DNA from: Ecdyonurus torrentis
Taxonomy: Eukaryota > Arthropoda > Insecta > Ephemeroptera > Heptageniidae
DNA: 64,000 nt
NCBI GenBank assembly: GCA_949318235.1
Contig: OX439137.1
Span: forward strand, 18,086,687-18,150,686
Reading direction: 5' to 3'
In this document: one piece after another, positions 1 to 64,000 of the stretch
How positions within the stretch are numbered: position 1 is the stretch's first letter
How the letters are laid out: every line of letters starts with the position of its first letter
Program-made: the position numbers and the translations under genes
Notes under the pieces: model-generated
Seen by the model: the letters and a program-made list of their open reading frames with translations, nothing else
Told to the model about the DNA's origin: nothing
Databases searched by the model: none

Positions 1-251
1 TTTAAAATATTTAAATTTAAAACAAAATTTCTCTATGTATAAATATGTTTGTATTATATTTGTGTACTATTGACTATAATTTCTAATTGTATCAACTGAT
101 ACAATAACCTAAGCCGAAATGCATTGTTGTATATTGTGATTGTAGGAAGAAAGAAATGTATAAATATATTTTGAATTTGAATTAAATTGTGTTAAAATTG
201 AGCTAGTAATTATCATAATATTTATTTATTATTTATTTATTTTAAAAGCTG

Positions 252-360
252 ACTATATATGAGCAGTGAATGATGTTGGAGAGGAAGGAGTCTCGGTAGC
301 GCAGTGGTCTGGGAAACCAAAGATCCGGGTTCAAGTCCTGGTCGAGCCGAATTCCTTTTC
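252..360 (+). repeat. tRNA-derived SINE-like element
   Basis: An A-box-like TAGCGCAGTGG (297-307) and a B-box GGTTCAAGTCC (328-338) form an internal RNA polymerase III promoter. CTCGG near 292 can pair with CGAGC near 342 as an acceptor-like stem. The boxes are too close for a complete tRNA, so this is a tRNA-derived repeat rather than a gene. About 50 bases of its 5' part recur in reverse at 40116-40164, which supports a dispersed element. Confidence 0.6.
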
Positions 361-922
361 AATGTCAGTTTACTGCTTATATAACATGGTGTAACACGAA
401 AGCCAAACACTTTTCATTTATTTATTTATTATAATTTTTTATTAATTAAAGTATGACCTTGCGAGCAAAATTGTTATACAAAAACTTTAAAAATAAAATC
501 ATTTTAAAATGTCAAAACTTTTATAATTAATAAGTATAAAATTATAGTTTGAAAAGTAAATTAAAATAACGAGACAACTTTTCAGTCACGCCATTATCTC
601 TAATTATGCAGTAGGGAAATTTTGTGCACCCAAATTACAACTAAAATATTTTAATTTTTTTGACAATAATTTTAAATAATGATTTCATAAATTAACTTCG
701 GGGAAACATTTCTATAATTGAGTAGGCTATTTTTTTTAATGGATAGATAGTCCTTACTATCATTTAGCAAGAAATAAAATATTTTAGTGCAAAAAAAAAA
801 AAAATCAAAGAACTTCATAAGAAATACAAAAAAAAAAAAACAGACTCTAAAAAAGCATTTTTAATGACAAATTCTCCTTATTTTATATCTAAAATTAAAA
901 ATTTGAAGAAAATCTCTGCATA

Positions 923-1231
923 TTGGATGTATGCATTCATGTTAAAAATCAACGCCATGCTGGATAACTCAATAACATGGGCTGGCATAGGAAGAAAACT
1001 AATTTTGCCAGTTTAAAACCACTATGCAATATTTTTGAGAGCATTGATGCTGTAAATATGTAGATTTAGTATCTCAAGTATGTGAGAAAAATAACAATAA
1101 CAAAAAATTAACAGAATTCCCAATCAAAATTGCTTTAAACAAAGTTTGTCCTATGCTGAGCAATGTTATTCACTACTCCAGTATGGCGCCCTATAGCGCA
1201 ATAAATATGACGTCATGTGCATACACCGTAT
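923..1231 (+). mobile_element. Family A MITE, near full length
   Basis: Begins GGATGTATGCATTCATG and ends ATGACGTCATGTGCATACACC, so the ends are inverted versions of each other. The interior has the family's conserved AGCATTGATGCTGTAAATATG and TCCTATGCTGAGCAATGTTA. There is no coding capacity. A TA-rich microsatellite follows about 25 bases downstream. Confidence 0.75.
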
Positions 1232-1248
1232 AAAAATGTAATGCAACA

Positions 1249-1250
<2 letters not shown>

Positions 1251-1293
<43 letters not shown>
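1251..1293. repeat. (TG)n(TA)n microsatellite
   Basis: A short TG run passes into an AT run. Confidence 0.95.
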
Positions 1294-1295
<2 letters not shown>

Positions 1296-1677
1296 CAGTG
1301 CAAAAAGTGTGTAATAAATTTGTATGAGATACAATCTAGTGCTTAATTATTACATAACAATGTAAGTAACTTAGTGCGGTAATTTCAAGTACTATAATTA
1401 TACATTACAAAGATAAGGCTCCACAGGTTGTAAGATAATAATTATTATATTTTAATTAACATATCGTCCGTAAGTCGTTACTTTACTTGTCTTACATTTT
1501 TATATAAAAAATATAGTTAAAATGTAATTATGAACCTTTACTGGAAATTGAATATATGAATTTTGTTTTAAAATTAATCTGTTTTACTATTTATCTGGTT
1601 TTACTGAAAAAAATCATAGAATTTTTTTCACTATACTTAAAAAATGAAATGAAAATTTCAAAAAAAAAAAAATTGTA

Positions 1678-1765
1678 CGGATTCAAACACGTAAGAGTGT
1701 GTATATTATTCCACATTTAAAAATCTCCGGAATCACTGCAGTAGTTTTCTAATTAAGTAGGAAAT
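1678..1765 (-). repeat. Family G MITE fragment
   Basis: Contains the family G interior (CTCCGGAATCACTGCAGTAG) in reverse orientation, truncated at both sides. Confidence 0.5.
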
Positions 1766-2070
1766 CAGGTACTGCGGGATTTGACTAAAAATTGCAAAGA
1801 AAGAAAAATCTGAAATTTTGCACAGTGATACATTAGGATAAGCAAGGTTTATACGTTAAGGATGAGGTATCTTTAATGTAAAAAAAAAAAAAAAAAAAAA
1901 AAAATTGGAAGGTCATCATTTATCATGATAGATTTTCAATTATGACTTTTGAAAATTTTACCATAGGTAGCTGTTACTATTAACTTTCAAATGGCGTCAA
2001 AAACTTTTGAAGTTTTCTCATAAAATTTTGAGATACAAGCCATCTATATGCAACCCTTAATCTATAACTA
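1765..2070 (+). repeat. Family H repeat
   Basis: Shares with the copies near 25.9, 45.7, 46.3, 47.1, 54.6 and 58.9 kb the order: ATCTGAAATTTTGCACAGTG, an A-run, a stretch close to CCATAGGTAGCTGTTACT, and an end close to GATACAAGCCATCT. Non-coding. Confidence 0.65.
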
Positions 2071-2212
2071 TATAACGTTACTTTTTGCGATGTTAATCTA
2101 TAATATTGAAATAACCAAAGTTAATGTTATATAGTTAACTTAACGTTAACGACTTACGTTAAACAACTACAAATACCTTATTGTGCTGAAAGTAATCAAT
2201 CATAATAATTAA

Positions 2213-2498
2213 TAGACCTCTTTTAACTTCTTGCGCTTTGACGCCATGTTTGTGGTGCCTAATACATTATCCAGCATAAGGAAAACGACACTTTCCTTTA
2301 TTTTTCGCACAACTAAAAGTTCATATTAACTGAACGCATTTTTCTCATATTCTTGTAGCTTATTAGGAGCTAGAAATTAGGCTTACTGAAGTTTAAAGCT
2401 TTATGTGCTATTAAAAAAAAAGGTTTTTTCCTATGCTGGCCTATGTATTCCTGATTAAAAAAATAGTGGCTATTAAATATGAGTATGTAAGTCGTCTA
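2213..2498 (+). mobile_element. Family B MITE
   Basis: Starts TAGACCTC and ends GTCGTCTA. It carries the family's TTGCGCTTTGACGCCATG, CTTATTAGGAGCTAGAAAT and CCTATGCTGGCCTATGTATT. Five other copies lie in the window. TA flanks suggest TA target duplication. Confidence 0.75.
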
Positions 2499-2761
2499 CT
2501 TACATGTTTTATTTTTATTTTATTCAACTCATATAGAAAACAATACATACATTTTTTTTAGTGGTCAGTAATATAATAATAATAATAAATCTTTATTAAG
2601 GCGCACAAAGGGTTTTTCCAACCCTATTAGATGAACCTTGGCTGAAACATATGCCAATATAATAATACATATTATGTTAGTATTATGTTAGTGCGCTTCA
2701 GAGAGCCATACGCTCGTGTTTATTATTTTGCTAACTTTGCCGCTAGCAAGCGATCACTTAC

Positions 2762-2977
2762 TTGTATCGATCATATGCGATGAGAGAGTTGGTGGTGGCC
2801 TGGCCGATACCAGAGAAAGCTCCCATCACACCGAACACCTGACAGTAAAACTGACCCAGGGCAAAACCTTGGTGGAACGAATTGTATATAAAGATCGGAG
2901 TTTTTAGCATCATGATGAAGTCCATGATTGCCAGGTTGATCACGAACATGTTGGAGGAGGATCTCAGCTGTTTAGCT
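2762..2977 (-). CDS. r-opsin (UV/short-wavelength type), internal exon
   Basis: Internal exon of a rhabdomeric opsin, a light-activated Gq-coupled receptor. The 72-residue translation covers the end of the first cytoplasmic loop, TM2 ([15 protein letters not shown]), the first extracellular loop with the conserved disulfide Cys (QFYCQVFG), and TM3 up to the DRY-type motif (AYDRY). The acceptor is CAG at 2980-2978 and the donor GTAAGT starts at 2761. Its phase joins exactly to the exon at 3184-3363. The lysine in [12 protein letters not shown] lies where arthropod UV opsins carry their tuning lysine; that is an inference by motif alignment. TM4-TM7, including the chromophore lysine, are not in the window and must lie to the left if the gene is intact. 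Confidence 0.9.
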
Positions 2978-3025
2978 CTGCAATCAATCAATATGTCAAT
3001 GAATCAATCAATGAATCAATCAATG

Positions 3026-3103
<78 letters not shown>

Positions 3104-3183
3104 CTAATAATTAATACAAATACCCGACACTAAGATAATAGTTACGTCAGTTAAGATTACTAATGACATTGATTGATACTTAC
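2978..3183 (-). repeat. Opsin intron filled by a CAAT tetranucleotide repeat
   Basis: A 206-base intron between two opsin exons, with GT...AG ends on the minus strand. About 115 bases (2983-3101) are tandem CAAT units with a few ATGAATCA variants; the repeat runs right up to the acceptor, replacing a normal pyrimidine tract by TTGATTGATTGCAG. Confidence 0.9.
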
Positions 3184-3363
3184 GAGCTGAAGATCCAGAT
3201 GACCAGTCCATTGCCAGTGAGCGCCATGATGGTGAGCAAGATGTAGGCAAAGCCGAGGAGATAGTTGAGCGAGGGATCAGGCTCGGGAAACTTGAGCCAG
3301 TGTTCTGGGATATATCGGAGCTCGTGTGAGGGTACATTCCAGCCCAGCATACGTGGGGCCTGC
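3184..3363 (-). CDS. r-opsin, N-terminal exon covering TM1
   Basis: Encodes 60 residues: the extracellular stretch RMLGWNVPSHELRYIPEHWL, the PEPDPSLNYLLG motif typical of arthropod short-wavelength opsins, and TM1 with GNGLVIWIF. The acceptor is CTACAG at about 3369-3364 and the donor GTAAGT starts at 3183. The split serine codon (TC plus A) reads through into [12 protein letters not shown] of the next exon, giving a clean opsin junction. The exon with the start codon was not found; it should lie at higher coordinates behind repeat-filled sequence. Codons and splice signals look intact, so I treat this as part of a functional gene rather than a pseudogene. Confidence 0.9.
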
Positions 3364-3476
3364 CTGTAGACGTATACAAAATACATAATGTAATACAGTA
3401 TTATTTTATTACAGTACATGAGTCAGTGTTCCTGATGTGTGTACATTATGTGCAAACATTTTCATTTTTATCCCCA

Positions 3477-3558
3477 AGTATCCTGATAGTTAGTCCACCA
3501 GTTGGTTACATCTGACAACCAGGTTGCATACTTTACTACTCTGCAGGCGGCAAAATAA
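3477..3558 (+). repeat. Family L conserved 80-bp unit, copy 1
   Basis: Runs from GTATCCTGATAGTTAGTCC to CTGCAGGCGGCAAAATAA. Nearly the same 80 bases recur at 29141-29222 and, reversed, at 43490-43592, while the flanks differ. Confidence 0.8.
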
Positions 3559-3631
3559 AAACATAGCATTTAAAATTAGCAATAGTATTTATTATGTTTT
3601 ATGATTTTCATGCTTTATTGTTCTAAGTTAT

Positions 3632-3633
<2 letters not shown>

Positions 3634-3675
<42 letters not shown>
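3634..3675. repeat. (CT)n microsatellite
   Basis: Uninterrupted CT run of about 42 bases. Confidence 0.95.
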
Positions 3676-3678
<3 letters not shown>

Positions 3679-3687
3679 CTCATTGAA

Positions 3688-3880
3688 TGGACCTTATTGG
3701 TTTAGCCCGCGGGAAAAGCTAAGGGTCTCCTAATTGAACATTACGCTAAAGGCAGAGACACGTGTTTTTTTTAATGTTTAATTTTTAATTTTTTTTTTTT
3801 TTATTATTATTTTTTTTGAGAAAACTACTGCACCAAAAATTCCGGAGATACTTAAATGAGAAATACTGGACATACTTCTT
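3688..3880 (+). repeat. Family G MITE
   Basis: GGTTTAGCCCGCGGGAAAAG, GGGTCTCCTAATT, then a T-run and an ACTACTGCACCAAAAATTCC segment match copies near 18.7, 19.0 and 55.1 kb. Its right end abuts a family A element. Confidence 0.6.
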
Positions 3881-3881
3881 A

Positions 3882-4188
3882 TAGGGTGGTTTCATTCATG
3901 TTAAAGTCAACGCCATAAGCGAGTGCTTAATAACATGGGACGGTATAGGGAAATTACACATTTTGCCAGATTAAAAATACTCAGCAATTTTTTGAGGGAA
4001 TTAATAATAAATAATAATAAAGTTGAATTAGGTTTTCAAGTATGCAAGAAAAATAATAATAACTAAAAATTAGCTTATTTTCCAAATAAAATAGCCAAAA
4101 ACTAAGTTCCTATGCTGAGCAATGTTATTCATTGCTCATGAAGAGCATCGAAAAGCACTCAGAATGACGTCATGCGTACACACTCTAT
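3882..4188 (+). mobile_element. Family A MITE, variant with TAGGGTGGTTTC start
   Basis: A subfamily whose left end is TAGGGTGGTTTCATTC and right end TGCGTACACACTCTA. It keeps CCTATGCTGAGCAATGTTAT and the GAATGACGTCATGCG block. Four copies of this variant occur (here, 4587, 13804 and 21446). Confidence 0.8.
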
Positions 4189-4511
4189 ACGTTTTTTATG
4201 ACATAGTAATTTTTAAAGAATTATTTAAACCAATAACCTCCCCATTGTATTTTTTTCTCTTTCCATTTTAACATTCACAAAATCAGTTATAACGACTTCC
4301 TTTATTTGTCCTATATTTTTCTATTATTTATATTTTAATTTTATTTTGTAAATAAATAATAATATATTATTAATATTTTAAGTTATTATATTTCAGTATA
4401 AAAATAGAACCTCGATAGTAAAATCATATAATTTTCTACCTTAGTAACACAAATAAAATGAAGGCTACGTTTTGATTTGTATTATTATAATAATTACACT
4501 TAAATATTGCT

Positions 4512-4558
4512 AGTGTAGTGTGTATGCGCATGACGTCATATTTAAAGGAAGCTTCCAG
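4512..4558 (-). repeat. Family A end fragment
   Basis: Only the GTGTATGCGCATGACGTCAT end remains. Confidence 0.55.
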
Positions 4559-4586
4559 ACCATATAACATATGCCTTTTTAATTTA

Positions 4587-4892
4587 TAGGGTGGTTTCAT
4601 TCATGTTAAAGTCTACGTCATAAGTGAGTACTAAATAACATTGGACAGTATAGGAAAATTGTACATTTTGCCAGTTTAAAAATACTTCGCAATATTTTTG
4701 AGAGCATTAATGCTGTTAACAGGTTAAATTAGTATCTCAAGTAGGCAAGAAAAATAAGAATGACCAAAAAATAGGTAATTTTGCAAAGAAAATAGACAAA
4801 AACTACATTTGTCCTATGCTGAGCAATGTTATTCATTGCTCAAGAAGAGCATCGAAAAGCATTCAGAATGACGTCATGCGTACACACCCTAT
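4587..4892 (+). mobile_element. Family A MITE, same variant
   Basis: Complete copy from TAGGGTGGTTTC to ACACACCCTA, closely similar to 3882-4188. Confidence 0.85.
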
Positions 4893-4959
4893 TAAAAAAA
4901 AAGATTTTCAAAATACAATTATTTTGTTCAAGAACCTAATTTTAACACCCTAAACGTAT

Positions 4960-5170
4960 AATCAAATTTTCAGTTTATGCAACCCGCACAACTTTTTCTA
5001 TTGAATGTGAACAATCCTGACGTCAGGAATGTTCTAAATTTGTGTATTTTGCCTACTTTACAACTTTTTTGCGCTCTCTTGTGAGGTTACATTTGAGTAA
5101 TAGTAAAAATTGAGCATGCTTTTGGATGTCCCATTTTGTGTGCAATGAATGGTCATGTTGTTAAGCCTGG
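4960..5170 (-). repeat. Family D MITE, partial
   Basis: Contains TTATGCAACCCGCACAAC, a TGACGTCA site, GCGCTCTCTTGTGAGG and CCCATTTTGTG in family order, but both terminal inverted repeats are eroded. Confidence 0.6.
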
Positions 5171-5175
5171 GCAGT

Positions 5176-5369
5176 CACTTTAATGCGCTTGGAGGTCATA
5201 TTGGAGTAATGAACCACATTGCTCAGCATAGGACAAACTTCTGTTATGTCTATTTTCTTTTGGGAAATCGGTTAATTTTTTGTTATTACTATTTTTCTGA
5301 CATACTTGAAATTCAAGCTATTAACAGCATCAATGCTCTCAAAAATATTGCTTAGTATTTTTAAACTGG

Positions 5370-5371
<2 letters not shown>
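5176..5371 (-). mobile_element. Family A MITE truncated at a TA repeat
   Basis: Reverse-orientation copy running to AAACTGGCAA, where an AT microsatellite takes over. The distal quarter of the element is missing. Confidence 0.7.

Positions 5372-5448
<77 letters not shown>
5372..5448. repeat. (TA)n microsatellite
   Basis: About 77 bases of pure TA between a truncated family A copy and a family B copy. Confidence 0.95.
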
Positions 5449-5449
<1 letters not shown>

Positions 5450-5457
<8 letters not shown>

Positions 5458-5750
5458 TTCACATCCTTACGCTTTGACGCCATGTTTGTGGTACCAATGC
5501 ATTGGCCAGCATAGGATAACGTTTTTTTCCTCATTTTTTGCATAAATAAAATGTATTTTATTTATTTACTGAAATCATTTTTCTCATATTTTATTACCTT
5601 ATTAGGGCCTAGAAACAAGGCTTAGATTGAGTTTTGAAGCTTTGCTTGCTTTTTTAAAAAAAAATAAAGATTAAGTTTTCCTATGCTGACCTGAGTCTTC
5701 CTCACCACCAAATCGTTTTTTTTTTTAAATATAAGTGAAAGCAGTCTATA
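5450..5750 (+). mobile_element. Family B MITE
   Basis: Starts directly at the TA run, keeps TTACGCTTTGACGCCATG and TATTAGGGCCTAGAAAC, and ends GCAGTCTATA. Confidence 0.75.
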
Positions 5751-7150
5751 AGCATATTATTATTATTATTTTTAAAAATTTGACCTGAGGTTATGCTAAT
5801 GTCTAAATTTCACATTTGCATGTTATCTTTGAATATTTGATATTTTAATATTTGATACACGTGTTTTCTTGATAACATTTCAGCTTTACTTGATGTTAAA
5901 AATTTTATATTTGACGACCGTTCAGTGTATCACATATCAGAAGATCAACTAACTAACTTAAAATCTAAATTTCACTACTAAAAAAACTGCCAAAGTTTAT
6001 AAAAATCATTAAATAACTAAATACTTGAAATTTAAATTAATAGAGTAAATATTGTGGAGAGCAGAGATAAAAATAACATTTTGACCTCCTTGAACGACGT
6101 TTATACAGATAACAGTTTGAATGATTTTCGAGCAGTTGATCTGATAATAAATATTTATTTTATTGTTCTTGACAAATTATTAAAATTTTAATAAAAAAAA
6201 AACTTTGACCTAAATAAATTTTAATTGTCAAATTGCATGTTTACCTACAACTCACTTCCGGAATAATACATCAATATTTTTTAAAACTATTTTGATGTTT
6301 ATTTTGTTAAAAATAATAAGACAGAAATTGAATTTTTTAAATGGATTTTTTAATGGTTTGTTAAGAGTTTTTTATGATAATTATAATTTCAAATAAATTT
6401 TTATTTTTTCAATGGCTTTTTAAAAGATTTCATTTCTTGATTTGTTATTAGTGTTTTTATATAATTGATATACAGGGTGTTTTTTTAAAAACGCACATTT
6501 TAAAACGCAAAATTAAATATGAAGAAATAAAATAAACATTTCATATACCATTTTGCAGCCAAGGATTATACATTTTTAAAACTGTTCTTAGAAATAAAAT
6601 TGACTGACCGGTTTTCTTGCACCGAGCTTCAACGCAAAAATGTGCAATTTTTTTTCTAGGCGTCTTTTCTTCTGCAACAGTGATCAGAAATTTATCAGAA
6701 AAATATCATAATATATGTTTTATTATACTTGATTTATATAAAAAATGTCAACATTTTTATAATAAAATTCTATGAGTGATTTCAATTTTCAAGAATTTGT
6801 AATGTGTCATTTTATGTTTTGTTTTTATTTTCTTTCAGTTTTTTGAATTGCAATTATTACTAAAGTTTAATTTCAGTTTAGGGTTATTACATACATAGTT
6901 TCTTATTTTCAAATTATTTTTAAGTTGAATTCAAAATCCTTTTAAATTTATTTTCTACCAATCATATTAATAAAACAATTTTTATTTTTATTTTATCGAA
7001 AATAATAAGAAATAAATTGAAATTATAAATGATTTTATTGATGTTTTGAAGAGTTTGTATGATAATGAAATTTGTTTAATATAAATTTTAAGAAAATAGC
7101 TTTTGATTAGTTGATTGTTATTTTATTTGTTATTGTTTTAATTAATTTTT
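5751..7150. other. AT-rich stretch without recognisable gene
   Basis: About 1.4 kb of simple AT-rich DNA. I see no exon, no family copy and no long ORF. A stretch at 7150-7235 (CTGCTAGCACTTTGTTAG) recurs in reverse near 52.24-52.32 kb. Confidence 0.5.
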
Positions 7151-7240
7151 TTAATTAGTCATCTGCTAGCACTTTGTTAGTTTTGTTGAGCTGTCAGTTT
7201 GTTTATTTTATCACTAAACCTACTTTTGCAACGTCTGCTA

Positions 7241-7543
7241 TAGGGTGTATTCATTCATGTTAAAATCGACGCCATGTTGGATAACTCAATAACATGAGTG
7301 TCATAGGAAAATAACTCATTTTGTCAGTTTAAAAACACTAAGCAATATTTTTGAGAGCATTGATGTTGTAAATATGTTGAATTAGTATCTCAAGTATGTT
7401 AGAATAATAACAATAACAAAAAAATAACCCATATTTCCCAAAGAAAATTGCCTAAAACAAAGTTTGTCCTATGCTCAATGTTATTCACTACACCAGCATG
7501 GCCTCCAAGCGTATTAAATATGACGTCATGCGTATACACCCTA
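7241..7543 (+). mobile_element. Family A MITE
   Basis: Complete copy from TAGGGTGTATTCATTC to GCGTATACACCCTA, TA-flanked, with the AAATATGACGTCATGCG block before its right end. Confidence 0.85.
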
Positions 7544-7785
7544 TTACAATATCTTGTCAGTAGATATCTCTTCTCTCAGTATACAAAACAATATTAACAC
7601 ACAGTAAAAATTTGTTTTTTCAGTGTAGCTATGTTTTCTAACTAAATCATTATTTTTCTAAGGTAACTCTCAGCTTTTTTTATCATCATTTCTTATCAAT
7701 GCTTTCTTATTCAAGGTTAGAAAGAAAAATATAGGGGAGCCAGCAATGATTTGCATGGTGGTGGTGGTATACACACACATATACA

Positions 7786-7787
<2 letters not shown>

Positions 7788-7822
<35 letters not shown>
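7788..7822. repeat. (AT)n microsatellite
   Basis: AT run preceded by a short CA stretch. Confidence 0.95.
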
Positions 7823-7825
<3 letters not shown>

Positions 7826-7999
7826 GGGTGTTTTACATGCCAAAGTTTTATATTGAATGATAAGAGAAATAACGATTAAAAATAGTTTAAAATTCAAATT
7901 ATAATTTTTAATAATTTAATAAAACATATTAAAGAGCCGTTATAAAAATCATTTTCAAATTTAAACTTAATAAAAAAAAATTAAATAAATAATGCTGTT

Positions 8000-8103
8000 C
8001 GTAAACCCTGTTTTTTGCCCCTAAAATGACGATCAGCTATGGTTAATCAAATGGAATGCGCATTTTTTGGTGCAAGAGAACAGGGTTTATGAACAACATA
8101 AAT
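8000..8103 (+). mobile_element. Family I 105-bp foldback
   Basis: Starts CTGTTCGTAAACCCTG and ends CAGGGTTTATGAACAACA; the whole unit is a small inverted repeat with CTAAAATGACGATCAGC in the middle. A complete relative is at 49098-49202. Confidence 0.8.
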
Positions 8104-8109
8104 GTTTTT

Positions 8110-8833
8110 CTTTCAACGTTGTAAATCCAAAGATCGCTTGAACAACATGTATTTTAATGATTAAATTTAACACAAAATATGTTCTCCAAAACTTCAGACA
8201 AATTTTACCAGAATGTAATTTTGGCCCAGTAAGAAATCATTGAATTACTGTAAATTATACCATTTGCGTGAATATTTCTGTTTATGACGTCAGAAACCGA
8301 CAAAAATTAGTATGAAAAAGTTGTGCGGGTTGCATAAATTGAAATTTTCTGATCTCTTCTTTACCAAACCAAAATAAATAATATTAAAATAAAACCCTTT
8401 GAAACTGGAGCAAAAATAAATATACGTAATAATTATGCTATAGCTGATTTTCAGCATAATTTGTTCAATGCAGCATAATTTATGTTATACAGTATACACT
8501 ATGTTATATAAATAGCATAAATATTATGTTGTTCAGCATAATTATTTATAGTCCTCTAATTAACAATATTTATGCTATAATGCAGCATAATTTACATTAT
8601 TTATGCTGCATCATGATATGCTAAATTAGAACAATATAAATAATTATTCTGTACAACATAATATTTATGCCATATTTAGCATAGTAATTATGCAATAAAG
8701 CAAGATGACTGAACAAATTGTGTTGAAAATGAGCTAACAAAATTACTTCATTAATTTTTTCCATGTGTAAGTCTCATCAAGTGTTTTGTGATATAAATGC
8801 TTATGTTTTCTCCGGTCTATTCCTTTAAAGGTG
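8110..8833 (+). mobile_element. Family D MITE split by a family C insertion
   Basis: The left part (to about 8350) carries TTTATGACGTCAGAAACC and GTTGTGCGGGTTGCATAAAT. The right part (8765-8833) carries CATCAAGTGTTTTGTGATA and GGTCTATTCCTTTAAAGG. The gap between them is a family C copy. Confidence 0.65.
8415..8765 (+). mobile_element. Family C AT-rich MITE, enlarged copy
   Basis: Repeats of TTATGCT and AGCATAA in both orientations between TACGTAATAATTATGCTA and GAGCTAACAAAATTAC. It is longer than the roughly 200-bp norm, suggesting internal duplication. Confidence 0.6.
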
Positions 8834-8984
8834 TAGAACACGTTGAACAAAAACCATGTCCAATATCCTAATATATCTATACACTCTTTTCCATAACTCG
8901 TGTAACGGCTGCGATGGTTTGCCGCTATTTTCCTAATTAAGGTAGCGCAACGAAACTTGGTATACATAGAGAAAAAATATTGTT

Positions 8985-9275
8985 CTTTCAGGGGATGTTT
9001 TTTTCAATTAATTTAATTTTAAAGGGTTGAAAAAGTATCCCGAAACCGGAAGTCATTTTTTTCAGGGTTGATTTGGCCAAAGTCATTGATTTCTAATGAA
9101 TTTTACATTCACAAAATGACAGATGTGGGTACATGACGTCACAGCTCGCAAGTTTCTGCGCACGTGGACTAGTAAGCTGTGACGTCAGAGTCCGAAAGCA
9201 CTAGTTTGTGAATGTAAAATAAATTAGAAATCAATGACTGTGGCCAAATCAACGTTGATATTTAGTTATGTTAGG
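8985..9275. mobile_element. Foldback element with TGACGTCA in both arms
   Basis: The arms pair: GGTTGATTTGGCCAAAGTCA, AATCAATGACTGTGGCCAAA and the AATTTTACATTCACAAA/TTTGTGAATGTAAAAT blocks. A TGACGTCA site sits in each arm beside the central loop. Confidence 0.7.
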
Positions 9276-9452
9276 ATATTAGACTTTTTTTTTTTGTTCA
9301 ATGTGTTCTATGCCTTTAAGATTGCACATTACAATATGAGTTTTAAGTTTAGTATTTTACTTCTTTTTTACTGTAATTTGAATAAACTATAATAAAAAAT
9401 AATCATAACAATAATAAGGTAACGAGAAAAAAAGAAAGAATTATTTAAGCGT

Positions 9453-9455
<3 letters not shown>

Positions 9456-9509
<54 letters not shown>
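9456..9509. repeat. (CT)n microsatellite
   Basis: Long CT run followed by CCACTCTCCACTTC. Confidence 0.95.
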
Positions 9510-9510
<1 letters not shown>

Positions 9511-9861
9511 CTCTCCACTTCGTGCACCACTAATGGTTATTTACATGTCAGATAATTTGCATGTGATTACTAAATAATAATAAAGAAAAAACAAATGAGA
9601 AAAATTCATAAAATTGCTTCAAACCTTGAGAAAAAAAAGGTAGAAAATTACAGTACAAAAAATGACTATAATTTTTATTCATTAGCTTTAATAATAATTT
9701 TATCAAATTTAAAATTCTCATTACAACTCGTTAGTGTATAATTTTTAAATTATTTTCAACGTCTTAAGTAATTGAATTTGTAATCAATTGTCCTATTTTT
9801 TTAAATTGGTAATAATAATAACAACTGAATTTTAAGAAATGTCGTGTGTTGGTACTATACA

Positions 9862-9868
<7 letters not shown>

Positions 9869-9907
<39 letters not shown>
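9869..9907. repeat. (TA)n microsatellite
   Basis: TG stretch passing into a pure AT run. Confidence 0.95.
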
Positions 9908-9909
<2 letters not shown>

Positions 9910-9944
9910 GTATGAATTATCCTATCTTGAGTCAGCAAAAGCTA

Positions 9945-10181
9945 TGTATAGCAAAATAATGTATAGTATGTTGTACAGTGATTCGTGTACATGTTCAGCA
10001 TAATTACAGCCTCTTCAGTCCCAATATACAATGAGTTGTACATCAAAAAAGGTGACAAAAAATCTTTAAACCATCGAAAAAAATAGAAGAAATAGAAGTA
10101 AAAATATGACAATTGTGCCAGAAAAAAGCCAGTAAAATTTCGCGTTTTTTAGAGCTATTTTGGGTAAAGGGTCCGTGAAAG

Positions 10182-10226
<45 letters not shown>

Positions 10227-10380
10227 GACAAAAGAGTCATATTTTTGTCATTCTGAGAGCCGCACAAAAACGTGGTTAAAATTTACGACAATGAAATATT
10301 GTTTAAAATAGTCTAGGACTGAAGAGGTTATGTCATTACAAAATAACAACATTTATGTCACATCATAATATGTGATTGAT
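9945..10380 (+). mobile_element. Family C copy interrupted by a TIR element
   Basis: GTACAGTGATTCGTGTACATG and CAGCATAATTAC before the interruption, and TTATGTCATTACAAAATAAC after it, reconstruct the order seen without interruption near 20.85 kb. Confidence 0.5.
10010..10328. mobile_element. Small element with CCTCTTCAGTCC inverted ends
   Basis: Left end CCTCTTCAGTCC and right end GGACTGAAGAGG are perfect inverted repeats around about 290 bases, with a 30-base A-run inside. No coding sequence is credible; the 74-codon ORF across it is a poly-A artefact. Confidence 0.65.
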
Positions 10381-10385
10381 TTCTT

Positions 10386-10596
10386 CACGGATAAAAATTA
10401 ATATATAATAATTATGTTAGCTCTTTTTCAGCATAATTTGTACAGTACAGCATAATCTATGCTATACTGCATAATAATAATGTAATAAAAGCATATTATG
10501 TTTATCAGCATAACTATTTAAGTTGTTTGAATTTAGCATAATTATTGCTGTAATGACATAAATTCAGCAATAATTACGTAATTTATTTTTCCCGTG
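10386..10596 (+). mobile_element. Family C MITE
   Basis: CACGGATAAAAATTAAT at the left and ATTTATTTTTCCCGTG at the right give the family's inverted ends. Confidence 0.75.
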
Positions 10597-10914
10597 TTGA
10601 CATTTCTTTTAGGTACATCAAACCATAAGATGATCAGATGGTAAACCATTAATTAGCAACTTTAATTAAAAATTATTAACAAATTATTAATATAAATTTC
10701 AGGCTAAATGTTGATGTTTTACTAACAAACATTGTGCCTGACTGTACTGTTAAACATTTGGGTTAAATTGAGAGCTTGTACGCCTGATTTAGCCCAATAG
10801 AAAGCCTTTAATTATTACTATTATTAGATCTTAAACCATTAGATAGTAAATTTAAACCATCAAATTGATAGAAATTTTTTTATTTTAACAATGAGTACGA
10901 TAATAAAATAATTG

Positions 10915-11690
10915 TGCTTAATTTTATTTCATATTCTAAAAGAAGACATTGCTATGAATTGATACATATGCGTGTTTTTAATTTTTGAGTTCATCAAGTA
11001 TTTTTAATTAATTTTTGAAAATCGTAAAATGACGTCACAGGCAATACAAGCACAAATTTCATTTAAACAATTAATATTATTTATTGTTTCTAGATGTTGT
11101 TTCTAGTACTAGCTCGTTCTATAAACTACGCACACAAATATTGAGCCAGCTTCGAAAATGTTCCTTTGTTAAAAACAGCTGGATATGACGTCGTTACCTG
11201 TTTACTACGTTTATACATATGGTCGATCATTGTTTTTTCTTCTTTTAGAACTTTGAACTTGATAAAAATGGAAGAAACTCACAAAAAAAAGTTACATACG
11301 AAACATACGACTCAATTTTATCGGCTCAAAAAACAAGATCAACCAATGAATGTGTCTTATTTTGTTGGTCAGCCAATCACTGTAAATGAGATTCACTTTA
11401 CTTTACAGAACGAGCTTATATTGTTTTTATTATTTCATAAAGTGTGGTCACTTATTTCCGGTTCAGTTGACAGGACTCATTGTCCTGACTGACTGCGCCT
11501 TTTGTTCAATTTTTAATAATTTATTATGTATATTTCATTTGCTGCTAATTTGTTGTTTGAACTATAAAGACTTTTATTTATATATTTATTTTATTTATTT
11601 ATATTGTTATTGTTTTTTTCATAAATAAATTCACATATATTTATCGATTCAGGACAATGTCCTCTTTTAGAATATGAAATAAAATTCGCC
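10915..11690 (+). mobile_element. Family F MITE split by about 560 bases
   Basis: The left half (10915-11060) has TTCATATTCTAAAAGAAGAC and AAATGACGTCACAGG; the right half (11640-11690) has GATTCAGGACAATGTCC and CTTTTAGAATATGAAATAAA. The intervening sequence is not homologous to the uninterrupted copy at 15363. It contains a 108-codon ORF (11166-11492) that I do not recognise and do not trust. Confidence 0.55.
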
Positions 11691-11764
11691 CCTAATATTA
11701 TTTTTAATATTTTTTGTAGGCTTTCTCATTGTTAAAAAAAACTTTAAATTTTAATAAAGAGTAT

Positions 11765-11766
<2 letters not shown>

Positions 11767-11821
<55 letters not shown>
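11767..11821. repeat. (AG)n microsatellite
   Basis: Pure AG run. Confidence 0.95.
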
Positions 11822-11824
<3 letters not shown>

Positions 11825-12104
11825 ATAACACACCAACACAATTTTCTTACATTTTTTCCTCAAGTTAAAATTTTTATTCCTGTTTGACACGCACGACTTC
11901 TAAGAATCAAAATAAAATTATTTCCGTTATTTTAGTATTTTTTTTTACTTCTTTGGTTCGAACAATAAATAAAAAATGTAATACAAGAACAGATTATGCA
12001 TGCAGAAATTCAGAACGGATTTCCTTGCTATTCAAATTACTGATTGGCTTAACATTTTTTATATTCTTTGTTTTGGTGCATAAATTTAACTTGATAACCT
12101 AGAC

Positions 12105-12352
12105 ATATATAATGACGCTCTGCCGCCATGTTTGTGGTGTGCAATATATTTTTTAGTTTTGAAAAACACAACGATTAAACCCCAATTAAAATTATTTATT
12201 AAATAGTTTTTTTTTTTTTTTTTTTTTTTTTTGCAAGTTGTTAGTTTGATTTTGTACAAATTTTTGTAAAATTATATAAAATAGTTTTGCTCTATAATTC
12301 CTACGTATTTGTCACCGCCAGTATGGTGGTACTTGAATATAATGGACATATA
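12105..12352 (+). repeat. Degenerate family B MITE
   Basis: CGCCATGTTTGTGGTGTGC at the left and CCAGTATGGTGGTACTTGAA at the right match family B ends; the middle has diverged and contains a T-run. Confidence 0.5.
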
Positions 12353-12467
12353 GTGTATATAAGGTAAATTTTATTTATACTTATTTATTTCTACCAACAA
12401 AACTTAAAAATAAGAAAAATTATTATAAAAATCATAAAAAATTTACAAATATATTTCCTGCGTTGCT

Positions 12468-12472
<5 letters not shown>

Positions 12473-12508
<36 letters not shown>
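12473..12508. repeat. (CT)n microsatellite
   Basis: CT run ending in CTATCTATC. Confidence 0.95.
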
Positions 12509-12511
<3 letters not shown>

Positions 12512-12602
12512 ATCTATCTTTAATGTAACTATTATATATATATATATATATAATATAATGCAAATAAATAAAAAATAGAAAAGAACTATTTTGAATAAAA
12601 CC

Positions 12603-12796
12603 TCACGTACAAAAATAACTACGTAATAATTATATGCTAGCTCATTTTTAGCAAAATTGGTTCAATACTGCATAATTTATGCTATACTGCATAATTACTA
12701 TGTTGCATAGCATAAATATTATGTGGTTCTAATTTAGCAACATTTATGCTATAATGACATAAATACAGCATAAATTATGTAATTTATTATTTCCAT
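12603..12796 (+). mobile_element. Family C MITE
   Basis: From CACGTACAAAAATAACTACG to ATTTATTATTTCCATG, with the usual TTATGCTATACTGCATAAT centre. Confidence 0.7.
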
Positions 12797-12882
12797 GCGC
12801 ATATAATCTAAAAGCACTTTCTGAAGTTTAGTTCTGAAGATTTGGCCTTTGGGGAATAGCTAAATACCTTAATGAGGTTTAG

Positions 12883-12886
<4 letters not shown>

Positions 12887-12962
<76 letters not shown>
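12887..12962. repeat. (TA)n microsatellite
   Basis: Pure TA run of about 75 bases. Confidence 0.95.
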
Positions 12963-12966
<4 letters not shown>

Positions 12967-13270
12967 TATGAACGAAAAGACATTTTTTTATTACCTCTCG
13001 TCCGAATTTCAAAAAAAAAAAAATATATATATAAACACTTTCATAGTAATGTAAATAATAACAATAAAAAACACGTTACTCCGCCGAAAAGACATTAAAA
13101 TGAACATATATTTTAATCACGAGAGTTAACATAATTATTATCGTGTTCAAGGTCAACGTGAATATTTTAGATTGTGAAATATTTGACAGAGTATATTAAC
13201 AATATTATTGACTATAAATATTAAATATGGGTCATGTTTGGGGGATATGCACAACACTAATTTATACTGT

Positions 13271-13652
13271 TTAAAGCCCTAGTCAACTTACTTTTTTATC
13301 ATTTAGAATACTAGATTGATAATTACCATACCTTATTATCCATGAATTAGACACCAACACTTTGATTTTGTATTTATTTTCATTTTGACTGTTAAATCAC
13401 GTATCTGACATCACAATGTACCACCGCCAATCACAGTCACCGCTCTAGTCACGTGATAAATTTAAGCCCCTCTCTCAAGTTCTTTACCCCTATCACGGGA
13501 CTCATTGGTACATTGTGACGTCAGATACGTGAAATAACCGCTAAAATGAAAATAAACGAAAATAAATACAAAATCAAGGTGTTGGTGTCTAATTCATGAA
13601 TAATAAGGTATGGTAATTGTTAATCTAGTATTAAAAAAGTTATGTAAACTGT
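13271..13652. mobile_element. Family E foldback MITE, copy 1
   Basis: TTAA followed by AGCCCTAGTCAACTTAC. Long inverted arms (ACTAGATTGATAATTACCAT against ATGGTAATTGTTAATCTAGT) flank a GC-richer core with CACGTGATAAATTTAAG and TGTGACGTCAGATACGTG. The right terminus is partly deleted compared with 52387-52770. Confidence 0.8.
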
Positions 13653-13723
13653 TTTATTGTTCTCACTTTTTATTACTTATGTTGACTGTGGCGGCTATGT
13701 GCATTGTTAATTTTATATTGCAC

Positions 13724-13803
13724 GCACGGGTAAAAATAAATATGTAATAATTTTGCTAGCTCAAATTTAGCACAATTTGTTAAATGCAGCATAATTTATG
13801 CTG
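13724..13803 (+). repeat. Family C 5' fragment
   Basis: CACGGGTAAAAATAAATATG through TTATGCTG, cut off by a family A element. Confidence 0.6.
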
Positions 13804-14039
13804 TAAGGTGGTTTCATTCATGTTAAAGTCGACGCCATAAGTGAGCGCTAAATTACTGGACCAGAATAGAAAAATAACACATTTTGCCAGTTTAAAAATA
13901 ATTACTAATTTTTTTGAGAGCATTGATGTTGTTAACAAGTTGAATTAGCTTTTATAGTATGCAAGAAAAATAATAATGACAAAAAAATAGCTAATTTTCC
14001 AAAGAAAATAACAAAAAACTACGTTTGTCCTATGCTGGG
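13804..14039 (+). mobile_element. Family A MITE running into an assembly gap
   Basis: TAAGGTGGTTTCATTC variant; reads as far as TCCTATGCTG, after which the sequence is unknown. Confidence 0.7.
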
Positions 14040-14239
14040 NNNNNNNNNNNNNNNNNNNNNNNNNNNNNNNNNNNNNNNNNNNNNNNNNNNNNNNNNNNNN
14101 NNNNNNNNNNNNNNNNNNNNNNNNNNNNNNNNNNNNNNNNNNNNNNNNNNNNNNNNNNNNNNNNNNNNNNNNNNNNNNNNNNNNNNNNNNNNNNNNNNNN
14201 NNNNNNNNNNNNNNNNNNNNNNNNNNNNNNNNNNNNNNN
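14040..14239. other. Assembly gap of 200 N
   Basis: Exactly 200 undefined bases, a typical placeholder for a gap of unknown size. It lies between a family A copy and a GAAA microsatellite, so repeats probably caused the break. Confidence 0.99.
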
Positions 14240-14248
14240 AAGAAATGA

Positions 14249-14323
<75 letters not shown>
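14240..14323. repeat. (GAAA)n microsatellite
   Basis: About 20 tandem GAAA units directly after the gap. Confidence 0.95.
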
Positions 14324-14324
<1 letters not shown>

Positions 14325-14325
<1 letters not shown>

Positions 14326-14450
14326 CCCAAGTCCCAATTAACTATGTAAATTAGAGGATCTCGACGTTTTAATAAGTTTCTATTCAATGGTGTTTTAATA
14401 TTTACTAAATTAATACTAAATTAATTACTATTTTCTATTATTAAAAATAT
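14325..14450 (+). repeat. Fragment related to the family J (hAT-type) element
   Basis: AGTCCCAATTAACTATGTAA and the following bases match 50212-50320 inside the hAT-type element, with scattered changes. Only this segment is present. Confidence 0.55.
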
Positions 14451-14730
14451 CACGCAAATACAAACAAATAAATATTATGATGGCAAATGATATTTGCAAC
14501 CTTACAAATGCGGTAATATGATAGCGAGGGTGGGGGGTGGGGCTAATATTTAAACAATAAAAATGTTTCTGATTATGATAGTTTTATATGGGTTCTATAT
14601 AACCTAATAAAAATATAATCTTATGCTATCATGCACGCAAATATTGTATGTGCCAAAATCCTATTACCACATTTGATACACATAGAAAACTATATTGTTG
14701 TTGGACTGACATTCAACACGGCAAGTATGA

Positions 14731-14855
14731 ATGACGTAATTTATGCTGCATTTATGTCATTATAGCATAAATGATGCTAAATTAGAACAACATTAATAAT
14801 TATGCTGTACTACATAATATTAATGGTATGTAACATAATAATTATATGATATACA

Positions 14856-14858
<3 letters not shown>
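14731..14858 (-). repeat. Family C MITE interrupted by an A element
   Basis: ACGTAATTTATGCTGCATTT onward is typical family C; it ends in a TA run where a family A copy is inserted, and TAGCATAAATTAAATG resumes after 15187. Confidence 0.6.
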
Positions 14859-14884
<26 letters not shown>

Positions 14885-14890
<6 letters not shown>

Positions 14891-15187
14891 GTATGCATTC
14901 ATGTTAAAGTCGACGCTATGTTGGATCACTCAATAACATGGGTGGCATAGGAAAATAAATCATTTTGCCAGTTTTAAAACACACTGCAATATTTATGAGA
15001 GCATTGATGCTTTAAATATGTTGAATTAGTATCTCAAGTATGTGAGAAAAATAACAATAACAAAAAAATAGCCGATTTCCTAAAGAAAATTGCCTAAAAG
15101 TACGTTTGTTCTATGCTCAGTAATGTTATTCACTACTCCAGTATGGCCTCCAAGCGCAATAAATATGACGTCATCCGCATACACCAT
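14885..15187 (+). mobile_element. Family A MITE
   Basis: Complete copy, TAGGGTGTATGCATTC to GCATACACCATA, inserted at a TA run within a family C copy. Confidence 0.85.
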
Positions 15188-15362
15188 ATAGCATAAATTA
15201 AATGAAATATCACATCTCACTTTTGTGGGTGGAAAAGAAAAAGAAAAAGAGAAAGAAATGTTGCCCTTTATACTTTCTTTGTTTTTTAAACTTTATTTTG
15301 AAGCTTTCGATGCATATGTATTCTGCAGTGCTGTATTAAAATGAAAAGACAGAAAAAAAAGT

Positions 15363-15655
15363 TTATAATTTTATTTCATATTCTAAAAGAGGATATTGTC
15401 TTGAATCGGTACATGTGTTACTTTACAATTTCTGAGTTCATAAAGTATTTTTAATTCATTTTTGAAAGTCATGAAATGACGTCACAGGCTGCAAGTTTTT
15501 CCCATGCTCACATGCATAAGATAAAACCTGTGACGTCATTTCACAACTTCCAAAAATTAATTAAAAATACTTAATGATCTAAAAAATTAAAAATGACATA
15601 TGTATTGATTCAGGACAATGTAATCTTTTAGAATATGAATTAAAATGACACTTTA
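15363..15655. mobile_element. Family F foldback MITE
   Basis: Inverted ends CATATTCTAAAAGAGGA and CTTTTAGAATATGAA, inner arms with AAATGACGTCACAGG and CCTGTGACGTCATTTC, and a short GC-richer loop. Confidence 0.8.
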
Positions 15656-16047
15656 ATTTTTTTTTTGTAGCCTTCCTTATTATCCCCAGTGAAGGGTTGA
15701 AGATAGCATATAGTTATATATACACAGCATACGAGCTAAGCGCCAATGTCAGATATGGGTTACAAGGTCACATAGGTGCGTGCCGCGTGCTGTGTTGTGA
15801 TTGCCTTATTTGGACATAATATTTTTATACCACTCGAGGTTTGCTTGATCAAGATCTGACCTGACGTTCTTTATATTGACTTTATTTGACTTAGAATTAG
15901 CCTCGCACTGCAGTTTTATTGCTCATTTTATTTATTTACTTATTTCCCTTTTTTTATTGATCATATATAATACAAATTTGTATATATTGAGGGTTACAAA
16001 ATTATAGTTATACGTAAGCAAAACTTCTCGTGTTTATTGTCAAACTG

Positions 16048-16050
<3 letters not shown>

Positions 16051-16112
<62 letters not shown>
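16051..16112. repeat. (TA)n microsatellite
   Basis: Pure TA run. Confidence 0.95.
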
Positions 16113-16117
<5 letters not shown>

Positions 16118-16154
16118 ATCATTGTTTAAAATTTGTTGTAAAAATATTGATAAA

Positions 16155-16530
16155 TTGATGATGGCCGAGTGGTGAAGGCAACTGTGTAGTGTGTACCCCT
16201 CACCGAGTATAAGTTCGAGCCACTGCTGGGTGCGTACGTGAAGTGTGAGAGCACAACACGTTGCATGATGTATGTTTACATGCATTCCATGACGACGTAC
16301 AGCATTCGTGGAGGTGCATGATTGATGTGATAGCACCGACCAGCCTGCCTATACATTCCCAAGGTTTCACTAGGCTGTCATGGCGAATGCCGGGCTGTGT
16401 GCTTAGGTCGTGGCTGGCTCGTGTGTGCTTTTTCATTGATTGGAAAGTCCTTAGCTGTCAATAAGACAATGTCTTGACTGGGACTGGGATAGGTGTAGCA
16501 CGATAACACAATATGGCAAGCAAGAAAAAA
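16155..16530 (+). repeat. tRNA(Leu/Ser)-like SINE candidate
   Basis: The A-box TGGCCGAGTGG (16162-16172) is the Leu/Ser-type consensus, and AAGTTCGAGCC (16211-16221) is a B-box with one mismatch. No closed acceptor stem is evident, so this is not an intact tRNA gene. The following 300 bases are distinctly GC-richer than the surroundings and end before a purine tail, as expected for a tRNA-headed SINE body. A related head fragment lies reversed near 61.15 kb. Confidence 0.5.
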
Positions 16531-16598
16531 GAAGAAAAAAGTATTATATTGGAATATATATTGTATTCATTAACAATAAATAAGATGTATAACATGAA

Positions 16599-16599
<1 letters not shown>

Positions 16600-16640
<41 letters not shown>
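16600..16640. repeat. (CT)n microsatellite
   Basis: Pure CT run. Confidence 0.95.
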
Positions 16641-16645
<5 letters not shown>

Positions 16646-16939
16646 AATAAAATATTTATTTTCAAGCAATTTTGCTTGTCCCACCAAGAAAGCTTTAGAA
16701 ATAAAAAACACGAGATGTAAAATATTTCGTGCTATATTTTCTACATTAATATTAAAATATTCCACAATTTTATATTATATTTTTGCTGGTTATTCAAGCG
16801 AGAGAGATTTAAAGAAAATGATAATAAATTTTAAAGGTGTCATTTTGAGAACATAATATAAATCTAAACTACTAATTTTTTATAATTCTACAGCTGTCTT
16901 ACTATAAGAATGATACCGCAGAAGTTACTTTAAACATGA

Positions 16940-17110
16940 AGAACACTCTGGCCAAAATGAGGTGGTTCCTGCCAAAAGCTGTATCCGCGGTGCTAAACCA
17001 ATCAGAGAGCGTGTTATAAACCTACTAGCCAATCACAGTTGACTTTACATTGTTAATTACACTGTATCCGCTTGAACTAGTATTGGGAGAAGTGTATATT
17101 ATGTAAGTTA
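16940..17110 (-). repeat. Repeat with GATTGG motifs, related to 45.0-45.2 kb
   Basis: GCGGTGCTAAACCAATCAGA and AATCACAGTTGACTTTACAT recur in reverse at 45030-45240, where the unit is internally duplicated. Confidence 0.6.
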
Positions 17111-17499
17111 TATTTTCAACTTAGGTGACTGGTCTGTTATGTACATATGGACAAGTCGGGTGGTCCAATATAAAATTGACATGCAGTAAAGATGAAATGT
17201 TACTTAAAAATTTAGTTATGGCAAACATGGGAAAACACGATCAAATATTGAAGTTATTGCACTGCAAAGATAATATGGAAACGTATGAAAATTCAAATTT
17301 TATCGTTAACTTTTTAGTCAAATTTGAAACTTTCTAAAATAAAAATATTCATAAAACATTTTTCGGTACATTTTTTTTTTTATTCCTTTTTTATTATTAT
17401 TATTTTTTTTTAAATATATTGATTTGTTAGATATAAATAACGTAGACATAAATATTGTAAAAATATAGTTACTCTTTTGAGTATTTTCACTTCAAGTGT

Positions 17500-17690
17500 T
17501 CAAGCACTGCCTTAAAGCACCTATACAAACACAAATAGTAAAAACCAATAACTTGGTTGAAAAAAGTTTAAACAGTAACTTGTTAGTATAAACCTAATTT
17601 TTCTCTTTACAACTTGAAAAACTTTGTATAAATAACTAACAAATATTATTATATAAAAAAATCTAAATAATAACTATCTAGTTATGTTTT
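17500..17690 (+). repeat. Family M repeat, copy 1
   Basis: AAAGTTTAAACAGTAACTTG and GTTAGTATAAAC with nearby AACTTTGTATA recur at 31840-32040 and 38105-38330. Non-coding. Confidence 0.55.
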
Positions 17691-17696
17691 TACATG

Positions 17697-17918
17697 CACG
17701 GAAATAATAAATTACGAAATTTATGCTGTATTTATGTCATTATAGCATCATAAATTATGCTAAATTAGAAAAACATAAATAATTATGCTGTACAACATAA
17801 TATTTATGCTATATTACGAAGTTATTATGCAATATAGCTTAAATTATGCTGTATATTGAACAAATTGTGCTGAAAATGAGCTACCATAATTATTACGTAT
17901 TTATTTTTCTCAACGTGT
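17697..17918 (-). mobile_element. Family C MITE
   Basis: CACGGAAATAATAAATTACG to ATTTATTTTTCTCAACGTG, complete. Confidence 0.75.
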
Positions 17919-18707
17919 ACGGGCTGTATATTATGTAGTAATTTACGATACTTCCGTCATCACTCTTATGTGAGAACGACTGTAGAATTGATAAGATCAA
18001 TAAAATTTAAATTATAGTTGAAAAAATTACTTGAATTGATAACCTATTTCGATTATAAATCAATAAAAATATATTTGACCTCAAAAGTTATTAATTTGAA
18101 TTTATTTTTTGCTTAAGTAAAAATATATAATAAATAATTTGTATATAAAAAATGATTGAAACAAATAAGAATTTCTAGAATTTTCTAGTTGTTATAATGT
18201 AAATTAACCATATCAACCATTGCATGCAAAAAGCTCTAGAAAAAGAAAAGCTTTCTAATAGAAATAACTCTTAAGTTATTTAAAAAGTGCTTAATTTCAT
18301 TTCAGCTTTTTATTCATTTTTTTATTTTTTTGCACTGTTGGGTTGGCGGTTAGGAAAAAGTAAGGAATTATTTGAAAAAATAATTTTTTAAACCATTTTT
18401 AGGCTGAAAATTAAATTACTTATCAGAATGATTCAATGATAGCAATATGCGCCTTATGATTGAAAAATGTTAAACTTTTATATTTTTAGGGAAATTGTTT
18501 GACTATCATTTCTAATTATTTGAATTTTTTTTAATCAATATATAACCTGGACTGATGCATATTTTTATGTATTGTGTGTGTAGGATGAACTAAATGAATA
18601 AGAATTTTGAATTTTGGAGATAATATTGCTGTCAAATGTATGGGAAAAGTAGAGAATCATAATTTTTAAGATTTTAGCATTTTACTGCAATATGGCTCTT
18701 ATAAGTA

Positions 18708-18870
18708 TATCACGCGGAAAAAAGCTAAGGGTCCCCTAATTTAACATTACGCTTAAGGAAAACCCCCGTTTTTTTGTTTTGTTTGATTCGATTGCTGAGA
18801 ATACTACTCCAATGATTCCGGAGAAGTTAAAATGAGAAATACTAGACATCATTTTATATGTTTTATGGGC
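18708..18870 (+). repeat. Family G MITE, partial
   Basis: CGCGGAAAAAAGCTAAGGGTC and CCAATGATTCCGGAGAAG match family G. Confidence 0.55.
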
Positions 18871-19005
18871 TATTTACAATGATGCGTAAATTCATACGTA
18901 ACTCTTAGGTGAAGATACGATATAATAATCAATGTTATTTGGATTGTTACGTGAAAGTTAAGTGAATTTACGCGTCATTGTCAACAATGCATTACGTGAA
19001 GATAC

Positions 19006-19260
19006 ATCAATGGAGCTTATCGGTTTAGCGCGCGGGGAAAACTAATGGTCCCCTAATTTAACATTACGTTTTTAGAAACACTTTTTATTTTTTATTATTA
19101 TTTATTATTATTATTATTTTTTTGCGATTTTTGATAAAACTACTCCACCGATTCCGGAGAAATTTAAACAGGAAATACTAGACATACTATTACGTGTTTT
19201 AAGCCAAAGAAATTTTTTAAGCATCAATTCTTAAACCGATACCCTCTATCAATGTTATTT
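19006..19260 (+). mobile_element. Family G MITE
   Basis: Left GGAGCTTATCGGTTTAGCGC and right AAACCGATACCCTC are inverted ends; the interior has ACTCCACCGATTCCGGAG. Confidence 0.65.
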
Positions 19261-19996
19261 GGATTTTTACGTGAAGTTTACGTGCATGTTTATTAACGCG
19301 TCTTTGTGAACAGACCATTAGAAATTGTTTTGAGAATTTTTAAACCGACAACTTATTTAAATATCATCTCCTAAACCCCTAAAAATATTAAAGTTAAACA
19401 ATTTCCCTTCCCATTTGTTGGTATTATTGCTCAAAGTTATTTAATTTTCAGCCAGGAAATGTTGCTACTAATCCATGACAAAATGTCTTATTTTTAAATA
19501 ATTCTTCATTTCGTTCGTACGTATATATACTTTCACAATGCTCACATAATAATGAAAGAAAGAAAGAAAAGGGCATTTTCTCACCAAAGTTGAAAAATGT
19601 TTAAATTAGGCTTAAATTGATAGCTAACAATATTTTTAATAAAATTCGAAGTACGTCATTAAAATAACATTTATTACAGGAACACAAAATGCAAATTTAA
19701 ATCGAGGGAAAAGCAGTTACGAAATATTGTCACGAACGTTTTATATACAATGAATATAAATCGCAAAAACTTTGTCATGTTAATTTATTTAATATCCAAC
19801 GGAAACTTAAGTTTATTTACATCAAATTATGTTGTACGTTTTTATGTTAATTTTATAATTATAATTAATTGTAATCATTTACATAATTATACCTTGCTTA
19901 TGTTTAGAGACAGGAAAAATTGTCTTTTAAACGATATTAATCCTGATTTTTTTTTCTTTTCTAAAACAATTCAATAGTAATCAGTCCTTTATTTTA

Positions 19997-20212
19997 ACTT
20001 TTCTAGTCCGCGGGATAAACAATCCCCGTGAGGTAACGATATGTAGTACACGCCCCTCTACAGTGACAGTAACCAGTAACAAAATATGTACCCCTTGCCC
20101 CTTGCTCTACCTGAGAAGGTGTTTGGTTTTATTACTTACACAGTAAAGAAAAGCTACTACGTTACCCTCGCGAGGCTTGCTTATCCCACGGGCTAGAAAA
20201 GTCAAATTATTT
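19997..20212. mobile_element. Foldback MITE with CTAGTCCGCGGGATAA ends
   Basis: Left AACTTTTCTAGTCCGCGGGA and right CCCACGGGCTAGAAAAGT pair, as do CGTGAGGTAACG and CGTTACCCTCGCG inside. It is notably GC-rich for the region. Single copy in the window. Confidence 0.75.
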
Positions 20213-20284
20213 CTGATTTCTGTTGAATTGAGAATAAAAATTACTTATTTAAAGGGTTAAGTATCAGTTTAAAATATTGTCAAA

Positions 20285-20345
20285 ATTTTGGGTTTTACTA
20301 AAAATGTCCACGAATCACAAGATGTCACGACTATGTATGAAATTC
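20285..20345 (+). repeat. Short segment shared with hAT-type element 48634-49486
   Basis: TACTAAAAATGTCCACGAAT and the next bases match 48685-48745. Confidence 0.5.
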
Positions 20346-20744
20346 TAAAACATTTCTACTAAAATGATATAAATGGAGCATAATTATGTAATTTTAAAAC
20401 AGTTTGAGGAAGGGAAATAACGAGAGACAATAAAAAATTATAATTTTTAAGCAAAAATATTTATTTAAACAATTTTTACTTTGAAAAGAAAACAACAATA
20501 ACCAAACAGTTCGAAAGTTTTATTGAATAAAAATATAAAAATAAATATTTCTATAAAATTACTAAAAAGTGATAACACAAAATATAAGTTACAAGGCATT
20601 TCGTTTAAATCAAATATTTTTTAAATATATAAATATTATTATTATTTTTAAAAATGAATATATATTTTTTAAGTTAAACCGTTAAGAAATTAATGATAAT
20701 TCAATTGAAAACTAGATTTCAGCAATTAGCCCCTAATGGTAAAA

Positions 20745-21020
20745 TTAAGTACGTAATTATGATGCTAGCTCAACATAATGTATGCTATATTGTATAATGA
20801 TAAATATTGCATACCATAATAGTTAACATGTTTAGCATAATTACTTATGTCATTACAAAATAACAACATTTGTGCTCTACAATATAGCAAGTGTTCAATG
20901 TAGCAACATAATGTATGCTATATTGTACAGTGATTATACTACATAACATAATAGTTAACATGTTCAGCATAATTACTTATGTCATTACAAAATAACAACA
21001 TTTGTGCTCTACAATATAGC
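20745..21020 (+). mobile_element. Family C subfamily with a tandemly doubled interior
   Basis: A unit of about 135 bases containing AACATAATGTATGCTATATT and AACAACATTTGTGCTCTAC occurs twice in tandem. The same doubled arrangement is present in reverse at 33961-34315. Confidence 0.7.
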
Positions 21021-21180
21021 AAGGGTTCAATGAATCAATATATTTTTTTACTGTGGAGCCCTAGAAAAAAAAAAAAAAAAAAAAAAAAGCCGAACACTTT
21101 CATTATCCTTAAAACTTTTTTTTTTTTTTTTTTTTTTACATTTAGTATTTATTTTGTATGTTCGCTGAGTAACAAGCCTA

Positions 21181-21800
21181 TAGGGTGTATGCGCATGACG
21201 TCATATTTAATGCACTTTGACACCATATGGATCAATGAACAACATTGCTCAGCATAGGATAAACTTGTTTTTTTAACAACTTTGTTTGAGGAATCAGGGA
21301 ATCAGTTAATTTTTTGGTCATTATTATTTTTCTAGCATACTTGAAGTACTAATTCAACCTATTTACAGCATCAATGCTCTCAAAAATATTGCTTAATATT
21401 TTTAAACTTGCAAAATGAGTTATTTTCCTATACCAGCCCATGTTATAGGGTGGTTTCATTCATGTTAAAGTCGACGTCATAAGTGAGTACTAAAAAACAT
21501 TGGCCGGTATAGGAAAATGGCACATTTTGCCAGTTTAAAAATACTTCGCAATATTTTTGAGAGCATTGATGTTGTTAACAGGTTGAATAGTACCTCAAGT
21601 ATGCTAAAAAAATAATAATGACCAAAAAGCAGCTAATTTTTTTAAAGAAAATAGACAAAAACTACGTTTGTCTTATGCTGAGCAATGTTATTCATTGCTC
21701 AAGAAGAGCATCGAAAAGCACTCAGAATGACGTTATGCGTACACACCCTATAGAGTGATCCCACAATGCGTTGACTTTAACATGAATGCATACACCCTAT
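21181..21800 (-). mobile_element. Family A MITE carrying a second family A MITE
   Basis: Outer reverse copy runs from TAGGGTGTATGCGCATGACG (21181) to GCATACACCCTAT (21800). It is interrupted at 21446-21750 and resumes with GAGTGATCCCACAATGCG. Confidence 0.85.
21446..21750 (+). mobile_element. Nested family A MITE insert
   Basis: Complete TAGGGTGGTTTC...ACACACCCTA variant inside an older reverse copy, with TA on each side as the apparent target duplication. Confidence 0.85.
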
Positions 21801-21885
21801 ATAAAAATAGCATACAATTTTTTTCTTGTAGTTTAGGACGGTAATTTGATGGCAAATCTATCTCGTATGTGTTTATATCTGTATG

Positions 21886-21888
<3 letters not shown>

Positions 21889-21928
<40 letters not shown>
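21889..21928. repeat. (TA)n microsatellite
   Basis: Pure TA run. Confidence 0.95.
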
Positions 21929-21932
<4 letters not shown>

Positions 21933-22278
21933 TTACATATTTGTATATTGAATTTTAATGGTGTTAAATCACGACACAATTTTTCAAAAACTAGGTCAAG
22001 GCAATTTTTTGGTTTTGATAAAATTTTTGCTATCGTATTTTTGTGATACTTGAATTTGAATTAATTTAAAACAAAACAATTTCCTACAACTTGATATGAT
22101 GTTCAATGCAATAAAATTGTAATATATTATGTACATTTAAGTTTTTGTATGCTTAAAAAGATTGATTTTTATTTTACAAATTTTAAGATGGAAGTAAAAA
22201 TAATAATAATAATAATAAAATAAAAATGAAAATTGTAGTATATTTTAGCCAATAGCTTAGCAATAGCTTTTGGCTCTC

Positions 22279-22601
22279 TATAGACCAATTGCATTTCCTT
22301 GCGCTTTGTCGCCATGTTTGTGGTGCCTAATACATTGTCCAGCATAGGGGAAACATCACTTTACCTCATTTGTCTCAAAAATAAAAGTATATTTTGACTG
22401 TAATCATTTTTCTCATATTCTTCGAGCTTATTAGGAGCTAGAAATAAGGCTTTGATTGAGCTTTGAAGCTTAGTTTGCTAATACGAAAAAAAAAAAATAG
22501 TAGTAATAATAATAATAATAAAAATACGTTTTTCCTATGGTGACATGTGTGTTTTTGACCAACAATATGGCTGCTCTAAAGTAAGATTGCAACCGGTCTT
22601 A
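22279..22601 (+). mobile_element. Family B MITE
   Basis: TAGACCAATTGCATTTCC to TTGCAACCGGTCTTA, one of the best preserved copies. Confidence 0.8.
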
Positions 22602-22978
22602 TCTACATTGAGATTCTATTAGTTTATAATTTAGCTGGGATATAAATAAAGTTCTATTTATAAATATAATACGATAAAAATATTGCAGTACCAGCAGTAT
22701 TTAACGACACTTTATTTAAATTTGCAGCACGAGCAGTAAATATGGAAATTACTTCGTACTAATTTGTACCACTTTCATTCTAGCAAAGTATTTTTAAACA
22801 ACTTTCAAACAATTAATTTGAAACTTCAACATACAAAAAGAAGAAGAAAATGAGGTTGTTCGTAAACCTTGGTTTTTATGATCCAAAATACGAAAAAATG
22901 ACGCTCAAGTAATTTTTTTTTCTTGGGTTTGATACTCAAAATTTCTATAACAATCCCCTCGATATATATAGCACACTA

Positions 22979-23287
22979 TAGGGTGTGGTGTATGCATTCA
23001 TGTTAAATGAACGCCATGTTGGATAACTCAATAACATGAGCGGCATAGGAAAATAGCTCATTTTGCCAGTTTAAAAATACTAAGCAATATTTTTGAGAGC
23101 ATTGATGTTGTCAATATGTTGAATTAGTATCTCAAGTATGTAAGAAAAATAACAATAACCAAAAATTAACCAATTTACCAAAACAAAAATGCCTTAAACA
23201 AAGTTTGTACTATGCTGAGCAATGTTATTCCCTACTCCAGTATGGCCTCCAAGTGCATTAAATATGACGTCATGCGGATACACCCTA
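22979..23287 (+). mobile_element. Family A MITE
   Basis: TAGGGTGTGGTGTATGC to GCGGATACACCCTA, with a small duplication of TGTGG near its start. Confidence 0.85.
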
Positions 23288-23391
23288 TACTATAGTCTCT
23301 GGATATCTTTATTTTTGTGCAATGTTTTTATTAAACTAAAATATTTCAAATCTGCTTCTAACTGTACTATGAACCTATAACCCACCTCATT

Positions 23392-23614
23392 CACGGATAA
23401 AAATAAACACGTAAAAATATTTATGCTATATAGCTCATTTTCAGGACAAATTGTTCAATATGGCAAAATTTATGCTATACAATGCATAATGATTATGCTG
23501 TATAGCATAAATATTATGTTGTACAGTATAATTATTTATGTTATTCTAAATTAGCAGAAGTTATACTATAATGACATAAATACAGCATAAATTACGTAAT
23601 TTGTTCTTTCCGTG
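23392..23614 (+). mobile_element. Family C MITE
   Basis: CACGGATAAAAATAAACACG to TTTGTTCTTTCCGTG, complete. Confidence 0.8.
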
Positions 23615-23659
23615 TTTAGTTTTTATTTATTATTATATATTTTTTTGTACGTTTCTTTT

Positions 23660-23830
23660 TGTGATTTTTTTAATTTTTTTTGAGCAAAACTATCGTTATC
23701 GATGCAACGATAATATCGTTAATCTATAACGATATCTTTTATAAAACTAAACCTAGGTATAACATCGATAATCAAATATCGTTATATTATCGTTATCGTA
23801 AGTACGATAATCAAACCAAAGATTGGCTTC
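23660..23830 (+). other. Cluster of ATCGTTATCGAT-type palindromes
   Basis: Repeated short palindromic words (TATCGTTATCGATGC, AACGATATC, TATCGTTATCGTAAG). An ORF spans it but no domain is recognisable. Confidence 0.4.
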
Positions 23831-24002
23831 TTGACTGGAATTGCGCATTTTTTCTTTTAATTTTTTTTTTGAGCAAGTGCACAGGTTTTACGAACAACAT
23901 CATTATGTTTATTTTTAAATGTAATATAAAAAAAATATTTATTTTTATTGATATAAGTAAAAAGTTTGTTAAAAACTGCTATATGATTAGTACAGTAGAA
24001 TT

Positions 24003-24213
24003 TTTTTTTAAATGGGACAAAAGGATTTTGCCGAATATGCCGCGCGAATGAAATCGCTAGAAAATAATTGTCACAACAACAGTTAGGTGTGTCTACTGCT
24101 GTATTTCTCCGCCTTCCTATATGATTGGTATAAAAATTATTATACTATGTGAGCACCAAAATTTGCTTGCCTACTTGACCAGCCGTCTGGTGCACGCTAG
24201 CGCACACCTTTGT

Positions 24214-24247
<34 letters not shown>

Positions 24248-24387
24248 TGCTGTCATTGCATGATATTTTTCTCGAGACAGGATAAGAGAGAGAGAGAGAG
24301 AGAAAGAGAAAGAAAAAAAAAACAATTACTAAAATTTGACAATCATAAAATATATAATCAATTTCAACATAAATAAACAGTAATAAT

Positions 24388-24427
<40 letters not shown>

Positions 24428-24490
24428 GAAGGTGATAGTTTGCTGTCTAGTTTGGTTTTGCATGATACTCACACAGGAAGTGAGACAGTA

Positions 24491-24539
<49 letters not shown>

Positions 24540-24720
24540 CCAGTCGGCTGGTCAAGCAAGCAAGCGTAAATATTTTGGTGCTCACACATACGAGTGATGT
24601 AAGAAGGCGGGCAAATGCAGCAGTAGACACACCTTACTGTTGTGACAATTATTTTCTAGCGATTTCATTCGCGCGGCATATTCAGCAAAATCCTTTTGTC
24701 CCATTTTAAAAAAATTGTAC
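24003..24720. mobile_element. Foldback element with CT/GA-rich interior
   Basis: Arms of about 190 bases pair: AATGGGACAAAAGGATTTTG with CAAAATCCTTTTGTCCCATT, and GCGCGAATGAAATCGCTAG with its complement. The interior holds CT runs (24217-24250) and GA runs (24284-24305, 24394-24424, 24494-24534), themselves arranged as mirror partners. Confidence 0.85.
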
Positions 24721-24844
24721 TGTACAACAGAATAAGTGTTTTTATTTTTTTCCTATTATTATTATTAGTTACTTTTAATTTATAACTAGAATAAATAGAA
24801 GCCTTCGGAAAGTCAGTTAAGTGATAAAATAAACCAATGCTAGC

Positions 24845-25185
24845 TAGGTCATACAACAATACTAACAAAGTGCTGTCTCTATTTAACATGCTTTCTTATG
24901 GAGCAATGAAGCAGTTATAACTTGAGGGAGAAATATTTTTTAATACTGAAATTTTTACTGTAGCTTACTGAGCATCAAAGCTTTTGTTTTCCTGGATTTT
25001 AAGTTAATTTGGTTACAATTTCATTTTTTTTTTCAATTAACTTGAAATTCAGGAAAACAAAAGCTTTGAGACTTTATTACAAATCAACATCGTGGAACTA
25101 TTTCTAACTGTAGTTATAGCTGCTTCATTGCCCCATAAGAAAGCATGTTAAATACATCTAGCACTTTGTTATGCTTGGCCTAGCT
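24845..25185. mobile_element. Foldback with TTTAACATGCTTTCTTATGG arms
   Basis: AACATGCTTTCTTATGGAGC pairs with CCCCATAAGAAAGCATGTT, and AAAGCTTTTGTTTTCCTG with AGGAAAACAAAAGCTTT around a T-run. Fragments recur near 52.3 kb. Confidence 0.7.
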
Positions 25186-25314
25186 AGCACTTTGCATATT
25201 TTATCACTAAACTTTGGCAAGATTTCATTGTATAAAAATTTCAAATTTTCTTTTATAGGAAATAAGAATGTGCATTAATTGCATTTTAACCAGTTAAAAA
25301 TTACGCTAGCTAAT

Positions 25315-25319
<5 letters not shown>

Positions 25320-25347
<28 letters not shown>
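25320..25347. repeat. Poly-A run
   Basis: A run of about 28 bases followed by mixed A/T. Confidence 0.9.
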
Positions 25348-25353
<6 letters not shown>

Positions 25354-25439
25354 AAAAAATAATAATAAAATAAACTACTTTTTTTTTACAATAAAATTTG
25401 TTATTGTCATTTAATAAGTAAAAAGCCCTAATTATTTAT

Positions 25440-25680
25440 ATTAATTAGAAATTATGAATATTAATTACTATGCATCTTGTGATCTACTGAAGCTAGCCAT
25501 GTCATGTCGAATATCAAAATGATCCTGAAGTCAAGAACAACACAATGGCGCCAGTATTAATTAGCTAAGTTAATTAGAACTCTAATTACTATATGTATCT
25601 CGGGATTTACTGAAGCTAGCTATGTCATGTCGCATGTCAAAATGATCCTGAAGTTAAGATGGATTAAATGGTGAAGTAAT
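25440..25680 (+). repeat. Diverged tandem duplication of about 115 bases
   Basis: TACTGAAGCTAGCCATGTCATGTCG plus AAAATGATCCTGAAGT occurs around 25485 and again around 25605, separated by AATTAGCTAAGTTAATTAG. Confidence 0.6.
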
Positions 25681-25699
25681 AAATTAATTATTTTAATTA

Positions 25700-25880
25700 A
25701 GTGAGTTTATTGTCTGCCGACTCTCTCCTGATCTTCCTCTTTGAGCTGATGTGCAGGGTGGTATTTTTCTTCACCCCCCTCCACGTACTTGAGCGCAGGG
25801 TTGCGGCCTGTGTTCCGTCTGTTACCCAAAGATGTGTATCTGAAACATCGACAATAAAGAGACATTATTTTATATCACAA
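25700..25880. other. GC-richer unassigned block
   Basis: About 180 bases of clearly higher GC than the surroundings, with an open frame of 62 codons on the plus strand and ACAATAAAGAGACATT near the right end, resembling a polyadenylation signal. It could be the tail of a retroelement; I recognise no domain. Confidence 0.3.
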
Positions 25881-25887
25881 TATAAGT

Positions 25888-26175
25888 GAAATTTAAGCCG
25901 GAAAATTAGCTACTATGAGATTTGACAAAAAAAAGCTATAAAGAAAGAAAAAAACTTCAAATTTTGCACAGTGATAAATTAAGGTATTTCCAAAATTGTA
26001 AAAAAAAATTGAGGGGTCACCATGCTAGATTTCAAATTATGATTTTTTGAACTTTTAATAATACCATATAAGAGCCCATTTTATTTTCAATAATTATTTT
26101 CTCTAATATCTGATGGTCACGGATTCTGAAAATTTTATCATAGTAATTTTATTACTATTAACTTTCAAATGTCAT
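25888..26175 (+). repeat. Family H repeat
   Basis: CAAATTTTGCACAGTGAT, GGGTCACCATGCTAGATTT and CTGATGGTCACGGATTCTG in family order. Confidence 0.65.
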
Positions 26176-26469
26176 CATAGAGTTCGCAAGTTTTTTATTT
26201 TTATTTATTTACTTTTTTTTATTATTATTATTTTTTTTGTTATTAAATATCACACAAAGTTTATAAGTAACTGGAAGTTATGGGAAATTCCAGGATTATT
26301 TCAATAACAATAGGAAGTGACAATGTGGTGGAATGATGAAAATTATAAGTTAGCAGGATAATTAAAAAAAAAAAAAAAAAAACTACTGAATGGACGCGAT
26401 GTAATTTAAATGTATAATTTTAAAATCCATAAAAGATTAAAATATAATTATTATGCTGAGTATTTTATA

Positions 26470-26497
26470 AGTTCCTAGAGAGGAGAGAGAGAGAGAC

Positions 26498-26553
<56 letters not shown>
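26470..26553. repeat. (GA)n microsatellite
   Basis: GA run with a few interruptions at the left. Confidence 0.95.
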
Positions 26554-26555
<2 letters not shown>

Positions 26556-27108
26556 TTGTTACAAATGATATAAATATGTTATAAATAATATAAATGATTG
26601 TACTTATTTCTCTCAAATATTATATTATGTATTAAACATTATTTCAGAAGATATTAAACTACTCAAATTAAATTTCTTTGATAATTATGTGTAATACATT
26701 TAGATGCAATGAAGAAATACTCTGACTATTGCATAATTGTTTAAATAAAGTCAGAGGACCATGTAAGTAGGTTTGTCCCCCCCCCCCTTTTTTTATTTTT
26801 TATTTTTTATTTTTTTGGCTTTATATAAAAACCTTTTATTATTGTTAAATGTCTTATATAACGATGATACATTACCTAATGCTATGCATTAACTACCATG
26901 ATCATTTCACATTTTTGACCATGAGTATCAAATACAACTTAAATTTCACTTTTAAATTATGCGGAAAATAATATCATGTGCAAATAATAATAATAGTAAA
27001 ATAAAAAATAGGGTCAATAATATACGATTAAAAAATCATAATTTTTGTCGCATAAATAAGATTTGCATCAGGAACATGAGTAGCGCTGCAAAATATATTT
27101 CAACCTTG

Positions 27109-27640
<532 letters not shown>

Positions 27641-28028
27641 ATTTGCTGACGTTGCCTAAGCAACCACATGCAAACCTCCTGTAAAACCACACAGCAGTAA
27701 TTAAAAACAACATTGGACTCAACCTTGCAATACTTATTTCGCATTTAATTTCAAATTCCATGTAAATATTTGTGTACTTGGAGTTATGTTAATTACTCAG
27801 TACATACATAATTACTACAGTAATTAGTAACATTATTTTACAAGTATGTAAGTTCTTAAGTAGGGGCTAATTAATGTCATTAATTAGTTATTTTATCACG
27901 AATAATTACTACACTTTATTAAGAAAACTATACTGGAAAGATAAAAATAAAAAAAGTTTAAAAAGTTGCATAATTTGTATATTAAAATGCTGAAAAAGTA
28001 AAATTTTGAAGTTATTACATAAATGATG

Positions 28029-28060
28029 TTATTTTCCTATGCCGCCCATGTTATTGAGTG
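28029..28060 (-). repeat. Family A fragment
   Basis: TTATTTTCCTATGCCGCCCA and ATGTTATTGAGTG only. Confidence 0.5.
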
Positions 28061-28309
28061 TAAAACAGTGCCGCTCTAGAACGTTGATATTTACTTGTGT
28101 ATTACCAATCAATCAATACAAACAATTGCGGAGAATCAATCGATCAATCAGTTTGCCTCGAGTGCACGACAATTGAGAACACATTATCATAAACTGTCAG
28201 TAATAACAATTTTAACTTTTTTATTATCTGTAGTTTAGACAAATTGGTCAAAATTGTGGGAAATTATCTCAAATCTACGTTTTATTGATAGAGGGGGAGA
28301 GGGAGAGTA

Positions 28310-28461
<152 letters not shown>

Positions 28462-28479
28462 GGCTAACAAAATTTAGGG

Positions 28480-28900
28480 TGTAATTTTGTTTCATATTCT
28501 AAATGAGAACATCACCCTGAATCGATGGATATGTGATTTTTTTTTTAATTTACAAAATTAAGTCATGGTTGGCCACTTTTTCCTATGTCCACACGGACCG
28601 ACTGTGACGTCATTTTTTTTATTTACAAAAATTATTTCAAAATATTAAATTCAGAAATTAGAAATTCGCGTAACAATCAATAGATGTTATCGGTTTAAAA
28701 ATATCCTTAAAAAATTTCTTTCTTGAAACACGTAAAAGTAATGTTTGTATTTCTTATTTAAATTTCTCCTGAATCAGTGGAGTAATTTTCTCAAAAATAG
28801 CAAAAAAAAAAAAAAAAAAAAAAGTGTTTTACTTTATATGAGTAATATATATGATGCAATCCTCTTTTAAAATATGAAGTAAAATTACTCTTTAAATTTC
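28480..28900 (+). mobile_element. Family F MITE containing a family G insert
   Basis: Ends TTTCATATTCTAAATGAG and CTCTTTTAAAATATGAAG; the centre has GACTGTGACGTCAT. At 28686-28820 a reversed family G segment (GTTATCGGTTTAAAA, TTTCTCCTGAATCAGTGGAG) is inserted. Confidence 0.6.
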
Positions 28901-29140
28901 TTTCCTCATTTGTAAGATTTTTGTGTAACATTTTCTAAAGAAAAAAATACCAATCCAAGAAATGAGCACGCCCTACATTGCTTAACGTTTTGTAGTTTTT
29001 TATTTACAGGGTTAAAATATATATGAAACTTTTCCGTAATTATTTGTCGTGGTTCAAATACGAGAAATAGATGATAGAACATAATACAGTAGCTTTTAAA
29101 TTTAAAGTTATATTTTTATTACAAATAAAAATGTCAAAGT

Positions 29141-29222
29141 ATCCTGATAGTTAGTCCACCAGTTGGTTACATCTGGCAACCAGGTTGCATACTTTACTAC
29201 TCTGCAGGCGGCAAAATAATAA
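29141..29222 (+). repeat. Family L conserved 80-bp unit, copy 2
   Basis: Almost identical to 3477-3558, including TTACATCTGGCAACCAGG. Confidence 0.8.
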
Positions 29223-29901
29223 CATCTATACTAGACTCAAAAAACCTCAGTCGATTTGTAGTTTTACCACTAATGTATTGCCCATTTCTCGTACGCATTT
29301 CAAAGGGGGGCGGCTGGGCGATAACGTAAAAGGTCGAACGGCAGGTAGCTCAGGCTTTTTGAGGCGAGTATATAAAGTTCTGGAAACGTCTTTTGATTTT
29401 ATAACGTTTTTCATAATGCTGTTGACGGTGCAATATTTATTTACAAATTATAAATATTTCAGTACATTTAGCTTGAAAGAAAAAACAATCAATTTTTTGG
29501 TGCCTTATATTAAATTTTAATAGATTCATTCAGATTCAGAAAGGTTTTTATTTAAATAAAAAAAAAATAAAAAAATACAAGTACAATTCAAAATTGATTC
29601 AAATTGATTAAAATTGATTGATTTTAAATGAAAAAATACAAGTTAGACAATTAACGAAGAAAGTGACTGACTTTTGGTGCAAATATATTCAAAAGAGGAT
29701 TTTTTTTATTGCTTATTTAAAAAAAAAAAAAAATTAACAATGACAAATTTAATATACTAGATTTATACTGTATATTTAACAATGATATAATTAACTAAAT
29801 GAAAAATTTAGTTAATAAATTATACTTTTTTTTAGATAACAATCAAATGATTTTGTCTAGTATATTTAATCTAGTATAGATAATAGTTAATATTCCTATA
29901 T

Positions 29902-30061
29902 ACAGTCTGTGCCATCTAATGATGTTTGCGATTAATCGAAATCGAGCCACGAGCCAATAGACGTTCTAGCTCTCAAGGTCAATAGGAGGTGGGGTAATGT
30001 TAACTAAATGCAGAGTTTTTAGGCGTTCTCTTATATTGGTCGCATCCTTACATGGCGCGAA

Positions 30062-30064
<3 letters not shown>
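29902..30064. mobile_element. Small TIR element next to a TA run
   Basis: TACAGTCTGTGCCATCTAATG at the left and CTTACATGGCGCGAACTGTA at the right are imperfect inverted ends. Confidence 0.5.

Positions 30065-30100
<36 letters not shown>
30065..30100. repeat. (TA)n microsatellite
   Basis: Pure TA run. Confidence 0.95.
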
Positions 30101-30102
<2 letters not shown>

Positions 30103-30212
30103 AATAGTCCGTAAATGCAAATAATTTAATCCATTTTAATATTTGGCTTGAAAGTAACTTTTTAGGAAGTCTTTTTCAATGTTTATTTTCTTTAAAATAT
30201 TTAACTTAATTG

Positions 30213-30417
30213 CACGGAAAGAATAAATTACGTAATTTATGCTGTATTTATGTCACTATAGCATAAACGTTGCTAAATTAGAACAAAAATAATTATGCTG
30301 TACAACATACTATTTATGCTATGTAACATAGATATTATGCAGTACAGCATAAATTAATCTGTAATTAATGCTAAAAATGAGCTAGCATAATTATTACGTA
30401 GTTTTTTTTTATCCGTG
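30213..30417 (-). mobile_element. Family C MITE
   Basis: CACGGAAAGAATAAATTACG to TTTTTTTATCCGTG. Confidence 0.8.
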
Positions 30418-30825
30418 TATCAGAACAGAAATGTGTCTAGTTTTTACTGTGTACAGTATTTTTCTAATTTTTACTGTGTATAGTACAGTACATACACTAG
30501 GTATATATATGGAGTAATGCCCTTCAATTAGGGTGTTTTTTTTGTTTTTTATCGTTCATATATAATATGATAAACATGAAACTGAACTCTCTATTATCTG
30601 CATACAGACATACATACACGGAAATTGATTTTAAATATACAACCTTTATTATTATTATTATATTATATATATATTTTTTTTTACGCTAAAAAAAATCAAT
30701 AAAAAAGCAGTTGAATAAATAAACAATTCAATATTGATTTTTATGTCACATAATAAAACAAATACATTAATTTAAATAAAATTATAGCTCAAAAAATTTA
30801 TTTCAAAGTAGAGACTTAATATGCG

Positions 30826-31003
30826 AAATAAGGTTATTTATGCCAATATAGCATAAATATTGCTTCATTGAACCAGCATGAATAATTTTGCTGTACTACA
30901 TAATATTTATTTTTCCTAATGTTATTATGCAATGTAGCATAAATTATGTTGTTTTGAATAAATATTTCAATAAATGTCCTAGCATAATTATTATTACGAT
31001 TTT
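30826..31003 (-). repeat. Degenerate family C MITE
   Basis: TTATGCCAATATAGCATAAAT and later TTATGCAATGTAGCATAAAT in family order, without clear ends. Confidence 0.5.
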
Positions 31004-31027
31004 ATTATTATTTTTTATTTTTTGAAC

Positions 31028-31378
31028 TTAAAAGAATAGACCAGAAGAAAACATAAGCATTTATATCACAAAACACTTGATGGGACTTACATAAATAACT
31101 TTAGTTTGTCACAAAATCCAACTGTAGAGCCGTAGCAGTGATCAGAAAATTTCGATTTATGCAGCCCGCACAACATTTTTTTTTACTAATATTTGCATGT
31201 TTCTGACGTCAAAAACATGAATAGTCACGCTAAGTGCATACTTTACAGTTTTTTCACGCTCTCTCGTGGGGCTACATTAACGTTCTGGTAAAAATTGTCA
31301 TCAGTTTTCAAGATCCCATTTCGTGTTTTTTCATTAAAAAGTGCATGTTGTTTTATGTGGTCTCGTCTATGACTTTAA
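31028..31378 (-). mobile_element. Family D MITE
   Basis: TTAA at both ends with AGAATAGACCAGAAG left and GTCTATGACTTTAA right; the interior has TTCTGACGTCAAAAAC and TCACGCTCTCTCGTGGGG. Confidence 0.75.
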
Positions 31379-31576
31379 GACATATTTATGTTAAAGGCAT
31401 GAAAACGTAATCAACCATGTAAAATTTATGGTCTAGGTGTACAATTAAATTTACAATTCTATAATTATAAGATATTTATTTTAATTTCATTCTTGTATCA
31501 CGTAAAAATACATTTTAAAAATTGGCATAGAAAAAAATAAGATTTTTTTTTTTTTACAATTATTTTTTTTCCCCTT

Positions 31577-31624
31577 CAGAGCATCGAAAAGCATTCAGAA
31601 TGACGTCAGGCGCACACATCCTAT
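31577..31624 (+). repeat. Family A right-end fragment
   Basis: GAGCATCGAAAAGCATTC plus GAATGACGTCAGGCGCACAC. Confidence 0.6.
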
Positions 31625-31839
31625 AATATAGGATTGGACTCAATGGTGACATCAAAAATGCCTTCACTTTAATTTTTGTCAAAGTGACAACAGTTGGAAC
31701 CCAACTTTTTCCATTTAAATAACGTCTGTAAAAAGTCATTAGCATTACAAAAACCGGATGCCGATGCCATAATAAAAACACAACTTTTATTCAAAACATA
31801 AATAGGAACACAATATTGAAACACACGAAAATTTAACAA

Positions 31840-32040
31840 ATTATTCAGTTACATAGATGTAACTCTTCAGTACAAACCAATAACTCAATTAACAAAAGTT
31901 TAAACAGTAACTTGTTAGTATAAACGTTATTTCTTTAGCGTTGACAGTTAGCTCTTTAAATATTAAAAAAAACTTTGTATATATCTAATAAATTTATTGT
32001 AAAAAACGTCTAAATAGGAACTTGTTACTTTTTTACGTGC
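31840..32040 (+). repeat. Family M repeat, copy 2
   Basis: TATTCAGTTACATAGATGTA, ACTCTTCAGTACAA and AAACAGTAACTTGTTAGTAT, shared with 38105-38330. Confidence 0.6.
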
Positions 32041-32838
32041 ATTTACGAAATAAATAAATAAAAAATTAAATAAAAAAGAAAATGAACAAATAAAAAGAAA
32101 AAAATTGACCAAAAACGCAAACAAAAATAATATATCAAATTATTTAATAAATATTTAAAAAGTAGCCATACATTAGAGAGAGAGAGAGAGAGAGAGAGGA
32201 CTAAAAACCTCAAAGAAATTAAGATGTCAAACCATTATATAAATGAATAAACAGGTGCATAACTTAATGAAAACATTTATAAATAAGAAAAACTACAAAA
32301 AAAAAATTAAATAAATAAATTTAAAAAAAAGTAAAAAAGCGCAATGCAGAGATAGCAAACTTTTGAGACATGATAATAATAAAAAATAAGTGAAAAAAAA
32401 AATATTGAAAAAAGCTGAAAACACGACAAAAGATGTGATATTTACGTTTGCATGAAAAAAGATCATAAAACTGTCTTCTTACCTCCACGCTGTTCTGTGT
32501 TGTGCTCTTTACTTCAATTTAGAGTTATCGATATTCAAGACAATCGATACTAATCGATAGAGAAGGCATTACAACAAAATAAAATCTCAAGATTTTGAAG
32601 AATAATAAAAATGTCTTTAATTATATATATAGTAATTTTATAAATTACCATTTTTCTTAACAATACATTTTGGGTTAACAATATTTGGGTTAAATATAAA
32701 TTGGGTTATATATAAATTGTATGAAAAGCACTATCTACATTTTGTTACATTTCTTTATGTTACAGTACTCACATTAAAATAAAAAAAAAAAATTATTTTG
32801 AAAAGCTATAAAAAAATATTATTACCAATTTCTACAAA

Positions 32839-33020
32839 ATGAATAAATTACGTAATTTATGCTATATTGTATCAATTTAGCATTGATTATGCTGTACAGT
32901 ATATTAAATTTAAGCTATGTAACATAATTATTTTGCAGTATAGCATAAATTATGTTATAATTAATAAATTATGCTAAAAATGAGCTAGCATAATTATTAT
33001 GTTTTTATTTTTTGTGCGTG
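32839..33020 (-). mobile_element. Family C MITE
   Basis: GAATAAATTACGTAATTTATG to TTTTATTTTTTGTGCGTG. Confidence 0.65.
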
Positions 33021-33115
33021 TATTATATATGCACAAACATACACCATTACCAAAATAAGAAGAGAGATTATTAAAACCGGATCCACCCCCTTTTCTCGTG
33101 TTCTAATCAAGTTAT

Positions 33116-33409
33116 TGATCCCTTGCACATCCTTGCGATTTGTCGCCATGTTTGTGGTGCCTAATGCATTGTCCAGCATATAGGGGAAACATCATTTCTC
33201 CTAATTTTTCACATAACAAAAGTCTATTTCAACTGAACGAAATTTTCTCATATTTTTCGAGCTTATTAGGAGCTAGAAATAAGGCTTTGTTTGAGCTTTG
33301 AAGCTTCTTTTGCTATTAAAAATATAAAAATGATGGTTTTCCTATGCTGGCCTATGTATTCCTGGCCAACAAAATGGCGGCTCTTAAATATAAGTGCAAT
33401 CCGTCTATA
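33116..33409 (+). mobile_element. Family B MITE
   Basis: TTGATCCCTTGCACATCC to GCAATCCGTCTATA; the interior is well preserved, including CAACAAAATGGCGGCTC. Confidence 0.75.
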
Positions 33410-33960
33410 GCAATAAAATTTAACACTGTAAAATTTAATTTTGTGGAAAATTGTTTCCAGTGAATCCAGTTGGATAAATTTCCGTTTTCATTTTGGCCAG
33501 GGTGTATACAAGTCTATTTTATTAAAATTTTATTTAAATGAAAAAAACAGTACTGCATACATATTAAAATATATTTATTAAAAACTAATTTTTTTACTTT
33601 GTGCACATATTACATACCATTAGTTTTATCACTATTATTATATGTATTTATATAAAAAGCAATTTTAATATTTTTAAAATATACAATATACAAAGCGATA
33701 AAATAGTATTATTAATATTTTTTTCTAATGAATTATTAATTTGTTTTTACATTTTTTTCTTATTCTTTTTACAAAATAAAATTCATCTGAACTGATTTAT
33801 ATATGAGTAAAATTTTGTATACATTTTTTTGTCATTTTTTTTTAAATGTATGCTAACAATAAATAACAAATATTTCACTATTCTTGAAAATAGACAACTT
33901 TCATAAAACAATTTTTCATTATTGCAATCTGACTGGAATTGCTTTTTTTTTTTTTTTTCC

Positions 33961-34315
33961 CACTAAAAATAAATTACGTAATTGATGCTACATTGAACAC
34001 TTGCTATATTGTAGAGCACAAATGTTGTTATTTTGTAATAACATAAGTAATTATGCTGAACATGTTAACTATTATGTTATGTAGTATAATCACTGTACAA
34101 TATAGCATACATTATGTTGCTACATTGAACACTTGCTATATTGTAGAGCACAAATGTTGTTATTTTGTAATAACATAAGTAATTATGCTGAACATGTTAA
34201 CTATTATGTTATGTAGTATAATCACTGTACAATATAGCATAAAATATGATATTATGCATAACTTTTTCTGCTTTGAGCTAGCATAATAGTTACGTATTTA
34301 TTTTTGAACATGTGC
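33961..34315 (-). mobile_element. Family C subfamily with a doubled interior
   Basis: Mirror version of 20745-21020: the unit with GAGCACAAATGTTGTTATTT appears twice. Here both outer ends (AAATAAATTACGTAATTGAT, TTACGTATTTATTTTTG) are also present. Confidence 0.75.
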
Positions 34316-34464
34316 AAAAAAAAAAAAAAAAAAAAAAAAAAACTGAAAACGCTGTTAGCTCTACGCTGATTAATGTTGTTATTCATTGATGCATCAATGG
34401 CATCGATGCGTTTTTTTTTTGTTTTTTTTTTTTTTCATGGAAAAACTCTATTTCATATTTCGTA

Positions 34465-34470
34465 TTTATT
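34465..34470 (-). terminator. Polyadenylation signal AATAAA for the TipE-like gene
   Basis: AATAAA on the minus strand about 30 bases after the stop codon. Confidence 0.5.
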
Positions 34471-34498
34471 CCAGTTGTCTATTTCCAACGCTATAAGC

Positions 34499-36079
34499 TC
34501 ATACGGCGGACAAAACTAAATCATTCTCCATTCTCTTTATCCTCTCTATGGTTATATTAGGTAAGGGCATTCTTTGCCACCCCTTACTAGGGGTATCCTG
34601 CATCCCTTTGACCGACCTACTGACACTGATTATGCTATGCCTCTGCATCATTCTCAGTTGTCGAACTACCTGCATTTTACGTTTCTTAATCATCTTAATC
34701 ACCGTGGATTTAGGTAATATTCTCGGGAAATAACAGTGGCCCCTCCAACATAGGTACAATAAGCTCAGAGCACTAATTAATAAAGGTCCTAGAGGCATTA
34801 AGATTGGTATTAATGGATCTTGCATTTCCCTACCATCTATTGGTATCGTTCTATTTAAAAACTTACTATATAAGCAAGGGAATTCCATACCAATTTCTCC
34901 ATATTTTTCAAAGAATTCTGTGCAGTTTATTTCATACCCACACCCTGGGGCATTTACATATAACCTAACTGGGTATTTAGTAATGTTAACTATTTGTATA
35001 TTGTCAGTTTGACCCTTTTCTTGGGTTAAACTATTTTCAATCATGATCAAATTAACGGAATTAGTATCTTCTGTTGTGTAATTACTATTTGAATTTTCAT
35101 ATATATTTAATAAAGAATCAGTAGTTTGATCGATGTTTAATGATTCTGATACATCGATATTTAATGATTCCGATTCATCCGAATTGATTGTTGATATTAA
35201 TGATTCTATACTATTTTCAGATTCTTTTAATTCTGTAGTTGCAAATATCGACATTGAAGAATTCGATTCAGTACTTTGTGATGATATCGATATTGATGAA
35301 TTCGATTGTGATAACATTGATTCCGATATATTTAAATCGATATTTTCAGTATATATCGATACAGTTGGATTTTTATCCATTATTTTAGAAGACATCAAAG
35401 ATTGGAAATTATTGATTTTTTCAGTTGAGATAATCGATTCTGATTTATCAGTAGATATCGATTGTTTACTACTATTATCAAGAAATATCGATTCTGTTGG
35501 ATTAATTGTAAAATTCAATCCATCAGTTTCATTAGTAATATTTAAATTTTTACTTCTGCTAAATGTAGCTAATTGTGATGAAATTTCACGTATTTTACGT
35601 ACAATAGGTACACTACCATTTAACCTACCTAATTTTTGACCTATTTTATTTCTAGTATTAAATTTTCGACTAGAATTTACTTTACGTAAATCATTTTGAA
35701 CTTCTAATGTTAAATTTTTTTGTATTGCTAATTCTGTTAAATTTTTTTGATTAAAATCTGAAATATTTGCATTTCCTAATACATTAACATGTATATGGAC
35801 ACAGGAATATAAGATAGGAGGATCTGCACATAGATTCTTACAAGAACTCCAATTTTCACATATAGTCGCACCTTTGGTTTGGAACCCCATTACTGTAGTA
35901 CAAATATAAGGTTCGAATCTACCAAAAATATCAACAGTAGCAGGATCAGTGATTGCTAATATAAATAACATGGATATGCTAAAACTCACTGCACAAACTA
36001 TGGATAATATTTTAGCTATGAGATCTGCCGTCCAGCCTACTTCAATCTCAATAGAATCCGAGCGATTTTGTCTTCCCAT
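34499..36079 (-). CDS. TipE/TEH-family sodium channel auxiliary subunit
   Basis: Single-exon gene of 526 codons. TipE-family proteins are two-pass membrane glycoproteins that associate with arthropod voltage-gated sodium channels and alter their surface expression and gating. Visible here are a short cytoplasmic N terminus, TM1 at about 19-43, and an extracellular loop opening with the family's cysteine pattern (C60, C74, WSSC at 80, C84, C93). A second conserved block holds PGCGYEINC (C380, C386), then IGMEFPCLYSKF (C402). TM2 is at about 422-445, followed by a basic cytoplasmic tail. Residues about 105-350 of the loop form a low-complexity stretch rich in Ser, Asn, Ile and Glu, with many N-glycosylation sequons and repeated SES/NIDxSES motifs. 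The ATG at 36079 has a good context (CATCCATGG). The 168-codon ORF on the other strand is a shadow of the low-complexity region. Which TEH paralogue it is cannot be told from sequence alone. Confidence 0.9.
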   Translation of the reverse strand: MGRQNRSDSIEIEVGWTADLIAKILSIVCAVSFSISMLFILAITDPATVDIFGRFEPYICTTVMGFQTKGATICENWSSCKNLCADPPILYSCVHIHVNVLGNANISDFNQKNLTELAIQKNLTLEVQNDLRKVNSSRKFNTRNKIGQKLGRLNGSVPIVRKIREISSQLATFSRSKNLNITNETDGLNFTINPTESIFLDNSSKQSISTDKSESIISTEKINNFQSLMSSKIMDKNPTVSIYTENIDLNISESMLSQSNSSISISSQSTESNSSMSIFATTELKESENSIESLISTINSDESESLNIDVSESLNIDQTTDSLLNIYENSNSNYTTEDTNSVNLIMIENSLTQEKGQTDNIQIVNITKYPVRLYVNAPGCGYEINCTEFFEKYGEIGMEFPCLYSKFLNRTIPIDGREMQDPLIPILMPLGPLLISALSLLYLCWRGHCYFPRILPKSTVIKMIKKRKMQVVRQLRMMQRHSIISVSRSVKGMQDTPSKGWQRMPLPNITIERIKRMENDLVLSAV

Positions 36080-36462
36080 GGATGCATTTTTATCTCAAAG
36101 TAGAAAATTTTAAGATTATGTAACTAAGCTTTCTTTACTTGCATATCTTAACCTTTTTATCCCACCAGTTTTATTTTTAAATGAAATTAAAGTGTGTTTT
36201 TTTATTAATATTTTTCCGTGCTCCTTTTTTTTTTTTTTTTTTTTTTACTTTTATTTTATTTAAATGTTTATATTGAATTTTATAATTATTTAATATTCAC
36301 TTTTCAATTGATTTATATTTATTTATTTTTTTATTATTCAATAACTTCTGTTGAAGACGCTTTTTGGTCCACTGGTTACTGCTATAGCTTTTTTACTATT
36401 TTTATTTACACAAATTTACGTTTTTTCCCTTAATTTTTTTAAGTAACGTATTTTTTTCCACG

Positions 36463-36493
<31 letters not shown>

Positions 36494-38100
36494 AATATTT
36501 ATATTAAATTTTGTAGTTATTTATTATTCATTTTTCCATTGATTCTTATTGGATTCTTATTATTTTTACTTAATAATAATTTTTGTTGAATTCGCGTATT
36601 TTGATTGACTTTTTAATACTATAATTTTAAGTATTTATTATAATTTTGAGAATTAAATGTTTTTATTATTGTTATTTTAAACTAGCAATGAAAATAAAAT
36701 AAGTTTGTAATAAATTCCTTCTTTTTATAATTAAATGCTTTAATTATATAATTATTATTTCTATAAAAAAAAATCCCTTAAACGTTCAATAGAAAACACT
36801 TCAAAACTTATATTTCGGATTAAAAAAATATTAATACATATATAACGGAAGATTTAAATGTATAAAATCTTTTTATAATGAACAGAAATTCAGACTATTT
36901 TTTAAGTCAGAATTGTTACAAATTTAAATTAACACTTTTTTCAATAACTTTTTTAAGAAATTGGTTTTATAATTTGTTCATAAAAGATTTTTTCACCTTT
37001 TTTCCTTTTTTTGTTTTTTTTTTTGTTTGTTTGTTTGTTTGTTTCTAAGTTTTCTTCAAAATACGATTTTGAAATTTATTTTTGAGCACGTTAATATTGT
37101 TGATGTATTTTTTTATTGTTGCCTGCAGCTTGCACTTGTATATTTTAACAATCATGATGACGTCCAGCACTAAATTTGCACTTGAACTAACAAAATTGCA
37201 CTTATACAATTGAAATAAGTAAACTGTTCCACTTTCACAAAGACACTTTTAAAACAATCTAAATTCACTTCTATTAACTTATAATTAGATTTCTCACTGT
37301 TTTAAAGTTAAAATAAGTTATTTGAAAGTTCAGTTTTAAAATCAAATATCATTTAAAAATTAGATATTTTATAACTTTAATTCAACTTTGTTTTGAAGCT
37401 GAATTAGTTAAGTTAGATTTAAAATTTGAACACCTTTTTTTTTTTAAATACGACAATTCACTTTAAAATTTGAGTTTTAAGTGATCGATCACTTCACTTT
37501 GAATAGAAATTTTAATGTTTTATAACATTAAAATATGTTTTTTTACTTATTTGTTCAGCTGTTTTCAAATTTTTGAGTTAGTTAAAAAGTAAAATGAAAT
37601 TTTTCTTCCTCGAAAATATTTCAGTTCAATTTTTTTTTTTTTTTTTTTTTTGCAGATTTAAATTTCACTTTCAGGTACACTGAATTTGTTTTTGAAGTTT
37701 TTAATTCGTTTAAATTTGTCACTTCTTTTTCCTTCACTTTTTATAAAACGAGAAACGTTTCTTTCGTATTATTTTTAACTGTAGTTTAGTGTTTGAAAAA
37801 ATTACTTTACGAAGCAATTGTATGTAATTCAAAGAGTTTTTTATAATTTAAAAAATGCACATTATGCAAATTGTCTTTAACGTTGAAAAATAATATGAAA
37901 TTATTTAAAAATTCCAGGCATGCACTTTAATGTTATTTTTATTAAATGTTAAAAAAATGCACTTATAATGCAATTTTTTCTTTGAAGAATGCACTTTCTA
38001 TTATTTGATATTAATGCTAATAAATTGCACTTTTTACACAAATTTACGTTGCTTTTAGATACACCTTTAAAGTTATTTTAACTTTAGTACACCACGTAAA
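36080..38100. other. AT-rich upstream region without recognisable element
   Basis: About 2 kb upstream of the TipE-like start codon with very high AT, several T-runs (36228-36246, 36465-36487, 37630-37650) and GTTT repeats (37025-37044). Promoter elements cannot be assigned with confidence. Confidence 0.5.
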
Positions 38101-38104
38101 ATAA

Positions 38105-38330
38105 ATTGTACAAATTATTCAGTTACATGGATGTAACTCTTCAGTACAATCCAATAACTGTTTTGAGAAAAGTTTGAATAGTAACTTGTTATTATAAACG
38201 TTATTTCTTCAGTGGAAAACAGTTAACTTTTCACATCTTCATATATCTAAGAAATATAGTCTTAAAAAAAGTTCATATAATAACTTTTTAGTAACTTTTT
38301 TCTTTCACAGTAAAGTTAATTTTTTTAAGA
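38105..38330 (+). repeat. Family M repeat, copy 3
   Basis: TATTCAGTTACATGGATGTA and GAATAGTAACTTGTTATTAT match copy 2 at 31840. Confidence 0.6.
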
Positions 38331-38684
38331 ATTAGTTTCACTCTATATTTCACAGCATAGTAAATCAGTAAACGTCCAACAACAGCAAAGTATTATGTTG
38401 TACAGCAGAATAAGTATGCTATGTCATGACGTGACGAAGATGCTAGGTTGACGTGGGGTTAGCAAGACCACGAGTGACTTGCTTATACATACCCCATGTA
38501 CCACACAGCTAACTTTTTGTTTTAAAACTAAGCCAACCAATCACAGCAGCTTGCATGTTTACAAGACCCGTTACCATGGTTACCTACTACAGTTGTGTTC
38601 GTTTTTTATGTTCTACTGGGATTTTTAATAACAAACTATTTTACCTTTATGTGCATCCTAAAATTGGACGTTAAAGAGGAAGTT

Positions 38685-39290
38685 CAGGGGTTACAAGATG
38701 GCTTCTTCAATGTTAGATAATGAGATGAACTGTTCATTAACTCACATATGATGACCCAAAGACCTTCCGTAGCCCCGCAAAATTGCACTCATTCTGCGAG
38801 ATATGAAACCTACTACAACATTTTCTATAGACCTCTGTCACATCATTGCACTTTAGCGCCATGTTTGTGGTCCCTAATGCATTGGCCAGCATAGGGAAAC
38901 GTCCTTTCTCCTTATTTTTTGCATAAATAAAAGTGTTTGTTAACTGAAAGCATATTTCTCATATTTTTGTATCTTATTAGGGCCTAGAAATAAGGTTTTG
39001 ATGGAGAGGTTTGAAACTTTGTTTGCTATTAAAACAATAAAAATGACGTTTTTCCTAAGCTGCATGTGTATATTCCTGACCAACAGAATGGTGGCTCTTA
39101 AATATGAGTATAACCGGCCTCTAGTAAAGCCGTAACTATGATGTAAAAGATACGGTACAGGTTGCATATCTCGCAGGATGATCACGAGTTGGCGGGGCTA
39201 CAGAAGTACTTTGGGTCATCATATGTATTGCGTTTATGAACAGTTCTTCTCATTATCTAACATTAAAGAAGCCATACTTCTTCTTTACAA
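38685..39290. mobile_element. Foldback element carrying a family B MITE at its apex
   Basis: Arms: ATGGCTTCTTCAATGTTAGA with TCTAACATTAAAGAAGCCAT, and CACATATGATGACCCAAAG with CTTTGGGTCATCATATG. The centre is occupied by a family B copy with TA flanks. Confidence 0.8.
38827..39123 (+). mobile_element. Family B MITE inserted in a foldback
   Basis: TAGACCTCTGTCACATC to AACCGGCCTCTA with TA on each side. Confidence 0.85.
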
Positions 39291-39587
39291 AAAAAAAAAA
39301 AAAAAAATCAGTCAGGTCGAACACAAATAACGAACATATCTGCGATACTCACTTAAGTATTATTTTTATTCAGGTGATACTTTTTATTTGAGTTGTAAAA
39401 AACTTTTTGACAGTTATTTTTACGTAAATATTTTAAATTATTTGACGCTTTTTGTGACTTCAATTTGTTTTAACTTTATCTTTCTTTCAAGTTGACTGCC
39501 TGTTCGTAAATATTTTGTCCTAATTTTTAATACTCAGTGATCTCAATAATATCGGACTTTTTTATAATCTAGGGGGAGAGAGAAAAA

Positions 39588-39625
39588 CACGTAAAGAGTA
39601 AATTACGTAATTTATGCTACTTGTG
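39588..39625 (-). repeat. Family C end fragment
   Basis: CACGTAAAGAGTAAATTACG and AATTTATGCTAC only. Confidence 0.5.
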
Positions 39626-39752
39626 TATCGTACTTGCATAAATTTGAATAATAACTATGATTTATGATGTTAAATATAATATTACTATATTATATTTTTT
39701 ATAATATATTTAATTATAATAATTTAATTTATATACCATATTATGTAACATT

Positions 39753-39976
39753 AAGGAGTATACTCGGAAAGAATAAATTACGTAATTTATGCTGCATTTA
39801 CGTCATTATAGCATAAATTATGCTAAATTGGAACAACACAATTATTTACGCTGTACAACATAATATTTATGCTATGTAACATAGTTATTATGCAGTATAG
39901 CATAAATTATGCTGTATTGAAATAAATTGCGTTCAAAATGAACCACCATAATTATTACGTATTTATTTTTCTACGT
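39753..39976 (-). mobile_element. Family C MITE
   Basis: CTCGGAAAGAATAAATTACG to ATTTATTTTTCTACGTA, followed at once by a family A end. Confidence 0.75.
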
Positions 39977-39977
39977 A

Positions 39978-40114
39978 TAGGGTGTATCCACATGACGTCA
40001 TACTGAATGCGCTTTGACGTCATACTGGAGTAATGAATAACATTGCTCAGTATAGGACAAACATGAGTTTTGTCTATTTTCTTTGAAAAATTAGTTTGTT
40101 GTTTTTTAACCATT
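39978..40114 (-). mobile_element. Family A MITE truncated by a SINE-like fragment
   Basis: TAGGGTGTATCCACATGACG through CTCAGTATAGGACAAAC, then cut at 40115. Confidence 0.7.
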
Positions 40115-40115
40115 A

Positions 40116-40164
40116 CGCTACCGAGACTCCTTCCTCTCCAATATCATTCACTGCTCATATATAG
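40116..40164 (-). repeat. Fragment of the SINE-like element at 252-360
   Basis: Reverse complement of the 5' 50 bases of that element (GAATGATATTGGAGAGGAAG, GAGTCTCGGTAGC), lacking the B-box part. Confidence 0.65.
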
Positions 40165-40595
40165 CATAAATATTTTTATAATTTTTCAAAGTTTCTATGA
40201 AATATAGGCTAAATTATGTTGCAATGAAAAAACGTGCTGAAAAATAGCTTAAATAATATATTGTGGTACTAATTATGCAATTAAATAAATGTAATGAAAT
40301 AAAAATAATATACGTATTTATTATAAATAAAAAACCAATGACGTATTTAGGTTTCATAGTCCGTAATCATCTCTGAAGTAGGTTGATGTTTCGTAGTTTA
40401 TTCAATGATGTAGATCAATCAAATCAATCGTCATGACTTGCGAACATTGCGCAATAAGTTCTAGTTAACTGTAGGTATATATCGTGCAGAGAGCTACGCT
40501 ATTCCCACTTGTATGTTCAACTGCACCACCGAGTATGGTCGACTGACTTTACATTGCATCATTGCTTTCGTCACTCATTTGTAGCACGACCAAAT

Positions 40596-40626
40596 AAATT
40601 AATTAATTAATTAATTAATTAATTAA
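40596..40626. repeat. (AATT)n microsatellite
   Basis: Seven or more AATT units. Confidence 0.95.
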
Positions 40627-40854
40627 TAAATAAAAATATATAAAAATTATAGAACTACAAAAAAGTTTTTAAACTGGGTATTATATTGTATTGATTATAA
40701 TATGTAGGCTAAATAATAAAAATAAATACCTAATAATAATAAAAAAAAATGCAAATAAACAAGTGAAGAAAATTTGTTCAAGAAACTGAACGCGAAAAAA
40801 AAAATCACGAAATAAATTTATTTTGCAACTATTTTTGCTCTACCATATAATATG

Positions 40855-41381
40855 AAGTGTTTTCGCATGACATTATACTAATTGCGCTTTAGAAAACATT
40901 GCTCAGCATAGGACAAACATAAATTTTGACCATTTTATGTGGAATATAAGTTTTATTATTATTTTTCTCACAAACTTGAAATGAGGAAGTTTCCATTAAG
41001 TTAAGACCCTGGCTGTTTTGAGCACATTTTTAGAAAGAGTATAAATAGTAGATTCCATTGAAGTCAATATTTACCTTTATTAATCATATACATTTCAGTA
41101 ATTAATTAACTTCTAAAGAGAATAGAGGAGAATTAATAACTGAAATGTAATTAATAAAGGTGACTTCAATAGAATCTACTATTTACATTCTTTCTAAAAA
41201 TGTGCTCAGAACAGCTAGGGTCTTAACTTTATGGAAACTTACTCATTAAAGCTATTAACAACATCAATGCTCTCAAAAATATTGCTTGGTATTTTTAAAC
41301 TGGCAAAATGAATCATTTTATCATACTAGCCCATGCTATTTAGTGATCACATATGGCGTCGACTTTAGCATGAATACAATC

Positions 41382-41383
<2 letters not shown>
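40855..41383 (-). mobile_element. Family A MITE interrupted by a palindromic insert
   Basis: Left part TTCGCATGACATTATAC to CTTGAAATGA; right part CTATTAACAACATCAATGC to GCGTCGACTTTAGCATGAA. The interruption is 40985-41242. Confidence 0.75.
40985..41242. mobile_element. Palindromic MITE inside a family A element
   Basis: Arms GGAAGTTTCCATTAAGTTAA and TTAACTTTATGGAAACTTAC pair, then AATAGTAGATTCCATTGAAG with CTTCAATAGAATCTACTATT. The loop contains ATTTCAGTAATTAATTAAC. Confidence 0.8.
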
Positions 41384-41390
<7 letters not shown>

Positions 41391-41455
<65 letters not shown>

Positions 41456-41475
41456 ACACACACACACACACACAG
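41391..41475. repeat. (TA)n(CA)n microsatellite
   Basis: 60 bases of TA followed by CA units, directly after a family A end. Confidence 0.95.
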
Positions 41476-41621
41476 AAACACAAAATGCAATATTTAAAAA
41501 CTATAAAAACTGTATGATCATTATAGTTAAAAAAAAAACACGCAGATAAAAATCAGAAGCACGTTTGAGATTTGAGTTTTTGATAACAAAACATTCTTTC
41601 AGATAAGAAATTTCCCCCACT

Positions 41622-41647
41622 CCTCTCTCTCTCTCTCTCTCTCTCTG
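41622..41647. repeat. (CT)n microsatellite
   Basis: Pure CT run. Confidence 0.9.
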
Positions 41648-41899
41648 TCATGTAACGACGTTTAGATTGACTTGCTACACTCTTACGTCATAGTATTTAG
41701 AAATAATAATAATAATAATATGGAGCAATGACCGTTACTATACTTGTATATATTTCTATATTTAGCTATAAATAAAAAGTTAATGTGTGATACAATGTAA
41801 TAGAGATTGCGTGAGTTGTAAAGTACTTCACATCGCGGTCAAGTGACCCACTTTAGCAATTACATGTGTCGCTATTGACTGATAAATATACAACTGTTT

Positions 41900-42245
41900 T
41901 CAAGCCGACTATAAGCGATTTCGCTCACATCTGCTTCAGTTTCGACGTACTACGCATCAACGAAGCTGAAGATATAAACGTAAGGCATCGACTGCGAATT
42001 TCGTTCGTCTTTTCAAAATTTGCCCGATCGCCGAGATCTATTTCCGGTAATTTTTCAACTTTTCAAAAAAAAAAAAAAAAAAGACACACGATAATATTTT
42101 TCCGCTATCAAAACGTAAAAAATACCGGAAATAAGATTTAAATCTTGCAGCAGATGCACGAAATGCGCAGTCGATGCCTTACGTTATCTTCAGCTTCGTT
42201 GCTATACGCATGTGTAGTAAGTAGAAACAGAAGCGGATGTGACAT
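41900..42245. mobile_element. Foldback with AGGCATCGACTGCG arms
   Basis: ATCAACGAAGCTGAAGATA, ACGTAAGGCATCGACTGCG and the reverse CGCAGTCGATGCCTTACGT, ATCTTCAGCTTCGTT pair. The apex holds a poly-A run. The 91-codon ORF through it is a by-product. Confidence 0.75.
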
Positions 42246-42254
42246 ATTTGACGG

Positions 42255-42360
42255 ATTGCAATATTTATGCTATGTAACTTGGTTGCTCTGCAATATAGCA
42301 TAGATTATGTTATAATGAACAAATTGTGCTGAAAATGAGCTAACATAATTATTATGTACA
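42255..42360 (-). repeat. Family C fragment
   Basis: TTTATGCTATGTAACTTGG through GAGCTAACATAATTATTATG. Confidence 0.55.
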
Positions 42361-42485
42361 ATAAAAAATGAAATTCTATTGGCATATGGGAATAACATGT
42401 ATTTAGATAGAGTTTTGCGTCAAATGAAATCTCCATCTGATTGCATTGAATGGCCATAAGCCAATACAATTTCATTTTTTATTGG
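42359..42485. mobile_element. Small foldback
   Basis: CAATAAAAAATGAAATTCTA pairs with ACAATTTCATTTTTTATTGG. Confidence 0.65.
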
Positions 42486-42494
42486 ATTGATTGT

Positions 42495-42712
42495 ACACGT
42501 ACACAAATAACTGTGTAATAATTATTATAACTTATTTTTAGCACAAATTGTTTATACAGTATAATTTATGCTATACTGCATAATAGCTATATTGTAATAG
42601 CAAAATTATTATATTGTACAGCATAATTATTTATATTGTTCTAATTTAGCATCATTTATGCTATAATGACATAAATGCAGCATAAATTACGCAGTTTATT
42701 TTTTTCGTGTAG
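42495..42712 (+). mobile_element. Family C MITE
   Basis: CACGTACACAAATAACTGTG to TTTATTTTTTTCGTG. Confidence 0.7.
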
Positions 42713-43224
42713 TTATTTTTATCCATGTATATAAAATTAAAGAGCTATGTAATTTAGAGGGTTAATTGTGACGTCATTAATTATAAATAATAAAAATATT
42801 ACCAAGTACATTTAAATATAGAAATGTCAACTGAAAGTTTAGACTGACATGTCAAGTACCAATAATTAAGTGACGTGAGCATGACAGCAGCGGTCACTGC
42901 ACTTTGCATAAAATCAATGCTTAATACATTTGTACAGCGAAAGTTTCAGATATTTTTTAAAATATTTATTCATTTTATTATTATTTAATATACATCATTT
43001 TATTTAATTATTTATTCATTCATCCAGTTATTTATTTAGTTATGTATTCATTTATTCGTGACCTTATTTATCTATTTATGTATTCATTCGTTCATTCATT
43101 CATTCATTCATTCACTTCATTATTTACATATTCATTCATTATTCGTTTTATAATTTTTTAAACTTCAATTTTATAATTTGTTTATAAATTTTCCATTAAT
43201 TATGTTTGTTTTTTATTTACAAAT

Positions 43225-43226
<2 letters not shown>

Positions 43227-43302
<76 letters not shown>
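43227..43302. repeat. (TA)n microsatellite
   Basis: Pure TA run of about 75 bases. Confidence 0.95.
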
Positions 43303-43307
<5 letters not shown>

Positions 43308-43489
43308 CGTATATTTCCTTTCTAAAATATTATAATGCAAGTACTAATAAACAAATTAATATAATTTGTATGTGGGAGAAAAATATACTTATTCAATTAG
43401 ATACATACGCGCTAGACTTAATATTATGTATATTAATATATATTTAATAATTATTATATTAATTTTTTGCCTTCAAAATACACTTGGCA

Positions 43490-43592
43490 TTGGAGATTGT
43501 AGCAATTTATTTTGCCGCCTGCAGATTAGTAAAGTATGCAACCTGTTTGACATATGTAACCAACTGGTGGACTAACTATCAGGATACTTTTT
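43490..43592 (-). repeat. Family L conserved 80-bp unit, copy 3
   Basis: Reverse orientation, TTTTGCCGCCTGCAGATTAG to CTATCAGGATACTT. Confidence 0.8.
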
Positions 43593-43616
43593 CAAACACA
43601 ATACATCCCTTACCAC

Positions 43617-43830
43617 AGTAGCTATACAGTAGATTATCTCCTATATACTGAGAATGTCAGATCAAATGCGCGCCATAATTGCGACTGGGTGAAGACTGCA
43701 GAATTAGAAGCCAACATTTGAAGTAACGTTATGCGTCTAGTTCTGCAGTCTTCACCCAGTCGCAATTGTAGCGCACATTGATCTGACATTCTCAGTATAG
43801 GAGATAACCTACTGAATAATATACTGTGAT
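43617..43830. mobile_element. Family K hairpin element
   Basis: Ends CAGTAGATTATCTCCTATA and TATAGGAGATAACCTACTG; inner arms GAATGTCAGATCAAATGCGC, GACTGGGTGAAGACTGCAGA and their complements are close to perfect. Same end motif as 47780-48205. Confidence 0.8.
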
Positions 43831-43831
43831 C

Positions 43832-44412
43832 CCTTACATGTTTTCCTGTATAAATTTGTAGACAAGCATGATTCAGGTTTTTACACTCTAACGCCACAAT
43901 TGGCAGCCAAAACTACTATTACTAATACTGCTTCACAAGGTCGTGTTGTCACCTGAGCGCAAGTGGTTATCTCTGTTTACGTCATACATCATATCTGACC
44001 TCTAGTCAGTCTTATCATAATAATTCAAATATCCACCAAACATATTGCAGTATTCCCTAGAGAGGGGAATTTAAAACAGTGTGTCTAAAAAAAATCAACC
44101 TAATGTCCCTTACATGTCTTCCGACTCTTGGTTGATTTTTTAGACATGCTGTTTTAAATTCCCCTCTCTAGGGAACACTGCGATATGTTTAGGGGCTATT
44201 TGAACTATTATGATAAGGCTGAATAAAGGTCAGCAGGTCATGCAGATATGATGTATGACGTAAACAGAAATAACCACTTGCGTTCAGGTGACAACAAGAC
44301 TTTGTAAAGCAGTATTAGTAATAGTAGTTTTACCTGATAATATAGGTGCTAGAGTGTAAAAGCTTGAATCATGCTTGTCTACAAAATTATACAGGAAGAC
44401 ATGTACGGGAGA
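43832..44412. mobile_element. 580-base foldback in the 3' part of the FLAD1 region
   Basis: Arms of about 250 bases: ACATGTTTTCCTGTATAA with TTATACAGGAAGACATGT, and AATTCCCCTCTCTAGGGAA with its counterpart around 44155. The apex is near 44110. Confidence 0.8.
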
Positions 44413-44481
44413 TTGTATAATACATATTATCATGGGGGTAAGCTAACAACCTTCATGTTTTTAGCCTGATCTATAGTTATA

Positions 44482-44945
44482 TAGTCTGACCAACGAACTA
44501 AAACTCCTGTCATTTTGATTGACAATACCCTGAAAGTGGTATAGAGTAGAGGAGGCTAGACAAAATATAATTAGGTGTATATCATCTCACTCAAGCAGGT
44601 AGCTTGCGAGACATGTTTTTTAACAATAAGTTAACTTTGATACCTAGCTGTCACATTCAAAAAGTATAGTTTGGCGCGGTGTCACTGGCCATCAATGTAT
44701 AAAAATTAGATAAAGAGGTAGTTATAATAATTAGAAATATATGAAAATTAAAGACTAAATTCTTGCAAAAACGTATTATTATGTATGAAAGTTAAAAATG
44801 TGTCATTCGTTAATTTTATCATGAAATCAAATTTTGCAAACCAAGAAAAAAAGCTGCAGATGTGTTGCCTCTCTTTGTTTTGCAAGCATGGCTGCATCTT
44901 AAAACTACATTTTTGTACCTGCACTTTAGTTTGTTGGTCACACTA
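44482..44945. mobile_element. Family N element, copy 1
   Basis: Ends TAGTCTGACCAACGAACTAA and TTTAGTTTGTTGGTCACACTA. Interior blocks (GACAATACCCTGAAAG, AGTAGAGGAGGCTAGACAAA) recur reversed at 50931-51705. Confidence 0.75.
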
Positions 44946-45019
44946 TCCGTCATATACATACATATCATGACGCTATAGTCCCTTTCAGGGTAAGCCAAAC
45001 AACAACATACACTTCTCCG

Positions 45020-45245
45020 AATACTAGTTCACGCGGAGACAGTGTAATTAACTATGTAAAGTCAACTGTGATTGGCTAGTAGGTTTATAAAACGCTCTCT
45101 GATTGTTTTAGCACTGCAGATACATGCAGTGTAATTAACTATGTAAAGTCAACTGTGAACTGTGATTGGCTAATAGGTTTATAACACGCTCTCTGATTGG
45201 TTTAGCACCGCGGATACAGCTTTTGGCGGGAACGACCTTGTTTTG
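45020..45245 (+). repeat. Internally duplicated repeat related to 16940-17110
   Basis: GTGTAATTAACTATGTAAAG and GTGATTGGCTA occur twice, 80 to 90 bases apart, followed by GCGGGAACGACCTTG. Confidence 0.65.
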
Positions 45246-45599
45246 ACCAAAGTGTAGATGTTTTTTTATCCTAACCCAGTGATAGACCTCCACAACTTTC
45301 TATCCTGACATACTTCACTTGCTTATTTCAGACTCATACCTTGTTTCATATACTTTCTTTTTTCAACTCATACCGCAGCGTACACAATAAAAATACCATA
45401 ATAAAGTTCAAATGCAATATAATACTGTACAATAATTGTAGCGGCCAGCCTGATTTCAAGCCTAATTTTCCGCTATCTTTCATAATTCTATTACCTTCAT
45501 TCACAATAAGGCTACATGTATTTTTCTTCATTGAGTAAATAATAGTGAACTTTTTAGTATGTACCTTTTTCTTTTAGTTTTATTTAGTTTGCTTTTATC

Positions 45600-45890
45600 T
45601 CAAAAGCTAATAAAAAATCTTTCAAACGTTATGATGTAATTTGAAAGTTAACAGTAACAGCTACCTATGATAACATTTTCATAACCCGTGACCATCAGAT
45701 AAGAGATAATTATTAAAATTAACATGGGCTTTAATGGGACTAAAACTTTTAAAAAATCATAATTTAAAATCTAGCATGGCGAGCCCTTAATTTTTTACAT
45801 TTTTGAAGATACCTTATCCTAATGTATCACTGGGAAAAGTTTCAGATTTTTCTTTCTTTTTACGCAAATTGCACAGTAGCTGATTTCACA
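45600..45890 (-). repeat. Family H repeat flanking FLAD1 exon D (3' side)
   Basis: TTAACAGTAACAGCTACCTA, GTGACCATCAGATAAGAGA and CCTAATGTATCACTGGGAAA in reverse family order; it ends within about 30 bases of the exon. Confidence 0.65.
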
Positions 45891-45916
45891 CGTAAAGATA
45901 GTGAAGTGGTACTCAC

Positions 45917-46038
45917 CCCTGGTCGTACAGTGAGCAGTAAGGCACCCTCAGTGACAACAGCACTTGCCACACATCCCTGTAGCCCCAGTCCAACATGGGG
46001 AACACCCTCATCACTTGTGGCCAACCCTCGTCTGTCAT
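45917..46038 (-). CDS. FLAD1: FLAD1 (FAD synthase) exon D
   Basis: Encodes 40 residues plus two bases: [20 protein letters not shown] then [20 protein letters not shown]. This is the conserved part of the FAD synthase (PAPS-reductase-like) domain with DWxYRDxW and the VPYCxLYDxG signature that contacts FMN/ATP in the family. The acceptor is TTGTTAG ending at 46039 and the donor GTGAGT starts at 45916. Its phase (0 in, 2 out) fits exon C upstream and predicts a next exon beginning with a base that completes Gly, then YTSLG or similar. I could not find that terminal exon, which should lie at lower coordinates, either hidden among the repeats or outside the window. Confidence 0.85.
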
Positions 46039-46169
46039 CTAACAACAGTACAACATATCAATTAACAACAATATAAATACATACGTACATCAATGTGTAA
46101 CTCGTTTTTTATAATGCAAAGAAAAATGTCCATCTCATTATTTGTCATGCGTAGCAATTTGTGTATCTT

Positions 46170-46415
46170 ATTTTTTTGTTAAGGTGGGAAAACAGGTACT
46201 ACGGAAAAAAAATGGGGTCACCATGCTAGATTTTAAATTATGATTTTTTTGAAGTTTTAGTCCATGATAATTTCAATAATTATTTTCTCTCTTATCTGAT
46301 GGTGAAAATGTTATCATAGGTAGCTGTTACTGTTAACTTTCAAATGTCATTATAAAGTTTGCAAGTTTACTTTTAAAATTTTTAGATACAAGCCATCTGA
46401 ATACAACCCTTAAGT
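46170..46415 (+). repeat. Family H repeat flanking FLAD1 exon D (5' side)
   Basis: GGGGTCACCATGCTAGATTT, ATAGGTAGCTGTTACTGTTA and GATACAAGCCATCTGAATAC in forward order; opposite in orientation to the copy on the other side of exon D. Confidence 0.65.
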
Positions 46416-46531
46416 TTCCTTCTATTAGTGTTTGACCACCAAAAAAAAACATATTTGAATCTGACTGGATGAGCCTGCCACACCAGGCTTAGTGATTAAT
46501 TGGTGCTTTTACTCTCAGCATATTGGAATGT

Positions 46532-46911
46532 ATCAATAATAAAGAAAAGGATAGAAATACCAGCACTGGCCTGCACAGTAGAAGTTGTATGAAGAGGTGG
46601 AGGTGTCACGTGGCACACAGTTTAGTTATAATGTTTATATAAGTGTCGTACGTCATTGTAATGACATTATCAATCAAAGAAGAGATTTACTTGAGCACAT
46701 CACAGTACAGTACAAGACTACACACTGCTCAGTGATGTGCTCAAGTAAATCTCTTCTTTGATTGATAATGTCATTACAATGACGTACGACACTTATATAA
46801 ACATTATAACTAAACTGTGTGCCACGTGACACCTCGACCTCTCCATACAACTGCTACTGTGCAGCTAAGTAAGGCCAGTGCTGCTAATTATATCATTTTC
46901 TTTATTATTGA
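46532..46911. mobile_element. Near-perfect 380-base palindrome
   Basis: Arms of about 165 bases with a 20 to 25-base loop: GATGTGCTCAAGTAAATCTC, ACGTACGACACTTATATAAAC and GTGCCACGTGACACCTC pair with their complements with few mismatches. Long tight arms imply recent origin or gene conversion between the arms. Confidence 0.85.
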
Positions 46912-46984
46912 TCCTAACTGTGATGGTTTCTTCCTTAAATTGATAAACTAAATACCATGTATATAATTTTATAAGCCTACCATC

Positions 46985-47370
46985 TGTATTTAAGGGTTGT
47001 ATTCAGATGGCTTGTATTTCAGAATCTAAAAAGAAAACTTTGAAACTTCCCAATGACATTTTAAAGTACGTAACAGCTACCTATGATAAAATTTTAAGAG
47101 CTTGTGACCATCAGATAAGAGAGAAAATAATTATTGAAATTAACATGGGATCTTATGAGACTAAAACTTCCAAAAAAATTAATTTATTAAAATCTTGCAT
47201 AATGACCCCCCCCCCTCCCTTATTTTTATTTTTTTTTTCGTTTTTTATTACTATTATTATTATTATTAATAAGTTTTAAGTTTTTTTTTTTTACATTTTC
47301 AAAGATATCATATCCTAATGTATCACTGTGCAAAATTTCAGATTTTTCTGTCTTTACAATTTTTTAGTCA
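46985..47370 (-). repeat. Family H repeat, reversed
   Basis: TTAAGGGTTGTATTCAGATG at its start, then TAACAGCTACCTATGATAAA and GTGACCATCAGATAAGAG. A C-run (47206-47214) and T-runs replace part of the middle. Confidence 0.65.
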
Positions 47371-47649
47371 AAATTTTCAGTCCTTGATTTCTTGCCTTAA
47401 TGTGTTTTCTTATGAGGAAATTGTCTCAATACTGGAAATTTTACTGCAGTGGGGCTACTTTGGCCAAATTTTCTCAAATTATTTACTGCACTCCCGAACT
47501 AATGCTCATAGAAATATAAAAATATAAATATAAGATAAAAAAAAAAAAAAAAAAAGAAAAAAGAAAAAAAGAACATTACAGTTTAATATGCAAATCATGT
47601 TAAATTAAAATTTATAATATACAAAAATCTTAAATTAAAATAGATACAA

Positions 47650-47728
47650 AAAAGGGGACGCAAGCTGAAGGCTGATAATTAGCTCTTATTGGCAGCCTTC
47701 AGCTTGCAACTTTTCATCCCCTTTTATT
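47650..47728. repeat. Short hairpin with AAAAGGGGA ends
   Basis: AAAAAGGGGACGCAAGCTGA pairs with CAGCTTGCAACTTTTCATCCCC; related bases are near 51180. Confidence 0.6.
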
Positions 47729-47779
47729 ATAAATTATCCCGTATTATAAATTTCAATATAACGTGCTTCACAGTATGTG

Positions 47780-48205
47780 ATACAGTAGCCCATCTCCTAT
47801 ATAGTTCGTTCGGAGAAAAGTAGTGTTTCTCGGGGAAGCGGAATCAGCTATTGCCGTCTCATATACTTCACGTGCCACATCCACTTCCCTCCGCCGCGGG
47901 AGGAGTAGAATGTGGCAGGTAAAGTCTATGTGGCGGCGTGGCGGCAAGAGCTGATTCCGCTTCCCCGAGAAAACCTACTTTTCTCCGAACATAGTATAGC
48001 GGGAATGCCAGATCGGTTCCTTGCTCGCCACCTACATCAAGACACACAGAACTATGCGTTTTTGCAACGTGCATGCAATGTAGGTTACATTTATTTTATG
48101 ACACAGCTCCTGTGCGTACGCTGCAAAAACGCATAGTTCTGTGTGACTTGATGTAGGAACCAATTTGACATTCCCGCTATAGGAGATGGACTACTGTACC
48201 ATATA
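47780..48205. mobile_element. Family K element with two internal hairpins
   Basis: Outer ends CAGTAGCCCATCTCCTATA and TATAGGAGATGGACTACTG. Inside are two successive hairpins: 47805-47990 (CTCGGGGAAGCGGAATCAGC) and 48000-48180 (ACAGAACTATGCGTTTTTGC). GC content is high for the region. Confidence 0.8.
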
Positions 48206-48379
48206 CTGTGAATGTGCTTTAATTAGGCCTATATAATCTATTACTTTTCTTTGATTTGTATAATAATGCTCATAGAAAGTTAAAAAAAAATCAAGCTTTA
48301 CTTTGGTTTCTGAATTGTTGAAATATTGTTTAACGTCACAGCAGCACTCCAAAGTCAATCCACTGGGCAGTAATAGTGC

Positions 48380-48633
48380 TGTTCGTAAACCCTGTTTTCT
48401 GCTATTAAAAATTAAATTCTAATAGTTTATTTTTAATCTTCTACAGTTGAAAGCAGCAAAATAATTAGATCAACTTTGGTTATTCAAATATGTAATGTGC
48501 ATATTTTTAGTAAACAACATTACAACGTTACGTTTCTTGAACTTTAAACCATGAAAAAATGATGGTCTAAATGGAATTGCATTTTTTTTTTTTTTTTTTT
48601 TTTTTTTTGAAACAAGGGAACATGGTTTATGAG
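48380..48633 (+). mobile_element. Enlarged family I foldback disrupted at its right end
   Basis: CTGTTCGTAAACCCTGTTTTC at the left; the right end GGGAACATGGTTTATGAG is followed by the first hAT-type element, and the remnant TTTATGAGCATTATCAG lies beyond it. Confidence 0.65.
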
Positions 48634-49486
48634 TAGAGAGCGGAAAAATAGTCTTTAGACTATTGTCAATATTGAGACTATTGGGTTTTTTACTAAAAAT
48701 GTCCACGAATCACACGATTTCAAGCCTATGTACAAAATTAAAAAAAGACTATTTAGCGACTATTTTAGTCTCCGAGACTTTCCAGACTTTTCAAACTATT
48801 TTGCCTTTTTTCGATGTTTTTCGCTATTTCTGACAAAAATTAACTTAGAACGTGACAGACTTGAACCGGAAATTGCTAAAAGTGAACTATATTTTCACAG
48901 TAATTTTTTTTACATTATTTATTTCCAACATGTTTTGTTGGAATACTATAATTTTCAAATAAAATCGAGTAATTTTAATTTTTTTTGTTTTGTTTTGTTT
49001 TGTTCCAAAAAAAGTTTTAATTTAATAAAAATTTTAATTTTAAAAAGTTTCTTATTTGACTACAATTTGCCACTCAAATTTGAATTTACACACTAATGCT
49101 GTTCGTAAACCCTGTTCTCTTGCACCAAAAAATGCGCACTCCATTTGAATAACCAAAGACGATCGTCATTTTAGGAGCAGAGAACAGGGTTTACGAACAG
49201 CATTATTTACATGTTATCTTTAAAGTGGAATAACTTATATATTTCATCGTGTTTCACGTGTTTGACATAATTAAATTTTTAGGTACCAAATCTTCTTTAT
49301 TTTGTGTTTATAATTCGCCCTAAAAAAAAAAAAATCATGTTTTTAGTGGTCTCTGATTTTTTTTTTTTTTTTTTTTTTTTAAGACTATTTTCCGACTATT
49401 TTAATACTTTTAAAGACTATTTTTAGACTATTTTTCAATTTTGAAGACTATTTTGATGAAAAAAGAGACTATTTTTCTGCTCTCTA
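48634..49486. mobile_element. Family J hAT-type non-autonomous element 1
   Basis: Inverted ends TAGAGAGCGGAAAAATAG and CTATTTTTCTGCTCTCTA. An exact 8-base target duplication TTTATGAG lies on both sides (48626-48633 and 49487-49494). 8-base duplications and ends of this kind define the hAT superfamily. The interior is AT-rich with repeated GACTATTTT words and no transposase frame. A family I foldback is inserted at 49098-49202. Confidence 0.85.
49098..49202. mobile_element. Complete 105-bp family I foldback
   Basis: TGCTGTTCGTAAACCCTGTT at the left and AACAGGGTTTACGAACAGCA at the right are perfect inverted repeats; the loop region has GACGATCGTCATTTTAGG. The cleanest copy in the window. Confidence 0.9.
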
Positions 49487-49921
49487 TTTATGAGCATTAT
49501 CAGTAGAGAGTGCAGAAATAGTTTTTCAACTATTTGCGTTTTGAGTGCTATTTTAATTATTTAACTAGATCTCCATCGATCCATTAAATTGTGACCTTTT
49601 GACCCCATCTTAAAATCACCTATTTTCAACTATTTCATGAAAAACAACTATTTCAACATTTTTCACCTTCAACATTTAAGTAACTAGCTTAATCACGATA
49701 CAGGCGGCCGGCAGGCGCATTACTCTCGCGAACTTTCTGGAGTTGGGGAACTTTAGGAAGTGAGGGAGGGCACATGTGGCTTGCTGGCAGCCAGTCTTGC
49801 ATCCCTCGCTTAGTGCACAATATTATATTACAGTGTGAGGATGAGAGGTTTTAAATAGCAAGCCGGGTTTGCGCGCGCGATTGTTCAACCAATCAGCGCG
49901 AGCAGCTGCGGGGGCATCGCG

Positions 49922-49964
49922 TATAAAAACGCGGCTGCCACTTGCTTCCTCAGCTCAGTCAGTT
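49922..49964 (+). promoter_or_regulatory. TATA box with initiator-like sequence
   Basis: TATAAAAA at 49922 is followed, about 33 bases on, by TCAGTCAGTT (49955-49964), a match to the arthropod initiator TCAGT. Spacing is that of a core promoter, so transcription would start near 49957 and run into the hammerhead motif. Confidence 0.5.
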
Positions 49965-50012
49965 AGCAGATGTGGTGTGAGCCATCTCTAGCTGTACAGA
50001 GCTCTCTGCCGA

Positions 50013-50057
50013 GCCTTACTGATGAGTCCTAGGTAAAGGACGAAACCGGTCTAAGGC
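50013..50057 (+). ncRNA. Hammerhead ribozyme, type I
   Basis: All core elements are in order. Stem I strand GCCTTA (50013-50018), then CTGATGA (50019-50025). Stem II GTCC/GGAC (50026-50029, 50038-50041) has an 8-base loop. Then GAAA, and stem III ACCGGT (50045-50050). The predicted cleavage is after GTC at 50051. Stem I returns as TAAGGC (50052-50057), a perfect complement of GCCTTA. CTCT upstream can extend stem I with AGAG downstream across an internal loop, as in tertiary-stabilised natural hammerheads. Stem III is a self-complementary 6-mer with no loop, which in known short-stem-III hammerheads favours cleavage as a dimer. It lies within hAT-type element 2, on the strand opposite to FLAD1. 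Confidence 0.85.
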
Positions 50058-50731
50058 CAAGAGTAAGTCTGATGCTGTTTTATAATGTTGTGCCTTTGAT
50101 GTAATGTGAGAACGTGAGATGTTAGGTATATCGTATTTTACATTGACACTATACCCCTCATCCCTTTTAACGTCTATTTTTATATAGCGCAAGCTTGAAT
50201 AATTTGCATCCCTAGTCCCAATTTACTATTTAAATTAGAGAATTTTCGCGTTTTATTAATTTTCAATTCAACGTGCTCTAATCTCTACCAACTATTTTCT
50301 AATTATTTTTTTAAACGTAATTAATACCAACCGCGATGGTTTTTTCCTATATATTATATTTTTCACCTATTTGTCAACTATTTTCATATTTTTTCATGAT
50401 TTGTTGAAAACGTGTACATTTCTAAGGAAATTTGAAAAAAAAGTTAAAGAAATTTTTTTTTGAAAGAAACAAACCTTTTTTTTTTTTAATTTCCTTAGAA
50501 ATATACACGTTTCCAACAAATCATGAAAAAAATATGAAAATAGGTGATAAATAGGTGAAAAATGTTGAAATTGTTGTTTTTCATGAAAATATAATAAAAT
50601 AAAAATCAACTATTAAATCAGCTATTTTTACCACCTATTTTGCCCCAAAAAAACACCTATATAGTTCACTATTTTGGGGGAAAAAACACCTATTTCTGCA
50701 CTCTCTAATTATCAGTAATAATGTTATGTAC

Positions 50732-50873
50732 CTGAAAGTTACCGAGAGATTGAGCATAAGGATCTGTCCTTCTGTTTCCCATGAGCACAGCCTTGATATG
50801 AGGATGGTCTTGAAGTACCTGAGCCAGTCCTGACTTGATATCAGTGTTGTACTGAAGTAACTGAAGGTTGTAC
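50732..50873 (-). CDS. FLAD1: FLAD1 exon C
   Basis: Encodes 47 residues completing an Arg codon from exon B: YNLQLLQYNTDIKSGLAQVL, then the conserved block KAVLMGNRRTDPYAQSL, which in the FAD synthase domain carries the GxRRTDP motif binding the nucleotide. The acceptor is TTTCAG ending at 50874; the donor GTACAT starts at 50731. The joins to exons B and D keep frame. A hAT-type element was inserted so close to the donor that about 20 bases of original intron remain there. Confidence 0.92.
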
Positions 50874-50930
50874 CTGAAATCATAGAATATCAAACTTGAA
50901 TCTGCCTCATATACATCGGTTCTACTAATG

Positions 50931-51705
50931 TAATCTGACCAACAAACTAAAGTGCAGGTAAAAAAATGTAGTTTTAAGATGCAGCCATGCTTGCAAAACA
51001 AAGAGAGACAACACATCTGCAGCTTTTATTTTTTGGTTTGCAAAAATTGCATTTCATGATAAAATTTAAGAATTACACATTTTCAACTTTTATATAGATA
51101 TAGTAATAGATAATTGTAATTAAAGCACGCTATATTGAAAGCTATATTATGCGAAAATCTTTAATTAAATAGATACAAAAAAGGGGATGAAAAATTGCAA
51201 GCCCAAGGCTGCTAATGAGAGAATTTTACTGCCATGATTGAGATGTGATCAAACTACCTGATTTTACCACTTTGTCAAATTGCGGACACATGTTTCGCCC
51301 TACCTACTATATAGCATGCTTTAATTATAATTATTTACTACTTTTCTTTGATTTGCAATTTAAACCGAAATGTTTTTTTCTTCTTATATTTATATCATAT
51401 TTTGTATAGATAGGTATAATAATACCTCAGCTTTTGTAAAAATTTAGTCCTTACTTTTTTTTATTTTACTAATTATTATAACTACCTCATCATTTAATTT
51501 TTATGCATTGAAGGCTAGTGACATCACACGAAACTATACTTTTTGAATTTGACAGCTATCAAAGGTAAACTACCTGCTTGAGTGAGATGATTGTAACCTA
51601 ATAGCTAATTATACATTATATTTTGTCTAGCCTCCTCTACTCTATACCACATTCAGGGTATTGTCAATCAAAATGACAGATATATTAGTTCATTGGTCAG
51701 ACTAT
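50931..51705. mobile_element. Family N element, copy 2, with internal insertion
   Basis: TAATCTGACCAACAAACTAA to TAGTTCATTGGTCAGACTATA. It is reversed relative to copy 1 and is enlarged by about 300 bases (51085-51400) that resemble 47620-47660 and 48215-48260. Confidence 0.7.
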
Positions 51706-51746
51706 AGCTGCTTCATTGTAAAAGATAATAAAATCTACTTTTAACA

Positions 51747-51903
51747 TGTTAAAAACAAGAACCATATGTTCACCAATCCAAGTAGTGACCACAGTGACTG
51801 TTGCTTGACTTTAGTTACCTTTGTGTAGCCTGTGCTATGAACTGCTCTACCTCCTGGAAAGGCTCAGTACTCCTGATATACAAGGCAGGTAACTTAGACT
51901 TGA
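51747..51903 (-). pseudogene. Tandem duplicate of the 3' part of FLAD1 exon B
   Basis: 157 bases repeat the adjacent 51904-52060. The part 51819-51903 copies the last 85 bases of exon B, including its GTAACT donor, with one difference (GCTCTACC for GTTCTACC), and the rest copies the following intron. No acceptor precedes the copy, so it should be intronic and silent. Confidence 0.85.
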
Positions 51904-51975
51904 TGTTAAAAACAAGAACCATATGTTCACCAATCCAAGTATTGAACTTGGTGGGTGTTGCTCAACTTTAGTTAC

Positions 51976-52175
51976 CTTTGTGTAGCCTGTGCTATGAACT
52001 GTTCTACCTCCTGGAAAGGCTCAGTACTCCTGATATACAAGGCAGGTAACTTAGACTTGATGTTCCTGGACTTGTAGTACAGATGTGTCAAGTGAAGCAA
52101 TGCGGTGCAATCTTTACCTCCGTTGAAACTGATGGCCACCTGATCTGGATATTTGTTCATGCACTCTTCTAGCAC
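51976..52175 (-). CDS. FLAD1: FLAD1 exon B with the ATP-binding SFNGGKDCT motif
   Basis: Encodes 66 residues plus two bases: VLEECMNKYPDQVAISFNGG, then KDCTALLHLTHLYYKSRN, LYIRSTEPFQEVEQF and the end IAQATQR. SFNGGKDCTALLHL is the hallmark ATP-pyrophosphatase loop of the FAD synthase domain, which adenylates FMN to FAD. The acceptor is TTTTAG ending at 52176; the donor GTAACT starts at 51975. Exon A ends in phase 0 and this exon starts in phase 0, giving HGFQ followed by VLEEC. A partial tandem copy lies immediately downstream. Confidence 0.93.
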
Positions 52176-52239
52176 CTAAAACATATGGACAACATTAATA
52201 TGTAATGATTTAGCTATAGCTTATATGTGAAACAATAGC

Positions 52240-52386
52240 AGACGTTGCAAAAGTAGGTTTAGTGACAAAATAAACAAACTGACAGCTCAACAATACTAAC
52301 AAAGTGCTAGCAGACGACTTTGTGTTCCTGTCTACATTTAACATGCTTTCTTATGGGGCAGCTATAACTCAAGTTAGAATTTCTAC
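52240..52386. repeat. Repeat shared with 7150-7235 and the foldback at 24.85 kb
   Basis: TTGCAAAAGTAGGTTTAGTG and CTGACAGCTCAACAATAC are the reverse of bases at 7170-7235; AACATGCTTTCTTATGGGGC matches the 24.9-kb foldback. Confidence 0.6.
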
Positions 52387-52770
52387 TTAAAGCCCTTGTC
52401 AAGTTACTTTTTTATCATTTAGAATACTAGATTGATAATTACCATACCTTATTATCCATGAATTAGACACCAACACGTTGATTTTGTATTTATTTTCTTT
52501 TTGACGGTTATTTCACGTATCTGACGTCACAATGTACCGCCAATCACAGTCACCACTCTGGTCACGTGATAAATTTAAGGCCCTTCCTCAAGTTCTTAAC
52601 CCCTATCACAACCCCATCAGTACATTGTGACGTCAGATGCGTGAAATAACCATAAAATGAAAATAAATTTAAAATCAACGTGTTGGTGTCTAATTCATGG
52701 ATAATAAGGTATGGTAATTATCAATCTAGTGTTCTAAATGATAAAAAAAGTAAGTTGACAAGGACTTTAA
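52387..52770. mobile_element. Family E foldback MITE, copy 2
   Basis: TTAA on both sides; long ends AAAGCCCTTGTCAAGTTACT and AGTAAGTTGACAAGGACTTT. The core has CACGTGATAAATTTAAGG and two TGACGTCA sites. Complete copy inside the FLAD1 intron. Confidence 0.88.
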
Positions 52771-53067
52771 GGCTGAGGTTTTTATTGTAGTTTACTGAGC
52801 CTCAAATCTTTTGTTTTCCAGTTATGGGAATTATGGAAATAAATGTTATGGGAAGTATTAAAATTGAAAATTCTAGCACTGTATTAAGTCAAAATTATTA
52901 ACAATGCAAGTTTTTTTTTTTTTTTTTTTTGCTTATGTAAATTATACATGTATTGTTGTTGTCAAGGTTTTGTAAAACAGGGCTGTGAAGCCCTCACAAT
53001 GCCTTAATAAAGTTACCTATTTATTATTATTATAAGCACTGGCTTCCTCCTCCTCGCATTTTCTCTT

Positions 53068-53411
53068 TTAAAGGCATAGAAAACATGATACAACACATTC
53101 TTTTTAAATATTAAACACAGAATGTGATCTACAAAACTGATGATAATTTTTACCACAATGTAAATGTGGCCCCACAAGAGAGCGTGAAAAAACTGTAAAG
53201 TATGCAATTTGCGTGAATATTTCTGTTTCTGACGTCAGAAACATGCAAAAATTAGTATGAAAATGTTGTGCGGGCTGCATAAATCAAAAATTTCTGATCA
53301 CTGCTACGGCGCTACAGTTGGGTTTAAAGATCAATTAATGTTATTTATGTAAGTCCCATCAAGTGTTTAGTGATATAAATGCTTATGTTTTCTTCTGTTC
53401 TAACCCTTTAA
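53068..53411 (+). mobile_element. Family D MITE
   Basis: TTAA ends; AAGGCATAGAAAACATG left, TTCTGTTCTAACCCTTTAA right; TCTGACGTCAGAAACATG inside. It shares its right TTAA with the next foldback. Confidence 0.8.
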
Positions 53412-53570
53412 GGCCGACGCAGCCGTCAGTCGGTCTTTTTGCGACAAGGACCGTTAGAGTGCGCTAGAGTTAGGATTGGTCTAACTTTTTGCGCAAAGCC
53501 AATCGGGAGCCAGCGATAGTTGTCGCACGGTTATCGCTCAGGCAGCGATTGACGGCTGCTTCGGCCTTTA
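53408..53570. mobile_element. GC-rich foldback beside the FLAD1 exon A donor
   Basis: TTAAGGCCGACGCAGCCGTC pairs with GACGGCTGCTTCGGCCTTTA; inner arms include TGCGACAAGG and TTGTCGCACGG. It ends 43 bases from exon A. Confidence 0.8.
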
Positions 53571-53612
53571 GAATTTATATTAAGCCTTTAAATTATGAAA
53601 TTTCAAACTTAC

Positions 53613-54474
53613 TTGAAACCCATGACGTAGATGAGGCTCACACGCTAAATTCTTCACTTGTAGAAGTGCCATTTCCACCACATCTTCTTCACCCATATCT
53701 ACTATATTATCATTATTAATATTTAATCTTAGAAACTGCATAACATCAGCTAAAACTTGACTATCTGTAGTTTCTACGGTAATTTTTGTTGAATATTTAC
53801 TAACATCCAGTACTGGATATGAACCAATAGTTACGCTACCAGCAAACTTTTTCAGAGCTAAATTTAACGTAGGTACAATTGGAACTTCATCTAAATTTAA
53901 ATATAGGACGTCGCAACATCTGGACCCCAGTAACGAGGGAAAAATATGTTGTAATCCTGATAAACTAGCTTTAAAACATTCAGGAATACCAGGAAAAATA
54001 TAAATATTTTGATATTGTACTATAGGAAACGTATAAGGAGACCAAGATTCAAATTTAACTTGTTTTTTGGTGCCAACATATAATAGTTTACTATTTTTAG
54101 GTATCCATGCCATTTTCATTGCAGGATTTTCATTGATTTCTTTGGATCCTGGATAAAATACACTAATTATTTCCCCTAATTCAACGCTAAATTCTAGTGG
54201 TATATTAAATGCTTTAGCTATGCCGTCGTAGGTGATGTCATCGTGGGTAGGTCCCACCCCACCACTAGTTATAACGAAGGTATATTGCGATGACAAATCT
54301 CGTATTTCACGAGAAATCTCAGTGATATCGTCACCTATTACGAGAATTTTACATACTTTGACGCCTAACGAGAAAAACAATTTGCTGGCGTAAGAGGAAT
54401 TTGTATCAACGGTTTGTCCTTTTAGAATTTCATCCCCTATCACTAGAATTGCAGCAGTGGGCACCATGACTCTT
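53613..54474 (-). CDS. FLAD1: FLAD1 exon A, MoCF-type (FAD hydrolase) domain
   Basis: Large exon giving about 285 residues from the ATG at 54467. It holds the molybdopterin-binding-like N-terminal domain of eukaryotic FAD synthase: AAILVIGDEILKGQTVDTNS, then TSGGVGPTHDDITYDGIAKAF, then YIFPGIPECF. In FLAD1 proteins this domain has FAD-hydrolysing activity, while FMN adenylation is in the C-terminal domain. The acceptor is TTTTCAG ending at 54475 and the donor GTAAGT starts at 53612. The ATG follows the acceptor by 7 bases (AAGAGTCATGG, good context), so an upstream exon probably supplies only leader sequence, or a short N-terminal extension if an unseen exon corrects the frame. Exons A to D together give about 440 residues, with the C-terminal 40 to 60 missing. 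Confidence 0.93.
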
Positions 54475-54519
54475 CTGAAAAGAAAGAGAAAAAAATCATT
54501 AGTAAATAACATGGAAAAT

Positions 54520-54845
54520 CAAATTGAGGAATTTGACTAAAAATTTTTTAAAAGAAGGAAAAATCTGAAATTTTTACAGTGATACATTAGGATAAGATAT
54601 ATTCAAAAATGTAAAAATTTTAAGGGCTCACCAAACTAGATTTTAAATTACGATTTTTTTTAATTTTTAGCTTCATGAGAGCTCATGTTAATTTCAGTTT
54701 TCTCTCTTATCTGATGGTCAAAGGTTCTGAAAATTTTATCATAGGTAGCTGTTACTGTTAACTTTTAAATAGCAATATAAAGTTTGCAAGTTTTATTTTT
54801 AGATGTTGAGATACAAGACATCTAAATACAATCCTTAAAATAATT
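54520..54845 (+). repeat. Family H repeat just upstream of FLAD1 exon A
   Basis: AAAATCTGAAATTTTTACAG, TAGCTGTTACTGTTAACTTT and GAGATACAAGACATCTAAAT. It starts about 45 bases from the exon acceptor. Confidence 0.65.
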
Positions 54846-55035
54846 ACCGGTATGTTTACGGAACATTGCAAAATAAGATAACTTACATTTTTGTGTGTTT
54901 ATGTTGTGAAGTATAAAATAAATGCGGGGGAAAAAAAAAACTTTTATAGTGAAATTGCTTCTAGCTAACTTTGTAAGTAATGGTAAATAATGATATCTTG
55001 TACAAAATTAGCAAAAATAAATTATTGACTAGTAA

Positions 55036-55128
55036 AAGGAACAACGTACGGTTTAGCGGCAGACTATAAGCGGATGTGACCGAAATTGCTTATAGTTGGC
55101 TTCAAAACCGTTGTTCCTTTATTATTCA
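55036..55128. repeat. Short foldback
   Basis: AAAGGAACAACGTACGGTTT pairs with AAACCGTTGTTCCTTT, inner GACTATAAGC with GCTTATAGTT. Related to the start of the 41.9-kb foldback. Confidence 0.65.
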
Positions 55129-55395
55129 ATGGAGGTTATTGGTTTAGCGCGCGGGGAGACGCGGGGAAAGTCAAGGGTCTCCTAATTTAACATTGCACTT
55201 ATGGGGAAAAAAACTTTTTTTTTTTATTTATTTAAATTTATTTATTTATTTATTTATTTATTTATTTTTTGCAATTTTTGAGAAAACTACTCCACCGATT
55301 TTGGAGACATTTAAATGAGAAATACTAGACATACTTATACGTGTTTTAAGCTATAGTCATTTTTAAGCGTTTTCTTAAACCGATAACCTCCATTT
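55128..55395 (+). mobile_element. Family G MITE
   Basis: TGGAGGTTATTGGTTTAGCG and CTTAAACCGATAACCTCCA are the inverted ends; a TTTA repeat lies at 55225-55268. Confidence 0.75.
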
Positions 55396-55424
55396 ACGTA
55401 AAGATATAAAAGAAAGGGATACGC

Positions 55425-56240
55425 TGTTCTTTCCATAGTGAAGAGAGTCCCATAGTTTGGTGAAAAATCTTGCTAGCATAGCTATAAAACTAACACATAT
55501 TGAAGAAAAGGATATTAGAAGCCAACAAGCAGTGCCTTACCACGATGAGGTTCGTAGTTTGGTGAAAATCTTGATGACACAGCTTACACAAATATTTACA
55601 AGTTAACTAACAAGGGAGGGTATTCTATCATGACATGAGTTCGAAGCTGGGACTTGGAGTGGGGTATGATCTCCCAACCAAAGGTTTACTACTAAATTTT
55701 TACGTCCCTATACGCACTTTTACCGGAGTTACAGCCGTAAAAGTGAGACGTTTCGACTTTCGAGGGCAACATCTTCAGTTGCTTAGAGTGTAGTGACTAC
55801 AGAGGGCTGTTGCTCTCAAAACATCTTAGTTAACTTGTAAATATTTGTGTAAGCTGTGCCATCAAGATTTTCACCAAGCTACAGACCTCATCGTAGTAAG
55901 GTGCTGCTTGTTGGTTTCTCCTGTCCTTTTCTTTGATTATTATTCAAACCAAAATGGTTTATTTAACCTTTCCTTATTAATAATATGTACATATATAGCA
56001 CATATTAAAGAGCTTTTGGCATTAAACTACAAGACAAATGATGTATGTTATGTCTTCATCAGTCCTTACAGAGAGAAACTGTGACTGAACATTCATAGTT
56101 TCTCTCGGAGTCTGTAAGGCAAAACACGCTGCATTTCTGTTGCAGTTTATATTGCCAAAAGTTCTTCAATATGTGTTAGTTTTATGTTTGCTAGCAAGAT
56201 TTGTCACCAAACTATGGGACTCTCTTCACTATGGTAAGAC
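55425..56240. mobile_element. Foldback of about 800 bases with an insertion in one arm
   Basis: Arms CATAGTGAAGAGAGTCCCAT and ATGGGACTCTCTTCACTATG at the ends, and AATATTTACAAGTTAACTAA with TTAGTTAACTTGTAAATATT near the apex. The right arm is enlarged by about 230 bases (55935-56165), which contain their own hairpin (CCTTACAGAGAGAAACT and AGTTTCTCTCGGAGTCTG). Confidence 0.8.
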
Positions 56241-56249
56241 CAGCGTATG

Positions 56250-57590
56250 ATTTTTCTCTGAACTTTATCTTATGGAGTATGTACTTAGTATTTTTTAGGA
56301 ACTAAAAATATAATTTATGTGTATATTTTGGAGTAAAGAATGTGCAGAAAAAAAATGATTGCATTAAATATGCATATTAAAATCTTAAATTAGAGAATAT
56401 TTTATACAATCATATTTAATTGCAAATATTATTCAGTTATGTGAACCTGCCTTTAAACTATCGTAAAAATATTAAAGTAAAAAAACTGTTTTTGTTTTCG
56501 TTTTACAAGAACTTTTCAAATTCTCTCCTATGCTATGACGCTGCACTAGATAAACTACTTTAACACGTCCTAATTTTATCTACTATGTTGCAATATAGTG
56601 ATCTTGCAAATTTTTAAATTTCTTATTTGAAAAGAACAGTTAGCTATTTATTAGATAACCTTTTTTTTATCATGAAATCTTTGCAAAGAAAAAAAAATTA
56701 AAGGTCAACTTTTGGTCGAACTTTTACTCAATTTTTGTATGCTAAAAATGACTTAATTTGAGTTGAAAATACTTTTAAACTAACAAAAAATATTTCAATT
56801 TAAATTATTTAAGACGCTAATGACTTCAAATATTAATTAGTTATATTAATTTTATAAAAATCTAAAAAAAAACACAAACCTTTTTTGCCTTACAGCTGTT
56901 TTTGTTGTTTACCGGTGCAACGTTGCCACATTTTTTTCGATTTTTTTGCTTAAAACTTTTCGATATGCTTTTGTTTTTTCATAATGCCGCCAAATTTAAT
57001 GCAGTGCTAATTCTTTGTTTTTTATTAATAATTAAGTAACTATGCAAATAGTAAAACAAGACACTTAATTTTATGATTTTAATACGAAATCACTCATGAA
57101 AAGATCCAATGATCCAATGTGTCAGAAATTAGAAATAAAAAATGAAAAATAACATCACTACCAACAAAATAGAATAACTCAACTATTTTTTACTAAAGTT
57201 TTATAATTACCCAGATATATTCTTAAATTTGGCATTTAAAATTTTTAATTCCTTTAGGGTTTTTAAACTAAATTAAATAAAATTCTTCAAACCGTAATTA
57301 GAATGTCATTATCACTATTTATATTTTGTTTCATAATTTTAGTGATTTAATTTGTTATGTTGGCAAAAATATAATTTTTACAGTCCCTTCTCACGCTAAT
57401 TTCGCATTGTTTTAAAGTAACTTTGAACTTTTAATATAAAGATTAATAATTAAACTTTCAAATTGTGACATTATTTATGCAAAATATTTAAATAAATTAC
57501 TTAAAAAAAGTGAAAATTTTCCGCTGTAATCTATTTTAAGAAGTTTAAAATACTGGCGGTTAATTTCTAACATTAAGCCAATCAGAGAAG
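56250..57590. other. AT-rich stretch without recognisable gene
   Basis: About 1.3 kb of AT-rich DNA. No exon or family copy was recognised. Confidence 0.5.
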
Positions 57591-57599
57591 ACATATTAA

Positions 57600-58712
57600 T
57601 GCTGTTCGTAAACCCTGTGGGCTTTACGGAAACTAAACATGTGATAGTACTACTTTTTCCCGCCTTTTTTGGTGCCGCGTATTTTGAATGACAAATGCAG
57701 AAATAAGGCTAATGGGACGACTAAAGACCCCAAAGATATGTCAAAATCATCGCTAAAGACGCTAGATAATTTATTAAAGGTATTTCACGCAAGAAAACAT
57801 CAAATTAGGAGGAAAACGTGCAGTAAATTGAAATTATACGTCTTAAAATTTGTATCGTCACTGAATACTTTGGCGCAATTTTATCCATGGCGCGTGACTT
57901 AAATAGTGAGAAAGAAAACAGTCCAGAAGGGTTTATTTAGCTACACTCAAACATATTAGTGTACTAAACTAAAGAAACAGACACTGAAATGTATTTATCA
58001 ACGTAAAATAAAAACATTTAAGATGAATTTTAGGTGTAATATTATGATTATTGCTGCACAGCTATCTGTTTGATCAAATGCCTCTCTAAATGACCGATAG
58101 ATGGTTGTAGCTTCTACTTTATTACTGCCACCTATCGGCCATTTAGAGAAGCACGACCGTCTCGGCAAACCGATAGCTGTGCAGCAATAATCATAATATT
58201 ACACCTAAAATTCATCTTAAATGTTTTTATTACGTTGATAAATACATTTCAGTGTCTGTTTCTTTAGTTTTTGTTACACTAATATGTTTGAGTGTAGTTA
58301 AATAAACCCTTCTGGACTGTTTTCTTTCTCACTATTTAAGTCACGCGCCATGGATAAAATTGCGCCAAAGTATTCAGTGACGATACAAATTTTAAGACGT
58401 ATAATTTCAATTTACTGCACGTTTTCCTCGTAATTTGATGTTTTCTTGCGTGAAATACCTTTAATAAATTATCTAGCGTCTTTAGCGATGATTTTGACAT
58501 GTCTTTGGGGTCTTTAGTCGTCCCATTAGCCTTATTTCTGCATTTGTCATTCAAAATACGCGGCACCAAAAAAGGCGGGAAAAAGTAGTACTATCACATG
58601 TTTAGTTTCCGTAAAGCCCACTGTTCTCTGCTCCTAAAATGACGATCAACTTTGGTTATTCAAATGGGATGCGCATTTTTTGGTGCAAGAGAACAGGGTT
58701 TACGAACAACAC
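57600..58712 (+). mobile_element. Family I foldback split by a 1-kb palindrome
   Basis: GCTGTTCGTAAACCCTG (57601-57617) and CTGTTCTCTGCTCCTAAAAT to CAGGGTTTACGAACAAC (58621-58712) are the two parts of one family I unit. Confidence 0.85.
57618..58620. mobile_element. 1003-base palindromic element
   Basis: Perfect ends TGGGCTTTACGGAAAC and GTTTCCGTAAAGCCCA, flanked by CTG on each side (57615-57617 and 58621-58623) as a 3-base target duplication. The arms are about 490 bases and differ by few bases except near the apex (58060-58160), where the left arm has TGTTTGATCAAATGCC and the right has a different stretch. Each arm contains the same 77-codon open frame (57669-57902 plus, 58336-58569 minus), differing at one residue. 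That protein is basic, unrecognised, and begins at a non-ATG codon, so coding function is doubtful. The 3-base duplication would fit PIF/Harbinger- or CACTA-like elements. Confidence 0.88.
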
Positions 58713-58894
58713 TAATTAAAACAAATTTAAACCAATCATCGCAATTATTGAAAAAGCCGCCATATCGGGCAAGTGTGAAAATATTTTGTGATTGCTATGT
58801 GTCTGTGAAATTTATGCTAATTACAAACTAATTAAATGTAATTACTGATATTTTATGTTGCACAATTAATTTTTAATATATAACATATTATTTC

Positions 58895-59065
58895 TGTTAT
58901 AACATGCTATTTTCTCTCTTATTTGATAGCCACGGTTTCTGAAAATTTTATCATAGGTAGGTGTTATACTGTTAACTTTCAAAAATGTCATCATAAAAAG
59001 TTTTGACGTTTTCTTTTTAAATTTTGTGATATAAGATAAGCCATCTATATACCCTTAACTTAGAT
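58895..59065 (+). repeat. Family H fragment
   Basis: TTTTATCATAGGTAGGTGTTA and GATATAAGATAAGCCATCTA. Confidence 0.55.
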
Positions 59066-59069
59066 GCGT

Positions 59070-59622
59070 GCAAAGTATAAGAAGTCCCACTAAAGGTAGA
59101 TCGAAGTGTAGTAAAAACGCAATATCTTCGATAATATATATTTATTATCAAAACAAAATTATATTAAGATTGATAAAGTTTTTATTTACTTATCGACACC
59201 GGAGTGATTGGTTGACAAATATACCATGAACCAATTACCAATTAATATATATTTAACAAATAACACTTTTATTATTATTATTGTTATATTTTATATTGAA
59301 ATAAAATTTATCAGAAAGTTTCTCTTTTCAGTAAAGCTTAATTTTTATTATTATTATTATTTTATTTTTTTGCTTACAATTATATTTGGTATAAAAAATA
59401 TTAAAAACTTATTTTATAGTTTAAAATTTAAATTTAAATGCATAAAAAGTTACTATTTAATATAATAATCTGAATTACAGCAAAAGATAACATATTCTTG
59501 CATGAACGTATATCTATATATAATTTATTATTATAACGTGACACATTATAAATACAAACTTTTTTCTTGCTTTTCATTTATTATATTTATTATTATTATT
59601 TTTTTGTAAATATACAACATTA

Positions 59623-59625
<3 letters not shown>
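59070..59625. other. AT-rich stretch without recognisable gene
   Basis: Contains an 85-codon frame (59208-59465) made of AT-rich codons; no domain is seen. Confidence 0.5.

Positions 59626-59627
<2 letters not shown>

Positions 59628-59720
<93 letters not shown>
59628..59720. repeat. (TA)n microsatellite
   Basis: About 90 bases of TA. Confidence 0.95.
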
Positions 59721-59721
<1 letters not shown>

Positions 59722-60097
59722 TACAATATACACATGTAAATAATAATAATAATAGTTTTTTAAAATTAATAGACATAATTGTCAGTTTAATAACTTTGAT
59801 TATTTAATAAATTTCAAAACTTTTGGGAATAAAATTTGGAGTTCAGAGATATGAGATCTCGTCACCACCATTTATTTTTTGTTTGATTAAAAATATTAGT
59901 AAATAATAATAATATTGTAGCTGTAATTAAATTTCTACATATTGATATAAGATTTTCATACGTTGTATGTCTTTACAGAGTAGTAGAAGTCAAATAACAC
60001 AAAATACATCAACATAATAATAACATATTATGTACAAATCTCTATGTTTTGTTACACATGATATTAAAAAATTTAGAAAAACTTAGGCTAGTTATAC

Positions 60098-60443
60098 TTA
60101 AAGCCATAGACCACATAAAACCACACATGCTTTTTAATGAATAAACACGAAATGGGATCTTTAAAACTGATGACAATTTTTACCAGAATGTTACTATAAC
60201 CCCACGAGAGAGCGTGAAAACACTTAAAAGTATGCAATTTGAGTGAATATTCATGTTTATGACGTCAGAATCATGCAAAAATTAGTGTGAAAATGCTGTG
60301 TCGGTTACATACATTGACTTTTCTGATCACACTGCTACGGGGCTACTGTTGGGTTTTGAGACAAACTAATGTTATTTATGTAAATCCCATGAAGTGTTTT
60401 GTAATAAAAAATAAAAATGCATTTCTCTGGTCTATTCCTTTAA
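60098..60443 (+). mobile_element. Family D MITE, complete
   Basis: TTAA at 60098-60101 and 60440-60443; AAGCCATAGACCACATAAAA left and TCTGGTCTATTCCTTTAA right; the interior has TTATGACGTCAGAATCATG. Confidence 0.85.
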
Positions 60444-60500
60444 ATAATTATATTACGTAGTTGTTTTTGTCAGTGTAATAATAAGCACCAATATACCCAC

Positions 60501-60610
60501 CTTGATGTAGCCATGTTTTGATTTTCTTGGTGTTGCTCTCATACACTTGCCATACTGGGGTAGCTTTATCATAGACAACAGATGTCATCTTCTGGTGAAA
60601 CAGTCGACAA
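60501..60610 (-). CDS. Putative exon upstream of FLAD1, unrecognised
   Basis: A 110-base segment bounded by an acceptor (ATTATCACAG ending 60611) and a donor GTGGGT (from 60500). From the ATG at 60588 it reads MTSVVYDKATPVWQVYESNT, then KKIKTWLHQ. Codon use is protein-like and GC is higher than the surroundings. I do not recognise the family. If spliced directly to FLAD1 exon A the frame does not match (a stop follows soon after), so it would act as an upstream ORF. Otherwise an unseen exon lies between, or this belongs to another gene. Confidence 0.5.
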
Positions 60611-60711
60611 CTGTGATAATTAAAGTTTTATAACAATGAACATTATCAGTTTACAAAATTCTTAACAAAAATTATATGGCTGAAAACACGTAAAGTATGT
60701 TTAGTGTTTCT

Positions 60712-60901
60712 AATTTAAAACCTTAGACCACATAAAATCACACGCACTTTTTAATGAATAAACATGAAATGGAATCTTCAAAACTGATGACAATTTTTAC
60801 AAGAATATTAATGTAGCCTCACGAGAGAGCGTGAAAATACTGTCAAGTATGCAATTTGCGTGACTATTCATGTTTATGACGTCAGAAATATGCAAAAATT
60901 A

Positions 60902-60992
<91 letters not shown>

Positions 60993-61075
60993 GCAGGATG
61001 TAAAAATCTAAATTTTCTGATCACTGCCATGAAGCTACAGTTGGGTTTTGAGACAAACTAAAGTTATTTATGTAA
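60712..61075 (+). mobile_element. Family D MITE expanded by a TA microsatellite
   Basis: AACCTTAGACCACATAAAAT left; the middle, after GCAAAAATTAGTAT, has grown a TA run of about 88 bases (60901-60988) before TTGTGCAGGATG. The right terminus is lost. Confidence 0.75.
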
Positions 61076-61139
61076 TCACTAAAAAAAGAAGAAAAAAGTG
61101 TTTTTCTCCACAACAGTAATGCTAAATTATTAGGTTATA

Positions 61140-61185
61140 AGCTTACCACTCGGCCATACCAGCTCAGTAATGTAAATATATATTT
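61140..61185 (-). repeat. tRNA-like SINE head fragment
   Basis: On the minus strand, GAGCTGGTATGGCCGAGTGG is followed by TAAGC: a Leu/Ser-type A-box without a matching B-box. Related to 16155-16530. Confidence 0.5.
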
Positions 61186-61217
61186 AATAAATAAAGTAAT
61201 ACAAGCAAGATATTTAC

Positions 61218-61400
61218 CTATTGTGTTGGCGTTGTAAATCAAATGATTCCACACACAGCTCACTCTTGCACTGATAGCTCCAGACTGAGAAGTTGATTTT
61301 TACTAATGAAGACGACAGATCATTGTTGTCTCTGTACTTCCGGTCTTTGCTGATAACAGTTTCTATATCTGACTGTCTTTAAAACTGAAAGATTTCTTTT
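61218..61400 (-). other. Putative first (leader) exon with ETS-type site
   Basis: The donor GTAAAT starts at 61217, and the segment joins in frame to 60501-60610. An open frame (ETVISKDRKYRDNNDLSSSL, then VKINFSVWSYQCKSEL) runs through it but lacks an in-frame ATG, so it is likely 5' untranslated. ACCGGAAGT on the minus strand (61336-61344) is a perfect ETS-family site, common in housekeeping-gene promoters and fitting a transcription start nearby. A short upstream ATG frame (6 codons) is present. Confidence 0.4.
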
Positions 61401-61404
61401 TACG

Positions 61405-61406
61405 TA

Positions 61407-61442
<36 letters not shown>

Positions 61443-62650
61443 ACTAAAAATTTAAATTAATGGGAGCGATTTATCAAACAACTTATCGACGCTAACTTTC
61501 AACAATGACGACATCGTAGTTATCGATTTTATTTATTGTCTATTTTATTATAGACGCAAGTATAGATTATACGTAATATATGCTGCATGGAAAATAATTA
61601 CTGCCTATATCAGGTACATGAATCCTGTATTTTGCAATAGGTACACAAAGGTACACTTGAATTTAAAACAGTTTATTTATTTGTTTATTTATTTGTTTGT
61701 TTCATTATTTATTTGTTTATTTATTTATTTATTTGTTTATTTATTGATATATTTATTTATTTGTTAATTAATTAATTAATTAATTTATTTATTTATTTGT
61801 TAATTAATTAATTAATTTATTTGTTTATTTATTGATATATTAATTTATTTACTTATTTATTTATCAATCTTTAATAGTTACTAATATCATATTTTATATC
61901 ATATATTGGGTACTTTTATGTATAAAAATAAAAAATGATTATGTACTTGATATATATTATATAATATATATTTATATAATATATATATAATATAAACACA
62001 CACATACAATACATAAAATAATATTATACTTTGCATTAAAGGAATCAGTTGAAGAGATAAGAAATTAAAAGACGGCTATTTTATTTTAGCTTATATGAAA
62101 TTTTATTAATCATTATAAAAATATTTTAGTTACAAAATGTTGAAATTATTACAAAAACATGCACAAAAAAACTAAATCTACGCTAATTTAAAGCACATTG
62201 CAATTTTTTTAAATTAAATTATATTCACGTATATTATAAGGGTTTTTTTTTAAAGTAAAGTTACGTACATTTCATTAGAAAATTCATTTACTTCGAAACA
62301 AAACAAAGAAATAAAAAAACATAAGTACATTACCGCATAAAATATCGCACCAGAGGGAAAATTTACTGTGATTCATAAATAATATTATTTAAATCATAAT
62401 ACTCTATTGTTGCCGAATCTTACTGTGCTTTTTGTTGATTTTAATACGTTTTTATATTTAAAAGATGATAATGTGGTGGCAAAATAATAATAATAATAAT
62501 AATAAAATAATAAATAAATAAAAAAAATAGTTAATAAGAAATCATTTTTATAAATTTATAAATATTTTTATTAACTGAAAACCATAATAGAAAATGATAT
62601 AAGTTATAATAATAAAAAAATATATGATATTATTCATAAATAACGAATAT
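61405..62650. other. AT-rich region with T-run and TTTA repeats
   Basis: T-run at 61412-61439 and a degenerate TTTA/TTAA tetranucleotide region at 61670-61865. No gene seen. Confidence 0.6.
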
Positions 62651-62659
62651 CGTAGCCTG

Positions 62660-62930
62660 CACATTAAACATTTTGACCTCGCTGCAGCGTGGCAATTATC
62701 AAAAAGCCACTCCGCGAACTAGCTAAAATGTATTTGCCAGTCCGCGATCTGGTCAAATTACAATGACCACGCCGCGGAGTGGCATTTGTTAAAAACCACT
62801 CCACGACGTTATCAAAATTACGATGCACAAGTGCCGAATTTCGGATCTTTTGGCAAAAATGCATTGTCACGTACGCCGCGACGTGGTCACTTATTTTGGC
62901 CAATGAGCGAATTTGGCAATGGTTGCCAAC
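62660..62930. repeat. GC-rich block of CCGCG/AGTGG motifs
   Basis: About 270 bases containing repeated variants of CACTCCGCGA, CCGCGGAGTGGC and ACGCCGCGACGTGG in both orientations, alternating with short AT spacers. It stands out sharply from the AT-rich flanks. The ORFs on both strands are probably incidental. Confidence 0.6.
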
Positions 62931-63088
62931 ATATATATATATATAATTATATGTGGGTAAAAAAATTAATAATAACGATAATTAACCAAAATATGTTATA
63001 TAAAAGCTGTTTACTTTATTGTTAAAACTTAGGGGTGCAACATATTCCTATATTGTTATATAGCTCGCTCTATCATGGCCTGATGATA

Positions 63089-63404
63089 TAGGGTGTATGC
63101 AGATGACTTTATATTTCAGGCGCTTAATGGAGCTACGCCATACTGGAGTAGTGAACAACATATTGCTCAGCACAGGACAAACTTTGTTTTAGGCAATTTT
63201 CTTTGTGAAATATATTAATTTTTTGTTAATGTAATTTTTCACACATATTTGTGAGATACTAATTCAACATATTTACGGCATCAATGCTCTCAAAAATATT
63301 CCATATAGTGTTTTTAAACTGCAAAATGAGATATTTTCCTATGCCACCCATGTTATTAAGTGATCCAACATAGCGTCGACTTTAACATGAATGCATACAC
63401 CCTA
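63089..63404 (-). mobile_element. Family A MITE, complete
   Basis: TAGGGTGTATGCAGATGAC to GAATGCATACACCCTA. It has lost the perfect TGACGTCA (ATGACTTTAT). Confidence 0.85.
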
Positions 63405-63457
63405 TATATCTGCAAATATATTGTCTTAAATCTACCCTCTTAACCCTCTTTACGCTA

Positions 63458-63633
63458 TTAAAGGCATAGACAACATGAAAACATGAGCATTTACATAAGA
63501 AAACCACTTGATGGGACTTACATAAATAACATTAATTTGTCTCAAAACCCAACTGTTGCGCCGTAGCAGTAATCAGAAAATTTCAAGTTATGCAACCCGC
63601 ACATCATTTTTATACTAGTTTTTGCATGTTTAT
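63458..63633 (-). mobile_element. Family D MITE, partial
   Basis: TTAAAGGCATAGACAACATG through TTATGCAACCCGCACATC, truncated at TGCATGTTTATTCC. Confidence 0.7.
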
Positions 63634-64000
63634 TCCGTGGAAGATATCCCCGAGGGCGGAGTTCATTTAGAGGACAATTAAAATAAACTGAAATAAACGT
63701 TTTCAATTTTTTATTTTATTATAAAGTGTTAAAACATTGTGTGTAAAAAATAAGCCTATTAACATTTAACCATCGATAAATTCGAAGAAAATTAAGATTA
63801 ATAAAATAATAATGAACTTTTATTTGCAGTATTAAATTTATTTAGAATAAGTTGTCTTCATAATAAATTTTTATTTTTATATGAGTTTAAAAAAAATTGA
63901 TTAAGAAACATTTACAAACAACGAATAAAAAAAAAGAAAAAAAAAAAAAACTTCGTAAATTTCTTTTGCAGTTAGTAATTTTGTATATTTTTGTGAACTC

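What the first reader, a model, noticed from the sequence alone, without database searches (positions are those of the whole stretch)
50013..50057. Complete type I hammerhead ribozyme inside a hAT-type element
CTGATGA, a perfect GTCC/GGAC stem II, GAAA, ACCGGT and a GTC cleavage site, closed by the perfect stem GCCTTA/TAAGGC, occur in the right order and spacing within 45 bases. Hammerheads are known from retroelements such as Penelope-like elements and retrozymes, and from some satellite DNAs. One inside a TIR-bounded, TSD-flanked DNA transposon would be unusual. Either a retroelement fragment was captured by the hAT element, or this transposon family carries ribozymes.
Basis: partly seen in the sequence, partly recalled or inferred. 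Interest (0 to 1): 0.88.

Follow-up and report, generated by a model that had tools for sequence, protein, structure and literature searches.

The report
Self-cutting retroelement nested in DNA transposon
The self-cutting RNA motif is real, but it belongs to an abundant Penelope-like retroelement of this probable insect genome that landed inside a small DNA transposon, and the way its copies are built hints that it spreads through multimeric or circular RNA.

Summary
The hammerhead motif at 50013-50057 is real: Rfam Hammerhead_1, 30.0 bits, all 45 model positions, just under the curated cut-off of 34. It is not part of the hAT-like element. It lies in a separate insert, 49669-50357, flanked by an 11-bp target duplication. 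Removing the insert restores the fold-back palindrome of the host transposon.

The insert is one copy of a dispersed family: 1,174 hammerhead matches genome-wide at up to 2 mismatches, 0 for the reversed control. The unit is a ~645/685-bp terminal repeat plus a 219-bp body; same-strand hammerheads lie 886-904 bp apart (12 of 12). It shows the published Penelope-like (PLE) signature: head-to-head arms, a ~35-bp "tail" on exactly one arm (27 of 27 pairs), 11-19-bp duplications, and promoter-like stretch plus minimal hammerhead in the pseudo-LTR. No RT/endonuclease ORF was seen, so these copies look non-autonomous.

Units and arms of one insertion often share private variants or are identical, while insertions differ by about 1%. 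This suggests one multimeric or circular RNA template per insertion. Ribozymes in PLEs are known; a large ORF-less, retrozyme-like version is a variant. Cleavage, circles and the RT source are untested.

The parts
49504..50707 (.). Host hAT-like non-autonomous (fold-back) DNA transposon; 18-bp perfect TIRs TAGAGAGTGCAGAAATAG
   Evidence: TIRs 49504-49521 / 50690-50707; internal palindrome
49496..49503 (.). 8-bp TSD of the hAT-like element, left (ATTATCAG)
   Evidence: sequence
50708..50715 (.). 8-bp TSD of the hAT-like element, right (ATTATCAG)
   Evidence: sequence
49658..49668 (.). 11-bp TSD of the nested retroelement, left (ATTTTTCACCT)
   Evidence: L001
50358..50368 (.). 11-bp TSD of the nested retroelement, right
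   Evidence: L001
49669..50357 (+). Nested Penelope-like retroelement copy, 5'-truncated to one pseudo-LTR with tail
   Evidence: copies elsewhere share 49680 to ~50325/50364; excision restores the host palindrome
49669..49679 (+). Probable remnant of the 3' end of the 219-bp body (TCAACATTTAA; family copies read TCAATATATTAAACGAT)
   Evidence: assignment is inference
49922..49963 (+). Promoter-like stretch: TATAAAA 49922-49928 and initiator-like TCAGTCAGT 49955-49963 (motif meanings recalled)
   Evidence: sequence; run 49935-50057 unchanged in a ~91% subfamily copy
50013..50057 (+). Minimal type I hammerhead ribozyme; predicted cut between 50051 and 50052
   Evidence: Rfam RF00163; dimer fold; conservation
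50208..50301 (+). Second conserved block (94 nt unchanged between the window copy and one subfamily B copy) near the 3' end; candidate RT recognition or priming region (inference)
   Evidence: hardly slower than flanks across all copies pooled
50325..50357 (+). Optional ~35-bp tail, present on exactly one arm of every head-to-head pair seen

Best explanation
The hammerhead belongs to a non-autonomous Penelope-like retroelement (PLE) family, one 5'-truncated copy of which inserted into a hAT-like fold-back transposon. Shown: nested insertion, family boundaries, tandem 0.89-0.90-kb units, head-to-head arms with exactly one tail, TSDs, conserved promoter-like stretch plus ribozyme. Inferred: the pseudo-LTR promoter makes RNA that starts shortly upstream of the ribozyme. 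Neighbouring hammerheads in a multimeric RNA pair through the palindromic ACCGGU helix III and cut the RNA into ~0.9-kb units that may be religated into circles. A trans-acting PLE-type reverse transcriptase primes at both strands of a staggered AT-rich target break, starting at two sites ~35 nt apart on the RNA (with or without tail), and reads the multimeric or circular template, sometimes more than once, giving head-to-head arms of near-identical tandem units flanked by an 11-19-bp TSD.
For: Nested insert and restored palindrome. Unit boundaries. 1,174 hammerheads. Same-strand spacing 886-904 bp in 12 of 12 neighbours among the 100 places listed of 1,174. One tailed and one untailed arm in 21 of 21 pairs (three near-identical C23 copies counted apart and one small old remnant included) and 27 of 27 pairs (C23 once). 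Non-low-complexity TSD >=11 bp at 23 of 44 insertions against 3 of 880 random control placements, simple repeats not removed from the control. Unchanged run 49935-50057 ending exactly at the ribozyme's last base, against one ~91% copy; copy differences 0.76% in the ribozyme and 0.91% in 49902-50012 against 2.9% in 49680-49901 and 2.7% in 50058-50207. Single-template signal: tandem units median 0 and opposite arms median 0.16% different, against 1.33% (A) and 1.06% (B) between insertions; 100 of 225 non-consensus positions shared by all units of an insertion, in 24 of 32 insertions at least one, against 2.8% (A) and 6.1% (B) for units of different insertions. Published PLE features that match: pLTRs, 31-bp optional tail on one inverted pLTR, head-to-head inverted repeats, short TSD, TATA/Inr (passages of PMC3846280); both target strands cut and extended, HHR present (passages of PMC11167929); minimal type I HHRs lacking helix III in PLE pseudo-LTRs that may cut as dimers (passages of PMC7761336).
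Against: No RT or endonuclease ORF was seen in the fetched copies, and a PLE endonuclease partner was not found: PF01541 gave only an SLX1-like exon and a ~1496-aa ORF in which Pfam finds GIY-YIG but no RT. No RNA data, so cleavage and circles are untested. 67 of 71 arms read through the cleavage site, so linear cleaved monomers are not the usual template. Eight of 32 insertions share no private variant (for example L041 0 shared / 13 unshared, L044 0/9), L020 is 1/12 and L061 11/11. 21 of 44 insertions gave no usable TSD. PMC11167929 (passages) reports that ribozyme cleavage is not needed for insertion in vitro by the Anolis PLE and found no reads at the cut site.
Confidence: 0.85

Rival explanations
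1. Same PLE-like element, but the template is a linear tandem transcript (or the RT jumps between linear transcripts); the ribozyme plays another part, such as 5'-end processing or translation, and no circle is involved.
For: No pile-up of cDNA ends at the cut site; 67 of 71 arms read through it; PMC11167929 passages report unprocessed RNA as the main substrate for the Anolis PLE. Identical units would also arise from a young homogeneous tandem source locus.
Against: 8 of 71 arms exceed ~1.3 kb, the longest product of a two-unit transcript starting at the initiator-like site; cDNA ends show no pile-up there either; many insertions are internally homogeneous although insertions differ by about 1%.
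Confidence: 0.42
2. It is an ordinary animal (non-LTR) retrozyme mobilised by some other retrotransposon such as a LINE.
For: Type I HHR, tandem units, no ORF and TSDs longer than 4 bp fit the retrozyme description (PMC7229834 passages). A LINE-like RT ORF lies beside one copy (L048; named by eye).
Against: Units are 886-904 bp, not ~170-400 nt; no tail or head-to-head geometry is described for retrozymes in the passages read; the tail on one of two inverted repeats is a described PLE feature.
Confidence: 0.12
3. The hAT transposon family itself carries the hammerhead.
For: The motif lies between intact hAT-like TIRs and TSDs.
Against: An independent 11-bp TSD bounds the insert; excision restores the palindrome (local score 180 versus 135); in 29 other loci the repeat ends well inside the hAT ends, with unrelated flanks.
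Confidence: 0.01

Closest known systems
Penelope-like elements (Penelope/Poseidon type) with hammerheads in pseudo-LTRs (passages of PMC3846280, PMC11167929, PMC7761336; Cervera and De la Pena 2014 known only as cited there)
   Same: pLTRs with promoter-like motifs and minimal type I HHR; optional ~31-35-bp tail; inverted head-to-head pLTR; TSD; 5' truncation; AT-rich target flanks (by eye)
   Different: 219-bp body without an RT/EN ORF; tandem arms of up to three units on each side; over a thousand ribozyme copies
Animal non-LTR retrozymes (PMC7229834 passages)
   Same: Non-coding, type I HHR, tandem units, TSDs longer than 4 bp, reported from insects among others
   Different: ~0.9-kb unit versus ~170-400 nt; PLE-type tail and head-to-head geometry; circRNA not shown here
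hAT transposons / MITEs (recalled)
   Same: The host element has hAT-like 8-bp TSD and short TIRs
   Different: It does not own the ribozyme
Amphibian hammerheads, newt satellite and axolotl (PMC6155905 and PMC7229834 passages)
   Same: Very weak helix III with a palindromic tetraloop; newt ribozyme cuts best as a dimer
   Different: Amphibian satellite or retrozyme repeats; no PLE tail or head-to-head geometry in the passages read

Membership tests
Hammerhead ribozyme, type I (RF00163) | Conserved core and three helices, matched by the covariance model | tested here: inconclusive
   Full-length match, 30.0 bits, E 4e-5 in 1.1 kb, but below gathering 34; core intact by eye; cofold of two copies gives stems I, II and an intermolecular helix III
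Hammerhead ribozyme, type I (RF00163) | Self-cleavage | not testable with these tools
   No RNA data
Penelope-like element | Pseudo-LTRs in direct or tandem order | tested here: met
   pLTR-body-pLTR in many loci
Penelope-like element | Optional short 3' tail and inverted head-to-head pLTR | tested here: met
   27 of 27 pairs with exactly one tailed arm
Penelope-like element | Target-site duplication | tested here: met
   23 of 44 insertions with >=11 bp non-low-complexity TSD, control 3 of 880
Penelope-like element | Hammerhead in the pLTR | tested here: met
   43 of 54 pLTR copies identical to the window motif
Penelope-like element | ORF with PLE RT and (usually) GIY-YIG endonuclease | tested here: not met
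   Body is 219 bp or shorter apart from two interrupted copies (L002, L059); PF01541 found no PLE endonuclease in the genome. Hence 'non-autonomous PLE-like', not an autonomous PLE
Animal retrozyme | Small unit of ~170-400 nt | tested here: not met
   Spacing 886-904 bp
Animal retrozyme | Non-coding tandem units with type I HHR | tested here: met
Animal retrozyme | circRNA product | not testable with these tools
   No RNA data
hAT (for the host element) | 8-bp TSD and short TIRs | tested here: met
   ATTATCAG both sides, 18-bp TIRs
hAT (for the host element) | hAT transposase | not tested
   The element is too short to encode one; no transposase search was made

The most novel reading that the evidence does not exclude
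The hammerhead makes ~0.9-kb RNA circles, and a PLE-type reverse transcriptase copies one circle round and round from both strands of one target break, so that each insertion is a head-to-head multimer of a single circular RNA. This would join PLEs and retrozymes in one life cycle and give the PLE ribozyme a function.
Probability: 0.35. Interest if true: 0.78.

Novelty: new variant of a known kind. Interest (0 to 1): 0.47.

Why it matters
The role of hammerheads in PLEs is described as unknown, and PLEs have been proposed as likely movers of animal retrozymes (PMC7761336 passages). A family with over a thousand ribozyme copies, no ORF seen, the PLE insertion signature and often single-template multimeric arms is a natural test bed for both questions. 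It also removes a false lead: the hAT transposon does not carry a ribozyme of its own.

Tried and rejected
hAT-borne ribozyme: rejected by the nested TSD and restored palindrome and by copies elsewhere. A chance motif: rejected by the simulations and the genome-wide count. An autonomous PLE partner through PF01541: two matches, 45 of 45 candidates scored. One is an SLX1-like exon (L046, named by eye). The other is a ~1496-aa ORF; Pfam finds GIY-YIG in its C-terminal 647 aa and nothing in the 886 aa before it. Long same-strand spacings that could hide an ORF: none among the 100 listed of 1,174 places. ORFs were searched only in L031-L036 (>=150 aa), L048 (>=90 aa) and the 1.3-kb stretch that interrupts the body in L059, which has inverted ends and no ORF over 84 aa. 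The plant-miRNA-model hits fall on the AT-rich palindrome of the hAT element, all below cut-off. Paper searches in the open-access library: hammerhead ribozyme + transposon + hAT + terminal inverted (0 papers); 'non-autonomous Penelope' (0 papers); mayfly + Penelope + transposable elements + genome (1 paper, listing only); Penelope-like / hammerhead / Ephemeroptera, two of three (27 papers, 10 listed, listing only). None of the titles shown describes this family. Cervera and De la Pena 2014 (PMC4209133), Schostak 2008 (PMC2377424) and Lunse 2017 (PMC5785218) are not held. Not answered: genome searches for RF00163, PF00078, the body DNA, and the hAT DNA.

Full report
Observation. Rfam's type I model covers all 45 positions at 30.0 bits, below the curated 34, which is why the gathering-threshold scan missed it. 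A strict motif test found no hit in 60 simulated windows and fires only at this site in the real one. The 33-nt core occurs 1,174 times in the 503-Mb genome at up to 2 mismatches and the reversed control never. Helix III is minimal: A50045-U50050 around CCGG. Cofolding two copies gives stem I, stem II and an intermolecular ACCGGU helix, as expected for a dimer-type minimal hammerhead.

Setting. The window holds a TipE-domain ORF (34502-36091, minus) and an FAD-synthase-like ORF (53583-54518, minus). Among hits with an organism name the latter is closest to the mayflies Ephemera danica (53% identity) and Cloeon dipterum (47%), so the host is probably a mayfly or a near relative; four hits without an organism name score higher (49-66%). 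The motif lies between 18-bp TIRs (49504-49521, 50690-50707) with an 8-bp TSD ATTATCAG, a hAT-like layout.

Nested insertion. The host element is a fold-back: 50358-50563 is palindromic, and 49633-49668 is complementary to 50553-50588. Its left arm is interrupted. Joining 49668 to 50369 restores a continuous match to the right arm (local score 180, against 135 when uncut). The removed stretch is flanked by ATTTTTCACCT at 49658-49668 and 50358-50368. So the ribozyme arrived by a second insertion.

The family. DNA search with 49690-50210 gave 45 matches from 40 scored of 1,672 candidates. Thirty loci were returned, several covering the same insertion. With 48501-52000 as query, the ribozyme-bearing repeat in the 29 loci other than the window's own starts at 49680 (49685 in L020) and its main copies end between 50305 and 50370. 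A few loci also match 49087-49206, a repeat of the neighbouring element. Upstream of 49680 lies a 219-bp body; downstream of an internal tailed end the body starts again. The layout is pLTR-body-pLTR, often 5'-truncated, often with an inverted head-to-head arm. Among the 100 places listed of 1,174, same-strand neighbours are 886-904 bp apart in 12 of 12 cases, and 22 neighbours lie head to head within 10 kb; one of those 22 (L055) is two separate insertions. L048 has three pLTRs on each side. There are at least two subfamilies, A (33 of 44 loci) and B, about 9-12% apart.

PLE signature. Each head-to-head pair has one arm ending at 50305-50329 and the other at 50349-50364, except L051, whose untailed arm stops at 50259: 27 of 27 pairs (C23 counted once) and 21 of 21 (three near-identical C23 copies counted apart, one tiny old remnant included). 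A non-low-complexity duplication of at least 11 bp (11-19 bp) was found at 23 of 44 insertions, against 3 of 880 random placements. Of the other 21, 12 gave none, 8 only A/T-only or simple-repeat matches, and 1 only 8 bp. The rotifer paper describes pLTRs, a 31-bp optional tail on one of the inverted pLTRs, head-to-head order, TSDs and TATA/Inr motifs (PMC3846280, passages). The Anolis paper reports cutting and extension of both strands and a hammerhead (PMC11167929, passages). The review reports minimal type I hammerheads in PLE pseudo-LTRs (PMC7761336, passages).

Conservation. Against one subfamily B copy of ~91% identity (C10:2688732), the longest unchanged runs are 49935-50057 (123 nt, ending on the ribozyme's last base) and 50208-50301 (94 nt). 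Over all copies in L001-L045, old fragments included, differences from the window run at 0.76% in the ribozyme and 0.91% in 49902-50012, against 2.9% in 49680-49901 and 2.7% in 50058-50207; 50208-50301 is 2.4% here, so the second block is hardly slower in the pool; 50302-50324 is 12.7% (a T run) and the tail 3.3%. Of 54 copies covering the ribozyme, 43 are identical, 3 carry only G-to-A in GAAA, and 8 carry other changes, one of them with the same G-to-A.

One template per insertion. Over 31 loci, tandem units in one arm differ by a median of 0 (37 comparisons, maximum 4.8%) and opposite arms by 0.16% (70, maximum 4.6%), while units from different insertions differ by 1.33% (A, 336 sampled) and 1.06% (B, 158 sampled). 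L048, L049, L051, L052, L053 and L056 show no substitution in any comparison (a few indels). These counts include an older copy beside L038 and treat L055, which holds two insertions, as one. With that mended, over 32 insertions with at least two units, 100 of 225 non-consensus positions are shared by all units of the insertion, and 24 of 32 insertions have at least one; for random units of different insertions the share is 2.8% (A) and 6.1% (B). Against this, 8 of 32 share none (L041 0 to 13, L044 0 to 9), L020 is 1 to 12 and L061 is 11 to 11. Segments under 100 bp or 86% identity were dropped. Loci were not chosen at random: the first 30 are best matches, follow one search's list, and favoured places with several ribozymes.

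Template. 67 of 71 arms read through the cleavage site and 13 cross more than one. cDNA ends are spread over the unit with no visible pile-up at the initiator-like site or the cut (those at exactly 49680 are partly alignment limits); 28 of 71 arms exceed one unit and 8 exceed 1.5 kb (lengths summed from alignment pieces). This argues against linear cleaved monomers as the usual template. It fits either uncleaved tandem RNA or religated circles; I cannot separate these without RNA data.

RT source. No RT or endonuclease ORF was seen: bodies in the fetched copies are 219 bp or 5'-truncated, apart from L002 (about 250 bp of other sequence inside) and L059 (1.3 kb with inverted ends, no ORF over 84 aa). 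ORFs were listed only for L031-L036 and L048. The GIY-YIG profile found only an SLX1-like exon and an unrelated long ORF without RT. PLE endonucleases may score too weakly for this test, and most of the 1,174 copies were not seen in context, so the partner remains unknown.

Verdict. A real, conserved hammerhead in a non-autonomous PLE-like retroelement nested in a hAT-like transposon. Hammerheads in PLEs are known. The ORF-less, retrozyme-like, multimeric form with the one-tail rule is the part that deserves follow-up.

Noticed in passing
48634-49486: A second hAT-like element with TAGAGAG ends and 8-bp TSD TTTATGAG (48626-48633 / 49487-49494) sits directly beside the host element.
   Followed up: partly
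50063-50068: A strong splice-donor-like GTAAGT lies just after the ribozyme and is kept in subfamily B; a 5'-UTR intron in the pLTR is possible (Penelope has one, recalled).
   Followed up: no
L048, about 4090-4850 (C1): A TIR-bearing element rich in CCATGG motifs lies at the centre of a six-pLTR head-to-head array.
   Followed up: no
L059:1983-3304 (C1): The body of one copy is interrupted by a 1.3-kb stretch with inverted GC-rich ends.
   Followed up: partly
L047/L062 (C10:48229941-48234431): A single ~1496-aa ORF with a C-terminal GIY-YIG domain and an OTU-like stretch (by eye), unlike a PLE.
   Followed up: partly
G000 contig C23: 5894, 62739, 169008: Three near-identical copies of one head-to-head insertion on a 238-kb contig, suggesting a large repeated segment.
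   Followed up: no
51746-52064: Two-copy tandem repeat with a 157-bp unit (93% matches).
   Followed up: no
290-349: tRNA-like match lacking part of the D arm, 34.7 bits; possibly a SINE head.
   Followed up: no
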